Shown here piece after piece: positions 1 through 64,000 of a stretch of 64,000 nt of DNA. Both the position numbers and the translations under genes were made by a program. The DNA is from Lentisphaeria bacterium (lineage in GTDB: Bacteria > Verrucomicrobiota > Lentisphaeria > Victivallales > Victivallaceae): assembly GCA_017504435.1 (NCBI GenBank), contig JAFVRD010000045.1:1-64000 (forward strand). Direction: 5' to 3'. How positions within the stretch are numbered: the stretch's first letter is position 1; the number at the start of each line of letters is the position of its first letter. The notes under the pieces are model-generated. The model made no database searches, was not told the DNA's origin, and saw only the letters and a program-made list of their open reading frames with translations.

Positions 1-623
1 CTCAACAACAAGCTCAAAAACAAACTCAACAAGCGCAACAGCAAAATCAGCAAAATCAGCAAAATCAGCAAAATCAGCAAAATCAGCAAAATCAGCAAAA
101 TCAGCAAAATCAGCAAAATCAGCAAAATCAGCAAAATCAGCAAAATCAGCAAAATCAGCAAAGTCAGCAAAGTCAGCAAAATCAACAAAATCAGCAACAA
201 ACTGAAAATGCCCGTCAAGCCGCCGAAAATCTTGCCCGACAGGCCCGCCAGTTAAATCAGCGTGATTTGGCAAAACAAGCTGAATCGGCACAGCAGAAAT
301 TGCAGGAAGCCGGTGCATTGCAAAAGGCAGGTAAAATTTCTGAAGCCCAGAAAAAGCTTGATGAAGCTGCCGCTGAACTTGGGAGACCGGAATCTGAAAA
401 AAAGACCAACGGCAATAGAAATTCTCCTGAACCGGCAGAAAAAAATCGTGATGATCAAAAATCTTCCGGTCGCTCTGCACCGGAAAAATCTCCGGAAGAA
501 CGGGAGAAAGAACGTGCCAATGCACAAAAACTCGAATTGCTGGATGATGAAGCCGGTGCGTTGCGGGAATTTATGCGTCACCGCCGCAACCTGCGCCGTC
601 CGCAAGTGGAAAAGGATTGGTGA
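1..623 (+). CDS. Bat-operon protein with Q/N repeat region (partial, 5' end outside window)
   Basis: The frame that opens at base 3 has no stop until 621-623, so this is the C-terminal ~206 residues of a longer protein. It begins with Gln-rich sequence, then 17 tandem Q-N-Q (or Q-S-Q) tripeptides. A charged, Ala/Glu/Gln-rich helical region follows, probably coiled coil (about 65-180). The tail ends in VEKDW, an ending I associate from memory with Bat/VWA-TPR proteins. It lies 4 bases upstream of the BatD-like gene, so it is probably the BatB/BatC member of an aerotolerance-type operon. The N-terminal domain is not visible, so the family assignment is an inference from position and tail. A polar low-complexity linker fits a periplasmic or cytoplasmic spacer. 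Confidence 0.7.
   Translation, partial: QQQAQKQTQQAQQQNQQNQQNQQNQQNQQNQQNQQNQQNQQNQQNQQNQQNQQSQQSQQNQQNQQQTENARQAAENLARQARQLNQRDLAKQAESAQQKLQEAGALQKAGKISEAQKKLDEAAAELGRPESEKKTNGNRNSPEPAEKNRDDQKSSGRSAPEKSPEEREKERANAQKLELLDDEAGALREFMRHRRNLRRPQVEKDW
42..194 (+). repeat. 9-bp tandem repeat, 17 units of CAAAATCAG
   Basis: Seventeen in-frame units of CAAAATCAG run without interruption. Two units are CAAAGTCAG and one ends in CAA. Each unit encodes Gln-Asn-Gln (Gln-Ser-Gln in the variants). Because the unit is a multiple of three, slippage changes the length of the Q/N tract without breaking the frame. Confidence 0.97.
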
Positions 624-627
624 TATT

Positions 628-2982
628 ATGAAAAAATTATCTGCATTTCTGCTTTTACTTCCGGTTTTACTGCTGCTGGGATTCACCGCAGGCATCACTG
701 TGACCCCATCTGAACCGGCTCCCGGAGAGGTGTTTCAAATCCAAATCCACGTTGACCGTGCCGGAGAACCGGAATTCACTCTGCCGTCGATACCCGGTCT
801 GCAAATTTCCCGCCGGATAAATTCCACCAGTTCCAGCACCTCCATAATCAATGGCAAACGGGAACAGAAATTCACCTACGGTCTCAATGCGCGTGCCGCA
901 AAACCGGGCAAATACACCATCGCTCCGGTCGATATCACTGTAAAGGGTGAAAAATCAACTACCCGTGCTGTCGAATTCACCGTTTATGAACCGGATGGCA
1001 AAAACAATTCCGGCAACCGGCCGCAGGCACAGCTTGTTTTCATCCCCTCCCGTCCGGTCTATGCCGGAGAAACGGTACATGCTGTACTCAGATTGCAAGT
1101 GCCGCCGGACTTCAATTTGCGGGATATGAAAATTCAGGAACAGGGCTTCGGAGATGCCGTCTTTGACATTTTGGGTAAAAACCGCCAGCGGTGGCGGCAG
1201 CTGCCCGGACGCAGAACCGGAATGTATGAATTTGCCGCCACTTTTCAAATGCCGCGTTCCGGGAAATTCACCCCGGTCTGTGAACTGCTTTTGCAAACAG
1301 TCGTTCAGGACAGAAGTGATCCTTTCGGCGGATTTTTCTCCATGGGACAAATCCGGGAAATACCGGTTTCAGCCGCCGGAAAGACTCTGCAGGTACTCCC
1401 TCTGCCGGAAGCTCCGGCAGATACAGTGAATACCGGCTTGATCGGCAACTGGCAAATAACCATGTCTGTTCCCGGGAACAAAACTTTCAAAACCGGTGAA
1501 GTGGCAGAACTCACCCTTGATATCACCGGTAATGCCCCGCTGAAAAATTTTCACGCACCGCAATTGACTCTGCCAGATGCCCGGATCTATCCCCCGGAAG
1601 TCCAGGTGCGTCCCAACGGGTGTTCGGTCAAATACATTTTCGTTCCGCTTGTCCCCGGAACCCGGGATATCCGGCAGACTTTCGCCGTTTTTGACCCGGA
1701 AAAAGGTCTCTACCGCAAGGAACTTTGCTCTGTCACCTGTCAAATCCTCCCCGGCAATGTTCCTGTTCCCGCCGGAAAAACGCCATTGTCTGCCGCGCCG
1801 GTTCCGGAAAAAGTCGCCGCCAAAGTACAGGATTTTCCGGTTTACCCGCTGCCGCCCGGTGGTTCTGTGACTCTGCCATTGTGGGAAAACCAAAAAACAT
1901 GGATAATTCTGTTCACTCTGGCAGGAGCAGTCATGCTGACTGTAAGTTTTCTGTACCATTGCTTTGGCAAATGTGATCCGGAAAAACGGGAATACCGCCG
2001 CCGGATGCAAAAATTTTCAGCATCTCTCAAACGCGCCGATGATATCAATGAATTTTTCCGGCAGCATGGAGTAACGGAAATCGCCGCTGCGACCGGTTTG
2101 CCTGCCGGTGCGACCGCAAAAGATATTGCCGAAAAACTTGATGACCCGGAATTGAGAAATTTTTTCCTCCGGCTCAATTCTTCCGGTTTCCGGCCCGGAA
2201 ATCCCGGTGATACCGGAGCAGAACCTGATGTCAGAAAAAAACTGCTCCAGCTGATCAAAAAAACTCTTGCCATACTGCTCATGTTTGCCGCACTGCCGGT
2301 CTGGGGCGGATTCCATCAGGGGCGCGATGCCTTTGACCGGGGTGATTACACTCAGGCAAAAGAGTATTTCCGCCAGATGATAAATCCGGATGCACCTGAT
2401 CCTTACAGTGTTTACAATTTCGGATGTCCCCAGTACATGCTGGGAGATTATCCGCGTGCGACGCTGGCATTTGAACAGGCTTTGCTGATGAATCCGGGAG
2501 ATGCCAGACTCAAAGCGGCATACCATGATGCCCTTGCCAAATTGCCCGGAATTCCGGAACCGGATGACGGTTCTCTGACTGCTTTCATCAGTTCTGTCCG
2601 CGACCGTTTCCGTCCCGACCACTACTTATTGGCAGCATCAATTCTCTTTGCACTGTTCGGATTCGGTTCACTTTTCCGGCAACTGCCGTGGAAAAAAAGT
2701 ATTATGACTGCCGTGGCGACCGCCATGCTGCTGTGTCTTTTTGCCGCATGGAGCCAAACTTGGCACCGTTATTCCCCTGACCGGGCGAGAATCATCGCTG
2801 CCCGGGCTGAACTGCACCGGCTGCCTGCCGGCAGCGGCTCTGTCGCAGGAATAATCCCAGGCGGCAGTGAAGTGACAATTGCCGAAAAAAGCGGCAACTG
2901 GGTACGCATTATCCTGCCCGATGCTTCCGGATGGGTGAAAGCCAGTGAAGTACAGGAGGTCTGCAAACATGGTCTCTGGTGA
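628..2982 (+). CDS. BatD-BatE-like fusion with C-terminal SH3 domain
   Basis: 784 residues. Residues 1-22 form a signal peptide (MKKLSAFLLLLPVLLLLGF). About 25-420 are BatD-type Ig-like repeats, with TPSEPAPGEVFQ and YAGETVHAVLRLQV as typical strands. A membrane helix lies near 425-447. A second signal-like hydrophobic stretch (545-560) is followed by TPR sequence (about 567-640, with YNFGCPQYMLGDYPRATLAF). Two more membrane helices (about 666-683 and 691-708) and a bacterial SH3-like domain (about 720-780, ending DASGWVKASE) complete it. In other bacteria BatD and BatE are separate; the internal signal-like segment marks where the two parts were probably joined. Bat proteins act at the inner membrane with MoxR/VWA partners; their biochemical role is unsettled. 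The ATG at 628 is chosen because it begins the signal peptide; longer in-frame starts overlap the upstream gene. Confidence 0.85.
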   Translation: MKKLSAFLLLLPVLLLLGFTAGITVTPSEPAPGEVFQIQIHVDRAGEPEFTLPSIPGLQISRRINSTSSSTSIINGKREQKFTYGLNARAAKPGKYTIAPVDITVKGEKSTTRAVEFTVYEPDGKNNSGNRPQAQLVFIPSRPVYAGETVHAVLRLQVPPDFNLRDMKIQEQGFGDAVFDILGKNRQRWRQLPGRRTGMYEFAATFQMPRSGKFTPVCELLLQTVVQDRSDPFGGFFSMGQIREIPVSAAGKTLQVLPLPEAPADTVNTGLIGNWQITMSVPGNKTFKTGEVAELTLDITGNAPLKNFHAPQLTLPDARIYPPEVQVRPNGCSVKYIFVPLVPGTRDIRQTFAVFDPEKGLYRKELCSVTCQILPGNVPVPAGKTPLSAAPVPEKVAAKVQDFPVYPLPPGGSVTLPLWENQKTWIILFTLAGAVMLTVSFLYHCFGKCDPEKREYRRRMQKFSASLKRADDINEFFRQHGVTEIAAATGLPAGATAKDIAEKLDDPELRNFFLRLNSSGFRPGNPGDTGAEPDVRKKLLQLIKKTLAILLMFAALPVWGGFHQGRDAFDRGDYTQAKEYFRQMINPDAPDPYSVYNFGCPQYMLGDYPRATLAFEQALLMNPGDARLKAAYHDALAKLPGIPEPDDGSLTAFISSVRDRFRPDHYLLAASILFALFGFGSLFRQLPWKKSIMTAVATAMLLCLFAAWSQTWHRYSPDRARIIAARAELHRLPAGSGSVAGIIPGGSEVTIAEKSGNWVRIILPDASGWVKASEVQEVCKHGLW

Positions 2983-3835
2983 TTCTGCACCGCCGCTGAT
3001 CTGGTCATTGAGCCGGAAACTGCGCCGCCGCTGGTGTCCGCGCGCAGCAGTGATACATTACCGGGAGGCATACCACGGTTATCACCCTGATGCTGATGCC
3101 GAGTGCAGGGATTTGAATTTTCTGCACCGTATTGTCCCGCTGAATAAATACATCCGGCAACTGCTGCTGGCGGTAATGCGGGAGAGTTTTTACCGCAACA
3201 GTACCGCCCCGGAAACTCTGACCGTCATGGCATTGGAAAAGTGGGAATATGATTTCCGGAGAATGGTATTCGGTAATGCCCCTTTGCTGCTTGACTTGAT
3301 CCACCGGAACGGCAATGATTTTTCCGCGCTGAAAAAAGAGGTTAAGGAAACTTTGATACAGCGGTGCGAACAACTTGCTTGCGGAGCATGGAAAGAACTG
3401 CTGGCAGTACCGCCGCTGCGCCGGAGATTTATCGCCTCGCCACTAAAACTCAATATCAATGAATTATGCTGTTATGCCTCGCCATTGCTGGCTTATTCCG
3501 ATCAGGGAACTTTGCGGATCGTGGAATTGCGGGAAGGAAGCATAGGTGCTCATCCGGAAATATTGCTTATGCACCGGTTTTATGCTTTGAATGTTTCCGG
3601 CAGATCTCCGGCTGCGGTGATATCCTGTCAGCTTGATCCGGCTGACGGCAGTTTCCGGCAATTTGATGCCGGTGACAGCTGTTATGAGATTTTGCAGCGC
3701 ATGAACCGTGAAGCCGCCGCCCATCAGGCAGAACTGCAATTGCCGCTGACGGAGGTTCCGGTCAATAATATCAATTGTCCACGGTGTGTATTTGACCGAT
3801 ACTGCCGTAACAAACTTAAAAATAATGTTATTTAA
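2969..3835 (+). CDS. Cas4/AddB-like PD-(D/E)XK family protein with degenerate active site
   Basis: 288 residues. The ATG at 2969 is preceded by AGGAGGT at 2954-2960 and overlaps the BatD-like gene by 14 bases. The N-terminus (WSLSRKLRRRWCPRAAVIHY) matches the opening of RecB-type/Cas4-like nucleases. Four cysteines at 23, 270, 273 and 279 (C...CxxCx5C) have the spacing of the Fe-S cluster in Cas4 and AddB. The usual D...(D/E)xK segment is represented by LLAYSDQGTLRIVELREG (173-190): the first Asp is missing and Lys is Arg. The fold and cluster are probably kept while nuclease activity is doubtful. There is no CRISPR array, cas1 or helicase nearby, so a CRISPR role is not supported. Its partner and function are unknown. 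Confidence 0.6.
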   Translation: MVSGDSAPPLIWSLSRKLRRRWCPRAAVIHYREAYHGYHPDADAECRDLNFLHRIVPLNKYIRQLLLAVMRESFYRNSTAPETLTVMALEKWEYDFRRMVFGNAPLLLDLIHRNGNDFSALKKEVKETLIQRCEQLACGAWKELLAVPPLRRRFIASPLKLNINELCCYASPLLAYSDQGTLRIVELREGSIGAHPEILLMHRFYALNVSGRSPAAVISCQLDPADGSFRQFDAGDSCYEILQRMNREAAAHQAELQLPLTEVPVNNINCPRCVFDRYCRNKLKNNVI

Positions 3836-3848
3836 AAAGGAGACCATC

Positions 3849-4286
3849 ATGAAAAAAATCCTGCTTGCCATCATCGCCGTTTTTTGTGTTTTTTCAACGT
3901 GGGCAAAAGCTCCGGACGGTTGGCTCACTGATTACGATCAGGCGTTGAAAGAGGCCCAAAAAAGCCATAAATATGTCTTTGTCCTGTTCACCGGTTCAGA
4001 TTGGTGCCCCTATTGCGTGCGGCTGCGTAAAGATGTTCTGGAAACTGAGAGATTCAAAAAATTCGCCGCCGAAAAACTCATTACGGTCTATTGTGATGAT
4101 CCCAGAAATGATCCGCCATCGCGCCGCCAGCTTGCCAAACAGCAGCAGTGGAAAAAAGAACTTAAAGCCGGACGGGGTGTGCCTTCTGTGGTCGTGGTCA
4201 ACAGTAAAGGCAAAGTTGTCACCCGTATATCCGGTTACGCCCCGGTAAATGTTTATATGAGTAAATTGGAAAAGGAACTCAAATGA
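3849..4286 (+). CDS. Exported thioredoxin-like protein
   Basis: 145 residues. A signal peptide (MKKILLAIIAVFCVFSTWAKA) is followed by a thioredoxin fold with the redox motif WCPYC at about residues 56-60, and GVPSVVVVNSKGKVV containing the cis-Pro strand. It resembles periplasmic thiol-disulfide proteins of the thioredoxin_7/DsbD-gamma type. The start at 3849 has AAGGAG upstream (about 3838-3843). Its stop overlaps the start of the DsbD-like gene (ATGA), so the two are translationally coupled. It is probably reduced by that membrane protein and hands electrons to envelope substrates. The specific substrate is unknown. Confidence 0.85.
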   Translation: MKKILLAIIAVFCVFSTWAKAPDGWLTDYDQALKEAQKSHKYVFVLFTGSDWCPYCVRLRKDVLETERFKKFAAEKLITVYCDDPRNDPPSRRQLAKQQQWKKELKAGRGVPSVVVVNSKGKVVTRISGYAPVNVYMSKLEKELK

Positions 4287-5473
4287 ACCGTCTGATCCTG
4301 ACATTACTGCTCTGTACCGGATTCGCGCTTGCCGCTGCGGAAACAGATATTTCCGGAATAACCTGTACCCCGGACGGAGTCTGTTATCTGCCTGGAGAAA
4401 CTCCGGAAATATCCGGTGCTCCGGCAGCGCAATTCACTTTGCTCCGGCGGGGTATCGGACTGATGGATGCCGACCGTTTTCTGGAATTTCTGCAACACAC
4501 TCCGGGTGCAGTTACCGGAGAATTCTGGGCCATGCTGGCATTGGCATTTGCCGGCGGCATCCTGCTCAATCTCACCCCCTGTGTTCTGCCGATGATCCCC
4601 ATAAATCTGGCGATCATCGGAGCCAACGGCGGGAAACACGGATTCCGGCGCGGATTGCTGTACGGGACGGGAATGTGTATTGCCTACGGAATACTCGGCG
4701 CGCTGGCGGCATTTGCCGGGATCGGATTCGGAGCGTTGAACAGCTCTCCATTATTCAATATCGCCATCGGCATACTCTTTTTGCTGATGTCTCTGGCAAT
4801 GGCAGGAGCGATTCGTTTTGATCTGCAGAGATTCCGTCCGGATATCTCCGGAAAATTAAACCGCCAAGCGTGGTTTGCGCCGGTGATTTTCGGAGTATTG
4901 GCGGCACTGCTGGCAGGTGCATGTGTCGCTCCAGCAGTGGCAAGTGTGCTTTTTTACACTGCCAATGCTGTCAGCAACGGTCAATACTATGCCGCAGTGA
5001 TCCCCTTTGTACTCGGTGCCGGCATGGCTCTGCCGTGGCCGATCGCCGGAGCCGGAACTGCAATACTGCCCAAACCGGGCAGGTTCATGAATGGCATAAA
5101 ATATCTTTTTGCCGTAATTATTTTTGCGTCGGCAATTTACTATATTGTTTCCGGTATCCGGCTTGCTTCGGCAAATGGCAACAGCGCAAATGACGGTTTT
5201 GCAGCATTGGAGAATGCCCGTCAGCAGGCCTTGCAGCGAAAACTGCCCATTCTGGTCAAATTCACTGCCTCATGGTGCGGCAACTGTGCCGCAATGGAAC
5301 GCGGTGCCCTGAATGACCGCCGGGTAAAAAAAGTATTGGCAGATGAATTTATTACAGTAACATTCCCGGCAGAAGATCCCCGCGAACCGAAAATCGCCGC
5401 TTTGCTCAAAGCATGGGATATTCCCGGATTTCCGGCATTTGTGATTTTGGAACCGGTCACTTCACAAAAATAA
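4283..5473 (+). CDS. DsbD-like thiol:disulfide interchange protein (short N-terminus)
   Basis: 396 residues. A signal peptide and only ~75 residues of periplasmic sequence precede the CcdA/DsbD membrane domain (about 85-300). That domain has conserved cysteines in NLTPCVLPMIPIN and LAGACVAPAVAS, the pair that moves electrons across the membrane. The C-terminal thioredoxin domain carries WCGNC (about 328-332). The usual N-terminal DsbD-alpha domain seems missing or reduced; the adjacent exported thioredoxin may take its place (inference). The start overlaps the upstream stop. The 3' end overlaps the convergent apbE gene by 17 bases. Confidence 0.88.
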   Translation: MNRLILTLLLCTGFALAAAETDISGITCTPDGVCYLPGETPEISGAPAAQFTLLRRGIGLMDADRFLEFLQHTPGAVTGEFWAMLALAFAGGILLNLTPCVLPMIPINLAIIGANGGKHGFRRGLLYGTGMCIAYGILGALAAFAGIGFGALNSSPLFNIAIGILFLLMSLAMAGAIRFDLQRFRPDISGKLNRQAWFAPVIFGVLAALLAGACVAPAVASVLFYTANAVSNGQYYAAVIPFVLGAGMALPWPIAGAGTAILPKPGRFMNGIKYLFAVIIFASAIYYIVSGIRLASANGNSANDGFAALENARQQALQRKLPILVKFTASWCGNCAAMERGALNDRRVKKVLADEFITVTFPAEDPREPKIAALLKAWDIPGFPAFVILEPVTSQK

Positions 5474-6434
5474 TTTGGAGTTCAGGATAAATTTTCTGCA
5501 GTTGTGCCACCGTATTTTCATTTCCGATGGCACAGCTGGTGGAAAATACATCGGCATCCAATGCCCGGGGACATATCACGGTGACGGTTCGTGTTTTACC
5601 GGGCAAACCGGTTTTGGGGGAGATTATATGCCCGTAACGTTTGCCTTTCAAGGTTACGAAACGTTCATAATCTCCGGATGTGGAAACCGCCATTGCCGGT
5701 TTGATTTCCAGCGTTTCCGGCAAAGTTTTTTCCGGTTGTTCCGGATCACGCACCGCGACCCGGTAAAAACTCCGTCCCGGCGGCGGTTCCGGCAGAAAAC
5801 GCAAATTCCCGCCGATATCCACCACCCCGGCAGTGATCCCGCAACGCACGATTGCCGACATTGCCAGATCCGCGGCATAGCCTTTGGCTATTCCTCCCAT
5901 ATCCAACGCCATATCCGGCACGGAAAAACGTATCGTCCGGCGGGCATCATCCAGAATAAGTTTATCGAAACCGACCCGTTTCAGCACCTCCCGGATCTCC
6001 GCAGCTGACGGCGGAGTGTCGCCGCGTTTGCGGTAAAATCCCCACAAATCCATCAGCGGCTTGACGGTGATGTCAAAATTGCCGTCACTTTCCAAATACG
6101 CCTGCTGCGCCCGTTTGATCAGAAACCACATTGCTTCCGAACACCTGAAATCCCGATGGGAGGCAGTGGCATTGAGCAAAGATAATTCACTTCCGGGATT
6201 ATAAAGCGAACATGCGGCGTTGACCCGGTCAAATTCCGCCTTGCCGGCGGCAAGAGCAGAATTCAACTGAGCTTCACTGCCGTAGATCGAAATACTGCAT
6301 ATCGTTCCCATGACCGGAAATTCAGCACGCAGCGGCCGGGTATCCTGCCTTCTGGCATTGTAGAACAACACCGCCGCCGCGGCTGCCAGCAGCATTAAAA
6401 CTGCCGTGATCAAACCGGGAACGCTGAATTTCAT
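5457..6434 (-). CDS. apbE: FAD:protein FMN transferase ApbE
   Basis: 325 residues with an N-terminal membrane anchor (TAVLMLLAAAAAVLFYN). It covalently attaches FMN to Thr/Ser of target proteins such as Rnf/Nqr subunits. Family motifs are clear: MGTICSISIYG, the FAD/Mg region DMGGIAKGYAAD, GVVDIGGN, AVSTSGDYERF, YGHIISPKTGLP and ADVFSTSCAIG. No obvious FMN-carrying target lies in the window. It begins 4 bases after the ileS stop on the same strand, so it is probably co-transcribed with ileS, although the functions are unrelated. Its 3' end overlaps the convergent DsbD-like gene. Confidence 0.93.
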   Translation of the reverse strand: MKFSVPGLITAVLMLLAAAAAVLFYNARRQDTRPLRAEFPVMGTICSISIYGSEAQLNSALAAGKAEFDRVNAACSLYNPGSELSLLNATASHRDFRCSEAMWFLIKRAQQAYLESDGNFDITVKPLMDLWGFYRKRGDTPPSAAEIREVLKRVGFDKLILDDARRTIRFSVPDMALDMGGIAKGYAADLAMSAIVRCGITAGVVDIGGNLRFLPEPPPGRSFYRVAVRDPEQPEKTLPETLEIKPAMAVSTSGDYERFVTLKGKRYGHIISPKTGLPGKTRTVTVICPRALDADVFSTSCAIGNENTVAQLQKIYPELQIIFVK

Positions 6435-6438
6435 CTTT

Positions 6439-9400
6439 TTACGCTTTCACAACAGTCACTTTGACAGCAGCACCGTTGATATCCAGTTCGGTATCACCTG
6501 AACCCGGAATGAATTCCGCAGCCAGCACTTCACCGGCAATATAATCACGGTAATCCGCCATTGCCTTGCCGGCAGTCTCACCGGCACTGTAAGTAACTTT
6601 GATCCGGTCGGTAACGTCGAATTTCAACTCTTTGCGGAGGTTCTGCAGTTTACTGACCATTTCACGCGCCATTCCTTCAGCTTCCAATTCCGGAGTCAGA
6701 ACCGTCTCCAGTGCGATAGTCACTCCGTTTTCACTGGATGCGACCAATCCCGGACGTTCTTCGCGCTTGATGATAAGATCATCAGCGGTTATAGCGGCTT
6801 TGCTGCCGTCGGACAATTCGATATCCAGCGGTTTGCCGCTGAGAATAGCACTGATTTCTGCGGCAGACAACTGCGCGATCTTGGCGGCAGCGGCTTTCAT
6901 CTCTTTGCCGAGTCTGGCACCGAGAGCTTTGAAATTCGCCTTGCAGGAACGTTTGACCAACTGTTCCTCATCATCACAGAAATCCACGGATTTTACATTC
7001 AACTCATCCGCAATGATCTGGGCTGTGCCCTGCACCATTTCCCGCTCCTGAGCATCTCCCAGAGCCAGGATCGCCCGGGCCAGCGGCTGACGGACTTTGA
7101 GATTGTTGGCAGTACGCAGGAACCGGCCCTGGGAAACTGCCAGCATGGTCAAAGCCATCTGTTTTTCCAGATATTCGTCACGGCAGTCATCCGGTTCGGG
7201 ATAGTCGCAGAGATGAACCGAGTCCGGCATGCCCGGAGTCTTGATCGCCTGATAGATCGCTTCCGTAGTGAAAGGAATGAACGGTGCGGCAGTTTTGGCA
7301 AACAGCAGCAGCACATAGTGCAATGTCTGGTAAGCCTCACGTTTATCCGCATCCGAATCGCTCTTCCAGAAGCGGCGGCGGCTGCGACGGATGTACCAGT
7401 TGGTCAAATCGTCAATGAAACGGCTGAAACGGGTCGCTGCTTTCTGCAGGTTGTAATTGTCCATTTCATACCGGATCTCTTCGACCATCTGGGATGCCGA
7501 ACTGAGGATCCAGCGATCCAGCACATTGGCAGGATTTGCCGGTGCGGTCACTTCTCCCGCCCCCGGATCGTAACCGTCAACATTGGCGTAGGTGGTGAAA
7601 AATGACAGTGCGTTCCACATGGGGATCATCACCCCGCGCAAGATCTCTTTGACTCCGGCTTCGGAAAATTTGAGGTCTTCGGCGCGCACCACCTGACTGC
7701 CCAGCATAAAGAGACGCAGCGCATCGGCACCGCAGCGGTCAATGACCTCGTTGGGATCGGGATAATTCTTTTTGCGTTTGGACATTTTCTGACCGTCCTC
7801 AGCAAGAATCAAACCGTTGACCACCACATTGCGGTACGGACACTTATCAAACAGGCATGTTCCCAGCACCATCAGAGTGTAGAACCAGCCGCGGGTCTGA
7901 TCCAGACCTTCGGCAATGAAGTCTGCCGGGAAATTTTTCTCAAAATGTTCTTTATTCTCAAACGGGTAATGTTCCTGCGCGTAAGGCATGGCACCGGATT
8001 CGAACCAGCAATCCAGCACCTCCGGAGTACGGTGGTAGGTTTTGCCGTCTTTGCGGATAACGATTTTGTCAATGAAGTGTTTGTGCAAGTCGGTGACTTT
8101 CTCTCCGGAAAGTTCCTCCAATTCAGCAACACTGCCGACGCAGATCCGGTCTTCCGGATCCTCATCGTTGATCCATACCGGAATGCATGAACCCCAGAAA
8201 CGGTTGCGGCTGATATTCCAGTCGCGGGCATTGAGCAGCCAGTTGGTAAACCGTTTGCCGCCGACATAATCAGGCTGCCAGCGGACATTTTCGTTGTTGG
8301 CGGCGAGACGTTCATGGAGATCTTCGACCCGGACATACCACGCTTCGATGGCACGGTAGATCAGCGGGGTATCGGTACGGTCGCAGAAAGGATAACTGTG
8401 GGTGATGGTCGCCTGATGCACCAGTTTTCCCTCTTCTTTGAGACGGCGGATGATATCTTTGTCGCAATCTTTGCAGAATCTGCCGGCGTATTCAGGAACT
8501 TTGTCTGTGAAGTTGCAGGAGGTATCCAGCGGATCGGCAATGACCATGATCCCCGCTTCGCGGCAGACCCGGAAGTCATCTTCTCCGTATGCCGGAGCAA
8601 TATGCACCAGACCGACACCGTCACCGGTGCTGACATAATCATCGTTGAGCACCCGGAATGCACCTTCAGCGGCGAATTCAGCAAAATACGGGAACAGCGG
8701 TTCGTAAGTCCATCCTTTGAGGTCACTGCCTTTAAGAGTGGCAACGGTCTCAAAATCCTCCGCTTTGCGGAAAAGTGCGGAAACCCTTTCGGTCGCCATC
8801 ACATAGCAGGCTTTTGCCGGATCGGTCAGATCCCGGACGATACTGTATTCCACTTCCGCACCGGCACAAATAGCGAGGTTTTCCGGCAATGTCCACGGAG
8901 TAGTCGTCCAGACGAGCAAATAGGTATCTCCCCATGCGGCATCGGCACCGGATTTGACTTTGACCCGGACGGTCACCGCCGGATCCTGAACATCTTTGTA
9001 GTTGCTGCCGGCTTCAAAGTTGGACAGCGGAGTGGAAAGTTTCCAGGAGTAAGGCATGATCCGGTATGATTTATAGACCCGGTTCTGATTCCAGAGCTGC
9101 TTGAATATCCACCAGATGGTTTCCATGAATTGCGGGTTCATGGTTTTATAGTCATTATCAAAATCCACCCAGCGTCCCATACGGGTAACAGTTCTGCGCC
9201 ATTCGCCGACATAACGCAGCACCATGGAACGGCACTGTTCGTTGAATTTATCGACTCCGAATTCGCGGATTTCAAACGCGCCGTTGATATTCAGCGCATC
9301 CTGGGCGAGAGCTTCAATGGGCAGACCGTGGGTATCCCATCCGAAGCGGCGGGCTACATATTTGCCGCACATGGTCTGATAACGCGGCACCACGTCTTTG

Positions 9401-9594
9401 ATGGTACCGGCAAGCAAATGCCCGTAATGCGGCAATCCGGTCGCAAACGGAGGACCGTCGTAAAAGACAAATTCTTCGCCGCCTTTGCGCTGATCCAGAG
9501 ATTTTTTGAAAGTATCATTTTTTTCCCAGAGTTTCAGGATTTCCTGCTCCATTTCCGGGAAATTGACCTGATTGGAGATGTTTTTGAAAGCCAT
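6439..9594 (-). CDS. ileS: Isoleucyl-tRNA synthetase, type 2
   Basis: 1051 residues from the ATG at 9594; an upstream in-frame start would add 14 unlikely residues. It charges tRNA-Ile in the cytoplasm. The class I motifs are GLPHYGHLLAG (HIGH equivalent HYGH at 56-59) and KMSKR (KMSKS equivalent, about 603). DGPPFATGLPHYGHLLAGT, CP1 editing sequences such as WTTTPWTLPENLAI and THGLPIEALAQ are present, and the long C-terminal region is of the eukaryote-like IleS2 class. That class is known for low mupirocin sensitivity. A good -35/-10 lies at 9646-9674. apbE follows within 4 bases. Confidence 0.97.
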   Translation of the reverse strand: MAFKNISNQVNFPEMEQEILKLWEKNDTFKKSLDQRKGGEEFVFYDGPPFATGLPHYGHLLAGTIKDVVPRYQTMCGKYVARRFGWDTHGLPIEALAQDALNINGAFEIREFGVDKFNEQCRSMVLRYVGEWRRTVTRMGRWVDFDNDYKTMNPQFMETIWWIFKQLWNQNRVYKSYRIMPYSWKLSTPLSNFEAGSNYKDVQDPAVTVRVKVKSGADAAWGDTYLLVWTTTPWTLPENLAICAGAEVEYSIVRDLTDPAKACYVMATERVSALFRKAEDFETVATLKGSDLKGWTYEPLFPYFAEFAAEGAFRVLNDDYVSTGDGVGLVHIAPAYGEDDFRVCREAGIMVIADPLDTSCNFTDKVPEYAGRFCKDCDKDIIRRLKEEGKLVHQATITHSYPFCDRTDTPLIYRAIEAWYVRVEDLHERLAANNENVRWQPDYVGGKRFTNWLLNARDWNISRNRFWGSCIPVWINDEDPEDRICVGSVAELEELSGEKVTDLHKHFIDKIVIRKDGKTYHRTPEVLDCWFESGAMPYAQEHYPFENKEHFEKNFPADFIAEGLDQTRGWFYTLMVLGTCLFDKCPYRNVVVNGLILAEDGQKMSKRKKNYPDPNEVIDRCGADALRLFMLGSQVVRAEDLKFSEAGVKEILRGVMIPMWNALSFFTTYANVDGYDPGAGEVTAPANPANVLDRWILSSASQMVEEIRYEMDNYNLQKAATRFSRFIDDLTNWYIRRSRRRFWKSDSDADKREAYQTLHYVLLLFAKTAAPFIPFTTEAIYQAIKTPGMPDSVHLCDYPEPDDCRDEYLEKQMALTMLAVSQGRFLRTANNLKVRQPLARAILALGDAQEREMVQGTAQIIADELNVKSVDFCDDEEQLVKRSCKANFKALGARLGKEMKAAAAKIAQLSAAEISAILSGKPLDIELSDGSKAAITADDLIIKREERPGLVASSENGVTIALETVLTPELEAEGMAREMVSKLQNLRKELKFDVTDRIKVTYSAGETAGKAMADYRDYIAGEVLAAEFIPGSGDTELDINGAAVKVTVVKA

Positions 9595-9645
9595 AATAAA
9601 AAAGCCTTTTCTTGAATATAAGTTATAAAAAAACATTTTGTGTTT

Positions 9646-9674
9646 AATATAACCTCTTTCCCGTTCAAAGTCAA
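9646..9674 (-). promoter_or_regulatory. Sigma-70-type promoter for ileS-apbE
   Basis: On the minus strand TTGACT (9669-9674) is separated by 17 bases from TATATT (9646-9651). The leader to the ileS ATG is about 45 nt, too short for a T-box. Confidence 0.75.
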
Positions 9675-9816
9675 TTATTTCTCCCTAAAAATAAAAAAGT
9701 TGGTACGATTTTTCGTCCCGGCACTTGAAAAACCCGGGGTATGCGGTTAGTTTATATGCGTGGATATGTAATTGCAGCGTGATTTTCACAAGAAAACTTT
9801 GAAGGATTTACAGATC

Positions 9817-10413
9817 ATGAAAAAATTTATGTTCCTGCTGACGGTATGTTTCTCCATTTGCACTCTTTCTGCGGCTGAAGTTCTGCCTTACAACGGTGAA
9901 GGCTCGGTAAAAGATGTCAACTGGGGAGAAAAATTCGCCCTCTATCTGCCCAACCGTATTCTGGATGCTTTGGACATGTTCAGCGTTTCTCTGGGGATCG
10001 GTCCGGTCGTGGAAGCCCGTTTGATGGGAACCCGTCTGGCAGATGTCGGTGCCGGTTACAGTGCTACGACATTCAAACTTTACAAAGCCCACAACCGCCA
10101 GTACGGTATCGGTATGGAAGATGGCTGGTACTGGTCATTCATCTTTGTCGGCGAAGAGGAATTCTGTGTCCGCGACGGCTCTCTGCTGGTTGACAAATTC
10201 GTGGAATGCCGTGCCGGAGTTCCGACTCCGGAAATGCGGGTCTATGATTATTTTGAAGGTCCCCGCGATTTCTGGGCGATCGGCGGTTCTCTCGGACTGG
10301 GTATTGACGGTGATCTCTACATCCACCCGGTCGAATGGGTCGACTTTGCATTGGGCTTCCTGATGATCGACATCCGTTGTGATGACCTGACATTTGACAG
10401 TTTCAACCGCTGA
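9817..10413 (+). CDS. Exported protein of unknown function
   Basis: 198 residues. I do not recognise a family. A clear signal peptide (MKKFMFLLTVCFSICTLSAAE) is followed by a Gly- and aromatic-rich sequence with alternating hydrophobics (FSVSLGIGPVVEARL, GGSLGLGIDGDLYIHPVEWV), which suggests a small beta-rich envelope protein. The ATG at 9817 is preceded by GAAGGA and is preferred over an upstream start that would bury the signal peptide. Only 3 bases separate it from the Cys-cluster gene downstream. Confidence 0.75.
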   Translation: MKKFMFLLTVCFSICTLSAAEVLPYNGEGSVKDVNWGEKFALYLPNRILDALDMFSVSLGIGPVVEARLMGTRLADVGAGYSATTFKLYKAHNRQYGIGMEDGWYWSFIFVGEEEFCVRDGSLLVDKFVECRAGVPTPEMRVYDYFEGPRDFWAIGGSLGLGIDGDLYIHPVEWVDFALGFLMIDIRCDDLTFDSFNR

Positions 10414-10416
10414 AAA

Positions 10417-10755
10417 ATGGATGACTTCAAGTGCCTCCGCTGCGGCGCATGCTGCCGGTGGAAAGGGGCGGTGAAACTTGACAATGCCGAAGTTGATGCC
10501 ATTGCCGGATTTCTGCAAATGCCGGTGGAGGAATTTCTGGCAGATCATACGGTGATCACTCCTGACCGCAAACATCTGTCGCTGTGCGAAAAAAGCAACG
10601 GCGAATGTGAATATCTGACCAGTGATGCAGACGGCTTGCCGGCATGTACCATCGAACCGGTCAAACCGCGGCAATGCCGGATATTTCCGGAAAAATGGAA
10701 CTTCCCGGATTGGCAGAAAGTATGTGCCGGCGGCAGAGCGATGAAAAAGATGTGA
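10417..10755 (+). CDS. YkgJ-type cysteine cluster protein
   Basis: 112 residues. The N-terminal CLRCGACCRW (Cys 6, 9, 12, 13) and later cysteines in CEYL, CTIEP, PRQCRIFP and VCAGG match the UPF0153/YkgJ CxxCxxCC family, which is thought to bind a metal or Fe-S cluster. The biochemical role of the family is not established. It follows the exported protein by 3 bases and precedes gmk by 52. Confidence 0.85.
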   Translation: MDDFKCLRCGACCRWKGAVKLDNAEVDAIAGFLQMPVEEFLADHTVITPDRKHLSLCEKSNGECEYLTSDADGLPACTIEPVKPRQCRIFPEKWNFPDWQKVCAGGRAMKKM

Positions 10756-10807
10756 CCGCATAAGTGTGCTTATCAATCAAACCTTGCAAATAAATTCTCA
10801 AAAAAAC

Positions 10808-11422
10808 ATGAAAAGAAACGGTAATCTCATTGTTATTTCCGGCCCCAGCGGAGTCGGCAAATCCACTCTGATAAAAAAAGTCCGGGAAACGCTGGATGAT
10901 CTGCAATTCTCCATCTCCTGCACGACCAGATCTCCCCGCGAAGGAGAGAAACACGGCAGAGAATATTACTTTATGAGTGATGATGAATTCAACACCAAAC
11001 TTGCCGCCGGGGAATTTCTGGAGCATGCCACCGTGTTCAAACACAGCTACGGTACTTTGCGCAGTGAAGTAGTCTCCCGCATCGAACGCGGTGAAGAGGT
11101 GCTGCTGGATATTGATGTGCAGGGCGCAAAACAGATCCGGCAGGCGGCTGAACACGATAAACTGATTTCTGCCGCCGCCCAATTTATCATTATCGCGCCG
11201 CCCGATCTGGATACTTTGAAATCCCGGCTCTGCGGGCGCAATTCCGAAACACCGGAACAACTCAAACTCCGGCTGGATGCTGCAGTCAGTGAATTGCAGA
11301 ACTTCCGGATATACGATTATGTCGTTGTCAATGGTGATCTGGATACCGCCGCGGCAGAATTGACGGCGATTTTCCGGGCGATCCGGCTGCGCAGTACCAA
11401 TATTACCGGAGATATTTTCTGA
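10808..11422 (+). CDS. gmk: Guanylate kinase
   Basis: 204 residues. It phosphorylates GMP/dGMP to GDP/dGDP with ATP in the cytoplasm. The P-loop GPSGVGKST is near residues 11-19; the GMP-binding segment SCTTRSPREGEKHGREYYF and the lid/adenine region (LKSRLCGRNSETPEQLKLRL) are present. The ATG at 10808 is preferred; an in-frame GTG at 10766 would add 14 residues, and neither has a convincing Shine-Dalgarno. It ends 2 bases before coaC. Pairing gmk with the CoaC/CoaBC gene is common in bacteria (often with rpoZ between, which is not seen here). Confidence 0.96.
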   Translation: MKRNGNLIVISGPSGVGKSTLIKKVRETLDDLQFSISCTTRSPREGEKHGREYYFMSDDEFNTKLAAGEFLEHATVFKHSYGTLRSEVVSRIERGEEVLLDIDVQGAKQIRQAAEHDKLISAAAQFIIIAPPDLDTLKSRLCGRNSETPEQLKLRLDAAVSELQNFRIYDYVVVNGDLDTAAAELTAIFRAIRLRSTNITGDIF

Positions 11423-11424
11423 AC

Positions 11425-11955
11425 ATGAGCAAACTTATCGTCCTCGGAGTCACCGGCGGCATTGCCGCTTACAAAGCCGCTGATTTGTGCAGTAAATTGG
11501 CAAAACAATATGACGTTCAGGTCATCATGACTGAAAATGCCTGCCGTTTCGTCACGCCATTGACCTTCCGTACGCTCTCCCGCCGCCCGGTCATCTCCAC
11601 ATTATGGGAAGATGAGACCCAGTGGCGGCCGCGCCATGTGGCACTTGCCAATGAAGCGGATTTACTGGTCGTTGCCCCGGCAACCGCCAATTTTCTTGCC
11701 AAAGCTGCCCACGGTATCGCAGATGATGCCTTAAGTACATTTGCAGCTGCTTTCAACGGCACCAAACTCTTTGCCCCTGCCATGAATCCGGAAATGTGGG
11801 CAAATGCCGCCTGCCGGGAAAATGTGGAGACCCTCCGCCGCCGGGGAGTGAATTTTGCCGGTCCTGCCGCCGGCCATGTCGCCTGCGGAGCTGACGGCAC
11901 CGGAAGAATGCTTGAAGCCGGTGAAATCGCCGACTGCATCCGGAAACTGCTGTAA
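11425..11955 (+). CDS. coaC: Phosphopantothenoylcysteine decarboxylase (CoaC only)
   Basis: 176 residues, an HFCD-family flavoprotein equal in length to the N-terminal half of CoaBC (Dfp). It decarboxylates 4'-phosphopantothenoylcysteine in CoA synthesis using FMN. Seen are GVTGGIAAYKAADL, the catalytic His in RHVALANEADLLVVAPATAN, the PAMNPEMW loop with its Asn, and the flexible-flap Cys in AACGADGTGRM-type sequence (VACGADGTGRM). The CoaB synthetase half is absent here; no CoaB gene appears in the window. It follows gmk by 2 bases, consistent with one operon. Confidence 0.92.
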   Translation: MSKLIVLGVTGGIAAYKAADLCSKLAKQYDVQVIMTENACRFVTPLTFRTLSRRPVISTLWEDETQWRPRHVALANEADLLVVAPATANFLAKAAHGIADDALSTFAAAFNGTKLFAPAMNPEMWANAACRENVETLRRRGVNFAGPAAGHVACGADGTGRMLEAGEIADCIRKLL

Positions 11956-12154
11956 TCCCCCCCTTTTCAGAAAAAGCGAAGCTGCTTTAGAGGGATCAGC
12001 CATTTCCAGGTGCGTAAGCGGACTTTTTATTTATCTCTTCTCAATGGGAACAGAGCGTTCCAAATAAAAAACCCCGGAAAGCACACTGCTTTCCGGGATC
12101 GTACCCAACAAAAATCCTCATCAGCCGCACACGCGGCTGTTGATATTATTGATC
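11956..12154. other. Intergenic region between convergent coaC and rbr
   Basis: About 200 bases between convergent genes. Apart from the rbr terminator (12061-12097) and a weak AAAGC/GCTTT hairpin near 11975-11990, which may end the gmk-coaC transcript, I see no gene. Confidence 0.6.
12061..12097 (-). terminator. Rho-independent terminator of perR-rbr
   Basis: Perfect 10-bp stem CCCGGAAAGC / GCTTTCCGGG with a 5-base loop (12073-12097), followed on the minus strand by GTTTTTTATTTG. It lies 58 bases past the rbr stop. Confidence 0.9.
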
Positions 12155-12688
12155 TCAGTAGTTCTTAGCCTCAATTTCAAAGTAAGCGCGCGGATGTTTG
12201 CAGGTCGGGCAAAGTTCCGGAGCTTTTTCGCCGATATGAACATGACCGCAGTTACGGCATTCCCAGCGGTTCGGACCGGTTTTGACCCAGACTTCACCGT
12301 TTTCAACGTTGGCAAGAAGTTTCCGATAGCGTTCTTCATGACGTTTTTCGATCGCGGCAACGAGTTCAAACTGTTTGGCGATATCGTTGAAACCTTCTTC
12401 TTTGGCTTCTTTGGCGAAATTGGCATACATTTCAGTCCATTCTTCGTGTTCACCGGCAGCAGCGGCTTTCAGATTGGCCATGGTATCGCCGATACCGCTG
12501 AGAGCTTTGAACCAGAGTTTGGCATGTTCTTTTTCATTGTTTGCGGTGGCTTCAAAAATCGCTGCGATCTGCTCATAACCCTCTTTGCGGGCGGCACTGG
12601 CAAAGTAAGTATACTTGTTGCGGGCCTGAGATTCACCGGCAAATGCGTAAGCGAGATTGGCGGCGGTTTTGCTTCCTTTGAGTTCCAT
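12155..12688 (-). CDS. rbr: Rubrerythrin
   Basis: 177 residues. It is an NADH-dependent peroxidase that protects anaerobes from hydrogen peroxide. The ferritin-like di-iron domain (about 1-135) shows the metal-ligand helices [20 protein letters not shown] and [10 protein letters not shown]. The C-terminal rubredoxin domain has two pairs, CRNC and CPTC, for FeCys4. The ATG at 12688 has AAGGAG about 9 bases upstream. The Fur/PerR gene lies 48 bases upstream in the same direction, and a strong terminator follows. Confidence 0.96.
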
Positions 12689-12736
12689 AATATTTGTCTC
12701 CTTGTTTTTGTTGCGGAACACATCCGCTTGATTGAA

Positions 12737-13156
12737 TTACTTATTGCATTCCGGACACAATCCGGTAAAGCGCATTTCCATGTGTCTTATTACTCCGGGG
12801 ATTTCCAGCTGTCCGGCAAATTTTTCCGGATCCAACTCCAGTGAAAAATCAGCGATCGCGCCACATTCCTCACAGATAAAGTGCCCATGCGGAGTTGTAT
12901 TGGAGTCATATCTTGCCCCGGTAATATGATCCAGACGCCAGATCAAACCGTGACCGGCAAATTCATTGAGGATCCGGTAGACACTCTCCCTGGTCACGGT
13001 CGGCAGTTTGCTTTTGACCTCCGCCCAGATCGAATCCACATCCGGATGTTTCCGGTTTCCATGAATGCAGTTGTAAACCGCGAGACGCTGCGGCGTACAT
13101 TTCCAGCCGAACTTTTTACAAAAAGCAGCAAAAACTTCCTGTTTGCGTGCATCCAT
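12737..13156 (-). CDS. perR: Fur-family regulator, probably PerR
   Basis: 139 residues. The N-terminal winged helix (TPQRLAVYNCIHGNRKHPDVDSIW, about 20-43) is followed by the dimerisation/metal domain with TPHGHFICEECG (regulatory His and first Zn Cys pair) and the last Cys pair LCPECNK. Its position directly upstream of rubrerythrin argues for PerR (peroxide sensing) over iron-sensing Fur; sequence alone does not prove this. The ATG at 13156 follows AGGGAG; a TTG at 13177 with AAGGAG is a possible alternative. It is probably autoregulated from the promoter at 13197-13225. Confidence 0.88.
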   Translation of the reverse strand: MDARKQEVFAAFCKKFGWKCTPQRLAVYNCIHGNRKHPDVDSIWAEVKSKLPTVTRESVYRILNEFAGHGLIWRLDHITGARYDSNTTPHGHFICEECGAIADFSLELDPEKFAGQLEIPGVIRHMEMRFTGLCPECNK

Positions 13157-13196
13157 TTTTTCATCTCCCTGCAACAACTTTCTCCTTATGCAATTA

Positions 13197-13225
13197 AATA
13201 TAACATTTATTTACATATAAGTCAA
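13197..13225 (-). promoter_or_regulatory. Promoter for perR-rbr
   Basis: Minus strand TTGACT (13220-13225), 17-base spacer, TATATT (13197-13202). The AT-rich spacer TATATGTAAATAAATGT would be a suitable place for a PerR box, but no textbook box is evident. Confidence 0.8.
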
Positions 13226-13248
13226 ATCAATATTTGAAATTTTTTTTA

Positions 13249-13323
13249 ATTTTTCAGCTCTGTACTGAAAAAGTACTGATAAAAAGATAAAATATGCCAC
13301 CGGGTGCTGCCCGGACGCGGTCC
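13249..13323 (-). repeat. Dispersed ~75-bp repeat, copy A
   Basis: The reverse complement of this stretch matches 35486-35560 with about five mismatches and one indel. Shared core blocks are GGACCGCGTCCGG, ACCCGGTGGC and CAGTACAGAGCTGAAAA. The rest of the perR/LacI intergenic region (13324-13440) shows no gene. Confidence 0.85.
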
Positions 13324-13457
13324 GGCAGCGGAATATCTGCCGCAGAAAAATCAGTCTATGTTCAGTACACCGCCAATTTTTTACTGCACACTGAATACAG
13401 AGTGATTTTTCTGCTTTTTTTTGTCTCGCAGCTTGATTTAATTTGAGAACGGCAATA

Positions 13458-13477
13458 TTGTATATCCTGTAATACAA
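13458..13477. promoter_or_regulatory. Palindromic operator candidate upstream of LacI-type gene
   Basis: TTGTAT-N8-ATACAA, perfect 6-base arms, ends 28 bases before the regulator ATG. The size and position suit an autoregulatory LacI/GalR operator, but half-site sequence alone cannot confirm it. Confidence 0.45.
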
Positions 13478-13505
13478 AACGTTTAAATTCCGGGAAAATT
13501 TTTTT

Positions 13506-14474
13506 ATGACCTGCACCCTTAAACAATTGGCTGAACAACTGAATGTTTCGATCGGTACAGTAAGTTTGGCACTGCGTAATTCGCCGCTGGTTGCAGAAAA
13601 AACCCGCAAACGGATCATTGAATTGGCAGAAAGTCAGGATTATGTCCAAAGCAGCTTCGGCAGAGCACTGCAGTCGCGCTGTTCCAAATTGATCGGAGTG
13701 TTGCTGCCGACCCTCACCAGCAGTTTTTTCAACGAACTTCTGCAGGGGGCCGGCGAAGGTGCTGTTTCTTCCGGTTACGGATTGATGCTGGGCTGGATAA
13801 CTGAAGATAAAGAGTACACCAATCCGCAGATAACTTTGATGCTGGAAAAAGAGATCGATGCTCTGATAATCGCCTCTCACGGCAAAAATTTTGACTTTTA
13901 TGCCAACCGTTTTATCCGGCGTAACAAACCGGTGGTATACTGCAACGGATCCCCATCCGAAAATTGTTCTTCGGTATGTACTGATGATGTACTGGGGGGG
14001 AAACTTGCCGTGCAAGCTCTGGCGGAATACGGTCATAAAAAAATTCTCTGCGCTCAATATTATTCATCCCGCTGGGCAGGCAATCAGGCTGCGGCATCCC
14101 AATACGGAGTGCAGTTGGTTCCATTCACCGATTACAATGCGGTACTGCCGCTTTTCGCCGGCGACAGGGATATCACCGGTATCGTATGTCACTCCGACGA
14201 AGGAGCATCACTGGTCATGCACACACTCAGACATCATGGTTATTCTGATACCGGAGATTTCTCCATTATCGGTTACAATGACCTTTCCATTGCTTCACAC
14301 CCGGAATTTCAACTTACCACCGTTGCCCAGCAGCGCAAAAATCTGGGCAGTACCGCAGTTGAAATCGCGTTGGAACAATTAAAAAATCCGGGGAACCACC
14401 CTACACATAGATTACTCGATCCGTTTCTGGTGAAACGCCAAACTCTGAATCCGGCACGCCGGAGAAAAAAATAA
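13506..14474 (+). CDS. LacI/GalR-family transcriptional regulator
   Basis: 322 residues. The N-terminal helix-turn-helix (TLKQLAEQLNVSIGTVSLALRNSPLVAEKTR, about 4-34) and hinge are followed by a periplasmic-binding-protein-like sensor (KLIGVLLPTLTSSFFNELLQG through SIIGYNDLSIASHPEFQLTTV). Effector type cannot be read from sequence; a sugar is likely because the next gene, 19 bases downstream, is a large exported glycoside hydrolase. It probably controls that gene and itself. Confidence 0.93.
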   Translation: MTCTLKQLAEQLNVSIGTVSLALRNSPLVAEKTRKRIIELAESQDYVQSSFGRALQSRCSKLIGVLLPTLTSSFFNELLQGAGEGAVSSGYGLMLGWITEDKEYTNPQITLMLEKEIDALIIASHGKNFDFYANRFIRRNKPVVYCNGSPSENCSSVCTDDVLGGKLAVQALAEYGHKKILCAQYYSSRWAGNQAAASQYGVQLVPFTDYNAVLPLFAGDRDITGIVCHSDEGASLVMHTLRHHGYSDTGDFSIIGYNDLSIASHPEFQLTTVAQQRKNLGSTAVEIALEQLKNPGNHPTHRLLDPFLVKRQTLNPARRRKK

Positions 14475-14493
14475 TATGAGGAACTATCCGATC

Positions 14494-17400
14494 ATGAAAA
14501 AACTTTTTGCATTTATGTTACTTTTGCCGTTGATATCAGCCGCTTCTGATCCACTTATTCTGAGAGAAAAAATCCTGCCCGGAACAGTTGAACCGTATCC
14601 TGAATCCTCCCGGGAAACGTTGAATCTGACCCCGGAGCACGCCAACGCCGGTACGTTATCTTTCTGGGTGTGTCCGCAAAATTGGGATGACCGGGAACAA
14701 GCCTGGCACTTTTTTGTCCGTGGCGGCAAAGTTTCCAGTAAAAAGCCGCATTTGATGTTGTACCGTTTTCCTGCTGGAATCATAAGATTGCTGTGGAGCA
14801 AAAATTCTGCATCAAAAAAAACCATTGACATCAATGTCAATGGAGAATTCACAGCGGGGAAATGGACTCATCTGGCATTCACCTGGGAACAGAAAGAGAC
14901 CGAGACACACCTGCAGTTTTATATCAATGGGAAGCTGAAAAAAAGCCGTTCCGGAAATTTTATGATGGCAGAGGATTTCCCACTGCAATGGGTTATCGGC
15001 GACATACCGCAATGGAATCCGCAAAGTCCGAACCGGACGATACTGGGCAGATGTGAACTTTACAAACGGGTTCTTACAAAAGATGAGATCGCCGTGATGG
15101 CAGGACAGCAATTCACCAATGGCAGCATGACTTATATCAACCGGCGTTTCACGCCAGGCAGCACTAATGTGATATGCGGCAGCTCAAATGTTCCGGCAGA
15201 TTTCATGCAGGTGGTTTTTGCCGGAGAATCCGGTAAGACCACTGAACAACGCATTCCGGTCAAAAATGTACCCAATGGTTTTGAAGCAACATTGAATATC
15301 CCGGAATCCGCAGTGGAAACCCGTATGACCCTGTGTAAAAATGATTCAACCTCCCCCATCTGGCGTATCACCCAAATCTCATATGCCCCGTGGCTGCCGC
15401 CGCTGCTGCCGGACTACTGGCAGGCCTCCTGGATATGGCTGGGGAACCGTTCCGCGGCGAATACTCACCGGTATTTGCTGCGGGAATTTGAAGCTGATCC
15501 GGCAGAGCTGACTCTGGCTGCATTTCAATGGGCATGTGATGAACGGGCAGATGTCTACATCAACGGCACGCACATCGGGCAGGTAAATTCATGGGCGGTT
15601 CCTCAAGTTAATGACAAACTGCTGCCACTGTTGAAAAAAGGTAAAAATATTCTGGCGGTTGATGCCTATAATTATGGCGGAGGTGCCGGATTTTTCGGAG
15701 AATTGACTCTGCTGAAAAAAGATGGTTCCGCACTTAAAATAGGCAGCGATGATACCTGGAAAGCTTCGGAAGAACTGATCAACGGTTGGGAACAACCTGG
15801 TTTTAACTCCTCCGGTTGGCTGAATGCAGAAATACTCATGCGTCCGCCGCAAGTTCCTTATGGGATGACCCCTTACCGGAATTTTGTTACGATCCCGGAA
15901 GTCAAAAAAATCTCTCCTGATTTGGATTCCGTGCTGGATTCCGGACAGAAAAGTGTCATCCGGGCTGAATACACCATGCCGTCCCGGCTACCGCAGTCTC
16001 CGGTGGAATTTTCTCTGCACTTTGCCGACGGGGAAATATTCCGTACCCCGGCCAAAATGACCATTAAAGACGGCAAACTTGTTCTGGATGCAGAAATATT
16101 TTTCCCTGCCGCAGCAATTCCCGGAGAATACCGTGTTTTTGCAGAGTGCCGCGGCATGAAATTTACAAATCCGGAAATCGGTAGAATAACTGTAAAAACC
16201 GGACGTGTTGATAATGAATTGACTGCAGAAGTGAAAAATATCAACGGTTCTCCGGTTTTGCTGCTCAACGGTCAGGCAGTTCCGGCAATGCTTTACAGAA
16301 CAGCCATAAATTTCCGTAATGAAACAGCGATGAACCGTTTTATTACCCGCTTTGACCGTAATAATATACATCTGGCAGAGTTGAGCATTGATTTGAATTC
16401 GCTTTGGGAAGCAGATAATTCTCTGAATACAAAGGCTCTCGACCGAATGATCATGTCGGCCTTTTTCTATGCTCCTGATATCAAACCGGTGATATTTTTC
16501 GGATTGAACGCCCCGGAACACCTGGTAAAAAAATACCCGTTGGAACGGTTTACCGGCAATACCGGCGTGATCGAGCAATTATCTTATGCTTCGGATATTT
16601 ACCGCAAAGAAACGGCAGCGATCCTGAAAAAAATCATTGCCTGTATAAAAAAACGTCCTTATTACAACCGTATTGCCGGATTCGGATTCGGCGGCGGCGA
16701 AGATGGTCAATTCATGCAGTGGACAGGACGTAATTTGAATTTTATCGGTGATTACAGTGTGCCGATGCAAAAATATTACCATCGTCTGCTGCAGAAAAAA
16801 TACGGTACTATTGAAAAATTGAATGCAGCATGGCAGAAATCATACCTGAATTTTTCTGAAATACCGATTCCGTCCGTCAAACGCCGTACCGGAGATGGAG
16901 TCAAGCATTTTCTTGATCCGGTCACTGACGGAGATATTGCAGATTTCAACCGGGCATTTGCCGACAGTGTTGCAGATTTTCTGCTGGATTGTGCCGCGGC
17001 AGTAAAAGAAGCCTGCGAACATAAAAAAATCACTATGGCGTATTACGGTAAATTTTTCTCCATTGCCGGACATCTGCAGTGGGGTGAGCTGGCGATTGAA
17101 AAAGTATTGAATTCTCCGGCATTGGACTGCCTGATTGCCGTAGAATACAATCAGCGATCCTCCGGCAATCCCCATTCCGTCAGTGCCGTTCCGGAATCTT
17201 ACGCATTGCATAACAAAATATTTATTGACGAAGCCGATATCCGTACCTTTTTAAGCGGTGCCAAAAATTGGGCATATGCCGGTACCGGTTTTGAAACCGT
17301 TTCCATGATCCGGAAAATGTTTATATTCAACCATGTGCGCGGTCACGGCATTCACTGGTACGACATTCATGGCGGCGCATTCGAAAATGATGCCATCATC

Positions 17401-18294
17401 GAATCAATCGCCACAGTCAACCGGATAGCCCGGAAAAATCCGGCTGTCCGGCGGAAAAATGCTGAAATAGCATTTATTGTCGATGAAAACAGTTTTCTTC
17501 ATACCACGGTAATGATCCGGAAATTCACCGGCCGATATCTGCAGCACATGCAAAATGGGGCCTGGAACCGGATCGGGGCACCGTTTGATGTTTATTTTTC
17601 CGGAGATTTGATAGCCGGCAGGGTTCCGGATCATAAAATGTATGTCTTTACCAGCAGTTTTACTGCAACTCCGGAATTGCTCAAAGCGGTGGATGATTTG
17701 AAAAACAACCGCCGGATGCTGGTGTTTCTCGGTAATCAGGGAATGATAAATTCAACCGGCAGCAGCATGGAAAATATTTCCAGATTCACCGGGATCAATG
17801 TCGCAAACGGAGGGAAACGCAACCTGGCGTTGAAACTGTACAAAAACGATGTGCCGGGAAATATGACTCTGTCCCGGACATGGTACACTTCAGCAGGGGT
17901 CATTGAACCGGTCGCATTGCCGGCGGATAAAGACGCTCATCTTTTTGGTGCACTTCCGGATGGCTTGAAACCGTTGGCTCTGAAAAAATATTCTGATTGG
18001 ACAAGTGTTTTCTGTGCGGTACCGGTACTGCCGCCGGAGTTGTGGAGAGAATTGGCAAAACTTGCCGGAGTTCACATTTTCAGCGAAGATGAAGATACCA
18101 TACTCTACATCGGAGCCAATATGATCGGTGTCCATTGCCGCAACGGCGGAGAAAAACATATTGTTTTCCCGGAAAACATGGATTTTATCGATGCAGTTAC
18201 CGGAGAAGTATACGCCCGCAACAGCAAAGAGCTGATATTAAATATGGTAGACAGCGAAACCAAACTCGTTTCTACCGTCCCGGTTCGGAAGTAA
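14494..18294 (+). CDS. Exported LamG / GH42-like multidomain glycoside hydrolase
   Basis: 1266 residues from the ATG that begins the signal peptide (MKKLFAFMLLLPLISAAS); an ATG at 14476 is an alternative. About 35-205 is a LamG/concanavalin-like domain (GTLSFWVCPQNW, GKWTHLAFTWE). About 310-440 is a jelly-roll like the N-terminal domain of rhamnosidases (RADVYINGTHIGQVN, GKNILAVDAYN). From about 570 a GH42/GH-A-like TIM barrel follows, with YGTIEKLNAAWQKSYLNF and GFGGGEDGQFMQW near the acid/base strand and the nucleophile-region motif DEADIRTF; the C-terminus has a GH42-like trimerisation-type domain. Substrate is unknown. It shares motifs with the GH42-like protein at 46767, is preceded by a LacI regulator and followed by a LysR regulator. 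Confidence 0.78.
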   Translation: MKKLFAFMLLLPLISAASDPLILREKILPGTVEPYPESSRETLNLTPEHANAGTLSFWVCPQNWDDREQAWHFFVRGGKVSSKKPHLMLYRFPAGIIRLLWSKNSASKKTIDINVNGEFTAGKWTHLAFTWEQKETETHLQFYINGKLKKSRSGNFMMAEDFPLQWVIGDIPQWNPQSPNRTILGRCELYKRVLTKDEIAVMAGQQFTNGSMTYINRRFTPGSTNVICGSSNVPADFMQVVFAGESGKTTEQRIPVKNVPNGFEATLNIPESAVETRMTLCKNDSTSPIWRITQISYAPWLPPLLPDYWQASWIWLGNRSAANTHRYLLREFEADPAELTLAAFQWACDERADVYINGTHIGQVNSWAVPQVNDKLLPLLKKGKNILAVDAYNYGGGAGFFGELTLLKKDGSALKIGSDDTWKASEELINGWEQPGFNSSGWLNAEILMRPPQVPYGMTPYRNFVTIPEVKKISPDLDSVLDSGQKSVIRAEYTMPSRLPQSPVEFSLHFADGEIFRTPAKMTIKDGKLVLDAEIFFPAAAIPGEYRVFAECRGMKFTNPEIGRITVKTGRVDNELTAEVKNINGSPVLLLNGQAVPAMLYRTAINFRNETAMNRFITRFDRNNIHLAELSIDLNSLWEADNSLNTKALDRMIMSAFFYAPDIKPVIFFGLNAPEHLVKKYPLERFTGNTGVIEQLSYASDIYRKETAAILKKIIACIKKRPYYNRIAGFGFGGGEDGQFMQWTGRNLNFIGDYSVPMQKYYHRLLQKKYGTIEKLNAAWQKSYLNFSEIPIPSVKRRTGDGVKHFLDPVTDGDIADFNRAFADSVADFLLDCAAAVKEACEHKKITMAYYGKFFSIAGHLQWGELAIEKVLNSPALDCLIAVEYNQRSSGNPHSVSAVPESYALHNKIFIDEADIRTFLSGAKNWAYAGTGFETVSMIRKMFIFNHVRGHGIHWYDIHGGAFENDAIIESIATVNRIARKNPAVRRKNAEIAFIVDENSFLHTTVMIRKFTGRYLQHMQNGAWNRIGAPFDVYFSGDLIAGRVPDHKMYVFTSSFTATPELLKAVDDLKNNRRMLVFLGNQGMINSTGSSMENISRFTGINVANGGKRNLALKLYKNDVPGNMTLSRTWYTSAGVIEPVALPADKDAHLFGALPDGLKPLALKKYSDWTSVFCAVPVLPPELWRELAKLAGVHIFSEDEDTILYIGANMIGVHCRNGGEKHIVFPENMDFIDAVTGEVYARNSKELILNMVDSETKLVSTVPVRK

Positions 18295-18427
18295 AAATGT
18301 AAGTCTGTATTTTGAACATTGTCTGAACCTCAAACATGGCAGCGTACTGTTTTGCAGAGAAACACTCTTGTTTTTATTTATAATAACAATATATTAATAG
18401 AGTAATGATAGAATAAAGGCTATTGCA

Positions 18428-19336
18428 ATGGTATCAATAAGACAAATCAAAAATTTTCTGATTCTTGCCGAGGTTTTGCACTTCGCCAAAGCTGCGTCGC
18501 AATTGAAAATTTCCCAGGCTACGTTGAGTTGTGAAATCAAAAAAATGGAACATACTCTGGGTGTACAGCTGTTTGACCGTTCCGATAAATGGGCAATAAA
18601 ATTGACCGCAGCAGGACAGAGCTACTATGAAGGGATCAAAAATATTCCGGCAGATATTGCCAAAGCGCAGGAAAATGCTTTGAAAAGTGCCAGAGGCAAT
18701 ACCGGTTCTCTATCCGTGGCAGTCAGCAGCATTGCGTATGATTACATAAATATCGGTTCTATTTGTAAAAAAATGGCGGAGTGCTATCCCGAAGTGAAAA
18801 TCAAAATTCTGGATATGCCTTTTGCCCGCAACCGCTTCGACTGTCTGTGTCACGGCAAAGCGGATGTCGCGATATTTGCCGGAAACAATAAATTGGTCAT
18901 GCCGGAAAATTTCACCGCCAAAAGTCTGCTGTCGCTGAAAGTCGCTCTCGCCGTACCGCGCAAAAGCCGTTTGGCAGATATCAAAAATTTAACGATCGAA
19001 GATCTGAAAAATGTTCAGTTTGTCCTGCCATCTGCAGAAGAAGCTCCGAATCTGCGCCATGATTGGGATAAAATATTTATGGAACACTGCCACTGTCTGC
19101 CGACAGTAACTCATGAAGTCGTAGGTTTTCATGGTACTTTGCAGTTTGTTGCCGCCGGTATCGGTGCGGGATTTCTGTTTATGCGCAAACACAATATTTA
19201 CCCCGATAAAGTTGTCTTGCGGGAATTGCCGGTGGAAATGAACCGCTCGCTTTTTGCCGGATACCGGGAACATAATCCGCCCCCGGTCGTTAAAAACTTT
19301 TTACGGATATTATGTGAAAATACAGAAGAAATCTGA
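18428..19336 (+). CDS. LysR-family transcriptional regulator
   Basis: 302 residues. The winged helix (IRQIKNFLILAEVLHFAKAASQLKISQATLS, about 4-34) and the LysR substrate-binding domain (GNTGSLSVAVSSIAYDYINI to GAGFLFMRKHNI) are typical. AAAGG precedes the ATG. The 133-base gap upstream is very AT-rich and probably carries its promoter. LysR genes often regulate a divergent neighbour, but here both flanks do not fit that, so the target is unknown. It converges on the kinase gene with an 11-base gap. Confidence 0.92.
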   Translation: MVSIRQIKNFLILAEVLHFAKAASQLKISQATLSCEIKKMEHTLGVQLFDRSDKWAIKLTAAGQSYYEGIKNIPADIAKAQENALKSARGNTGSLSVAVSSIAYDYINIGSICKKMAECYPEVKIKILDMPFARNRFDCLCHGKADVAIFAGNNKLVMPENFTAKSLLSLKVALAVPRKSRLADIKNLTIEDLKNVQFVLPSAEEAPNLRHDWDKIFMEHCHCLPTVTHEVVGFHGTLQFVAAGIGAGFLFMRKHNIYPDKVVLRELPVEMNRSLFAGYREHNPPPVVKNFLRILCENTEEI

Positions 19337-19347
19337 CTGGATCGCAT

Positions 19348-21597
19348 TCAGTTATTCAACGCAGTATACATGGCAGTCAAAGCATCCAGATCGATATATT
19401 CAGCGTAGATCATATCCACATTTTCCACGCATGAAAATACCAGCAGCATATTTTTTCCGTCTTTTTTCATCAGCAACGCGCCATATTTCATCGCCAGCAT
19501 TTTCCGGATTTGGGCATTGTCATTGAAACGCGGTGCAGCGGCATATTCCGGAACTACCGTGCGGAACAATATTTTACCTTGAGCTGAAATAAACATTTTT
19601 TCATGCGTGACCGAATTAAATTGGCTTTCTTTGTGCAGCATTCTTTCTGCCAGTCTGGTCAGAGAAAAATCCAGTGCCGCCACCCCGGTAAATCTGTTAT
19701 TGGCATCCATCACTGCAGCTGAACATGTACTGACCAGATCACTATATCCGCCGACATCCCGGTATGGCTGCGACCAGACTTTGCGTCCGGCAGCCTTTCT
19801 GGCGGCAGTATACCATTTTCTCTGTTCCGGGCGGTAATTTTCCGGGAAATCACAAATCGCCGGATAAGCAGCAAAAGTTCCGTCAGACAAAGCAAAATAA
19901 CTCATTCTAACCGGCTGTCCCGATTTGAGCAATCGCTCTGCCGCCGCCATTTCACTCTCTCCCGGCTGAACATCAAGAACTATCTGCCGCATGAATAGTG
20001 CAGTATTGGCAAAATTGTGCAGATGCTCAGCAGAGACTTTGCCGGTACGGGAATTGAAAATAACCACTTTGTCCGGAGCGATAAACTGACGGTAAAATTC
20101 TGATTTTACAAAATACTCCGGTAAAGATGCACCTGATTCCGGCAAAATCAAAAAGATATCTTTATGCGTCTGACCTGAAATACCCGGTTTCAATGCTGAA
20201 AAAAGCATGTTCATCCGCATTTGTTCAAGATAATACTCGTATTTTTTCATGGCATTGCCCATTTCGTTGGTAATGCGGGTGACATTGCTGTGTACCATAC
20301 TGATGGAATTATCCCGGATATGCAAACTGAGCGAAATGCGGTATTCGTGGTAAAAAGTGTATGCCATTCCGCCGATGGCACACAGCAGCAGTGCCATGAC
20401 CGTCAGCATCATTCCCCGGCGATGGTTTATTCCCCAGCGTGCGATGCGGGTAAAAAAGTTATCCGGACGGGCAGACACCTCTTCGTTGGCGCGGTAACGG
20501 CGCAAATCTTCGGCAAATTCTCTGACACTTTGATAACGTTTCTCCGGATCTGTATTGATCGCTTTGCGGATAACTGCGATCAAATCAGGCGCAAGCGGAA
20601 ATTTGAAACGGTGTTTCAAAGGCGCGTGCATCCCGGCTTTGACCCGCTGCAGCACTCCGGTCAGATCGTCACCGGAAAATGCCGGATTGAGCGTAACTAA
20701 TTCAAAGAGGATTATACCCAGAGAATAAACATCCGAACGCTCATCCGGAACTTTTTTATCCAGAACTTCCGGAGCTATAAATCCGGGAGTCCCGGTAAGG
20801 TGCTGCTGTTTTCCGCGTTCTTTTATGTTTGACGCGATCCCCCAATCGGTCACATAAGCGGCGCGATGTCTGCCGAGCATGATATTTTCCAATTTCAGAT
20901 CCCGGTGGATGATCCCTCTGGCATGGGCATACTCCATAGCATCACAAACCCGGAGAAATATTTCCAGCCGGTGGCGGAGAGATTTTTTTTCATTAAAGTT
21001 ATCAATACCTTTTTTACTGTAAATATTGACCACTTTCCGGATATATTCAGCCAGAGTACAACCGTCAATAAATTTCATTGCCAGATGCATACCATTTCCG
21101 TCATCGGAAAAAAGTCCGTGGATCGGAATTATCGCCGGATGATCCAATGCGGCAGTCAAACGGGCCTCTTTAACAAAATTTTCCCGGGCGGAGGCATTGC
21201 CGCAAAGTTCTTTATGCAATGATTTGAGCGCGACTTCACATCCCAGCACCCGGTCAACTGCCCTGCTCAAACTGCCCTGTCCTCCGGAGGCAAAGGGTTG
21301 TTCTGCGATTTTGAAACTGCCGTAAACATCTCGCCATGAGCAATCATTTTCAGAATATTTGTCCGGTTCATGACTGCCGGATATATCATCAAGTACAAAA
21401 ATGGTATCTTCAACCACAGTTCGTTTGGTAAATAAATTTCCCAATCTGCCCCAAAAAGTTCTTTTCCGGATCAAGGTTCTGTCCATCCCGGCGGATTTCC
21501 AAACTCCGGCAGCAGCAGGAGGAGGAGGAATGTTTCCGGGAATGACGATCGTTTTGTCAATATCTTCGGTTGTTGGAATATTTTTGTCTTTGTTCAT
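19348..21597 (-). CDS. Membrane receptor Ser/Thr kinase with C-terminal Cache-like sensor
   Basis: 749 residues. A Hanks-type kinase domain spans about 92-375: Gly loop FASGGQGSL, Lys125 in VALKSL, HRDLKLENIM (231-240), DWG in place of DFG (251-253), and TPGFIAPEVLD. One membrane helix (about 394-414) follows, then ~330 residues ending the protein, which should lie in the periplasm. The segment with WYTAARKAAGRKVWSQPYRD and GVAALDFSLTRLAERML resembles a dCache/PDC ligand-binding domain. It is the last gene of a run with a sialidase-like protein (24 bases upstream), deacetylase and CDF transporter, so the signal may be a glycan breakdown product (inference). The start has only a weak ribosome site. 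Confidence 0.88.
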   Translation of the reverse strand: MNKDKNIPTTEDIDKTIVIPGNIPPPPAAAGVWKSAGMDRTLIRKRTFWGRLGNLFTKRTVVEDTIFVLDDISGSHEPDKYSENDCSWRDVYGSFKIAEQPFASGGQGSLSRAVDRVLGCEVALKSLHKELCGNASARENFVKEARLTAALDHPAIIPIHGLFSDDGNGMHLAMKFIDGCTLAEYIRKVVNIYSKKGIDNFNEKKSLRHRLEIFLRVCDAMEYAHARGIIHRDLKLENIMLGRHRAAYVTDWGIASNIKERGKQQHLTGTPGFIAPEVLDKKVPDERSDVYSLGIILFELVTLNPAFSGDDLTGVLQRVKAGMHAPLKHRFKFPLAPDLIAVIRKAINTDPEKRYQSVREFAEDLRRYRANEEVSARPDNFFTRIARWGINHRRGMMLTVMALLLCAIGGMAYTFYHEYRISLSLHIRDNSISMVHSNVTRITNEMGNAMKKYEYYLEQMRMNMLFSALKPGISGQTHKDIFLILPESGASLPEYFVKSEFYRQFIAPDKVVIFNSRTGKVSAEHLHNFANTALFMRQIVLDVQPGESEMAAAERLLKSGQPVRMSYFALSDGTFAAYPAICDFPENYRPEQRKWYTAARKAAGRKVWSQPYRDVGGYSDLVSTCSAAVMDANNRFTGVAALDFSLTRLAERMLHKESQFNSVTHEKMFISAQGKILFRTVVPEYAAAPRFNDNAQIRKMLAMKYGALLMKKDGKNMLLVFSCVENVDMIYAEYIDLDALTAMYTALNN

Positions 21598-21621
21598 GCT
21601 GGCAAACTTTATGTTTTTTGA

Positions 21622-22836
21622 TCATTCCGTCCGGAATTTGATTTTTGCTATCCATATTGAATTATCACTGCCGTATTTCATGCACTTGGTATAATCTGAT
21701 GAATCCGGGGCAGTAGTCTGCATCCATTCTGCAGCGACGATCCACGCTTCGTTATCGCTTATCTGCACACACCCGAAATTGCCGAGTCTGGCTCCTCGTT
21801 CCGGCACAGCAATCATTCCAGTACTCCGGATCAGACAGAGTTTTTCAGGGTCAATTTCGGCAATAAACAACGGCGCCCGGTGGCGGAAAACATGGTCATT
21901 GCCGGCACCTTTGCGGGTATAGACCAGATAAAGTTTGCCGCCGCCTTTGACCCAATGGGTCTGAGTGTTGTAATTCCCGGAAATCTCACCATCGTCAAAA
22001 CGCAGCACCTGCGGCTTTGTGTAATCAAGTCCATCATCGCTGCGGCAGACATATCCGGCTTTATCGTTGCGCAAAGATAAGAAATATTTTCCTTTGAATT
22101 CAATGACAGACGGTTCATACAAACCGCGCGGAGCATCCGTTGTCAATGGCGCACCGATGGTTTTGACTTTGATCATGCTGCCGTCAAAAGAACACTTCAG
22201 CACCCGCGATTTATAACGTAACGGCTTTACGGACAGCTCTTTTGCAGAAGCTCCGTAAACCGGGATGAGCAAATCCCCGTCAGGTAATTCAGCGATCTGG
22301 GCAGAACCGGCTCCACAGCTGAAAAATTGTGTTTCATCCGGCATTTTCAATTCCCACGCCGCCCCCCAATCACCCGTTTTGAGATCAAAAATACTCCACA
22401 TGGTGTGCCGCGGCCGGGGCGGAGGTGCAAGACGGCCGCCGGCATATACCGCACTTTGACCGGTAATAAGCAATTTGCCGCTTTTTTTATGATAAAACGG
22501 ACTGCTGTCACAAATCACATATTCCCGTTCAGCATCATATTTCTGCCGGGTCATAGTCACAGATTTTTGAAAATCACTCCAACTCCTGCCGCCATCGGAA
22601 CTTTTCAACATTTCCAGTCCGTAAAAAACATCCATGCCTTTCAAATATAACGGTTGTGCAGTAATGACTGCCGTACCGTCCGGCATCATGCCGGCTCTGG
22701 CATGAACATAACAGAATTCGCCTGTGAAACCGGTTTTTATCTGCTGCAGCGATATTTCCGGAGCCGCCGATGCAGCGTTAAACACCGGCACAGCAAGTAA
22801 AATACTTAAAATGTTCAGTATCAAAAATCTTTTCAT
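21622..22836 (-). CDS. Exported sialidase-like (BNR/Asp-box) protein
   Basis: 404 residues with a signal peptide (MKRFLILNILSILLAVPVFNAAS). It has the six-bladed propeller signature of sialidase/neuraminidase-like proteins: an Asp box SSDGGRSW near 80, a partial box RSDDGLDY near 270, and strands such as YEPSVIEFKGKYFLSLRND. The catalytic triad cannot be assigned by eye, so exo-alpha-sialidase activity is only one option; many such proteins act on other sugars. The start overlaps the deacetylase stop by ATGA, showing translational coupling. Confidence 0.8.
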   Translation of the reverse strand: MKRFLILNILSILLAVPVFNAASAAPEISLQQIKTGFTGEFCYVHARAGMMPDGTAVITAQPLYLKGMDVFYGLEMLKSSDGGRSWSDFQKSVTMTRQKYDAEREYVICDSSPFYHKKSGKLLITGQSAVYAGGRLAPPPRPRHTMWSIFDLKTGDWGAAWELKMPDETQFFSCGAGSAQIAELPDGDLLIPVYGASAKELSVKPLRYKSRVLKCSFDGSMIKVKTIGAPLTTDAPRGLYEPSVIEFKGKYFLSLRNDKAGYVCRSDDGLDYTKPQVLRFDDGEISGNYNTQTHWVKGGGKLYLVYTRKGAGNDHVFRHRAPLFIAEIDPEKLCLIRSTGMIAVPERGARLGNFGCVQISDNEAWIVAAEWMQTTAPDSSDYTKCMKYGSDNSIWIAKIKFRTE

Positions 22837-23564
22837 AATTCATTCATACCGCTGATCCGCATTTGCAATTCTTTGGCATATTCCAGAATTTGAATAAGCT
22901 GAAAATATGCAATGTGATGACTTTTTCCCGGTTTTTCAGTAATGTTGTGGGCGTAAAAAACCAATACGGCATTTTCTTCTGCGGCGCGTTTCATCGCCGC
23001 TTTCACCTCATTTAATTTGAAATTTCCGCTGGCAGGAAAACCGTAAAACAACTGTTTTTTCTGAACATTTCTGACAAAACATCCATCCGCTTTATCAAGC
23101 GTAACGTCAGCTGATTTCACGGCATTGCAATTTGTCCTCAGAAAGTCAAAATTTTTGAACAGCTCCCGGTCAGTATCCGGATCCCGTTGACTGTAAGGGT
23201 AGGCAAATGCCCGGATGGTGATAGCGTTTTTACGGCAAATCTCCAATTGCGGCATGATCTCATTACCGGTATACGCGGTCATCCCATGCTTTTTTACATA
23301 TCCGGGCATTTTAGCGTGATTCAGCGCGTGCAATCCAATCGAGTGTCCGCCATCCTGAAGCCGCTTCAGTGCCGCAAGCGTCTGATCATCAATTTTACCG
23401 GATATAAAAAAAGTTGCCCGGGCATCATATTTTTTGAAAATTTCGTCTGCTTTGATCCACTGATCCAAAAATCTGTCATCAAATGTCAGACAGAGAGTGC
23501 CGTTCGGAACAGCGAATACCCCAAACTGCACCATCAGAAAAACAAGCAGCAATAAATATTTCAT
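22833..23564 (-). CDS. Exported polysaccharide deacetylase (NodB homology)
   Basis: 243 residues from the ATG at 23564, with GGGAG upstream. After a signal peptide (MKYLLLLVFLMVQFGVFA) the carbohydrate esterase family 4 motifs appear: TFDDRF (metal Asp pair), ATFFISG, IGLHALNH (HxxxH metal ligands) and AFAYPYSQRD. It probably removes acetyl groups from an envelope or dietary glycan. It is coupled to the sialidase-like gene by an ATGA overlap and lies 13 bases after the CDF gene. Confidence 0.87.
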   Translation of the reverse strand: MKYLLLLVFLMVQFGVFAVPNGTLCLTFDDRFLDQWIKADEIFKKYDARATFFISGKIDDQTLAALKRLQDGGHSIGLHALNHAKMPGYVKKHGMTAYTGNEIMPQLEICRKNAITIRAFAYPYSQRDPDTDRELFKNFDFLRTNCNAVKSADVTLDKADGCFVRNVQKKQLFYGFPASGNFKLNEVKAAMKRAAEENAVLVFYAHNITEKPGKSHHIAYFQLIQILEYAKELQMRISGMNEL

Positions 23565-23577
23565 CAACGGTCTCCCA

Positions 23578-24750
23578 TCAGATAAAACTTTTCAAAAATG
23601 TTATTTGCAATCGAATATTCTGCTGATACACCTTCATTCTGGCAGTAAGTTCTTCAAGCACTTCATTTTCACTCATTGCGTATTTATGCGGTGTCAGCAA
23701 ATGAAATGAAAGAGCCTGTACCTTATCTCCCTCTTTGCAGAGACGGAAATCATAAAGCTTTAATTCGCTGTCAAAATCGGAAACGGTATTTTCCATCCTG
23801 CTGCGCCAGAAAATAACTTCCGGATTGTCTTTACTGTACGGATCTCCGTGCAGCAGCAGATGGATCGGCAGCTGTTTCGCCACTTCCACTTCGGCATTTT
23901 CCAAAATGTCATGAGCAGACAGGCGGTCGCCTTCACATGACATTTCGGCATGGGCAGTTACATAATAGGAATTTTCACCGTAATTATGAATAATGATATC
24001 ATGAACTCCGTCGATCCCGCTGCAATTTAATATCGCGGCTTTGAGTTTCTCCGTCAAATCCGCATCCGGCGGTTCTCCCAACAGTTTACTGACGGTATCT
24101 TTCAACACACTGCCGCCTGCCCATAAAATCATAAGTGCGATGATTATTCCGGCACATCCATCGACCGGAAAATCCGTATAACGCGAACTTATCAATGCTG
24201 CGATCACCAATCCGGTTCCCAGACAATCACTCAAACTGTCGTAAGCGGCAGCCCGGATAACATCGGAATTTATCAATTTTGCGACTTTGCGGTAAAAGAA
24301 AAACAACCAGCATTTAATAATTACAGTTGCACCAAAAATGCACACCGTTACAGTACCTGCATTAACTTGAGCGGGACGGATTATCGACATCACAGAATCT
24401 TTGAGAAAAGTAACCCCCAACCCCACTATGAGCAACGCGACCACCAAACCGGCTACGTATTCTGTTCTGCCGTGTCCGAAAGGATGTTCTGCATCCGGCG
24501 GCCGTCCTGACAATCTGAATCCGGCGACCGTAATAATTCCGGAACCGGCATCCGAAAGGTTGTTTACAGCATCTGCGGCGACGGCAATACTTCCGGAAAA
24601 AACCGCAACCGTAATTTTGATTATCACCAGCAAGACATTACATATAATACCGGTAATACCGCTGATAACCCCGCATCTGGTTCGCTGCTGCGAAGTCAAT
24701 TGTCTGCCCATTCCCGGAACGGTCAGATTCAAAATAAAATTTGTCAACAT
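23578..24750 (-). CDS. Cation diffusion facilitator (Zn/Fe/Mn efflux family)
   Basis: 390 residues from the ATG at 24750 (GGGGG upstream); a longer frame to 24834 lacks support. Six membrane helices cover about 20-225 with the metal-site motifs AADAVNNLSDAGSG (helix II) and HPFGHGRTEYVAGL. The cytoplasmic metallochaperone-like domain follows (GIDGVHDIIIHNYGENSYYVTAHAEM), then ~90 extra residues. It exports divalent metal ions in exchange for protons; the metal cannot be read from sequence. It heads the operon-like run deacetylase, sialidase-like, kinase. Confidence 0.93.
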   Translation of the reverse strand: MLTNFILNLTVPGMGRQLTSQQRTRCGVISGITGIICNVLLVIIKITVAVFSGSIAVAADAVNNLSDAGSGIITVAGFRLSGRPPDAEHPFGHGRTEYVAGLVVALLIVGLGVTFLKDSVMSIIRPAQVNAGTVTVCIFGATVIIKCWLFFFYRKVAKLINSDVIRAAAYDSLSDCLGTGLVIAALISSRYTDFPVDGCAGIIIALMILWAGGSVLKDTVSKLLGEPPDADLTEKLKAAILNCSGIDGVHDIIIHNYGENSYYVTAHAEMSCEGDRLSAHDILENAEVEVAKQLPIHLLLHGDPYSKDNPEVIFWRSRMENTVSDFDSELKLYDFRLCKEGDKVQALSFHLLTPHKYAMSENEVLEELTARMKVYQQNIRLQITFLKSFI

Positions 24751-24785
24751 AAAGGAAATCCCCCTTTCACAATAAGCGTATATGA

Positions 24786-24813
24786 AATGTAGCACAAATC
24801 TGAACAATTTCAA
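24786..24813 (-). promoter_or_regulatory. Possible promoter of the CDF-deacetylase-sialidase-kinase run
   Basis: Minus strand TTGAAA (24808-24813), 16-base spacer, TACATT (24786-24791), ending 36 bases before the CDF start codon. Confidence 0.45.
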
Positions 24814-24915
24814 TCTTACGGGCTTTTTTTTCAAAAAGTGTACTGAAAAAAAGGCATTTTTATCTTATCGGAAGAGTGTTTTCCGGAAAAAATCGAAAAA
24901 TTTACACTTTGCATG

Positions 24916-24944
24916 TTGACAAAAGCGTATAATCATGTTATCTT
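24916..24944 (+). promoter_or_regulatory. Promoter of tRNA-Cys
   Basis: Consensus TTGACA (24916-24921), 17-base spacer, TATCTT (24939-24944), 11 bases before the mature tRNA. Confidence 0.75.
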
Positions 24945-24955
24945 ATAAACAGAGC

Positions 24956-25029
24956 GGCGTGGTAGCCAAGAGGTTAGGCAGCGGTCTGCAAAATCGTTTA
25001 GACCGGTTCGATTCCGGTCCACGCCTCCA
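24956..25029 (+). tRNA. tRNA-Cys (anticodon GCA), CCA encoded
   Basis: Acceptor stem GGCGTGG / CCACGCC, U discriminator base (typical of tRNA-Cys), anticodon loop CTGCAAA, T arm ACCGG-TTCGATT-CCGGT, and an encoded CCA at 25027-25029. Confidence 0.96.
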
Positions 25030-25535
25030 AATGAAATATCAAGGTCATCGGTTTGATGGCCTTATTTTTTTGCCCGGACAAAAAAACGCTTGTATCCATG
25101 CGCGGCAATCTCCCGGCCGCGGGAGCCAACAGCTTCGCTGATCTTTTCCGGCATCCGCAATTCTCTACTCAACTCCCGGGGCAGAGAATAGTTGTTGACC
25201 AGCAGCGTTATCAACTGCATAAAGCCGCCCAACACCGCCAGTTGCGCACCGGCAAAACTGACTTTTTGCAGTTTTATGTCAGATCAGGAATAAAAAGTTC
25301 GGATGCAAAAATTGATTTTTCTGATCCAGTGTTTTGGGTAGAAGTCGGAGCTTTAGCATTTTTTACACTTATATAATCGACAACATAAACCTGCCGGAAC
25401 AGTAAAAATTGTTAATAACTTTTTGCGGCTTGGACTAAAAATGTCCAAGCGGATGTGTTATTTTAAACAACATGATGTAAGAAAAGAAAAATTTTCCGCA
25501 GTAAGCTTGACAGAGATCAACACAAAAACAGAGAA
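25030..25535. other. 506-base region without a convincing gene
   Basis: An open frame 25053-25376 (+) could encode up to 107 residues (or ~92 from an ATG at 25098). It has no Shine-Dalgarno, no recognised family and sits right behind a tRNA, so it may be a remnant of a mobile insertion or noise. The only other clear structure is the inverted repeat at 25428-25450. Confidence 0.4.
25428..25450. promoter_or_regulatory. Perfect inverted repeat upstream of exported-protein gene
   Basis: GCTTGGAC-TAAAAAT-GTCCAAGC, 8-base arms and a 7-base loop, about 85 bases before the next start codon. It could be a hairpin in the leader, a terminator of an upstream transcript (only a weak T-rich tail follows) or a protein-binding site. 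Confidence 0.5.
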
Positions 25536-26180
25536 ATGATCATGGTAATGAAAAAATTAACTGCAACCGTCTTTACGGGAATAATTTTCGCCGCCGGAGT
25601 CGGCGTCGGAATTTTGGGAACCGGTCACTTCGCCAAAAAAGAAACTGTCAAACCTGAACCGGAAAGAACCCTGGAAGAAAAAATGATGTATTGGATGGTA
25701 AATGACATTTATCCGGAACCGCAGTTAAAAACACCATCCATCACTGTGCCGATTTCTATTTTTCCCAAAGATTATGACAATTATTACCTTTCGCAATCTA
25801 CTGATGGAACCTTTAGTGTTGACGCACTTGATCTTGATGACGACAATCAACCGGAATATCTTGTTTATGCAGGCAGCGGCAACCGTAATTCATCCCATCA
25901 TATTTTTCAGAAACGCAACGGCAAATGGCAATTGTGCGGTGAAATCAGCGGCACATATTATGTTCCGGTAAAACACAACGGCCGTACCGGATTTTTCAGC
26001 AAATACGGCAATGGATATGCATGTGCAACTTACAGTTATCATCAGCTTATCGATGGCAAATTAACAGAAATCATCTCTTTTTCCGTTGACGGCTCAAAAA
26101 AAAGTGTTGCCGGTAAAAATGATGAAATGGACATAGTTTTGAGTACGAAAAATAATTTCATGAAACAACAGTACCGCTGA
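25536..26180 (+). CDS. Membrane-anchored/exported protein of unknown function
   Basis: 214 residues (start could also be the ATG at 25548). An N-terminal hydrophobic segment with repeated Gly (IIFAAGVGVGILGTGHF) is a signal anchor. The middle contains VDALDLDDDNQPEYLVYAGSG, which looks like an FG-GAP/calcium-binding type loop (DxDxDxxxE), followed by a beta-rich region. No family was recognised. It precedes creD by 148 bases. Confidence 0.7.
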   Translation: MIMVMKKLTATVFTGIIFAAGVGVGILGTGHFAKKETVKPEPERTLEEKMMYWMVNDIYPEPQLKTPSITVPISIFPKDYDNYYLSQSTDGTFSVDALDLDDDNQPEYLVYAGSGNRNSSHHIFQKRNGKWQLCGEISGTYYVPVKHNGRTGFFSKYGNGYACATYSYHQLIDGKLTEIISFSVDGSKKSVAGKNDEMDIVLSTKNNFMKQQYR

Positions 26181-26327
26181 CAACAGACCGCAGATTGTCG
26201 GCAAGAGCAACGCGATGAGCAATGAATTCATCCGGCAATCATATATAATATTGCAACAATAATTCCAATTATTACCGGAATCCACCGGCAACATTCAATT
26301 TGATCAAAAAAAAGAAAGGAAGACAAA

Positions 26328-27485
26328 ATGGAAGAAACCGCATCCCCCGCACCGCTAAACTCAAAAAACGCTGCTGACATCCCGGAACTTTCGCCGAAAG
26401 TGAAAAACTGGATAATTAAAATATCGCTTATAATCATTGCGTTGGTAGTGTTTCAACTGCCTTTGTATATGGTAAATGAACTCGCAACTGAACGCAAACA
26501 GCAATCTTTGGATGTGCAAAATGAAATCACTGAAAATTGGGGCAAAGAACAAGTTATAACCCTCTCGCCAATCGCAGCATCAACAGAAGCAACCGCAGAA
26601 ATCACTCCTGAAATACGTTACCGCGGCATTTATCAGACAGTAGTCTACACTTCAAAAATCAAAATCTGTTCAGAGTACAAAAATCTTCCCGCCGGGAAAA
26701 CGGAATTTATAAAGATTTCTGACCCGAAGGGGATTCTAAGTATATCTGCCACGATCAACGGCAAGAGTACAGATTTTGAAAAATACTTGGAATTCTCTTT
26801 GCCGCAGGGAGATTCAAAATGTGAAATCACTCTGCTGCTCCGCGGCAGCGGCAAACTGATGTTTACTCCGGGAACAGCAAACAATAATATCAAAATCACC
26901 GGTGCATGGGACAGTCCCGGGTTCACCGGTGATATTCTGCCGGAAAAACGGACTGTCGGTAAAGATAATTTTTCCGCAGAATGGAACTTGAGCAAATTCA
27001 ACAACGCAGAGTCATCAGTCGGAGTGAATCTCTGCATTTCTGCGGGAACTTATCAGCAGGTGGAAAGATGTTTTACTTACGCGACATTTTTCCTGATCGT
27101 CTTTTTCTTCACACTGCTGGCGGCTGAACTCATCACAAAAGTAAAAGTTCATCCCTTGCAATATCTCGTGGCATCAGGTGCGCCGGTACTTTTTTATCTG
27201 ATGGTACTGGCATTTTCGGAAAGGATCGGATTTACTGCCGGGTACGTTGTCAGCTCGTTAATTATCGTGGCAATGGTGACGATGTATGCAAAAATGTTTC
27301 TCGGCAAAATGATTCCTGCACTGGTCATCGGAACCATTTTCGCCGGCAGTTATCTGCTCAATTTTGTGATTTTGCAAATGGAAGATCTCGCGCTGATGTC
27401 CGGAACGATCGTACTGGCAGTCATTCTTGCCGTATTGATGGCGCTTACCGGAAAGATCAACCGTAATCAGGATATCATTCAATGA
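26328..27485 (+). CDS. creD: CreD-like inner membrane protein
   Basis: 385 residues. One N-terminal membrane helix (WIIKISLIIIALVVFQLPLYMV), a ~190-residue periplasmic domain (EITPEIRYRGIYQTVVYTSKIKI is the family hallmark region) and five to six C-terminal helices match the CreD/inner membrane protein family. In E. coli CreD belongs to the CreBC regulon and affects envelope integrity and colicin tolerance; no creBC is seen here. AAGGAAG precedes the ATG. The stop overlaps the next start (ATGA). The family's typical length is ~450, so this copy is on the short side. Confidence 0.82.
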   Translation: MEETASPAPLNSKNAADIPELSPKVKNWIIKISLIIIALVVFQLPLYMVNELATERKQQSLDVQNEITENWGKEQVITLSPIAASTEATAEITPEIRYRGIYQTVVYTSKIKICSEYKNLPAGKTEFIKISDPKGILSISATINGKSTDFEKYLEFSLPQGDSKCEITLLLRGSGKLMFTPGTANNNIKITGAWDSPGFTGDILPEKRTVGKDNFSAEWNLSKFNNAESSVGVNLCISAGTYQQVERCFTYATFFLIVFFFTLLAAELITKVKVHPLQYLVASGAPVLFYLMVLAFSERIGFTAGYVVSSLIIVAMVTMYAKMFLGKMIPALVIGTIFAGSYLLNFVILQMEDLALMSGTIVLAVILAVLMALTGKINRNQDIIQ

Positions 27486-28123
27486 AGAAATTTTGGAAAA
27501 TCGTCATGTGGACAACCGTTTCCGCCGTGATACTCGCGGCGGGAGCGATATTATTCGCATGGTACTGCAATTCTGTGATCATTGATTGCAGGAGATATTG
27601 CAGTTGTGATATAAATAAAATTCCGGAAACGGAAACCGCATTGCTGTTGGGCGCGGCGAACATCACGCCCAACGGGGTGCCGAATTTATATTTTGCCGGA
27701 CGTATTGATGCGGCGGCAGCACTATTCAAAGCTGGAAAAATCAAACATATTCTCATATCCGGTGATAACAGCCGGATTGATTATGATGAGCCGACCGACA
27801 TGAAAAATGCTCTTGTTGAACGCGGCGTACCGGAAACGGCAATGACGCTGGACTATGCCGGATTACGGACACTGGATTCTGTTGTACGGGCCAAAAAGGT
27901 TTTCGGCAGAAATAAAATTCTCATTATCACCCAGCCGGGACACGCCGAAAGAGCCGTTTATATCGCCGGAAAACACGGTATTGAAGCGACCGCTTTCTAT
28001 GCCGCTGAACCGGAACACTTTAAATGGCTTATCGCCCGCAACCGCAAACGGGAAAATTTCGCCTGCATCGCCGCCTGGCTCGATGTCAATATTTTATGCC
28101 GCAAACCGAAATTTGAAAAATAA
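27482..28123 (+). CDS. SanA-like DUF218 envelope protein
   Basis: 213 residues. An N-terminal membrane anchor (TTVSAVILAAGAILFAWYC) precedes a DUF218 domain: ALLLGAANITPNG, LYFAGRIDAAAALFKAGKIKHILISGDNS, DEPTDMKNALVERGVP, DYAGLRTLDSVVRAKKVFG and ITQPGHAERAVYIA match SanA/YdcF-type proteins. SanA affects vancomycin permeability at high temperature in enterobacteria; the reaction is unknown. It is coupled to creD by a 4-base overlap, suggesting a shared envelope role. Confidence 0.88.
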   Translation: MKKFWKIVMWTTVSAVILAAGAILFAWYCNSVIIDCRRYCSCDINKIPETETALLLGAANITPNGVPNLYFAGRIDAAAALFKAGKIKHILISGDNSRIDYDEPTDMKNALVERGVPETAMTLDYAGLRTLDSVVRAKKVFGRNKILIITQPGHAERAVYIAGKHGIEATAFYAAEPEHFKWLIARNRKRENFACIAAWLDVNILCRKPKFEK

Positions 28124-28232
28124 CTTCGGAGAATTTCAAACTGCAACAAAAGACATTTGAATCCATACCCTGCATTGCTGTCTCACGGTCGGAGAATGCA
28201 AAACAACAGATAACAGGTAATTTTGTGCCAGA

Positions 28233-29978
28233 TCAACGGACAGCGGCATTACGGCGGCGTGCAAATTCGGCGCGCCAATCAATATCAAAAAGACGGTAGG
28301 GGCGGTTGGCTTTGACATCCTCCAGCCATATTCCCATGTAGCGGTTTATATGCGGCAATTCGAGGACCAGACGTTTTTTCTGCCGCCGGCACCAGGTGAT
28401 GAATTGTTTTAATTCTGCTGCGGTAATGGTACGTGCCATTTCGCGGTCGTAGAGTTTTTTGAAACGAATCAGATATTTAACCCATATTTCCAGATCAGCA
28501 GCCGGCCGGATATCCGGCAGCTTGCGTGCCAAACGGCGGGCGGAGGGCAGAAGTTTTTCCAGCTGCCCGGTTTTGATCCGGCAGAAAAGCGATGCCGGGG
28601 TCGGAATATGGCAATCATTCAGCGAATCCACGATCTTGCCTGCCTGTTTGTAAAATTGCCGTGCTTCATCGGCGTATTTTCCGAAACGGCGTTCATAAAA
28701 CCGGTTCATGGTGCTTTCAAAATCCTCTCCCCGGGCAGCCGCAGCCATCATGCGGTAATTGCTGCCGTAGACGCTCCAGTGACCGGGGCGCATCTGAGTA
28801 AGCACGCCGTCGACCTGATGTTCGTGATAATAAACAAATTCGTCGAAAAGCCGTTTCCAGAAAAACAGCGGCAGAGACATATTGAAATTGATGCCGGCAA
28901 AATATTCATAGAGCATCAATTCGCCGCCGGCTTTGGCGCGTTCCCACGCCAACAGATCATTGAGAAATCCGCGGTTGGTGGGACATGCCGGATCAAATAA
29001 ATCATGATTTACGCACCGCCAGTAATTGGCGAGCTGAACGGATATACCGGAGGTGAGCCGGAATCCCGGAGCCGGAGATGAGTAGTTGACGTAAGCAAAA
29101 AAATTCACTGTCAGCTCCGGGGCTTCCCGATGAACATGTCCGGCAACCTCGGCAATAAATCCATCATAGGCTTTTTCGGCATAAAAATAACGTTTATCAG
29201 ATGAAAATATATGAAATTTCCGGTGGTCATCCTCCTGATAATAACTTGAGCAGCGGGGGCATTCACACCATCCGTAACCGTCATTGGGATTGAGTCCGAT
29301 GCGGGTGATTTCCGGATTTTTCCGCTTGTAAGCGAGCAGTTGCCGGGCAATTTCCTGCCGTAATCCCGGTTCAGAGGTGCAAAGCTGCCGGATGGCACTG
29401 GAGATGCCGGGGATACCTTTGACATCGGCATCGCCTCTGACTGCGAAATATTCCGGATGGGATGCACCGTATTTTTCCTGAGGAATCAGATATTCAAAGT
29501 TATGATGCCCGCTTTCGATAATAATGCCGCGTACTGCAGCAAATTGTTTCAATTCATCGGAAAGTTCATCGTAATACTTCATCCATACCAGCAGATAATT
29601 CAGCTTATTTTTGACCATAAAGTCAAAAATATCAATTGTTTTCTGTGTTTCAAACGGAAACTCCTGAATAAAACCGCAGCGGCGGATGCGAACTTTTTTT
29701 GCCGGAACCAGCACTCCGTCCGGTACATTTTTACAGACCGCATCCGGATCAAAATCCTCGGTGCCCGGCTCAAAAAAATCGTAGCCCAGAAAACGTTCGG
29801 CGCAATCATACACCGCATAAAGCAATTCAACATCGGTCGGAGCATTAAAAATCCATTCGCCATTCTGCCGGAGAATTTCAAAGGAGGGTAATTCCGGAAC
29901 AATATTGAATACAGCCTTGCCGCCGCTGAAACGCTGCCATTCCTGTTGTGCCAGCTGTAATGTCGGTGAAATATTCAT
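28233..29978 (-). CDS. DUF4838-type glycan-related protein
   Basis: 581 residues with no signal peptide evident. The order is an alpha-glucuronidase/hexosaminidase-like N-terminal fold (ILRQNGEWIFNAPTDVELLYAVYDCAERFLGYDFFEPG), then a barrel-like region with MVKNKLNYLLVWMKYYDE and the hallmark GLNPNDGYGWCECPRC, in which the paired cysteines are seen in DUF4838 members of Lentisphaerota and Planctomycetes. A helical C-terminus follows. The family is assumed to be glycoside-hydrolase-like; catalysis is not proven. It stands alone; no ribosome site is obvious at the ATG. Confidence 0.78.
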   Translation of the reverse strand: MNISPTLQLAQQEWQRFSGGKAVFNIVPELPSFEILRQNGEWIFNAPTDVELLYAVYDCAERFLGYDFFEPGTEDFDPDAVCKNVPDGVLVPAKKVRIRRCGFIQEFPFETQKTIDIFDFMVKNKLNYLLVWMKYYDELSDELKQFAAVRGIIIESGHHNFEYLIPQEKYGASHPEYFAVRGDADVKGIPGISSAIRQLCTSEPGLRQEIARQLLAYKRKNPEITRIGLNPNDGYGWCECPRCSSYYQEDDHRKFHIFSSDKRYFYAEKAYDGFIAEVAGHVHREAPELTVNFFAYVNYSSPAPGFRLTSGISVQLANYWRCVNHDLFDPACPTNRGFLNDLLAWERAKAGGELMLYEYFAGINFNMSLPLFFWKRLFDEFVYYHEHQVDGVLTQMRPGHWSVYGSNYRMMAAAARGEDFESTMNRFYERRFGKYADEARQFYKQAGKIVDSLNDCHIPTPASLFCRIKTGQLEKLLPSARRLARKLPDIRPAADLEIWVKYLIRFKKLYDREMARTITAAELKQFITWCRRQKKRLVLELPHINRYMGIWLEDVKANRPYRLFDIDWRAEFARRRNAAVR

Positions 29979-30062
29979 ATTTTAATCAATCATTTTTGGA
30001 CAGTTGATGTTAAAAAATTTGTAAAACCTGTACATACGCCGGTAATTGTTCACAACAAATGA

Positions 30063-30107
30063 AAGCAGGGAATCTTCCCCTTTTTCCAAAAGGGCTTCTT
30101 CCCTGCA
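30063..30107 (-). terminator. Probable terminator hairpin after pnp
   Basis: A long interrupted hairpin: outer arms GCAGGGAA / TTCCCTGC (30065-30072, 30099-30106), inner arms CCCTTTT / AAAAGGG (30078-30084, 30088-30094), with a near-symmetric internal loop. The minus-strand tail is TTTCATTTGTTG, a modest T tract. Confidence 0.65.
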
Positions 30108-30140
30108 GAAGTGTTTCAGCAACCGCCGATCCTTAACGGA

Positions 30141-32255
30141 TCATTCGCCCAACTCTTTGAGAGCAGCTTTACGGCTGAGCCGGATTTTTCCGGCATTGTC
30201 AATGTCGATGACTTTGACGGTAACAAAATCACCCTCATTGCAGATATCGGTGACTTTATTGACCCGGTAATCAGCCATCTCAGAAATATGGAGCAAACCA
30301 TCCATACCCGGCAGGATCTCCACAAAAGCACCGAAATCACGGATGGTAACGACTTTACCGCGATAGATCTTGCCGACTTCAGCTTCCGCAGTGCAGGCAA
30401 GCACGCGATCTTTGGCAGCGGTGAGCTGTTCGAGATTGCCCGCCATGATTTTGACGGTACCGTCTTCTTCAACATCAATACTTGCACCGGTTTCATCGGT
30501 GATGGAACGGATATTTTTACCGCCGGGACCGATCAGGGCACCGATTTTTTCCGGATTGATCTGAACCACGTCGATGCGCGGAGCGCGGGGACTGATGTCC
30601 GGGCGGGGAGCAGGGATGCATTCTTCGATCACATCCAGGATTTTCAGACGGGCAATGCGGTTGCGTTCCATCGCTTCGCAAAGCAGGTCGATCGGAATAC
30701 CCGGCAGTTTCAGGTCAAGCTGGAATCCGGTAATACCTTCACGGGTACCGCAAACTTTGAAGTCCATATCACCGAAGTGGTCTTCCGCACCGAGAATGTC
30801 AGTCAGCAGCAGACGTTCGCCGTTGTCACCGGTGACCAGACCGCAGGAAATACCTGCGACCGGAGCAGTGATCGGCACACCGGCATCCATCAGAGCCAGT
30901 GTGGCACCGCAAACACTCGCCATAGAGGTGGAACCATTGGAACTCATGATTTCAGAGACGCAACGCACCACATAGGGGAAATCTGCGGGAACGACTTTGG
31001 CAACTGAACGTTCTGCCAGATTGCCGTGACCGATCTCACGGCGGCCGGGACCGGCGATACGACCGACTTCACCAACACTGTAGTTGGGGAAGTTGTAATG
31101 CAAATAGAAGCGTTTGACGGCATTACCGGTCACGCTGGTCAGGTCATCGAATTCCTGAGCATCTTTTTCATTACCCAAAGTGGCAATGACCAGAGCCTGG
31201 GTTTCACCGCGGGAGAAAAGCGAACTGCCATGCACGACCGGCAGGACACCGACTTCTGCGGAAAGCGGACGGATGTCGGTCACAGTACGGCCATCGGGAC
31301 GGAAGTGTTTTTCCAGAATAAGTTTGCGGGTGATATCGCGAACATAATCATCAAAACCTTTGGCAGTTTCAAGATTGAATTCAGCATCGCTCATATCGGC
31401 AAATTGTTCACGCAATGCGGTGCGGGCGTTGGCAAGCATGGCATTGAGAGCATTCTGACGGTTTTCTTTGCCGGGGATAGTACAAGTAACTTCGATTTCT
31501 GCGGCGCAGAAACTTTCCAGAGCACTCTGCAGAGCTTCCGGCACGAGATAGTAGTGATAATCTTTTTTGGCACGTCCGGCGATCTGAGCCAATTCGATCT
31601 GGGCGGCGCACTGCCGTTTGATCGCTTCATTGGCGCAGTACATTGCTTCGCGCATTTCAGCTTCGGTAACAAATTCAGCTTCACCCTCGATCATGATGAC
31701 CTGATCCGGACGTCCGGCATAGATCAATTCGAGAGTGCTTTTTTCCATTTCTTTGCGGGTGGGGTTGACGATGTATTTGCCATCGACCTTGCCTACGCGT
31801 ACCGCACCGACCGGACCGTCAAAGGGCAGATCGGAAAGCATCAGACTGGCAGATGCACCGACCATTGCCAGCACATCGGCATCATTGACGCCATCGGCAC
31901 TGAGCAGCATGCACTGCACCTGAACTTCGTGGAAAAAGCCTTTGGGGAACAGCGGACGGATGGGACGGTCGATCATACGGCAGGTCAGAATTTCCTTGGT
32001 GGAAGGACGACCTTCACGTTTGATATAACCGCCGGGGAATTTACCGGCTGCGCTGTATTTTTCGCGGTAATCTACCTGCAGCGGGAAAAAGTCGCTGCCT
32101 TCACGCGGTTCGCCGGAGCATGCTGCTGCAATTACGATAGTGTCACCGAGACGCACCAGACAGCTGCCGTTGGCAAGTCCGGCCATTTTTCCGGTGGAGA
32201 TCTCCATAGTTCTGGAATCATCCAGCTGGAAGACGATTTTCTTTTCTTCGCCCAT
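30141..32255 (-). CDS. pnp: Polyribonucleotide nucleotidyltransferase (PNPase)
   Basis: 704 residues. It is a phosphorolytic 3'-5' exoribonuclease and RNA-degradosome core. Two RNase PH-like domains ([19 protein letters not shown]... and [29 protein letters not shown]) flank a helical linker. The C-terminal KH domain ([18 protein letters not shown], about 560-615) and S1 domain ([26 protein letters not shown], about 630-700) are complete. The ATG at 32255 has AAAGGAT upstream; the open frame above it is the leader. The promoter at 32562-32590 gives a ~300-nt leader. No rpsO lies upstream, unlike the common arrangement. Confidence 0.97.
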
Positions 32256-32561
32256 GATACATTTATCCTTTTGGTTAGTAGCAAGCGGTGCATCACAGGT
32301 AGCTAAACTTTTTCGATTTCCGGCAGAAATTCCGGCGGCGGAATCCCGGTATCGCCTCCCCGTATTTAATTTCACTCAATTCATGCATGCTGAGAGAAAA
32401 CGGCACTTCTCAAACTGTTGAAAAAAAATGCCCGCAGTTCCCGGATATTTCACCGGAATACTGTCCCGGAAAGCGATAACGACCGAATTCCACTGACCGC
32501 ATCACTCTGCCGCATCGCCATTTTCCGGCGGTGCGCCGCTTGCAGTTATACAATTGTTAAT
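32256..32561 (-). other. Long untranslated leader of pnp
   Basis: About 300 bases between the pnp promoter and its ATG, with no supported gene. Several CG-rich inverted repeats (for example GGCG/CGCC near 32526-32538 and CCGGCGGCGG-type runs near 32325) could fold. In E. coli PNPase controls its own leader after RNase III cleavage; a similar role here is an inference. Confidence 0.5.
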
Positions 32562-32590
32562 AATATAGCATTTAAACGCTATTTTTGCAA
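32562..32590 (-). promoter_or_regulatory. Promoter of pnp
   Basis: Minus strand TTGCAA (32585-32590), 17-base spacer, TATATT (32562-32567). The -35 lies inside the last codons of the upstream gene. Confidence 0.75.
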
Positions 32591-33709
32591 ATCCGGTATT
32601 TTGATTCCTGCCGCTGCAACTTGTAATTTGGCATAATAAAGCGCAGCTTTTTTGGCGGCTTCCTGCCGTTTGGGTTCAGCTTTCAGCAGAGTATATGCTT
32701 TTTGAGCAAGTATCACCGCCAGATCGGTACGGCCGAACGTGTGAACCATTTTGGCGTATTCCAATGCAAACAAACCTTTTTCCAGATCACTTCTGAATCC
32801 GGAAGATTTCCAGCCGAGCGCGGCCAGTGACAATACCCTGGCAACATCCAGGGACTCTGAAGATCTGCCCATTTCGGCAATAGCAAATGCCATCAGGATC
32901 CCCGGTTTGTTGACAAACGCTTTTTTTACCCGTTCAAAAAATTCCGGCACCTGAACTTCGCGTGCAGGATCTCCAAGCAATTTATACTCACTCTCAAAGA
33001 AACGGTGATCGCCGGGATTCTTCGCCTGTCCTTCCCGCGCAAGTTTGAATGCATCTTCCGGACGGTTCAATTTTTGGGTCAGCAATGCCATTTGAGCATT
33101 GAAAAGTTCCATATTTCCCGGAGTTTTAAGCCATTCATCATGAAGCATACTGACTGCTTTTTCAAATTTCTGAGCTTTGATTTCGGCATTGACTGCCTGA
33201 GCGAATCTGGTACGCCGGATCTCTTCCTGCAAGTCAAATTTGCCGGCAATACAATCTTTCAATACTTTGGGCAATGCCCGGCTGCGGCCGCGCCACAAAA
33301 CCGTATTGTCCTGATTCAATACCACCGCCAGGGGCAGCATGGAATCTTTGAGCTGCAATGCTTTCATAATTCCGGCTTGGGGATCGGCATTGACCGGAAA
33401 ACCCAAACGTATCACCCCGGGAAAACGTTTCAATTTCTCTCCGGATGCCAAGCCTATACCGGCAAATGCCGCATCTTTCCGGAAATTTTCTGCAGCCGCA
33501 GCAATCCGGGAAAAATCCATCAACGCTGCCTGATCAAGTTTCCAAATGTAAAATACTGTGAACTTTTTGCCGGAATTGATCTCTTTCAATGTCCGGCTTC
33601 TGCCGTCCAGCCACTCCGGTGAAGATAATGAATCAAGTTTCTCTCCGACTCCGGCGGCAAATGCACCTATGCAGACCAGTAATAAAAGCAAGGATGATAT
33701 TTTTTTCAT
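32579..33709 (-). CDS. Exported TlpA-like/TPR protein without redox cysteines
   Basis: 376 residues from the ATG at 33709 (the codon before it in frame is TTG-ATC). A signal peptide (MKKISSLLLLLVCIGAFAAG) is followed by a thioredoxin-like/AhpC-TSA-type fold (FTVFYIWKLDQAALMDFSRIAA, LPLAVVLNQDNTVLWRGRS). The CxxC position reads KLDQA, so it cannot act as a thiol oxidoreductase. The C-terminal ~200 residues are helical TPR-like repeats (FEKAVSMLHDEWLKTPGNMELF, AFKLAREGQAKNPGDHRFF). It may be a scaffold in the envelope; the partner is unknown. Confidence 0.72.
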   Translation of the reverse strand: MKKISSLLLLLVCIGAFAAGVGEKLDSLSSPEWLDGRSRTLKEINSGKKFTVFYIWKLDQAALMDFSRIAAAAENFRKDAAFAGIGLASGEKLKRFPGVIRLGFPVNADPQAGIMKALQLKDSMLPLAVVLNQDNTVLWRGRSRALPKVLKDCIAGKFDLQEEIRRTRFAQAVNAEIKAQKFEKAVSMLHDEWLKTPGNMELFNAQMALLTQKLNRPEDAFKLAREGQAKNPGDHRFFESEYKLLGDPAREVQVPEFFERVKKAFVNKPGILMAFAIAEMGRSSESLDVARVLSLAALGWKSSGFRSDLEKGLFALEYAKMVHTFGRTDLAVILAQKAYTLLKAEPKRQEAAKKAALYYAKLQVAAAGIKIPDLQK

Positions 33710-33723
33710 GATCAAGACTATGT

Positions 33724-34107
33724 TTATTGTTTAAGTTCTATTTGCGGTACCGGGTTAAGCAACTCCAAATCAGGTATCCGTTTTTCGTTTTCCAACCGAT
33801 AACTGCTGTAAAAACGATTGCCCCAGCCGATGAGTTTGCCGTCTTTAAAAATCAATGGGAAACACTCATCTTCGGTAATCAATCCGTCAATCCAGTTGGG
33901 CGCAAAATAGTAGTACCAGAGATCCGGACGGTTGAAACTCTCATCTTTTTCCGGTTCGCCCATGATCTCCAATACCTGCGCTTTGGTCATACCGACCCGG
34001 AGGCGTTTGGAATTTTCGACATTTATTTCAGCTTTTTTATAAGGATTTATTGCTGCACATCCACTCAACAGCAAAATCACACCAAGCATATAAAATATTT
34101 TTTTCAT
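33724..34107 (-). CDS. Small BamE/SmpA-like lipoprotein
   Basis: 127 residues. The lipobox is LLSGC (Cys 17). The core LRVGMTKAQVLEIMGEPEKDE and the following YYYFAPNWIDG, PLIFKDGKLIGWG pattern match the BLIP/BamE-like (SmpA/OmlA, DUF3192-like) fold, used in outer-membrane protein assembly or as a structural lipoprotein. GAGGGAG precedes the ATG. It begins 15 bases after the ybeY stop, so it is probably in the ybeY transcript. Whether it is true BamE cannot be told from sequence. Confidence 0.75.
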   Translation of the reverse strand: MKKIFYMLGVILLLSGCAAINPYKKAEINVENSKRLRVGMTKAQVLEIMGEPEKDESFNRPDLWYYYFAPNWIDGLITEDECFPLIFKDGKLIGWGNRFYSSYRLENEKRIPDLELLNPVPQIELKQ

Positions 34108-34122
34108 GTTTTCGCTCCCTCG

Positions 34123-34602
34123 TTATTCTTTGAATATTTCTGCAAAATCAAACGTTTTTGATAAAGTTTCCAGACACTCCTGTTCCCGGCGGCGCATTCT
34201 CCGGCGCGGCCCGGGAGTCAGGTCATCTTCGCCGGCACTGTGCAGCAGACCATGCACCAGATACAAGGTCAATTCCCGGGCGTAACCTCCTTCACGTACA
34301 GCACCTTCGCGGGCGGCTGCGTCCGGATTGATGATCAATTCGACCATGGTTTCATTTTCTTCCCATTCTGCAGCGGTGTCAAAATATGAATACGTGATCA
34401 CATCAGTCGTCCCTTCGTGCCCCAACAATTCCATATTGTATCTTGCCATGGATATGTCACCGACAAAAAGCAAATTCAGATCCCACTCAGGATTTTCCGG
34501 TAAACCGGCACACCTGGCTGCTGCATCCGCCAAACGGCGCAAATCACTTTTTTTCGGTGCCGGATGCCGCGAATTCTGCCACCGGCAATGCAATTTGATC
34601 AT
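34123..34602 (-). CDS. ybeY: Endoribonuclease YbeY (16S rRNA maturation)
   Basis: 159 residues. YbeY is a zinc endonuclease for 16S rRNA 3'-end maturation and ribosome quality control. Seen are GTTDVITYSYFD (usual GTTDVLSF) and the metal motif HGLLHSAGEDD (117-127). The canonical motif is HGxLHLxGxDH, so the third His is Asp 127 here; Asp at this position is a plausible Zn ligand and I believe occurs in some other phyla. The protein is otherwise full length. The two lipoprotein/TPR genes follow on the same strand. Confidence 0.9.
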   Translation of the reverse strand: MIKLHCRWQNSRHPAPKKSDLRRLADAAARCAGLPENPEWDLNLLFVGDISMARYNMELLGHEGTTDVITYSYFDTAAEWEENETMVELIINPDAAAREGAVREGGYARELTLYLVHGLLHSAGEDDLTPGPRRRMRRREQECLETLSKTFDFAEIFKE

Positions 34603-34808
34603 TATTACTCCTTAAATAACAGATGAAAATACTTAATATATACTATACAATGTTTTTAGCGTCAAAGCAAGTTGTATTGACTGTTCCTGCCCGGAAAATT
34701 TCAGAATCCCCCGGAATTCAGAACCGCATTTCATGCACCGGATAATGGAAAATATGAGATTGGGCAGGTGAGAAACCGGAAAAATTAAAAATTCTTTGCC
34801 AATGGCAT

Positions 34809-34837
34809 TTGCATTTTTGATTTTTCCGGAGTATATT
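34809..34837 (+). promoter_or_regulatory. Promoter of tRNA-Gln
   Basis: TTGCAT (34809-34814), 17-base spacer, TATATT (34832-34837), 12 bases before the mature tRNA. Confidence 0.7.
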
Positions 34838-34849
34838 ATGAAAGCTCGC

Positions 34850-34923
34850 AGACCTGTGGTGTAACGGTAGCACAAGTGATTCTGGTTCACTTTGTTGAGG
34901 TTCGAATCCTTACAGGTCTGCCA
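34850..34923 (+). tRNA. tRNA-Gln (anticodon CTG), CCA encoded
   Basis: Acceptor stem AGACCTG / CAGGTCT, anticodon stem AGTGA / TCACT with loop TTCTGGT (anticodon CTG), T loop TTCGAAT, G discriminator and encoded CCA at 34921-34923. Its last 19 bases are the seed of the tandem array that follows. Confidence 0.94.
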
Positions 34924-35397
34924 TTTTTTTTGTTTAAATGTTTGTGGCAGGCACCAGGAATCCTGGGATAACAGTCTGTGTGCCATTCACGAAAATAAAT
35001 TTTCTTCATAACACACAATACTGTTATTTTTTACAACGTTTGCCAACGTTGTCAGGATTCGTTTGCGGGAGGTTGCCTTCGTTTCACTCAGGCTCGTCGG
35101 GCGGGGCCCTCCGTCAAATCCTTACAGGTCTGCCATTTTTTTGTTTAAATGTTTGTGGCAGGCACCAAGTATCCTGTGATAACAGTTTGTGTGTCATTCT
35201 CGAAAATAAATTTTCTTCATAACACACAATTCTGTTATTTTTTACAACGTTTGCCAACGTTGTCAGGATTCGTTTGCGGGAGGTTGCCTTCGTTTCACTC
35301 AGGCTCGTCGGGCGGGGCCCTCCGTCGAATCCTTACAGGTCTGCCATTTTTTTTGTTTAAATGTTCGTGGCAGGCACCAAGTATCCTGTGATAACAG
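34905..35397 (+). repeat. Tandem ~211-bp repeat carrying the tRNA-Gln 3' end (2.3 copies)
   Basis: Each unit begins with (G/A)AATCC-TTACAGGTCTGCCA, the tRNA 3' end, followed by a T run. Unit starts are at 34905, 35117 and 35328 (spacing 212 and 211). The third copy stops after ATAACAG at 35397. Units differ by few substitutions and T-run length. Inside each unit are a hairpin ATAACAGT...GTGTG / CACAC...ACTGTTAT (copy 1: 34968-35027) ending in TTTTTT, a perfect hairpin ACAACGTT-TGCC-AACGTTGT (35033-35052), and a GC-rich GGAGG...CCTCC segment. Open frames across it repeat the same peptide and look incidental. No integrase is present. Confidence 0.95.
34968..35032 (+). terminator. Possible terminator of tRNA-Gln (repeated in unit 2)
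   Basis: Arms ATAACAGT-CT-GTGTG and CACAC-AAT-ACTGTTAT with a 29-base loop, then six T. The long loop makes termination uncertain. Confidence 0.45.
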
Positions 35398-35425
35398 ACA
35401 AACGTATGTCTTTTTTGCAGTGGAG

Positions 35426-35472
35426 CAGTCTGCAAGCGGCGGCATAAGCCGCTTTTGTCCCGGCACAGACTG
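35426..35472. other. Two-part stem-loop between tandem array and dispersed repeat
   Basis: Outer arms CAGTCTG (35426-35432) / CAGACTG (35466-35472) enclose inner arms AAGCGGC (35434-35440) / GCCGCTT (35448-35454). It is not followed by a T tract. No gene is seen between 35398 and 35561. Confidence 0.6.
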
Positions 35473-35485
35473 GGCGGAACCGGAT

Positions 35486-35560
35486 GGACCGCGTCCGGAC
35501 AGTACCCGGTGGCGTATTTTATCTTTTTTATCAGTATTCTTTCAGTACAGAGCTGAAAAT
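35486..35560 (+). repeat. Dispersed ~75-bp repeat, copy B
   Basis: Matches the reverse complement of 13249-13323 with about five mismatches and one indel. It ends at the stop codon of the WaaP-like kinase gene. Confidence 0.85.
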
Positions 35561-35561
35561 T

Positions 35562-36353
35562 TTATCCGACATGGATCACTGTGGAAAATTTATATTCGTG
35601 ATCTGTCCGTTCCAGATACGCCACCGGAATATCGTTATATTTGCGGTATTCCGCGATCAAATCATCCAACTCATTTTGAGAAAGCCGGAAATTTTCCACC
35701 AAATCAGCAAGATCTGTGAGCAGATATTTCCATCCCTTTTTGCCGGAGATCATTTGGCGTACAGTTGCCAGATCTATCCACAACGATTCCAGTTGCCCGG
35801 ATGCATTTTTACGCCAGAGAAAATTGCGCGGATGCGCACCGCCATGAGTATATCCGGCAGCATGCAGCCGTCCTAAACGGGCAATATTTTCTTTCAGCAA
35901 TGCCAGCAGCATATCCCATTCTTCCGGATGATCCGCAAAATAAAGCAGCGATTCAGTATTTTCCTCGAAACGGGTGACTATATAAGCTTCAACCAAATTA
36001 AAAAAACGTCTCTTTTCACCGACCGCTAACACTTGAGCAACCGGAATATGCAATGATTCGACGATCTTGAATCCTGCCGCTTCCCGTGCCGCCAGAGACG
36101 GACGCAGAAAATAGCGCAACAGACGTTTCTCTCTGTAACACTTGAATGCCACCCGGCAATCACCTCTGGCGGTCGGAACACTCAGCAATTTCACATCTTT
36201 AAGACGGGTACACCAAATCTGTTTGTCTTTCTGGTAATTTTCATTGCAAAAACATTGCCATTGAATTAAAAAATCAGGGTGATGCCACTGCCACGAACGG
36301 AATACTGAAATTCCCGGAATAGTAAAATCAAACGCTTTCATTTTTGCACACAA
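35562..36353 (-). CDS. WaaP/KdkA-like lipopolysaccharide kinase, altered catalytic loop
   Basis: 263 residues. The TTG at 36353 is chosen because GAGGAG lies 5 bases upstream; an ATG at 36341 would be poorly spaced. The fold matches the Kdo/WaaP kinase group: Lys in RVAFKCYRE, LRPSLAAREAAGFKIVESLHIPV, then HGGAHPRNFLWR and WIDLATVRQ. The HxDxxxxN catalytic Asp is Gly here (HGGAHPRN), while the later Asn and the metal Asp (IDL) remain, so it could be a pseudokinase. It follows the lactate dehydrogenase gene by 9 bases although no functional link is obvious. Confidence 0.75.
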   Translation of the reverse strand: MCAKMKAFDFTIPGISVFRSWQWHHPDFLIQWQCFCNENYQKDKQIWCTRLKDVKLLSVPTARGDCRVAFKCYREKRLLRYFLRPSLAAREAAGFKIVESLHIPVAQVLAVGEKRRFFNLVEAYIVTRFEENTESLLYFADHPEEWDMLLALLKENIARLGRLHAAGYTHGGAHPRNFLWRKNASGQLESLWIDLATVRQMISGKKGWKYLLTDLADLVENFRLSQNELDDLIAEYRKYNDIPVAYLERTDHEYKFSTVIHVG

Positions 36354-36362
36354 AAGCTCTCC

Positions 36363-37766
36363 TCAAAGAAATAACTTGCCGGGATTGAGGATATTTTTGG
36401 GATCAAAAACCTTTTTGATTCCGGTCATCAACTGCTTTTCATTTTCGCTCAGCGACAGAGCCAGATAGGGGCGTTTTGCCAAACCGATGCCATGTTCACC
36501 GCTGACCTCCCCGCCTAAATCCTGTGCTTTGGCGTAAAGTTCATCAAAAACAGCGGTCAGATTTTTCTGCCATGCTGCATCATCCAGCTGATCACGCAAT
36601 ACATAAATATGCAAATTACCATCGCCGCAATGACCGAATGAACGGATCCGGATCTGATATTTTTTCTGCAATTCACGGGAAAAATTCACCAGCTGCGCCA
36701 CATTTTTGCGGGGGACGACCACATCGCACTCATCCATTTCCGTAGTCGAAGCTTTTATTGCTTCCAGAAACGCGCCGCGCGCAGCCCAAATGGATTCATT
36801 ACGCTCCTGTGTATTGGAGATAAATACATCCAAAGCACCGCATTTCAAACAAATGTCTGCAGCTTCTTTCCAGGCGATATCAACTTCCTCTTTGCTCGCT
36901 CCATCGTAAGTGAGCAGCAAATACGCATCGGAACTGTTATCCGGGAATTTCCGGGCCAGAAATTCTTCTGCGGCAAGAATGACCTCCCGTTCCATAAATT
37001 CCACTGCCGTCGGAATGGAACTTGCCCGGATTATCTCCGGCACTGCATCGACCGCCGCAGTCAGATCCGCGAACGGTACCAGCAAACTTATTTTATGTTT
37101 CGGCAGCGGCAGCAAACGCAGTACAGCTTTGGTTACGATCCCCAATGTCCCTTCCGAACCGATGATCAGATCTTTCAGCGAGTAACCGGAACTGTTTTTT
37201 ACCACTTTGCCGCCCAGCTCCATGATTTCTCCATTGGGCAGGACAACCTCCAAACCGCGTACATAATCTCTGGTAACACCGTATTTCACTGCCCGCATAC
37301 CACCGGCATTGGTACTGATATTGCCGCCGATGGTAGCAGTTTTTTCGCCGGGATCGGGGGGGTAAAACAAACCGGATTCTTCCACAAACTTGCCGATTTC
37401 CATAAGCAGCACGCCCGGTTCCAGGGTCAAAGTCATATTTTCCCTGTCCAGTTCCAAAAACCGTTTCATTCCGGTCAAATCGAGCATGATCCCGCCGGAA
37501 AACGGTACTGAACCGCCCACCAATCCGGTTCCGGCCCCCCGTGGAGTCACCGGAATATCATGGGCATACGCATATTTCATCACCCGGGAAACTTCATCGG
37601 TTGACAATGCTTTGACCAGTACTTCCGGAAATTTACGGATACCGGACAATTCATCATGGCTGTAATCCTCACCGATCTGCGCTCCGGACAGAACTCTATG
37701 TTCTCCGCAAATACTCTGCAATGCTGCAATATCTGCATCGTTGATGTTTTTATATTTACCGGACAT
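36363..37766 (-). CDS. lctD: FAD-linked lactate/glycolate dehydrogenase (LctD/GlcD-like)
   Basis: 467 residues. It has an N-terminal FAD-binding-4 domain ([39 protein letters not shown]) and a C-terminal FAD-oxidase domain ([40 protein letters not shown]). Such enzymes oxidise D-lactate or glycolate. The order etfB-etfA-ldh equals lctBCD of Acetobacterium woodii, in which the complex oxidises lactate with NAD+ while driving electrons uphill from reduced ferredoxin. The start overlaps the EtfA stop (TAATG). Substrate specificity is inferred from that context. Confidence 0.88.
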
Positions 37767-38965
37767 TATAACACCTCCTGACCGGATTCCCGGATCTGCC
37801 GGATCAAATCAGGTATGATTTGATAAAGATCGCCTTTTATGCCGATATGGGCAACGTTGAAAATCGGTGCAGTCTCATCACTGTTTATAGCAATGATTTT
37901 TTCAGCACTGCTCATTCCGGCGACAAACTGGATCGCTCCGGATACGCCGCAACTTATCAACAGCTTCGGCTTCACAGTTCTGCCGCTTAATCCGATCTGA
38001 CAGCGTGCATCACCCCAGCCGGCTTCGACCAATGCCCGGGTGAATGCCAGCTGACCGCCGAGCAATCCGGCAAGTTCCCGGAGCATGGACAGATCCTCAG
38101 GTTTTTTCACTCCCCGTCCGGCGACGACCAGCACTTCGGCTTCTTCAATGCCTTTTTCGTTTTTTTTCAATTCTGTTTTACAGACATTTATTGCCGAAAC
38201 GAGTTTTTCCGGTGCGAGTTGACAGGAGTGGATCTCTCCCCGGGGATTATCCTGTTTTTCCGGAATGGGAAATATCTTGTACCGAACCGTAGCGAACTGC
38301 GGCCGGTGATTGGGGGTATTGATATGCGCCATAATATTGCCGCCGTAAGCCGGACGGATCTGATCCAGATCGGTTTCCGGTGAAATATCCAGTTTGGTGC
38401 AATCTGCAGTCAGCCCGGTTCGGAAACGTGCCGCTGTCCGGGGGGCGAGGGAACGTCCGGTCGGAGTACCGCCCACCAGAATACTTGAAGGCTTGACCCG
38501 GTCAATAAAATCTTCCAGCACTGCGGTATAAGGTTCGATGCGGAAGTGTTCCAATTCTTTCTGATCGTAAACGAACACCTCATCTGCGCCGTATTCCAGC
38601 AATTGACCTGCCAATTTGCTCACCCCGCATCCGGTCAGCAAGGCGTAGACCGGAAAATCGACTTTTGCTGCCAGTTCCCGGGCTTTTCCCAGCAATTCAA
38701 ATGTGACCGGGTGGATTTTGCCGGAGGATATTTCGGCGGCAACCGCGATTCCGCGCCAGAGCGATTTATCTACTGTATTTACCGGTGCATCATCCGCAAG
38801 AGTAAAAACGCCGTCACCTTTTTTGATACAGAGCCGGCACATCCGGCATCCGGCGTTTACGGCAAGTTTACCGCCGGCAACTTCGATCGCTCCGAAAGGG
38901 CACAATTTCACCAGCTGCTCATGTTTGCCGGCAGCCAGATTATGATTTATTTCAATATGGGGCAT
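37766..38965 (-). CDS. lctC: Electron transfer flavoprotein alpha subunit with N-terminal [4Fe-4S] domain
   Basis: 399 residues. An N-terminal extension has Cys 22 (CPFGAI) and Cys 40/43/46 (CRMCRLC), ligands for one [4Fe-4S] cluster. The EtfA N domain follows ([28 protein letters not shown]), then the FAD domain ([27 protein letters not shown]-type [45 protein letters not shown]). A ferredoxin-like extension is known in LctC-type EtfA. It works with EtfB and the adjacent dehydrogenase; the FAD in this subunit shuttles electrons. Confidence 0.92.
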
Positions 38966-38969
38966 GACA

Positions 38970-39770
38970 TTACCTTAATTGCTGCAAAAATTTATTGTTT
39001 TTGAGGAAATCAAACAATTTTTTACTGTTTTCAGCTTCCGTGCCGTTCCACATTTCTCTGGCATTGTTATTTTCCGGAGGGAATATCCGTTTCACTTGCG
39101 TCGGGGAACCATTCAATCCATAATGCACCGGATCTTTATCCGGCAGATCATCCAAAGTCAGCATGATGATCTCCCGGTCATCGGTGGCAAGTTTCAAACG
39201 GTAAGAAGGCAGCCGGGGTTCAAAAATGCCTTTTTCCACTGTGATGAGGCAAGGCAGTTTGATTTGAATGCTTTGAAGTTCCAGCGGCAAATCCAAATCG
39301 CAACTGAGCTGTCCGGCGTTGCAATCATTGATCCGGCAAACTCCGGTCACATGAGGGATGCCCAGAAATTCAGCCAATTCTGCACCGACTTGAGCCGTAT
39401 CTCCGTCGGTAGTCTGTTTCCCGCAAATTATCAGATCAAATTCACCGGCGGCACGCAACCCCTGTGCCAGCGTGTAAGATGTCGACAAAACATCCGCGCC
39501 GCCGAAACGGCGATCCGAAAGAATGACTCCCCGGTCAACTCCCATCATAAAAGCTTCCCGGATGACCGCCTGCGCCTGCGGCGGTCCCATCGTAATGGCG
39601 GTGATCACTCCACCGTACTGCTGTTTCAAGCGTAATGCGGTCTCCAAAGCGTACAAATCGTACGGATTCATTTTGGATTCCACGCCATCACGTTTAAGAA
39701 CTCCGGTTTTCGGGTCGATCTCCACCTGAGTGGTTCCTGGAACCTGTTTTATACAAACGGCTATATTCAT
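38970..39770 (-). CDS. lctB: Electron transfer flavoprotein beta subunit
   Basis: 266 residues. Typical EtfB sequence: NIAVCIKQVPGTTQVEIDPKTGVLKRDG, MNPYDLYALETALRLKQQYGG, TAITMGPPQAQAVIREAFMMGVDRGVILSD and CGKQTTDGDTAQVGAELAEFL (the bifurcating FAD/AMP region). In LctBCD the FAD here is the bifurcating flavin. The EtfA gene begins 5 bases after its stop. The gap upstream (39771-39842) holds a CTGCCG/CGGCAG inverted repeat (39809-39832) of unknown role. Confidence 0.94.
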   Translation of the reverse strand: MNIAVCIKQVPGTTQVEIDPKTGVLKRDGVESKMNPYDLYALETALRLKQQYGGVITAITMGPPQAQAVIREAFMMGVDRGVILSDRRFGGADVLSTSYTLAQGLRAAGEFDLIICGKQTTDGDTAQVGAELAEFLGIPHVTGVCRINDCNAGQLSCDLDLPLELQSIQIKLPCLITVEKGIFEPRLPSYRLKLATDDREIIMLTLDDLPDKDPVHYGLNGSPTQVKRIFPPENNNAREMWNGTEAENSKKLFDFLKNNKFLQQLR

Positions 39771-39842
39771 TATGTAAAAAAAACCTTTCCATCCGGGAGT
39801 TTTTCTGCCGCTTATTTGAAAACGGCAGGATTGTCCTGATTT

Positions 39843-41132
39843 TTATTTTTTACCTTCACGGAATGTCGGGATCTTTTTGATAGTCGTTATGACCTGTTCC
39901 GCGGAAATGAGTTTCGTACATTCAAAATGGCGGTCAGTGCCTTTGTGACGCGGACACCACAGAAAATCAAAATGATCGAAATCCAAGCGCATATCGTTCC
40001 AGCAGCTGTGGCAGGTGTGATAGTTGATCACGCGGTACGGCGTTTCAAATTCGTTGGTCGGGTGGGTAAAGCCCGAAATCATCACCACCGGCACTTTGCA
40101 GCACCACGCCAGCCAACTCAAACCACTCGACAAACCGATGAAAAAGTCCGCATCTTTAATAAGATCGATACGTTCCTGCAGCGGCAGATCTCCGGTGAAA
40201 TCTTCTGCTCCATAGGGAATGTAATTCCAATTCAAACCCGTGCCGTGGACTTTTTCTTTATCAATGCACAGCACCCGGTAGCCGTTGTCTTTGAGAAACT
40301 GCACGATCGTCATCCAGCCGAAAGGATTGTTCCAGTATTTCGCCTGACTGGAACTCTGCGCTGCAATGCAGACGTATTTTTCTTTGATTTTGCGTTTCGC
40401 ACTCAAATCCACCCGCGGCGGTTCATCTTTCGGATCGACTCCCAGAATATATCCCGCCGTCCGGTGCAGACCGATGTAACGGAAGTCGATCGGCTGATGG
40501 TCAACGTCACCCCGGAAAAAGAGCCCCATGTAGTAGCAGGCATACGGTTTGTAGTTTTTCGTCTCTTCAGTAGTGATAAAGGTGATGTCCGGGTACTGTT
40601 TTTTAACGATATCAGCGATCCACGGCGTCATCACGCAGATAAGTTTGCAGTTGTGCTTTTTCTGGAAACGCTCCACATAACTGAACCAGCCGATACTGTC
40701 ACCGAGAGTTCCCACCGGCAATTGTACCATGACTTCCTTATCTTTCAAATCCATATCATAGGTAAAAATCGGCTCTTTGCCGCCTTTTTCGTGGATGATC
40801 AACCGGAATTTGATGTAGAATTTTTTGACGCTGGTCACATACGCTCCCGGCACCGTGTCAGCGCTGTAAAGAATAACCCCGGTATCAATATCCATAAAAG
40901 TGACATGATATTCTTTGCCATTGTGCGGAAACAGGATCCGGATGCCTTCGTTGAAGTCAAATTTGATCCCTTCGACTGCATCAAGCACCGGGATTTTCGG
41001 AAGTTCACCGTAAATGGATGGCTGTTTTTTCTGCGGTTCAACCGGTTTTGCCGGAACTGCCGCCGGAGTCGGATTGATGCCGATAGCAACATCTTTAGCG
41101 GCATTATTGGCATTTATAGTAAAATCGCTCAT
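39843..41132 (-). CDS. TibC/AAH-like protein O-heptosyltransferase
   Basis: 429 residues. A Pro/Ala-rich N-terminus (about 1-40) precedes a family-specific domain and a GT9-like Rossmann part (VQLPVGTLGDSIGWFSYVERF, CIAAQSSSQAKYWNNPFGWMTIVQFL, DADFFIGLSSGLSWLAWCCKVPVVMISGF). The end has THSC-type metal-finger cysteines: HTCHSC (about 374-377), LWCPRHKGTDRHFEC (about 392 and 403), as in the iron-binding finger of TibC. TibC-like enzymes transfer heptose from ADP-heptose to Ser of autotransporters. No autotransporter gene is nearby. A good promoter lies at 41167-41195 and AAGGAAA precedes the ATG. Confidence 0.85.
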   Translation of the reverse strand: MSDFTINANNAAKDVAIGINPTPAAVPAKPVEPQKKQPSIYGELPKIPVLDAVEGIKFDFNEGIRILFPHNGKEYHVTFMDIDTGVILYSADTVPGAYVTSVKKFYIKFRLIIHEKGGKEPIFTYDMDLKDKEVMVQLPVGTLGDSIGWFSYVERFQKKHNCKLICVMTPWIADIVKKQYPDITFITTEETKNYKPYACYYMGLFFRGDVDHQPIDFRYIGLHRTAGYILGVDPKDEPPRVDLSAKRKIKEKYVCIAAQSSSQAKYWNNPFGWMTIVQFLKDNGYRVLCIDKEKVHGTGLNWNYIPYGAEDFTGDLPLQERIDLIKDADFFIGLSSGLSWLAWCCKVPVVMISGFTHPTNEFETPYRVINYHTCHSCWNDMRLDFDHFDFLWCPRHKGTDRHFECTKLISAEQVITTIKKIPTFREGKK

Positions 41133-41166
41133 GGTAATTTTCCTTATATTTCATGACCTTACAGCT

Positions 41167-41195
41167 AATATAACACGTTCTTGTATAATTTGCAA
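41167..41195 (-). promoter_or_regulatory. Promoter of the TibC-like gene
   Basis: Minus strand TTGCAA (41190-41195), 17-base spacer, TATATT (41167-41172), 35 bases before the start codon. Confidence 0.75.
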
Positions 41196-41217
41196 TTATG
41201 AAACCGACTTTTGCAGA

Positions 41218-42393
41218 TTATTTGCCCCAGGCCGTATTCCCCATCAAGCCGTCCTGGAAAAATACCGGTGTACATCCGGCATTTTCAACCATCAATCTGA
41301 TCGTTGTTTCCAACTTGTCAAAATGATCCGGCTGATGATTCATATAACCCGGAAACGAATACTGTTCATGTCCGCCTGCGGAAAATACATCATTGCCGAA
41401 CCGGTCGGCATTGCTTTTCACCTGCGCAAAAAGCTGCGGTATCTGGCGAAGTTCCAATAAATTGCAAATCAGCCAGTCATGATAGAAAAATATATTCATA
41501 TCCCGGTCATAAAGCAGAACATGTTTTTCCAGATAACCGATCTCTTCGGCAAATCCGTAATGCCGCGCCATGTGTTCCTGTACCGGAATGTTCACTTCAG
41601 AACGGATCCGGTCACGCATTTCCAAAGGCAGCTCCTCCGGTGCCGGTGAACTCATCAACCGCGGCCGCAAGGATTCACTGTAGCACCCGCCGCCATGTTT
41701 AAAAAGCTCATCGGCAACCTCCGGACTGATATTTGCCCAGTGAAGCACCTGCGGTACAATAAAACTCGCTTCACCGGCAAAACGGGTGACCTCCCGGCGC
41801 ATAAGTTCATAGTCTCTCTGAAAATCCTGCCGGGATGCCTCGGTATAAGGACGGTCGGGAAATTCACTGTAAGCGTGAAGTGCCAGTTTCAACCAGTCGG
41901 CGTTATCCTGAAATTCACTTTTCCAGATATCCGGCATATCCTTAAGTAAAAATTCATCATGGTCGTTGCGGTAAAAACAATTCAACGTAACTTTAAGACC
42001 ATATCTTTCGTGCATTTTTTTGAGAAATGCCAGATAAAAGTGGTCAAATGCACGACGGGGACGCTGTTTCGCCAATTCATGAAAGACAAAAATGTTATCA
42101 TCCAGATAAAACCCGCAGCGGCGGAAAGAACCTTTATCCCACACCAGAGTCATCTTCTGGGAAAACTCTCCGTAAGCAGTGCGGGTGACTGCCTCAATGG
42201 TATTGACCTTTTCCGTCAGCGGCAGCCGGACTGAAAAACGTGTTCCGTCAGATTCGGCTAAAATACCGTTGACCCGCACCGGAGAACCATATTGACAGAT
42301 CCCCTCCAAATCAATAAGCAGAGCGTCTGCACTTTCAACTCCATGGTGACGGTTCAATACCGCACCTTCCCGAAAATTGGTGATCGAAAACAT
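41218..42393 (-). CDS. Deacetylase-like protein of unknown substrate
   Basis: 391 residues, no signal peptide. The N-terminal ~90 residues look like an Ig-type beta domain (VRVNGILAESDGTRFSVRLPL, NTIEAVTRTAYGEFSQKMTLVW). The remainder has a polysaccharide-deacetylase-like barrel: CGFYLDDNIFVFHELA (position of the TFDD strand), YGLKVTLNCFYR, WLKLALHAYSEFPDRPY (His of the metal motif) and IFFYHDWLICN. The motifs are loose, so the activity is uncertain. Its 3' end lies 85 bases before the TibC-like start; the latter has its own promoter. Confidence 0.62.
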   Translation of the reverse strand: MFSITNFREGAVLNRHHGVESADALLIDLEGICQYGSPVRVNGILAESDGTRFSVRLPLTEKVNTIEAVTRTAYGEFSQKMTLVWDKGSFRRCGFYLDDNIFVFHELAKQRPRRAFDHFYLAFLKKMHERYGLKVTLNCFYRNDHDEFLLKDMPDIWKSEFQDNADWLKLALHAYSEFPDRPYTEASRQDFQRDYELMRREVTRFAGEASFIVPQVLHWANISPEVADELFKHGGGCYSESLRPRLMSSPAPEELPLEMRDRIRSEVNIPVQEHMARHYGFAEEIGYLEKHVLLYDRDMNIFFYHDWLICNLLELRQIPQLFAQVKSNADRFGNDVFSAGGHEQYSFPGYMNHQPDHFDKLETTIRLMVENAGCTPVFFQDGLMGNTAWGK

Positions 42394-42463
42394 AAAATAT
42401 TATCCCATTCAGTAAATTTATTCAACTGTAGAATAAATTAGCATCTAAACCGGAAATATCAAA

Positions 42464-42510
42464 CAATAAAAAAGGCTGTCGCTCACCTTTTTTGAGGTTT
42501 TGCAACAGCC
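42464..42510 (-). terminator. Rho-independent terminator after putP
   Basis: Minus strand hairpin GGCTGT (42505-42510) / ACAGCC (42474-42479), with further pairing ACCTC/GAGGT-like inside and a run of A at the tip, followed by TTTTTTATTG. Confidence 0.85.
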
Positions 42511-42549
42511 CCGTTTACAGACTGCTCTCTTGCAAAGGTACCTGATATT

Positions 42550-44046
42550 TTATTTTTTCAGCATGGAAGAATTGTTTTTGACATCCTCAAACTGTTCGAT
42601 GATATCGTTATTTTTCTGAGCTGAAATCATATTTATCACGAACATGACAATGAAGTTGGCAACAAATCCGGGCAGGATCTCGTACATATACTTGTTAAGT
42701 CCGAGCATATACCAGACCAGCATGACCACAGTACCGGTGATCATACCGGCGAGGGCGGAGAACCAGGTTGTTTTGCGGCTGTAAAGAGCCATGATCACCA
42801 CCGGACCGAATGCGGCACCGAAACCGCCCCAGGCGAATTTAACGATATTAAAGATCGTATCATTGGGCCAGAGGGCAATAAACATAGCCAGAACGGAGAT
42901 CAGCACCACAAAACCGCGGCTGATCCAGACCGATTCTTTGACAGATGCCTGACGGCGGATGACTCTGCGGTAGAAATCTTCGGTCAATGCAGAGGTGGAC
43001 ACCAGCAGCTGGGAGTCGATGGTGGACATGATCGCCGCCATGATCGCCGCCAGCATGATACCGCCGATCCACGGATTGAAATATATCATGATCATTTTGA
43101 TAAAAATCGTTTCAGCTTCCGCTTTTCCCAAGTTCGGGAACAGCGGCATGGCAACGAAAGCAATCGCGACTGCACCGGCAAGAGAAATTACCACCCAGAT
43201 CATTGCAATGGTGATACTGCGGGGCAGCAGTTTGACATCTTTGATACTCATGAAGCGGCTGAGAATATGGGGCTGACCGAAATATCCCAATCCCCATACG
43301 GCGCAGGAAATTATCGCCATGATGGTCAATCCGTTGGTGGCATTAGGCAGCAGCGAAAGATTTTTCTGGGCACCGGCGTTGATAACTGCCTGGATACCGT
43401 CTGAAATAATTCCGCTACCGGCATTGGCAGTGGCGATCAGCGGTACGACGACAATAGCGATCATCATGAGCATACCCTGGATGAGGTCAGTCCAGCATAC
43501 TGCCAGGTATCCGCCGAGCAAAGTATATGCCAAAATGACAAATGTACCGGTAAGCACGGCAACCTGATAATTGAAACCGAACATGGATTCAAAAAGTTTA
43601 CCGCAAGCAACCAGACCGGAGGCGGCATAAATAGAGAAAAATATCAGGATAATGATGGAGCTTACCGCCCGGAGCATGCCGGTGGGGTCGCGGAAACGGT
43701 CTGCAAAAAAGCTGGACAGGGTCAATGCGTTGGTACGTTCCGTGTAAGTCCGCAGCCGGGGAGCGATCAGCAGCCAGTTGAAAAGAGTACCGAGTCCCAG
43801 ACCGATGGCGACCCAGGCATCTCCCATGCCGCCGAGATAAATCGCACCGGGCAATCCCATGAGCAGCCAGCCGCTCATGTCGCTTGCCTGTGCGGAAATC
43901 GCGGTGACCCAACTGCCTAATCCGCGTCCGCCGAGCAGATAATCATTGAGAGATTTATTCTGTTTGCAGAATACAAATCCGATGATGACCATCAAAATCA
44001 GATAGCCGATAAATGACATGAAAATGCCGTTGGTTAAAAGTTCCAT
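42550..44046 (-). CDS. putP: Sodium/proline symporter PutP-like (SSS family)
   Basis: 498 residues with about 13 membrane helices. Family marks: NDYLLGGRGLGSWVTAISAQASDMSGWLLMGLPGA (Na+ site region), GGYLAVCWTDLIQGMLMM, GYFGQPHILSRFMSIK, MAAIMSTIDSQLLVSTSALTEDFYRR. The match to PutP is close over the full length, so Na+-driven proline uptake is likely; no putA lies nearby. It follows the HNH gene by 43 bases and is closed by a strong terminator. Confidence 0.93.
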   Translation of the reverse strand: MELLTNGIFMSFIGYLILMVIIGFVFCKQNKSLNDYLLGGRGLGSWVTAISAQASDMSGWLLMGLPGAIYLGGMGDAWVAIGLGLGTLFNWLLIAPRLRTYTERTNALTLSSFFADRFRDPTGMLRAVSSIIILIFFSIYAASGLVACGKLFESMFGFNYQVAVLTGTFVILAYTLLGGYLAVCWTDLIQGMLMMIAIVVVPLIATANAGSGIISDGIQAVINAGAQKNLSLLPNATNGLTIMAIISCAVWGLGYFGQPHILSRFMSIKDVKLLPRSITIAMIWVVISLAGAVAIAFVAMPLFPNLGKAEAETIFIKMIMIYFNPWIGGIMLAAIMAAIMSTIDSQLLVSTSALTEDFYRRVIRRQASVKESVWISRGFVVLISVLAMFIALWPNDTIFNIVKFAWGGFGAAFGPVVIMALYSRKTTWFSALAGMITGTVVMLVWYMLGLNKYMYEILPGFVANFIVMFVINMISAQKNNDIIEQFEDVKNNSSMLKK

Positions 44047-44089
44047 TTGGTTTTTACCTTTATCCTTTCTTTGATTTTATGTAAAAAAC

Positions 44090-44386
44090 TTACTGTTGTG
44101 CTTCCAATTCTTTAAGGATCATTTCTGCCGGAGTAAGAAATTTTTTCTGCTGATTGCAGTTCAAACAGCAGACGACCATATTACCTCTGGTGCTGCGTCC
44201 GCCTCTGGCGACCGGCACAATATGATCCAAAGTCAATTCATCCGGGGAAAACTTCCCGTGACAATAGTGACAGATACCTTTGCGGAAAAGTTCCTGAAAA
44301 TACGGAGTTTTCCGTAATTCCCGGGCTTTGGCGCGTTCCCGTTTGATATGAGCCTCATCCCGGTGGATTTCCACCCAATCATCCAT
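44090..44386 (-). CDS. HNH endonuclease
   Basis: 98 residues. It has a complete HNH core: first zinc knuckle CHYC, LDHIVPVARGG (first His), an Asn in RGNMVVCC and the second knuckle CLNCNQQKK. Free-standing small HNH proteins of this type occur next to many bacterial genes, with unknown roles. It overlaps the response-regulator gene by 8 bases, so it is translated from the same message. It is too small for a restriction enzyme with its own specificity domain. Confidence 0.9.
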   Translation of the reverse strand: MDDWVEIHRDEAHIKRERAKARELRKTPYFQELFRKGICHYCHGKFSPDELTLDHIVPVARGGRSTRGNMVVCCLNCNQQKKFLTPAEMILKELEAQQ

Positions 44387-44789
44387 TGGTCACCACCTTG
44401 GAGTCCAAAACTCTGCGGATTTCCCGGGTAACGACCGGCAGCCGGTGCGGTTTGGGCAGAAAACCGCAGGCTCCTGCGGCGAGCAGATCCGCTACTTCCT
44501 GTTCGGAAACAAACCCGCTGGAGAGGATCACTTTGACCTCCGGATCGATCGCTTTGAGGCGCATAAAGGTCTGATGACCTCCGGATTTGGGCATGATCAT
44601 ATCCAGCAGAACCAGATCGATCTGATCCGGATTGGCTTCATATATTTCCACGGCATCCAGACCATTCTCAGCCAGCAGGACGGAATACCCCAGTTCCTGC
44701 AGAGCATCAATGAGAAAATCCCAGATAGTTTCGTGGTCATCCACGATCAGAATAGTTTCATTACCGCGTGGCAGCAGTTGTTTTTCCAT
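44379..44789 (-). CDS. Stand-alone response regulator receiver protein
   Basis: 136 residues: one REC domain (about 11-130) and no output domain. The acidic pair is in LIVDDHE, the phospho-acceptor Asp in LVLLDMIMPKSGG, Thr/Ser in ILSSGF and Lys in LPKPHR. It resembles REC domains found in hybrid kinases (PAS-HK-REC). No kinase gene is in the window. It leads the message that continues to HNH and putP; the promoter is at 44824-44852. Confidence 0.93.
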   Translation of the reverse strand: MEKQLLPRGNETILIVDDHETIWDFLIDALQELGYSVLLAENGLDAVEIYEANPDQIDLVLLDMIMPKSGGHQTFMRLKAIDPEVKVILSSGFVSEQEVADLLAAGACGFLPKPHRLPVVTREIRRVLDSKVVTNG

Positions 44790-44823
44790 TAAATTTCCCT
44801 TACAGCGTTATATGTTCGTGCAT

Positions 44824-44852
44824 ATTATACGCACAAAAGCACTAAAAGGCAA
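44824..44852 (-). promoter_or_regulatory. Promoter of the response regulator-HNH-putP message
   Basis: Minus strand TTGCCT (44847-44852), 17-base spacer, TATAAT (44824-44829), 34 bases before the ATG. Confidence 0.75.
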
Positions 44853-44902
44853 ATTTTTTTCACAAAAAACTGTAAAAAATTGTATTTTGCAGACGGTTAT
44901 GA

Positions 44903-44999
44903 GTTTTTTTGCATAATGTTGCATTGATTGCCGATGCCAACTCTTGCAAAAAATGACATTCCGGGGTATAATATTTCACAGTCAAGTTTTTTGCATAAT
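44903..44999 (+). promoter_or_regulatory. Promoter flanked by direct repeats, upstream of the carbohydrate locus
   Basis: TTGCAA (44944-44949), 17-base spacer, TATAAT (44967-44972). Nearly identical direct repeats GTTTTTTTGCATAAT (44903-44917) and GTTTTTTGCATAAT (44986-44999) sit on both sides, the second just past the expected transcription start. This is the layout of a repressor acting on paired operators; the LacI-type gene at 50262 is a candidate (inference). Confidence 0.6.
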
Positions 45000-45023
45000 A
45001 CATCAGAATAGGAGATCTGAAAA

Positions 45024-45968
45024 ATGATACGGTTGACAGGAACGTTTTTAGATGAAATAACTCACGATATTCCGGCGTTGAATTATGACGAGGAGTTGTG
45101 GGACAGAGAATTTGCCTGTATGAAAAAGATCGGCATTGATAAAACGATCATGATCCGGTGCGGACATAAAAATTTCATGACGTTTCCATCCAAAACTCTG
45201 CGGGAAAAAGAACACGCTTTTGAACCGCCGACTGATTTGGTGGAGATGTTTTTAAGATTGTGCGAAAAGCATGATATGAAATTCTTTTTCGGCACCTATT
45301 ATTCCGGCAGGGATTGGCTGCTGGCACCATACGATCCGGCATACGAAAGCGATATCATGAGTGCCGTGTGCGATGAGGCATACGAGCGTTATTTCAAACA
45401 TTCCAGTGCGTTCGGCGGCTGGTATCTCTCGCAGGAGATCAGTGATCTGCGTTCATTCAACGTGGTCAAATGCTATAAAATGACCGGCAAACACTGCAAA
45501 TCTCTCACTCCGGACAAACCCATTATGATCTCTCCGGGCATCAAAGGACCTAAGGTCAGCGTGACCCGTCCCCGCCGTCCGGATCCGATCACTCCGGAAC
45601 AGCACAAAGAAGAGTGGGATTGGATATTCGGAGAAATTTCCGGCATCGTGGATATTGCCGCATTCCAGGATGGTCATGTGGATTATGAAGATTTGGAAAC
45701 GTTTTTGAAAATAAACGCGGAACTTGCCAAAAAACACGGTATCGAATTGTGGACCAATGCCGAAACATTTGACCGGGATATTCCCGGCTGTATGCCGGTG
45801 ATCGACTGGCGCAAACTGCTGTTGAAATTCAATGCGGCAGAAGCGGCGGGAATTACCAACGGTATTACCTTTGACTTTGCTCACATGCTCAGTCCGAATT
45901 ATTCAACTGCCAGCGGAAATCTGCTGCGGCAGTATTGTAAATATGCTGGCATTGAATTTCCAAAATGA
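45024..45968 (+). CDS. DUF4434-type glycoside-hydrolase-like protein
   Basis: 314 residues, no signal peptide. It starts with RLTGTFLDEITHDIPALNYDEELWDREF and continues with a TIM-barrel-like pattern (KFFFGTYYSGRDWL, GGWYLSQEISDL with a Glu at a catalytic-like strand end, AAFQDGHVDYEDLETFL, ELWTNAETFDRD, GITFDFAHMLSPN). This matches my memory of DUF4434 proteins, which are assumed to be glycosidases. Substrate unknown. GGAG precedes the ATG. It is the first gene of a run of four controlled from the promoter above. Confidence 0.75.
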   Translation: MIRLTGTFLDEITHDIPALNYDEELWDREFACMKKIGIDKTIMIRCGHKNFMTFPSKTLREKEHAFEPPTDLVEMFLRLCEKHDMKFFFGTYYSGRDWLLAPYDPAYESDIMSAVCDEAYERYFKHSSAFGGWYLSQEISDLRSFNVVKCYKMTGKHCKSLTPDKPIMISPGIKGPKVSVTRPRRPDPITPEQHKEEWDWIFGEISGIVDIAAFQDGHVDYEDLETFLKINAELAKKHGIELWTNAETFDRDIPGCMPVIDWRKLLLKFNAAEAAGITNGITFDFAHMLSPNYSTASGNLLRQYCKYAGIEFPK

Positions 45969-45976
45969 GGTAAAAT

Positions 45977-46765
45977 ATGAAAAAAAATGTTTGCAGATTT
46001 ACCCTGATCGAACTGCTCGTCGTTATCGCAATCATCGCCATTCTTGCGGCAATGCTGCTGCCGGCTCTGCAGCAGGCACGGGAACGCGGCAGAATGTCAA
46101 ACTGTACCGGCAATATCCGCGAGATCGGCAATGCCACAATAATGTATCTGGGCAGTTTTGATGACTTTTATCCGCCGTATTGTCCGAAATTGAATGCTCC
46201 CAACGGAAGTTGGGGAGATCCAACCAAAGGAGTTTGGGCATCCCTCTATTATGATATCGGTCTGATGAAATCTCCGGCTCTCTACTTCTGTCCGTCAGCG
46301 AATGGGCAGCTGAATCAACCGGGATGCGCTCCGGGCGGAGCTTCATGCGTTATTACCAAACCTGGCAAAGAAGGTGATAACCGTTATGCCTGGAAATTTA
46401 TTCACTACGGATATAACTACAAATGGTTCGGGCTCGGTGAGGATTACGGGGTTGCTTATGCCGGAAAAGTCACTGCCCGGGCATCGCAAGTCAAAAACCC
46501 CTCGGTCAAAATCGCGTTTGCCGAATCCATGTATAACAGCAATCCGATATACTACGGAGACGGTTTCTTTGATGTGACTCCGGGGGAATTCAGTTCAGAA
46601 GGCGTTATGGCACCGCGCCATTTTGCCAAAAAAATAAATTACGGTTCGTTGAATGTGGCATTCGCCGACGGTCATGTGGACAGTTTCCGGAATTTTACCA
46701 CCGGAGATCATGATAACGATGATGACAAGGCAAAATATTGGAACATAAACAAGATTGCGAAATGA
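45977..46765 (+). CDS. Prepilin-type (type II pseudopilin) protein with H-X9-DG-type C-terminus
   Basis: 262 residues. A prepilin leader with the methylated Phe and Glu5 ([20 protein letters not shown]) is followed by an amphipathic helix and a globular domain. The C-terminal [12 protein letters not shown] is the signature shared by a very large family in Planctomycetes, Verrucomicrobia and Lentisphaerota. These proteins are processed by prepilin peptidase and sit in the inner membrane; many are linked to polysaccharide loci. It follows the DUF4434 gene by 8 bases and is 1 base from the GH42-like start, so it may deliver or anchor the exported enzymes (inference). Confidence 0.92.
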
Positions 46766-46766
46766 A

Positions 46767-49436
46767 ATGAAAAGATTTATTGCTGTTCTATTGTTGGCAG
46801 GTGCTGTTCTTGGAGCAGCAGAAGTGCGTATCGATCATATCGACGCTGTAAATGCGGCAACTGCAACGCCGTTTGAAGTGCGCCCGGTGACCGGAGGAAC
46901 TGATTATGAATCAGAATTGACTGTTTTTGTCCATTCAATGGTACCCGGCGCGCTGTTTGGTTTGGAGATCGCCCAGTTTGATGCAGACGGCAAAGAAGTT
47001 GCCCGGGTCAGCAGCAGCAAATACCGTCAGCGGGTCGTTGCATCTGCAATGGAACGCAAAGTGATTTGCACATTCAAATCCCATCCGCAAGCCGTAAGTG
47101 CCAAAGCGATCATTAATTACGGCGGCAATCCATTGAGTTTCACTGTAAAAAAGTGGAAACTTGCCGAAGTCGGCAAACGGCAGCTTTTCAAGGGTATTTA
47201 TGACCCGTGGGACGCCGCCCCCGAAGATCGTGCCAAAACTCTGGAAAAGATGAAAGCTCTGCCGCTGCCGGTCGCCAAAGTCATCAGAAAACACGGCAAA
47301 CCGGTGTTGACCGTCAACGGTGAGGAGCTGCCTCTCAATGGTTACAAAGGTTTTACTGATTATAAACTTTTCGGTGAAGCCGGCGGCGATCTGATCGTTT
47401 CATTCAACTGCGGTCAGCGGCTCTGGTGCGGAGTAAGCTGGGACAAAGCGTTATGGGACAATGAAAAGAAATGTTTTGATTTCACCAGTATTGAAGATAA
47501 CTTACTGCGTATTTACCACAACAACCCCAAAGCCAAAGTCATTCTTGCGGTAGGCATCACTCCGCCGACCGAATTTCTGGAGGCGCATCCGGAGAGCATT
47601 GTCCGCAATGCCAAAGGTGTCAAAGGCAAACGGGGTTTTTCCGGCTTCAAAGGCTGGAGCGATGCGCCGTTGAAAAAAGGTGAAGGATGGGCATTCAGTT
47701 ATGCCAGTAAAGAGGTTCAGGATTTTGTCTGCACCGGTCTGACCGCGCTGGCGGATTTTGTCCGCCAATCCCCCGCCGGTAAAATCGTGATCGGATTTCA
47801 GCTCAACGGCGGTATGGACGGTCAGTTCGTTCAGTGGGAATACGGTGCATTCAACGGACATTTTGATTACAGTGAATCCTACCGCAAAGCATTGTGTGAA
47901 TATTTGAAAGAGATATACGGCAGTGATGCCGCACTGCAGAAAGCATGGGATGATCCCAATGTAACTCTCGCATCTGCCGCCAATCCCACTCTGGATGAAT
48001 TCAGACAGGAAAAGCACTTTGACGACCGCCCCGGTCTGGGCAGAAAACTCGCCGATTGCCGCCGCTTTATTGCCATCAGTACCGCCCGGATGCTCAACCG
48101 CTTCAGTAAAACTCTCAAAGCCGGTTTACAGCGTCCGTCAGTGGTATTGAGTTGGTACAGCACCGCGATCTGGGCGCAGCCCTCCCGGCTGGCTCTGGAT
48201 GAATTGATCAAAGATGATGCGGTCAATATGATCGGCATGGTCAGTTACTATGCGCCAAGCCGCGCGCTTGACGACGCAGGTGCTTCGGCAAACAGCTGTA
48301 TTCAGGCGTTGAATATCCGTAATTTGCTTTACATTCAGGAGATGGATCACCGGACATGGCGTACCCAACGGGTGCATGGTGCTTCGATGAATGCAGTGGC
48401 ATTCCCGGCAGATCCCAAAGATTTCCACAATCAGCTGATCCGGGACGGAGCCAGTGTCGTTGCCGCCGGAGGTCAGGGTTTTTATCTTTATGATATGTTC
48501 GGTTCGTGGTATCATGCTCCGGAAGCAAAAAATTCCATCGCCACGATTTTTGCCATGAATAAACACGCTTATGACAATGCCGGAAAATTTGCTGCTCCCA
48601 AAGTGGCGATATTCATGGATGAAGCCACCCGCACCATGAGCGAAGAAGTGCCGAATTATGTCAATGCCGTCTGGCGTACATCCGGAGTGACTCCCGCACT
48701 TCATTTCATGACCGATATCACCAATCCGCTATTGCCGGAATACGATCTCTATATCTTCTGGTCGCCATTGACCCTTACCCGCGTTCAATTTGACCGGATC
48801 AGAAAACTGGCTGACAAACCCGGAAAAATCCTCTATATCATCGGTGATGCCGGACGTACCAGCCGGGATTTTTCGGGGACGGTCGATGTTCTTGACCAAC
48901 TGGGTATGGGTATCAAAGACGTAAATGGTATCATTCTGGATGATGTGGTTGCTGCTCCGGGATGTAAAGATCCGGCAGTCGCGGGAATTGACGGTACATT
49001 TGCCAATGATGGAATGCACTTGGCGCGCGGAAAACTTGTTCACCGTATCCAATTCGGAGCCTACGCGATTGACGATCCGCAGGCGGTGATCCTGGGCGTT
49101 TACAAAAAGAAAGGTCTTCCTGCTCTGGCACGGAAAAAAATGTCCGGCGGCGGTACGCTCTATTACAGCGGACGCAATGCTGTCCTCGGTCCGCAATTGC
49201 TGCATAATCTCGCCAGAGAAGCCGGTATCCACGTTTACAGTACCCCCGGGAATGCGGTATATGTCGGCAACGGAGTCGCCGCGATCCACCGGCTCACCGC
49301 TGCTGAACCGGTGGTGGACTTCGGCAGAGAGGTCACGGTAATGGAACCGCTGAGCAAAAAAGTTATCGGTAAAATGCGTTATTGGAAACCGCAAATAGCT
49401 CCCGGTGAATGTGCCGCGGTATGTTATCTGCCGTAA
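46767..49436 (+). CDS. Exported GH42-like glycoside hydrolase
   Basis: 889 residues from the ATG that opens the signal peptide (MKRFIAVLLLAGAVLGAAE). An N-terminal beta domain (about 25-150) is followed by a GH42/GH-A barrel: KAKVILAVGITPPTEFLEAHPE, GFQLNGGMDGQFVQWEYG, YSESYRKALCEYLKEIYGSDAALQKAWDD, VVLSWYSTAIW, and LYIQEMDHRT at the nucleophile region. The C-terminal part has a class-I amidotransferase-like (trimerisation) domain. The acid/base position reads NGGMDG, not the usual N-E pair. It is paralogous to the enzyme at 14494. Substrate unknown. Confidence 0.8.
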   Translation: MKRFIAVLLLAGAVLGAAEVRIDHIDAVNAATATPFEVRPVTGGTDYESELTVFVHSMVPGALFGLEIAQFDADGKEVARVSSSKYRQRVVASAMERKVICTFKSHPQAVSAKAIINYGGNPLSFTVKKWKLAEVGKRQLFKGIYDPWDAAPEDRAKTLEKMKALPLPVAKVIRKHGKPVLTVNGEELPLNGYKGFTDYKLFGEAGGDLIVSFNCGQRLWCGVSWDKALWDNEKKCFDFTSIEDNLLRIYHNNPKAKVILAVGITPPTEFLEAHPESIVRNAKGVKGKRGFSGFKGWSDAPLKKGEGWAFSYASKEVQDFVCTGLTALADFVRQSPAGKIVIGFQLNGGMDGQFVQWEYGAFNGHFDYSESYRKALCEYLKEIYGSDAALQKAWDDPNVTLASAANPTLDEFRQEKHFDDRPGLGRKLADCRRFIAISTARMLNRFSKTLKAGLQRPSVVLSWYSTAIWAQPSRLALDELIKDDAVNMIGMVSYYAPSRALDDAGASANSCIQALNIRNLLYIQEMDHRTWRTQRVHGASMNAVAFPADPKDFHNQLIRDGASVVAAGGQGFYLYDMFGSWYHAPEAKNSIATIFAMNKHAYDNAGKFAAPKVAIFMDEATRTMSEEVPNYVNAVWRTSGVTPALHFMTDITNPLLPEYDLYIFWSPLTLTRVQFDRIRKLADKPGKILYIIGDAGRTSRDFSGTVDVLDQLGMGIKDVNGIILDDVVAAPGCKDPAVAGIDGTFANDGMHLARGKLVHRIQFGAYAIDDPQAVILGVYKKKGLPALARKKMSGGGTLYYSGRNAVLGPQLLHNLAREAGIHVYSTPGNAVYVGNGVAAIHRLTAAEPVVDFGREVTVMEPLSKKVIGKMRYWKPQIAPGECAAVCYLP

Positions 49437-49458
49437 AATTCAGAAAGGAAAATTTATT

Positions 49459-50238
49459 ATGAAAACTTTTACTGTTCTTGCCGCACTTGCTGTTGCCGCC
49501 TGGCTCGGTGCCGCCGAAACCATCGATCTTCAGAATACCAAAGCATGGGGCGATCCTGCTTCCATGAGCATCAAAGATGGAGTTATTTCCGTAAAAGGCA
49601 AACAATTACTGTTTATTTCTGAAGCTTTTACTGTCGACCCCGCCAAAAGTTACTCCTTTACTGTCAGCTGCCGTTCCGGCAACGGTAAAAACAGTGCCTT
49701 TATGCCGGTGGTCATCCAGTATGACCGCGATGGCAGATCCATCGGAACCGGCAGGGTCAAAACTGTCAACGGTACTTTTACCGAGCTGCTGGCTCCCGTC
49801 AAAGCCGGAGATAAGACCCTGCTGGTCAAAGATGCCAAACTCTGGCCCAAAAAACGTCTGCTGGTCATCGCATTCAATGCCAAAGAAGATTACAGTGATC
49901 TGCCCAACACCCGGATCGCCTGGAGTACAATAACCAAAATCACTGAGCAGAATGGTTCATATCTGGTGACTCTGGACAAAGCAATTCCTTTCAGCGCGCC
50001 TGCAGGCGGTATCCGTCTGCACCACAACGGCCCGCTGTACACCTATCCGCTGGGCGGCAGAAACACCTCCGGCAGCTGGGATAATCTCAGCGGTAAAATT
50101 TCCGGTGTCACCCGCAATGACTTCATGCACAACAAATGGGCTCCCGGTGCGGTAACTGCCAAATTCGGTTTGCAGATCAACGCCAAAGAACCCGATGCGG
50201 TCACTGAGGTCAAAAATCTGAAACTGGTCATCGAGTAA
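49459..50238 (+). CDS. Exported carbohydrate-binding-like protein
   Basis: 259 residues. A signal peptide (MKTFTVLAALAVAAWLGAAE) is followed by a beta-rich sequence (SYSFTVSCRSGNGKNSAF, PVVIQYDRDGRSIGTGRVKTVNGTFTELLAPVKAGDKTLLVKDA) typical of carbohydrate-binding jelly rolls, with no catalytic residues evident. No family was recognised with certainty. AAAGGA precedes the ATG. It lies 22 bases after the GH42-like gene and 23 before the LacI regulator; it may hold the glycan for the enzyme (inference). Confidence 0.7.
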   Translation: MKTFTVLAALAVAAWLGAAETIDLQNTKAWGDPASMSIKDGVISVKGKQLLFISEAFTVDPAKSYSFTVSCRSGNGKNSAFMPVVIQYDRDGRSIGTGRVKTVNGTFTELLAPVKAGDKTLLVKDAKLWPKKRLLVIAFNAKEDYSDLPNTRIAWSTITKITEQNGSYLVTLDKAIPFSAPAGGIRLHHNGPLYTYPLGGRNTSGSWDNLSGKISGVTRNDFMHNKWAPGAVTAKFGLQINAKEPDAVTEVKNLKLVIE

Positions 50239-50245
50239 CTGTTTT

Positions 50246-50258
50246 CTGATTTAATCAG
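50246..50258. promoter_or_regulatory. Short palindrome before LacI-type gene
   Basis: CTGATT-T-AATCAG, perfect 6-base arms around one base, 3 bases before the regulator ATG. Its position over the ribosome site would suit autoregulation, but it may be chance. Confidence 0.3.
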
Positions 50259-50261
50259 CTT

Positions 50262-51224
50262 ATGAGAAAGAAAAGTGACCGTTCCATAGCCGATATTGCC
50301 GCGGCTCTGGGTATAAGTGCATCCACTGTATCCAGGGCATTGCGGCAACTGCCATCCATTTCCGGAAAAACCACCCGGATGGTGTTGGCTGAGGCACAGC
50401 GTCAGGGGTATTTCATCCATGAACGGAAAAACGTGGTCATTGTCCGTTCTGATGCGCCGATGGGATGGTACGATGCCAGTATACTCAATCCGCTTTGCAC
50501 CCGGATGAGCCGGGACAATATAACTTGGGAAATAGTCAATTCCCAAAACTTTTCACTGATCCCGGAACGTCTGGTACACGGAATAATTTCACTGGATTTC
50601 CGGGATCGACGCAGTCTGAATCTGGCGCATAACTTCAATCTGCCGCTGGTGGCGATCAATGAAGCTCCCTGCATTTCAGAAAAAGCTTATGCTGTCCATT
50701 CTGATGCCGTTCACGGCATGACGATGGCGATGAATCATTTGAAAAATCTCGGACATAAAAAAGTGTTGTTTCTCTATCAGAATTCAGAAACATTCTGCTC
50801 CTGTGCCCGTCTCAATGCTTTCCGTTCCATCAGCCGTACCATCGGCAGCGGAGTATGGCAGGCGGAAGCTCTGCGGATCAATAAAGATACTGCCGAAGGT
50901 CTGCTTGCCAGAGTCGCAGCTGCCAAAGACGGCGGTTTTACGGCATTGATCGTCGAAGGCGAAAGTGCCGGTGTCGCCGCCTGCAATCACCTTGTCAGTG
51001 CCGGATACCGGATACCGGAAGATTTTTCACTGCTGTGTTGGGAAACCCCCGGTATCTCAGATTTGATCATGCCCGGGATCACCACCGTGGAACAGGATTT
51101 TACCGCCCTTGCAGAACGTGCCATGGATATCATGGAAGCTCTCTGGAAAGATGACGAAGCACCTTTTTCGGTGACGGTGCCGTATTTATTCCATCAGCGC
51201 GACAGCACAGCGGCAGTGCATTGA
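50262..51224 (+). CDS. LacI/GalR-family transcriptional regulator
   Basis: 320 residues. HTH (SIADIAAALGISASTVSRALRQLPSISGKT, about 8-37) plus periplasmic-binding-like effector domain (NVVIVRSDAPMGWYD, FNLPLVAINEAP, HLKNLGHKKVLFLYQNSETF, LLCWETPGISDLIMPGITTVEQDF). It closes the carbohydrate locus that starts at 45024 and probably represses it. The first sensor strand is short compared with LacI, and the effector is unknown. It converges with mutS, 9 bases apart. Confidence 0.93.
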   Translation: MRKKSDRSIADIAAALGISASTVSRALRQLPSISGKTTRMVLAEAQRQGYFIHERKNVVIVRSDAPMGWYDASILNPLCTRMSRDNITWEIVNSQNFSLIPERLVHGIISLDFRDRRSLNLAHNFNLPLVAINEAPCISEKAYAVHSDAVHGMTMAMNHLKNLGHKKVLFLYQNSETFCSCARLNAFRSISRTIGSGVWQAEALRINKDTAEGLLARVAAAKDGGFTALIVEGESAGVAACNHLVSAGYRIPEDFSLLCWETPGISDLIMPGITTVEQDFTALAERAMDIMEALWKDDEAPFSVTVPYLFHQRDSTAAVH

Positions 51225-51233
51225 TCCCGTTTT

Positions 51234-53780
51234 TTACAGCAAACTCAGCTGGATAATATCGTCATCGGGCATTTCGTCCGGAGAATTGTTCCGGCGGCGG
51301 TTGCGGACAGCTTTGCGCGGCAATTGAGCAATGGCGTCCCGCGGGGATGCCGCATTATTTTCCAGCAGTTCCAGAATGGATTTTGCTCTTTCCAGTACCG
51401 GGTCTGGCACTCCGGCCAGACGCGCCACATGAATACCGTAACTCCGGTCGGCAGGTCCGGCAACGATCTGCCGCAGAAAAATCACTTCATCACCGTATTC
51501 CCGGACTGCCACATTGTAATTATTCACCCCTTTGCGGGTCTGCGCCAACGCAGTAAGTTCGTGGTAATGGGTGGCAAACATCGTACGGCAGCGGGATTGG
51601 TCATGGAGATATTCTGCGATCGACCATGCCAGCGACAAACCGTCAAAAGTGCTGGTGCCTCTGCCGACTTCATCCAGAATCACCAGACTTTTAGCGGTCG
51701 CATGCCGGAGAATATTGGCTGTCTCCACCATTTCCACCATAAATGTACTCTGACCGCGGGCAAGATCATCAGATGCCCCGATCCGGGTGAATATCCGGTC
51801 TGCCAAACCGATCTCCATACTGTCCGCAGGCACAAATGAACCCGCCTGTGCCATGATCGTCAGCAGTGCTGTCTGCCGGATATAAGTGGATTTGCCTGCC
51901 ATATTCGGACCGGTAATGACCATCATCCGGTTTTTATCACCATCCAAGTGCGAATCATTGGGAACAAATTTTCCATATCCCATGAAGTCATCCAGCACCG
52001 GGTGTCTGCCGTTGCATATATGCAGCCGGTCATCATCGAATATCGCCGGACGGCAGTAATTGTGGACCCGTGCCGCTTCGGCAAACCCGGCAATCGCATC
52101 GATTTCCGCCAGTGCATCGGCACTCTGCTGGATATCGGCAGTCCGTTCAGTAGCCTGACGGCGGATATCTTCAAAAAGCCGCTGTTCCAAAGCCAGAGCT
52201 TTTTCTTCGGCACCGAGAATGCGGCTCTCCAATTCTTTGAGTTCCGGGGTAATGAAACGTTCAGCGTTGACCAGTGTCTGTTTGCGTATGTAGTCATCCG
52301 GTACAGACGCGAGATTGGATTTGCTCACCTCAATATAGTAGCCGAAAACACTGTTGAATTTGACTTTCAGCGACTTGATACCGGTACGTTCGATCTCCCG
52401 CTGCTGAATGGAACTGAGCCATTTTTTTCCTTCGCTGGATGCCGCCCGCAATTCATCAAGTTCCGGGGAATACCCGGGACGGATCACTCCGCCGTCACTT
52501 ATCAATGCCGGTAATTCATCTGCCAGCGCAGAACTGATCAATCCGGTCAGGGTATCAAAATCTTTGATACGGATACAGTTTTCGGCGAAAAGTGTGGCAT
52601 AAAGACTCTCTAAAAGTGCTTTGATCGCCGGTAATGCCTCCAGTGAACTGCCCAGAATTTGCAAATCACGCGGCGTAGCAATGCCGACATTGAGTCTGCC
52701 GACGATACGTTCCAGATCTCTGACCACCCGCAATGCTTCTCTGAATTCAGCCAGAGCCAGCGGATCGACCACAAAATTTTCCACTGCATCCAACCGGCGG
52801 ACGATCGCATCGTGATTCCGCAGCGGACGAACCAGAAAACTGCGGAGTTTGCGTCCGCCCATCGGAGTTACAGATTTATCCAATACCCCCAACAGCGAAC
52901 CGCGGCGGGAATTCTCAAAAAGTGAACCGGTGATCTCCAGATTACGTAAAGTTATCGGGTCAAGTTCCAGAACTTCATCCAAAGTACGGAAATTCAGCAG
53001 GGTGACGTGACCTGCTTCATGACGCAGATTTTCAGCGGCATAACGCAGTACCGCCGCCGCCGCCCCCACTCCGGCAGGTTTGCCGCGTAACCCGAAGCCG
53101 TCCAATGTCGAACATTTGAAGTGGGCACAGAGCAATTCTTTGCCGTCAGCCGGATCAAAGTTATATTCATCGGTCACTGTCCACGCCGGTATCCGGTTTT
53201 CTTCCGGAAAATCACCCGAAGCGGTCAGTATGGTCTGCAGCTTTTCTGAAATCAGACACTCTGCGGCACCGAGACGGCGCATTTCAGATGCCAGTTTATT
53301 GCTGTTTTCAGCTTCACAGACCGAGAATTCACCGGTACTGACATCCAGTGCCGCCAGAAAAAATGTCCCCTCTTTGTCAGCCGTTACCGCACAGAGAAAG
53401 TTGTTCCCGTCACCGGCAAGTACGGAATTGTCGATCAATGTCCCCGGCGTGATGATCCGGGTGATCTGCCGTTTGACGATCCCTTTGGTGACCAGTTTGG
53501 GGTCTTCGACCTGTTCGGCAATGGCGACTTTCAAACCCGCAGCCACCAGTCGGGGCAGATAGCTGTCCAGAGCATGATAAGGAAAACCGCACATGGGTAT
53601 CCCCTGCCGCCGGGTCAAAGTCAATTCCAATGCCCGGCTGACGGTTTCGGCATCTTCAAAAAATTCTTCGTAAAAATCCCCCAGCCTGAACAGCAGCACC
53701 GCATCCGCCGGAATGGAGTTTTTCGCTTCCCGGTACTGGATCATCATCGGGGTGAGTTTGCCGGTGTTTTCACTGCTCAT
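51234..53780 (-). CDS. mutS: DNA mismatch repair protein MutS
   Basis: 848 residues, the normal MutS1 length. The N-terminal mismatch-reading motif FYE (GDFYEEFFEDA, about 33-43) is present. Connector, lever and clamp domains follow. The ATPase has GPNMAGKSTYIRQ (Walker A, about 625), LVILDEVGRGTSTFDGLSLAW (Walker B and signature) and MFATHYHEL. It recognises mismatches and recruits MutL, whose gene lies 2.8 kb away on the other strand. Its start overlaps folB by 11 bases. Confidence 0.97.
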   Translation of the reverse strand: MSSENTGKLTPMMIQYREAKNSIPADAVLLFRLGDFYEEFFEDAETVSRALELTLTRRQGIPMCGFPYHALDSYLPRLVAAGLKVAIAEQVEDPKLVTKGIVKRQITRIITPGTLIDNSVLAGDGNNFLCAVTADKEGTFFLAALDVSTGEFSVCEAENSNKLASEMRRLGAAECLISEKLQTILTASGDFPEENRIPAWTVTDEYNFDPADGKELLCAHFKCSTLDGFGLRGKPAGVGAAAAVLRYAAENLRHEAGHVTLLNFRTLDEVLELDPITLRNLEITGSLFENSRRGSLLGVLDKSVTPMGGRKLRSFLVRPLRNHDAIVRRLDAVENFVVDPLALAEFREALRVVRDLERIVGRLNVGIATPRDLQILGSSLEALPAIKALLESLYATLFAENCIRIKDFDTLTGLISSALADELPALISDGGVIRPGYSPELDELRAASSEGKKWLSSIQQREIERTGIKSLKVKFNSVFGYYIEVSKSNLASVPDDYIRKQTLVNAERFITPELKELESRILGAEEKALALEQRLFEDIRRQATERTADIQQSADALAEIDAIAGFAEAARVHNYCRPAIFDDDRLHICNGRHPVLDDFMGYGKFVPNDSHLDGDKNRMMVITGPNMAGKSTYIRQTALLTIMAQAGSFVPADSMEIGLADRIFTRIGASDDLARGQSTFMVEMVETANILRHATAKSLVILDEVGRGTSTFDGLSLAWSIAEYLHDQSRCRTMFATHYHELTALAQTRKGVNNYNVAVREYGDEVIFLRQIVAGPADRSYGIHVARLAGVPDPVLERAKSILELLENNAASPRDAIAQLPRKAVRNRRRNNSPDEMPDDDIIQLSLL

Positions 53781-54141
53781 GGCGAGATGACTCCTGATGA
53801 AATTCCGCCTGATAAGAGATCAACGCGCCGCAGGATGATGCTCCGGGTTTGGCTATTCTGACCACACATGAGGATATCTGCGGAAATGTCAGAATACATC
53901 TGCCGACCGCCGCCGCCAGAGCTTCCAGCAGGAAATATGAACTTTTTTCCACACATTCAGCTACCATGCGTTCCACCGCTGAATAATCTGCCGCATCACA
54001 CAGATCATCCGATGCCGCTGCTGCCGAACCGTCACAGCGCAGTTCCAGATCGAAACGCAACTCCTGACGGTGCAGGCGTTCATGGGGCAGAGTGCCGATC
54101 ACAGCACAGAGTTTCAGATTTTCGATAAATATTTTTTCCAT
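53770..54141 (-). CDS. folB: Dihydroneopterin aldolase
   Basis: 123 residues from the ATG at 54141. It converts 7,8-dihydroneopterin to 6-hydroxymethyl-dihydropterin in folate synthesis. Family features: IFIENLKLCAVIGTLPHERLHRQEL (usual IGV..~ER..~Q), DAADYSAVERMVAECVEKSSYFLLEALAAAVG (conserved Tyr/Glu) and a C-terminal VRIAKPGA (Lys of the active site). The start at MEKIF is preferred over the longer frame. Its 3' end overlaps mutS; fabF ends upstream by 41 bases. Confidence 0.88.
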   Translation of the reverse strand: MEKIFIENLKLCAVIGTLPHERLHRQELRFDLELRCDGSAAAASDDLCDAADYSAVERMVAECVEKSSYFLLEALAAAVGRCILTFPQISSCVVRIAKPGASSCGALISYQAEFHQESSRHEQ

Positions 54142-54182
54142 GACGCCCCCGATATTTCCAGTGCCGGATTTATCCGGACAGT

Positions 54183-55418
54183 TTATTTGCATTTACTGAT
54201 AATGACACAGGCGTTGGAACCGCCGAATGCAAAACTGTTGGACAGAGCGTGATCAAACTGCACGTTTTCCCGGTATTCGCGGCAAATATCGACATCTGCA
54301 AATTCCGGATCCGGATCTTCGCAGTTTATGGACGGGGAAATAAAGTTTTTCTCCAGCATGATGGAACTGAAAATGATCTCTGCGGCACCGGTGGCGCCGA
54401 CCATGTGACCGGTCTGGCTTTTGGTACTGTTGATCGCCGGAGATTTTCTGCCGTTGAGCAATTTGCGGATGGCATCGATCTCCACTTTGTCTCCGACCGC
54501 TGTCGCTGTGCCGTGGGTATTGATATAACCGATATCCGCAATATCCAATTTGGCATCAGCAAGGGCTTTGGCCATAACGTTGGCACTGGCTTCAGCATCC
54601 GGGACGACCATATCTGCCGCACTGCTGTTGCCGGCAACGCCGGTGATTTCACAAATGGCTTTTGCTCCGCGGGCCTTGATGCTTTTTTCTGATTCCAGAA
54701 GCATATACGCCGCACCGCCCGCCAGAACGAATCCATCCCGGCTGGCAGAGAAAGGACGGCTGGCCTTTTCCGGAGTATCATTAAATTTGGTCGCCAGAGC
54801 GCGGCAGGCACAGAAACCCAATGCAGTCGTCCAATCCAACTGTTCCGCACCGCCTACCAGCACCATATCGTATTCACCGGAACGGATAAGCCGTACCGCC
54901 AGCATCACTGCCAGAGCACTGCTGGCACATGCGGCTGAAATATCGTAACTTTCACCTTTGATGCCGAAAATCAGCGACAGAATACTTATGGAACTTGACG
55001 GCATGATCCGGGGAACTGCAAACGGAGTGACTGCCCGGAGTGAGCAATTGCGGTTCAAATAAGCGGTGGCGTGCTGATAGATCTCCAATGAGTTATTGGT
55101 AGCCTGACCGCCGACCAGAGCGATATTCAATCCGGGGATATCTTCCAGAGCGATCCCGGCTTCCGCAAAAGCCTCCTCTGCGGCAACCACAGACATTGCT
55201 CCCACCGGAGGACAGAAGCGTTTGGTTTTGCGGTCGATCAACGGGGTTTCCGGATTCTGATCCGGCATGCCGCCGACCAGACTCTCGAGTTTTACCTCCT
55301 CAAAGGAAGGAATTACTGAAATCCCGCTTTTACCGCTTCTCAAAGCTGCTTCATTGGCTGCCAATCCTCTGCCCAGCGGAGTGAGTAATCCGCGCCCGGT
55401 TATAAAAACCCTGCTCAT
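54183..55418 (-). CDS. fabF: Beta-ketoacyl-ACP synthase II (FabF-type)
   Basis: 411 residues from the ATG at 55418 (GAGGAA 7 bases upstream); the open frame beyond it overlaps the divergent ABC gene and is not coding. It elongates fatty-acyl-ACP with malonyl-ACP. Catalytic Cys in AACASSALAV (about 163), His in NTHGTATAVGD (about 300) and His in GHMVGATGAAE (about 338) are present, with FAFGGSNACVI at the end. No acpP, fabD or fabG lies beside it, so it may be a second, non-clustered copy. Confidence 0.95.
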   Translation of the reverse strand: MSRVFITGRGLLTPLGRGLAANEAALRSGKSGISVIPSFEEVKLESLVGGMPDQNPETPLIDRKTKRFCPPVGAMSVVAAEEAFAEAGIALEDIPGLNIALVGGQATNNSLEIYQHATAYLNRNCSLRAVTPFAVPRIMPSSSISILSLIFGIKGESYDISAACASSALAVMLAVRLIRSGEYDMVLVGGAEQLDWTTALGFCACRALATKFNDTPEKASRPFSASRDGFVLAGGAAYMLLESEKSIKARGAKAICEITGVAGNSSAADMVVPDAEASANVMAKALADAKLDIADIGYINTHGTATAVGDKVEIDAIRKLLNGRKSPAINSTKSQTGHMVGATGAAEIIFSSIMLEKNFISPSINCEDPDPEFADVDICREYRENVQFDHALSNSFAFGGSNACVIISKCK

Positions 55419-55593
55419 TATGTTTCCTCTATTAAAAATATTGACATAATTCTCATTAAAATTCATATATAATATAACCTCATGGACATTTTTTTCCAGT
55501 GCTTTAACGGTTTTTTGTGGAATATTCATCCAATGAGTGCTATATTTTGCTGTATCAGTTGTTGCAACGCAAAGAAAAAGGATTTTTCGATCT

Positions 55594-56574
55594 ATGTCCG
55601 ACGCATTACTGGAAGTGAAAGGTTTGAAAGTAGCATTTGCTTCCGGCAGAAAATATACCGAAGTGGTTTCAGATATTTCTTTTACTGTGCATCCCGGTGA
55701 GGTACTCGCACTGGTCGGGGAGTCCGGATGCGGCAAAAGTTCTGCATGTCTGGCACTGACCGGACTTGCCGGTAAAAATACCCGGGTTTCCGGCAGAGCA
55801 TATTTCGGTTCCGGAGCAGACCGCTGTGATCTGCTGCAGATATCCGGGCGCAAATTGCGCCGGATCCGCGGTGCAGGGATCGCTTATATTTTTCAGGAAC
55901 CGGGCAGTTCCCTCAATCCGGTGATGCGGATAGATGAACAGCTTGCGGAAGTTATTTATCTGCACCGTCCGGATGTCCGGGACGTGAAATGTGAATTGAT
56001 TTCTCTGCTTGCCGCAGTAGGCATTCCGGATCCTGTTAAAAGATTGACAGCTTACCCCCATGAATTATCCGGCGGCATGCAGCAGCGGGTGATGATCGCC
56101 ATGGCTCTGGCTGGAAATCCGCAGCTGCTTATCGCGGATGAACCGACTACAGCTCTGGATGTGACGATTCAGGCGCAGATATTGGAACTGCTGGATAAAT
56201 TGCGGCGGGAACGGAATATGGCTCTGCTGCTGATCTCCCACAATCTCGGAGTGGTCGGTTCTCTGGCAGACCGGATCGCGGTGATGTATGCCGGGAAAAT
56301 TGTGGAATACGGCTCTACAGCAGAAATATTCACTTCACCGCTGCACCCTTATACTCAAGCACTGCTCAAAGCTGTGCCGCAGCTCGGCGGCAGCCGGGAA
56401 CGGCTGCAGACCATTGCCGGAATGGTTCCACCGCCGGGAGAATATCCTGCCGGATGCCGGTTTTCTCCGCGCTGCAGCAGATGTCAGAATATCTGTTCCG
56501 GTCAGATTCAGGAAATGAGAGCTTTTTCAGCAGATCATTATGCCGCATGTACTCTTTGCGAGGTGAAAAAATGA
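55594..56574 (+). CDS. Oligopeptide/dipeptide ABC transporter ATP-binding protein (DppD-like)
   Basis: 326 residues. Walker [11 protein letters not shown]-loop [10 protein letters not shown], signature [15 protein letters not shown], Walker [13 protein letters not shown] and switch His (LISHNL). The C-terminal oligo_HPY region ([16 protein letters not shown]) has CRFSPRC and later Cys, as in DppD/OppD. It is an ATPase for peptide or nickel uptake, but no permease or binding protein is adjacent. The ATG at 55594 (AAAGGAT upstream) is preferred. It ends in an ATGA overlap with mutL. Confidence 0.92.
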
Positions 56575-58499
56575 GCCGTATCAAAGTCATGAACCGGTTG
56601 TTGAGCAATCGTATCGCTGCCGGAGAGGTTATTGAAAGACCGGCTTCAGTGGTCAAAGAACTTGCGGAAAATTCCATTGATGCCGGAGCCACAGAAATAA
56701 CTGTGGAAATCGAGCGTGCTGGCAGCCGGCTGATCGCCGTCACTGATAACGGGTGCGGGATGGATGAGGAGGATGCCATGCTGGCATTGCAGCGGCACGG
56801 CACCAGTAAACTGCTTGATGAGAGTGATCTGGATCATATCATGACCCTCGGATTCCGGGGTGAGGCTCTGCCTTCGATCGCATCGGTAAGCCGCTTTGCA
56901 CTGATGACATGTCAACCCGGCACTGCCGGAGGTACTATGGTATTTTGCGGTGAAGACGGTGAATTGCACAGTAAACCTTACGGCGGTGCTCCGGGAACGC
57001 GAATCGAGGTCAGAGAACTTTTCTGCAATCTGCCCGCCCGGAAAAAATTTCTCAAATCTCCTGCTACTGAAGAACACCACATCGAGGAATGTGTCGCCAT
57101 GCTGGCGATCGGACACCCGGAGATCGGATTCAAACTGATTATGGATGGCAGAGTAGTTCTGCGTACTCCCGGCAGTGGCAAAATGGAGTACCGTCTGCGG
57201 GAGATATTCGGTAAAAATTTTGTGGACAACATGCTCTTTTTTGAGCATGCGGAAAACAGCATGCATATTTCCGGATGTGTTGCGGTACCGGGATTTACCC
57301 GTCCGTCCCGGCGGGATCAAAAGGTTTTTATCAATTCCCGTCCGGTGGAGGCGCAGGCGGTTTTCCGGGGAATAAAAGACGGTTATGGAGCATTGGCAGA
57401 GTCCGGCAGATACAATCCGGTGGTGATTTTCATTGAAATGCCTCCTGATCAGCTGGATGTCAACGTGCATCCTGCCAAACGCGAGGTGCGTTTCAAATCC
57501 GAATACACGGTCAGCCGCGCGGTGACGGCGGCTGTTTCCGGAGCATTGCGGCAGATGCGCGCACCGGAAAAAATCGCGGCGGACAAAACAGATGATAAAT
57601 TGCCGCTGTCCGGTAAACTGCCGTTGTCGTTGATCATAGATTCTGCCAGAATATCTTATACTCCTCCCTCTATGGTGCAGAATGAACTTCCGGAAATCCC
57701 GCAGAATACCCTTGCAGAATTGAGTGTTTGCGCTGAAAAAAATCCGGTCGCAGAGCCGCCGGAAACGCATATTATTCCGGAAGAACCGGCAACAACTGTT
57801 GACCCGGTTCAACCGGAAAAAACTGTTCCGGTTGAACACCATGATGTTCAGGAATCCGGTTTAGTCAACAATATGAACTTTTCACCGCTGGTGCATTGTG
57901 TCCGGCAGCCGGCATTCAGCGGAGTCTGGCCGGAACGGATCATCGGAGCGGTGGACAATACCTATATTCTGGGTGAATCTGCTGCCGGACTGGTGCTTAT
58001 CGATCAACATGCCGCACATGAACGGATCATGTTTGAAAAGATCCTTGCCGATGCTGAGCGGGGTACTCCGGCAGCACAACCGCTGCTGATCCCGGAAACG
58101 ATCGACCTGCCGATGCCGATGGTGAAACTGCTGGAAGGCAGCAAAGATTTGTTTGTCCGGTTGGGATTTGATCTGGAAAGCATGGGAGGAACCACAGTGA
58201 TAGTCAACGCCATTCCGCTGGTGCCGTGTGAACACCGCCCGGTTGGGGTGTGGATATATGACATGCTCAATGAATTGCTGGAAAATTCCGGCAGTTCCGG
58301 GATGATTTCGCCGGAATCTGCTGCCGGTGCCGCCTGTAAAGCTGCGGTCAAAGCCCATGAACAGCTTACACTTCCGGCGATGAATGAATTGCTGGCTCAA
58401 CTGCGGGCATGCCGGCAGGGGACCCTTTGTCCGCATGGCAGACCCACGATGTTTGAATTGCCGCTGAAAGAGATCGAAAGACGCTTCGGCAGAAGATAA
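56571..58499 (+). CDS. mutL: DNA mismatch repair protein MutL
   Basis: 642 residues from ATG 56571, with GAGGTG upstream. GHKL ATPase motifs: ELAENSIDAGA, VTDNGCGM, RHGTSKL, GFRGEALPSIASV. The C-terminal domain has DQHAAHERIMFEK (about 477), which fits the endonuclease motif DQHAx2Ex4E, and CPHGRPTM near 619. So this is an endonuclease-type MutL, as in bacteria lacking MutH. A Pro/Glu-rich linker (about 375-440) joins the parts. Translation is coupled to the DppD-like gene, an unusual partner. Confidence 0.97.
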   Translation: MSRIKVMNRLLSNRIAAGEVIERPASVVKELAENSIDAGATEITVEIERAGSRLIAVTDNGCGMDEEDAMLALQRHGTSKLLDESDLDHIMTLGFRGEALPSIASVSRFALMTCQPGTAGGTMVFCGEDGELHSKPYGGAPGTRIEVRELFCNLPARKKFLKSPATEEHHIEECVAMLAIGHPEIGFKLIMDGRVVLRTPGSGKMEYRLREIFGKNFVDNMLFFEHAENSMHISGCVAVPGFTRPSRRDQKVFINSRPVEAQAVFRGIKDGYGALAESGRYNPVVIFIEMPPDQLDVNVHPAKREVRFKSEYTVSRAVTAAVSGALRQMRAPEKIAADKTDDKLPLSGKLPLSLIIDSARISYTPPSMVQNELPEIPQNTLAELSVCAEKNPVAEPPETHIIPEEPATTVDPVQPEKTVPVEHHDVQESGLVNNMNFSPLVHCVRQPAFSGVWPERIIGAVDNTYILGESAAGLVLIDQHAAHERIMFEKILADAERGTPAAQPLLIPETIDLPMPMVKLLEGSKDLFVRLGFDLESMGGTTVIVNAIPLVPCEHRPVGVWIYDMLNELLENSGSSGMISPESAAGAACKAAVKAHEQLTLPAMNELLAQLRACRQGTLCPHGRPTMFELPLKEIERRFGRR

Positions 58500-58500
58500 T

Positions 58501-58528
58501 TTGCATTTTTTTAAAAATGTGTTATATT
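58501..58528 (+). promoter_or_regulatory. Promoter of the DeoR-family gene
   Basis: TTGCAT (58501-58506), 16-base spacer, TATATT (58523-58528), directly after the mutL stop and 48 bases before the regulator ATG. Confidence 0.65.
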
Positions 58529-58575
58529 TTTGAGTGATTTCATAAAACACTTTAATACTTCAGGAGAATGATAAT

Positions 58576-59337
58576 ATGGGACGCGGATTTGAGAAGCGTA
58601 AAAAGATCATTATGGATTGTCTTCAGCGCACTCAGGAAATGCGGGTCACTGATCTGATCGATCTGACCGGTGCCGCAGTTGCGACTGTACGGCGGGATCT
58701 TTTGGAATTGGAAAAACAGAAATTGATCGTCCGTACTTTTGGCGGGATCCGTTCTGTGGATCAGAAAAGTCTGGTCGACCGTACTTTTGAACAGCGTGCC
58801 AATTGTCAGGCGTTGGAAAAACAGCGTATTGCCGCTGCTGCCGCTGAATTGGTCACTCCGGGAATGACGATCGCCATTGACAGCGGCACCACCTGCATGT
58901 ATCTGGCATCCATGTTGAAAACCAAAGCTCCCTTGCGGATCATCACCTCTGCACTGGCGGTTATTGAAACTCTCGGCGGCGTGCCGGATATCGAAATCAA
59001 TCTGGTCGGCGGCAGATTCCGGGTGGAAAATCTGGATTTTTACGGAGCGATCTCAATTAATACATTCAAGCAGTTCCATGCAGATATGGTGTTTATGAGC
59101 TGTGACGCTCTGCTCCCTGAGCATGGTGCTTTTGCACACGATCAGGAATCTGCGGCGATCAGTCAGGCTCTGATAAGCTGCGCCTCCCGCCGGGTGCTGA
59201 TGTGCGACAGCCGCAAAATCGGACAAAGCGGTGCATTCCGGGTCTTTTCTCCCGATCAGATCGACTATCTGGTCACAGATCATGCCAATCCTGAACTGGA
59301 TGCTGCCGGATACAACACCATCATCGCCAAACTGTGA
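58576..59337 (+). CDS. DeoR/GlpR-family transcriptional regulator
   Basis: 253 residues. An N-terminal winged helix (RVTDLIDLTGAAVATVRRDLLELEKQKLIVRTFGG, about 23-57; the canonical VSEATIRRDL reads GAAVATVRRDL) precedes the DeoR C-terminal sugar-phosphate sensor (IAIDSGTTCMYLASML, LRIITSALAVIETLG, EINLVGGRF, ADMVFMSCDAL, MCDSRKIGQSG). AGGAG precedes the ATG. It is probably a repressor released by a sugar phosphate; the regulated genes are not obvious here. Confidence 0.92.
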   Translation: MGRGFEKRKKIIMDCLQRTQEMRVTDLIDLTGAAVATVRRDLLELEKQKLIVRTFGGIRSVDQKSLVDRTFEQRANCQALEKQRIAAAAAELVTPGMTIAIDSGTTCMYLASMLKTKAPLRIITSALAVIETLGGVPDIEINLVGGRFRVENLDFYGAISINTFKQFHADMVFMSCDALLPEHGAFAHDQESAAISQALISCASRRVLMCDSRKIGQSGAFRVFSPDQIDYLVTDHANPELDAAGYNTIIAKL

Positions 59338-59518
59338 TGATACCAAATGTGCGGTGAATAATGCTCTATCTTCATAAAATGCCCGCCTTCACTTTTCCGG
59401 AAAACTTTTTGCGGGGCAGCGGTTCGGCAGCTCACTGGGGATAATATCCACAATCAGTGGTGGTATATGGAACAAAAAAGGGGGCGTTTGCACACGGATG
59501 TGATGCGGCTGCCGCCTT

Positions 59519-59920
59519 TCAGTACAGAGTTTTATCCGGCAGAGGCAGAACTATTTTTTTGATAACTTTTCCGTCATGACATACGGAAACGTGCCATTTA
59601 CCGGAATCGTGCATAGATATCAGTTGCCATTTGGCATTGACTGCCGGACGGATACCGGTAAATAAAGCGCAGCCGCGAACCGCAGCCTGCAAATCTGCCG
59701 CCGAAACCGGATCAGAATTCAAACTGAATTCTTCTCCGGCGGCATTGCTCATAATAACGGCAGTCAATTCTGCTACCATTTGTTCACGCAGCTCTTCTCT
59801 GGATGCGGCTCTTTTCATTTCATTGACCACAACATTGCCAATGGGCGGCTCACCACATGGAATACATCCGGCAAGCACAGCGGCAAACAGCGCAAAATAA
59901 ATATTACGATGCAGACTCAT
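59519..59920 (-). CDS. Small lipoprotein of unknown function
   Basis: 133 residues from ATG 59920 (AAGGAG 7 bases upstream). Lipobox VLAGC (about residue 18). The rest is a small alpha/beta domain (MVAELTAVIMSNAAG, WQLISMHDSGKWHVSVCHDGKVIKKIVLPLP) that slightly recalls the LpoB/penicillin-binding-protein activator fold; this is weak. It overlaps the zinc-ribbon gene by 17 bases and ends the ExbBD-type operon. The 181 bases beyond it (59338-59518) hold only a CACTG/CAGTG stem with GGATAATATCC. Confidence 0.7.
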   Translation of the reverse strand: MSLHRNIYFALFAAVLAGCIPCGEPPIGNVVVNEMKRAASREELREQMVAELTAVIMSNAAGEEFSLNSDPVSAADLQAAVRGCALFTGIRPAVNAKWQLISMHDSGKWHVSVCHDGKVIKKIVLPLPDKTLY

Positions 59921-60191
59921 CCTCACTCCTTCCGGCGTGACGTGTATCGACAAGTAAATCTGATTGTTTGCGGATACATACCGTATTACAGCGTGGACAG
60001 CGGCACAAACTCACCGGAACGCGCGGCACAAAATGGTGATGACAATTATTACAATGAAATAACCGCCGGTTGCTCAACTGCCACGCATTTCGTTTCTGCC
60101 GCAAAGATTCACGTCCCCACAGCCAGGCAATATATCCGATGATCATCGCAAAAATCAGCAGAAAAAAATCAGCATAATTTATTTCGATCAC
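59904..60191 (-). CDS. Small membrane protein with zinc-ribbon
   Basis: 95 residues from GTG 60191, chosen because GGAGG lies 7 bases upstream and the GTG overlaps the previous stop (GTGA). One membrane helix (ADFFLLIFAMIIGYIAWLW) is followed by a cytoplasmic zinc-ribbon-like motif: FHCNNCHHHF...LCRCPRCNTV (two CxxC pairs), then a charged tail. No family recognised. It is embedded by overlaps on both sides, so it is translated with the ExbBD-like genes. Confidence 0.75.
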   Translation of the reverse strand: MIEINYADFFLLIFAMIIGYIAWLWGRESLRQKRNAWQLSNRRLFHCNNCHHHFVPRVPVSLCRCPRCNTVCIRKQSDLLVDTRHAGRSEDESAS

Positions 60192-60862
60192 AATCCTGCC
60201 TCCAAACCTTTGCTCCATATAACTGTATATGTACCATTGGGTAATCCGGCCTCTTTTACGGCATCTCCGCCACGCATGTCAAAATCAGCCGCACCGCATG
60301 ATTCTATGATCCGGAACCTCCGCATCTCCCCTCTGCCGGAAAGATTTAATATTGTCTTACCCGACGGAACATCCGGAGCAACCGCCTGATCCAATACATT
60401 CAAATGGATGATTTCCCCCCGGGGAGACACCACCACCGTGCCGCGTTTGACTGAAATATTTGTTTTTTGAATCAACTGGGCAAAACTTGCTGATACCGGG
60501 AACGGATATTCCGTAACCGCACGGTATTTGCCCTGCGGAAGTTCAGGGAAAGTGATTTTTTCCGGCAGAATACGGAACTCTTTTTGCACACTGCGTGCCG
60601 GACGCAATGCCGAAAAACCGCCCATTCCGAACAACCGTGCCGGATCACGCATATCCAACTGCTTGTTCCATATCGCCGCACTGCTGTCAGGGATCCGGCT
60701 CATTACAGTATGCTGTTGTTTTTTCAGCGGTATATCATTGTGATATTCAAAAAGAAAAACCGCCGCCGCCAGCACTGCTGCCACCGTGACAACAGCCTGA
60801 AATACTATGACCCAATCGGATTTCGGCTTGCGCCGGGTTAAAATTTTATGCAGTTTACTCAA
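60188..60862 (-). CDS. Membrane-anchored periplasmic protein of the ExbBD operon (TonB position)
   Basis: 224 residues from a TTG start at 60862, supported by GGAG 7-8 bases upstream and an overlap with the exbD stop. A single N-terminal helix (VIVFQAVVTVAAVLAAAVFLFEY) leaves ~180 residues in the periplasm. These are beta-rich (GKYRAVTEYPFPVSASFAQL, VSPRGEIIHLNVLDQA) and end in RGGDAVKEAGLPNGTYTVIW. The topology and gene order suit a TonB/TolA-like partner, but no TonB C-terminal motif (YP) or Pro-rich linker is visible. The function is not known. Confidence 0.72.
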   Translation of the reverse strand: MSKLHKILTRRKPKSDWVIVFQAVVTVAAVLAAAVFLFEYHNDIPLKKQQHTVMSRIPDSSAAIWNKQLDMRDPARLFGMGGFSALRPARSVQKEFRILPEKITFPELPQGKYRAVTEYPFPVSASFAQLIQKTNISVKRGTVVVSPRGEIIHLNVLDQAVAPDVPSGKTILNLSGRGEMRRFRIIESCGAADFDMRGGDAVKEAGLPNGTYTVIWSKGLEAGL

Positions 60863-61322
60863 AACGTGTCTCCGGCCGGAGTTCCGGCTTTTGTACCGCG
60901 ATAAATGTTTCCATCTGGGCAGCCTCTGCTATCGCCATTATTTCACTCAAAACTCCCGAAGGAACATCCTGATCGGCACGGATAACCAGAACTTTCTCCT
61001 GCTCACCGGCAGTAAGCAATTCATTGCGAAGCTGATTTTCATCCATCATCCGGTCACGGAAATAGATCCGGCACGGTTTGCCCGGTTCTTCCGGAGGGGC
61101 AATCGTCAAAATCGCTTTGCCAAGCCAAGTTGCCTGTGGCACATTCGCCCGAGGCAAATCGACCTTGATACCGGATATCCGTACTACTGTACTGGCCATA
61201 AGAATGAAAAACAGCAGCAGAAAAAACAAATCAGCAAGCGCGATAAAATATGCCGGTTTTGCAGAGAGCTTCAGCCGGCTCCGGTAACGCCGGTGGCCCA
61301 GGGGCAAAGCACTTTGGATCAC
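60855..61322 (-). CDS. exbD: ExbD/TolR-family protein
   Basis: 155 residues from GTG 61322, which overlaps the exbB stop. The single membrane helix holds the conserved Asp (ALADLFFLLLFFILMAS), used for proton-driven work with ExbB. The periplasmic domain follows (ISGIKVDLPRANVP, EKVLVIRADQDVPSGVLSEIMAIAEAA), with the family's closing fold. It acts in an ExbB5-ExbD2-type motor that energises a periplasmic partner. Confidence 0.9.
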   Translation of the reverse strand: MIQSALPLGHRRYRSRLKLSAKPAYFIALADLFFLLLFFILMASTVVRISGIKVDLPRANVPQATWLGKAILTIAPPEEPGKPCRIYFRDRMMDENQLRNELLTAGEQEKVLVIRADQDVPSGVLSEIMAIAEAAQMETFIAVQKPELRPETRFE

Positions 61323-61954
61323 TTTTCCGCCTCCGCACTTTTTTCAGCTTTGCGGTTGAAAAATCCGGTCAATTCCAATGCGGCTTTTTCCATATCCAGA
61401 GTCATGGATTCGATTCGGCTGGTCAGATAATTATACCCTATCTGACATGGAATGGATACCACCAAACCAGCCAGTGTAGTCAGTAATGCCTGCGCCAGCG
61501 GCGCACCTATGGCTGCCGCAGAAAAATATTCACCCTGGATCGCCTCAAAAGCCCGGAGCATCCCCATGACCGTTCCGCACAATCCCAGCAGCGGAGCAAT
61601 ATTGGCGATCACGCCCAGCACGGCCATATGACGCTCAAGTTTCGGTAATTCATCCAGTACTGCATCATCAATGGCAGAACGGATATCTTTATCACCATGT
61701 TGACGGGCAAGAATACCGGCACTGAGCATTTTTGCCACCGGCCCCGGAGTATTATCACACAATGTCAATGCCTCCACGATCCCTTCCCGCTGCAGCACAT
61801 TGAAAAGTCCGCGCAGCAATTCACGCACACTGATCTCATCCCGGTGAAATTGAAAAACTTTTACTATAAAAATAAACAATGCCAACACCGCACAGCCCAT
61901 GATAATCCACATTATCGGCCCGCCGTCATTCATCAATTTCATAAAGAAATACAT
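61319..61954 (-). CDS. exbB: ExbB/TolQ/MotA-family proton channel protein
   Basis: 211 residues with three membrane helices: N-terminal (IMWIIMGCAVLALFIFIVKVF), and two after the cytoplasmic loop (MAVLGVIANIAPLLGLCGTVMGMLRAFEAI and IGAPLAQALLTTLAGLVVSIPCQIGYN). The GLCGTVMGM and ALLTTLAGL motifs are family hallmarks. It begins 3 bases after the TPR gene stop, with GGAG upstream, and overlaps exbD. Confidence 0.94.
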   Translation of the reverse strand: MYFFMKLMNDGGPIMWIIMGCAVLALFIFIVKVFQFHRDEISVRELLRGLFNVLQREGIVEALTLCDNTPGPVAKMLSAGILARQHGDKDIRSAIDDAVLDELPKLERHMAVLGVIANIAPLLGLCGTVMGMLRAFEAIQGEYFSAAAIGAPLAQALLTTLAGLVVSIPCQIGYNYLTSRIESMTLDMEKAALELTGFFNRKAEKSAEAEK

Positions 61955-61957
61955 GAT

Positions 61958-64000
61958 TTATTTTCTCCGTGTATTTTTAAGTTGTTCCCGAAAATCTTTT
62001 TTAAGTGCCGTTCCGGAAATTCCGGGCAGCCGTAAAGCATCCAGCCGGGTTATCAATTTTATACCCCGCTGCAAAGCCCCGGGCATCCGGTACCGGATCA
62101 ACAGCCGCAATGCCGCCTCCGTACCACGGATACACCATTGCGCCTCCGGCAATACTCCTTGACCGGCAACATCTTCCGCCGCATAGAGCAAGCGTTCATA
62201 CGCCTGCACGGCAAGTTCATAATCTCCGGCACTTTCCCGGCACATGCCCAGCTTGTATAACGCCTGCAAACGGATCTGCGGAAATACGGTATCTGCCGCC
62301 AATTGTTCACAACGAACCGTTGCCTCCTGCAAACTGGCAGGATCGGGTGTTCCCCTCCGCACCAGCGCGCAATCCACAGCTCTGCCGGTCGCAATATCAG
62401 CAAACAATCCTCCCGGATTCAATTTTGCACCCAGCAGGAACATATCCCGGGCGGCTTTGAAATCCTCCCGGCTGAATAATATTTCTCCGGCATTGACGGC
62501 ACTTTCAGCAGCGATTTCCGGAGATACTTTTCCGACGGTCAGAGCCTTAAATGACTTCAATGCCTCATCATACAACCCCTGTCGGGTCATCAGTACAGCT
62601 TTGAGTAAAGTTGCCTCTGCCACAATGGGTTCTCCGGCAAAATCCTCTTCCAAACGCTCCAATTCAGCGATCGCACCGGCATAGTCACGCCCCTGACCGC
62701 GCTCCTGAGCCTCATCCAGCAGTAAAAATGCCGCCGCTTCACTTTTGGGATAAACCTTCCGGAGTTGAGCAGCTGTCTTTGCTGCTTCTTCCCGGTCATT
62801 ACAGCGGCGGAACGATTCAACCGCATAATAGAGTGCATTGGCAGCCAGCGGTGATTTTGCATACGCTGCGGCAAACTTTTGCAGTTCTTTGCCGGCAGCA
62901 GCGTACTCTTTCAAGCGGAATGTCAATAATGCCGCCTGAAATTTTGCTTTGAGTGCCACTTGACTATCCGCCTGCATACCGGATTCCCGATAGAATTTAC
63001 GGGCTTCGGCATATTTACCGGATTTTTCAGCCAGACGGCCCAATTCAAATTTGGCTGCAGAACGGAACCGGGTATCTTTTGCCCCGCTGAGAAAATCTGC
63101 TTCTTTACGGATCCCCGAATCATTGCCGGTACGGATAAAGAAATTCAACAATTGAAAGTGAGCTTTTTCTGATTCAGCAGCCGGAGCTGCCTGCAGTGCC
63201 CGCTGATATTCGCGCAATGCTCCGGAACGATCGCCGTTCCGTTCCAGAAATTCGGCAAATCTGCTCCGCCACATGCTCCGCCCGGACGGGGTTTCAGAGG
63301 CATTTCCCAACAAAGTATAAAACGGGACCAGATCATTTTTTTCACCGCTGGCGGTCACTGTTGCCACCATTTCCGCAGCGGCAGCCAAACGGTCTGCCAG
63401 CAAATAATCCGGTGCTTGTGCGACAAATGCAAAAATTTTTATCGCTTCCTGAGGTTTATTTTTTGCCGCCAGCATCCTGCCGGTGGCATTAAGAACTTCT
63501 CCGCGGTCGTGGGCTCCGGGAAATTTTACAGCATACTGTCGGGCTTCTGCCGCAGACCGCATGGGATCACTGACCGCATAAATATTTATCAATCGCCGGG
63601 AGAGCTCCTGCTTTACCGACGGTTCAATATCAAATGCCAACGCCGCATTGATCAATTCCGCCGCAAACTGATGATCCTGCTGTGCAGCTGCCGCGTTTGC
63701 CGCCACCGCCAGCAATTCCATCAACCGTACCGGCGGAACCGGAGGCTGTTTTTCTATAAAAGCGGTAAACGTTTTTTTCAATTCTGAAGTCTTGCCTGAA
63801 TACGCTTCAGCCATAAAGCGGAACATGTCCCAATAACTGTTGCGCCGCTGAACCGGCACATTGCCCAATTCAGCCAGTGCTTCACCGGATTTGTCCAAAT
63901 GGATCAATGCATAAACCGCTTCATAGCGGGCAGGTTCAGCCCACGGAGATTCCTGCTTTGCCAACTTGGCAAACAATTTATATGCTTCATTTACATTTCC
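61958..64000 (-). CDS. Large TPR-repeat protein (partial, 5' end outside window)
   Basis: At least 680 residues are visible; the frame stays open to the window edge (residues GNVNEAYKLFAKL precede the first possible start). It is almost wholly helical TPR/Sel1-like repeats: ALREYQRALQAAPAAESEK, AEARKFYRESGMQADSQ, ALYYAVESFRRCNDREEAAKTAAQL, YDEALKSFKALTVGKVSPEIA, YELAVQAYERLLYAAED. Such proteins sit next to ExbBD/TolQR-type motors (like YbgF/CpoB) and often bind envelope partners. A signal peptide, if any, is outside the window. Confidence 0.88.
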   Translation of the reverse strand, partial: GNVNEAYKLFAKLAKQESPWAEPARYEAVYALIHLDKSGEALAELGNVPVQRRNSYWDMFRFMAEAYSGKTSELKKTFTAFIEKQPPVPPVRLMELLAVAANAAAAQQDHQFAAELINAALAFDIEPSVKQELSRRLINIYAVSDPMRSAAEARQYAVKFPGAHDRGEVLNATGRMLAAKNKPQEAIKIFAFVAQAPDYLLADRLAAAAEMVATVTASGEKNDLVPFYTLLGNASETPSGRSMWRSRFAEFLERNGDRSGALREYQRALQAAPAAESEKAHFQLLNFFIRTGNDSGIRKEADFLSGAKDTRFRSAAKFELGRLAEKSGKYAEARKFYRESGMQADSQVALKAKFQAALLTFRLKEYAAAGKELQKFAAAYAKSPLAANALYYAVESFRRCNDREEAAKTAAQLRKVYPKSEAAAFLLLDEAQERGQGRDYAGAIAELERLEEDFAGEPIVAEATLLKAVLMTRQGLYDEALKSFKALTVGKVSPEIAAESAVNAGEILFSREDFKAARDMFLLGAKLNPGGLFADIATGRAVDCALVRRGTPDPASLQEATVRCEQLAADTVFPQIRLQALYKLGMCRESAGDYELAVQAYERLLYAAEDVAGQGVLPEAQWCIRGTEAALRLLIRYRMPGALQRGIKLITRLDALRLPGISGTALKKDFREQLKNTRRK

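Follow-up and report, generated by a model that had tools for sequence, protein, structure and literature searches.

Tandem 200-bp units behind tRNA genes of Lentisphaerota gut bacteria as possible miniature elements of the tRNA 3' end

A tandem array of structured units without a gene follows the tRNA-Gln(CTG) gene in the stretch of DNA analysed here (the window, 64,000 nucleotides from a Lentisphaeria bacterium whose genome comprises 2.26 Mb in 61 contigs), and each unit ends in the exact 3' end (19-mer) of the tRNA that precedes it. Relatives with the same anatomy are attached to many tRNAs, each with a matching tail. Moreover, near-identical units stand behind different tRNAs of one genome, the same tRNA sites are occupied in some relatives and unoccupied in others, and the arm of the unit shows compensatory changes. 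The most likely reading is that the units are miniature non-coding, non-autonomous elements which entered at tRNA 3' ends and were afterwards multiplied in tandem.

The tRNA 3' end and the array of about 211 bp described in a first-pass annotation proved to be real. TRF reported a tandem repeat at 34905-35397 (period 211, 2.3 copies, 96% matches, score 916), ARAGORN placed the tRNA gene, and the 19-mer AATCCTTACAGGTCTGCCA, which is the end of tRNA-Gln, is present exactly at 34905, 35117 and 35328. The repeats are spaced by 211/212 bases and occupy 474 bases behind tRNA-Gln, with units 1 and 2 being 96% identical. As described, each unit contains a GC-rich arm and two hairpins rich in AT, one of them with T6 behind it. 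No gene is evident either: the ORFs spanning the array are repeat artefacts of 80-117 aa, and Rfam scans of the array, with gathering and permissive thresholds, matched the tRNA alone and no known RNA family. Two details had to be corrected. The last 19 bases of the tRNA are indeed repeated, but the copied part truly starts at C56 in the T-loop and measures 21 nt. Likewise, the GC-rich arm is present, but rather than being an independent hairpin it interrupts the T-loop of the copied T-arm as an insert. The features of the array are the following:

34850..34923, + strand: tRNA-Gln(CTG), intact, CCA included and encoded (ARAGORN, Rfam RF00005)
34903-34923, + strand: copied end of tRNA-Gln, last 21 nt, from C56 to CCA
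34924..35135, + strand: unit 1, with T-run, spacer, P1-P3 domain, arm and tail
34958..35060, + strand: structured domain of unit 1, P1 enclosing P2 and P3 (from folds)
34958-34965 and 35053-35060, + strand: P1 of unit 1, GAATCCTG paired with CAGGATTC
about 34968-35028, + strand: P2 of unit 1, then T6, terminator-like
35033-35052, + strand: P3 of unit 1
35071..35121, + strand: arm 1, GGTT + 40-nt two-hairpin insert (35075-35114) + CAAATCC (covariance model R1, 73 bits)
35115-35135, + strand: tail of unit 1, one T-loop mismatch (CAAATCC)
35136..35346, + strand: unit 2, same order as unit 1
35282..35332, + strand: arm 2, GGTT + 40-nt insert (35286-35325) + CGAATCC (covariance model R1, 77.8 bits)
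35326-35346, + strand: tail of unit 2, identical to the 3' end of tRNA-Gln
35347..35397, + strand: partial third unit, first 51 nt only, followed by unrelated sequence

Behind the CCA of the tRNA, a unit consists of a T-run, a spacer, a domain closed by P1 (with P2 and P3 inside), the GC-rich arm and the tRNA end. P2 is a long hairpin followed by a T-run, which gives it a terminator-like appearance. The arm has the form GGTT, two hairpins, CGAATCC...CCA, that is, a T-arm plus acceptor end in which an interruption between T55 and C56 divides the T-loop. The insert forms a pair of hairpins, which in the cleanest copies make a three-way junction with the T-stem, and a TC/TC internal loop is frequent in both. 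Unit 1 of the window folds with -67.7 kcal/mol (z = -4.5), and 0 of 200 shuffles were equally good. A long-range pairing of the window unit with the acceptor strand of the tail was considered and dropped, since it is not evident in other units.

The fold of the arm is conserved among relatives. In the first arm alignment, the share of paired cells was 90.0%, compared with 82.6% for shuffles, and changes on both sides were present in 8 of the 17 pairs. Using 28 held-out arms, which had no part in devising the structure (the window arm served as alignment reference), 90.6% of the cells in the T-stem and first hairpin were paired versus 75.6% in shuffles; the covariation score was 0.39 versus 0.14 for shuffled arms, a value reached by none of 500 shuffles. 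An enclosing helix of the P1 type is predicted in 81 of the 83 bodies from relatives, with widely different sequences. Although the T-stem strand on the element side pairs with the tail, it has the same sequence as the tRNA strand in just 9 of 79 cases. It is therefore no simple copy of a core, which weighs against inserted elements. The idea that P1 is a copy of the T-arm of its own tRNA was not supported by a permutation test (73 of 1000). Furthermore, compensatory changes follow an insertion at locus L148, which points to selection on a folded nucleic acid and likewise weighs against inserted elements, and in the Thr units of genome G011 a change in the tail brings T-stem pairing back.

Short-unit arrays of 82 and 116 bases were observed at L081:1986-2568 (tRNA-Gly of G029) and L126 (tRNA-Leu, G000:C38), respectively; their units keep the arm and the T-stem, and the acceptor part of the tail is gone. 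An extra small hairpin, GTCCTCC...GGAGGA, lies in the tail of L223 (about 2790-2830) and in the arm of L081 (about 2170-2210), and is possibly another mobile palindrome.

Concerning the distribution of the family, the DNA search yielded relatives in 25 of the 33 remaining genomes of the genus, and a single one in a different genus of the same family. The arm covariance model (R1) matched 31 of the 34 genomes of the genus and, at family level, 41 of 78 genomes from 6 of 19 genera, with nothing outside the family in a 289-genome sample of the phylum. In a pattern search of genome contigs, 14 loci were found with the looser pattern, all of them in Lentisphaerota MAGs (one from sheep colon), and the stricter arm pattern had 0 matches. 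The family resides in gut bacteria of Lentisphaerota.

About 205 arms were placed on loci. For 168 of them there is a same-strand tRNA upstream within 3 kb, and many of the arms without such a tRNA are near contig ends. The tRNAs belong to 20 isoacceptors: Gln, Glu (2), Leu (2), Thr, Gly, Arg (2), Ser (4), Pro (3), Tyr, Asp, Lys and Cys. The first arm typically starts 105-160 nt past the CCA (90-170 nt behind the tRNA at 83 loci), and the tail is usually the 21-nt end of the unit's own tRNA, including the T-loop variants CGAATCC, CGACTCC, CGATTCC, CGAGTCC and CAAGTCC. At the family loci the tRNA is intact and its displaced 3' end appears as a direct repeat at the far junction, and no tail copy was found at arm-less tRNAs of the same loci. 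These matching tails behind about 20 isoacceptors support the first-pass suggestion of a tandem integrant or satellite, non-autonomous and dependent on a tRNA site, and the units are not confined to the window, having relatives at many tRNA genes. The copy numbers of arrays are lower bounds, as contigs often break there and short-read assembly may collapse repeats. The tRNA-Tyr arrays L053, L065, L066, L190 and L194 also present weaker arm matches (20-35 bits) on the opposite strand, inside or adjacent to them.

Evidence for mobility comes from comparisons within and between genomes. In G028, the units behind Glu-ttc and Glu-ctc are 99% identical with unrelated upstream regions, and each tail has the distinguishing base of its own tRNA. 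Units behind three Ser tRNAs of G009 are 97-100% identical, and those behind Arg and Glu tRNAs of G017 are 90% identical. At L059, L124 and L141, the tail matches a different isoacceptor than that of the neighbouring tRNA. For 37 of the 83 bodies, the closest one is found at the corresponding tRNA of another species; for many others, it stands at a different tRNA.

The junctions can be read where a site is occupied in one species and unoccupied in another, for tRNA-Arg and tRNA-Glu and not for the tRNA-Gln of the window. In G017 (L224), the CCA of the unoccupied tRNA-Arg(acg) is directly followed by AATATTAGCCCTC; in G020 (L223), the CCA is followed by AATATTA, the unit and a second CCA, and then by AATATTAGCCCTC, so AATATTA is also present on the proximal side. 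Similarly, an integrase-bearing flank directly follows the unoccupied tRNA-Glu in G029 (L220), and the same flank follows the tail of the unit in G008 (L142). On contig C40 of the window genome, tRNA-Glu also has a unit before this flank, where the integrase gene is eroded. These junctions indicate that the unit was inserted at the 3' end of the tRNA and that the duplicated segment starts in the T-loop and ends a few bases beyond the CCA. Together with the near-identical units behind different tRNAs of one genome, the clean junctions in unoccupied relatives support the integrant reading.

If the units are inserted elements, the break point would lie in the T-loop, after GGTT. The tRNA would be left intact and the copy of its 3' end, from C56 to CCA with a few following bases, would come to lie at the far side of the unit, adjoining the two-hairpin arm of the element. 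Strand exchange would probably take place in trans, by tRNA-specific tyrosine integrases like those in sister genomes, and could involve a circular or excised form of the unit. Single units may then have given rise to arrays on the spot, by tandem duplication from one copied tRNA end to the next.

Sister genomes encode 440-444 aa tyrosine integrases at a distance of 108-460 bp behind the genes for tRNA-Ser, tRNA-Glu and tRNA-Arg. The place directly behind a tRNA is the classical position of an island integrase, and these enzymes are plausible movers in trans. Nevertheless, the link is circumstantial, because no intact 440-aa integrase was found in the window genome (a remnant at site C40 only) or in G012, despite their many arms. 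For the same reason, the window array is probably fixed in its genome. Behind the integrase genes, the sequence examined contained no attR copy of the tRNA end. The integrases of L219-L224 have no second attachment site detectable nearby, and behind those of L221, L223 and L224 the other strand has a possible small reading frame of the helix-turn-helix, excisionase-like type. A phage source was rejected, as searches of viral contigs with the arm patterns and with the Glu-site integrase had no matches.

The main rival is an RNA module like rtT, in which the tRNA transcript would read into the units and these would be structured, processed RNAs (or terminators or decoys) with a tRNA-like 3' end, copied through local duplication and through gene conversion from one tRNA gene to another, under selection for the fold. 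This is a possibility we hold only tentatively, and it is mutually compatible with the miniature element. Its precedent is the tyrT array of E. coli with the rtT RNA (Rfam RF00391; Bosl and Kersten 1991, as cited in PMC2965389), so the first-pass statement that no named element fits does not hold. In E. coli K-12, tandem 178-base units behind tyrV each end in the exact 19-nt end of tRNA-Tyr, as in the present family, and one unit lies between tyrT and tyrV. As read from the sequence, the T-arm is also split there by a hairpin-rich insert (AAGGTTCG, insert, AATCCTTCCCCCACCACCA), placed between G57 and A58, one step further into the T-loop than T55/C56 here. That shared geometry comes with an annotated RNA product (rttR), which favours the RNA module, as do the covariation of the held-out arms (90.6% versus 75.6% paired, 0.39 versus 0.14), the P1 helix in 81 of 83 bodies, the terminator-like P2, the restored T-stem pairing in the Thr units of G011, and the fact that for many loci the bodies are most alike between the same tRNAs of different species. 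However, the 90% identical Arg and Glu units and the insertions with exact flanks are hard to obtain from local duplication alone. Moreover, the RtT covariance model (RF00391) had 0 matches in the 34 genomes of the genus, with a positive E. coli control, so the units are not the same RNA family as rtT.

The E. coli unit differs further in sequence, overlaps the annotated tpr gene, and is restricted to one locus and one tRNA, whereas the Lentisphaerota units use many tRNAs. The tyrT array is the closest known case and the organisation found here is of a known kind; a similar array is thus known at one E. coli tRNA locus, and the mobile, genus-wide family is new. The first-pass alternative of a duplicated small RNA or terminator module is conceivable, given the conserved fold with compensatory changes and tandem copies that resemble plain duplications; the first-pass interpretation as a whole is partly supported.

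An enzyme making a staggered cut at the tRNA 3' end (transposase- or Cas1-like), with the tail as a target-site duplication from C56 to about 7 nt past the CCA, is unlikely. It would directly account for the tails that copy the T-loop variant of their own tRNA and for the AATATTA duplication behind tRNA-Arg, but the tails of L059, L124 and L141 match another isoacceptor, which is what an end carried along by the element would give. Candidate enzymes are also missing from part of the carriers. The Y1 transposase that REP/RAYT systems require has no match in 4 of the 8 arm-rich genomes tested (G020, G017, G012 and G015), and RVT_1 is absent from 4 of 8 (G000, G029, G020 and G012), so a RAYT/REP and a reverse-transcriptase origin were both discarded.

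A tRNA-anchored counterpart of integrons is rather improbable. Integrases resident behind tRNA genes would add 200-bp cassettes, occasionally with cargo, at the tRNA end, and the arm with the T-stem would be the recombination site, as folded single-stranded DNA or RNA. Integron cassette arrays also consist of small tandem units that each end in an imperfect palindrome, and an integrase gene lies beside some targets. In contrast, the target here is a tRNA and the units have no gene. The arms begin with GGTTGC and then pyrimidines in nearly all copies, and the unit boundary reads GTTGCC, which does not match the attC core (R box) GTTRRRY. Two loci contain longer segments: the third tRNA-Lys unit at L199:1232-2119 (G282) holds a 1.4-kb segment with a BRO-N/Fic-domain gene, a possible cargo, and at L168:360-2042 (G020:C39) two Arg-type arms at a distance of 2.07 kb flank a 560-aa ORF.

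Plain replication slippage at the window locus alone would explain the 96% identity of its units and the truncated third one, but this very improbable account covers copy number and not origin, and as a full explanation it is already contradicted by the recurrence of arm and tail behind about 20 isoacceptors in 31 of 34 genomes. As a later step in the history of an inserted element, local duplication does fit: the window units are 96% identical mutually versus about 76% to the nearest body of another species, arrays of 82- or 116-base units exist, and several arrays, including that of the window, close with an additional body that lacks both arm and tail, which matches local duplication better than repeated integration. 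The tandem copies would arise by slippage or unequal exchange.

Displaced ends are also known among the genomic islands and cis-mobilizable elements that target tRNA or tmRNA genes, for example from the ssrA islands of Dehalococcoides, inserted at the centre of the T-loop with displaced 20-bp ends and tandem accumulation (PMC3146451). Those islands are of kilobase size and use one gene and serine recombinases, whereas the present units measure about 200 bp, carry neither a gene nor a recombinase, and are found at many tRNAs. The miniature elements would rank among the smallest that use tRNA genes as insertion sites, and tRNA 3'-end repeats alone should not be taken as proof of genomic islands. 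The E. coli tyrT repeats have so far been an isolated curiosity, and a genus-wide family suggests that this organisation is recurrent and mobile. Moreover, about 20 isoacceptors provide many natural replicates for testing how such arrays form and whether they affect tRNA expression.

Two other repeats were observed in the window. Directly behind the partial third unit, 35398-35470 is occupied by part of a GC-rich dispersed repeat (ACAAACGTATGTC...GGCGGCATAAGCCGC), and copies of this repeat near several contig ends (C45, the end of C43, C24, C61, C59, C40 and C1) apparently break the assembly of this genome. Finally, a 9-base tandem repeat, CAGCAAAAT, is present in 17.7 copies at 39-197.
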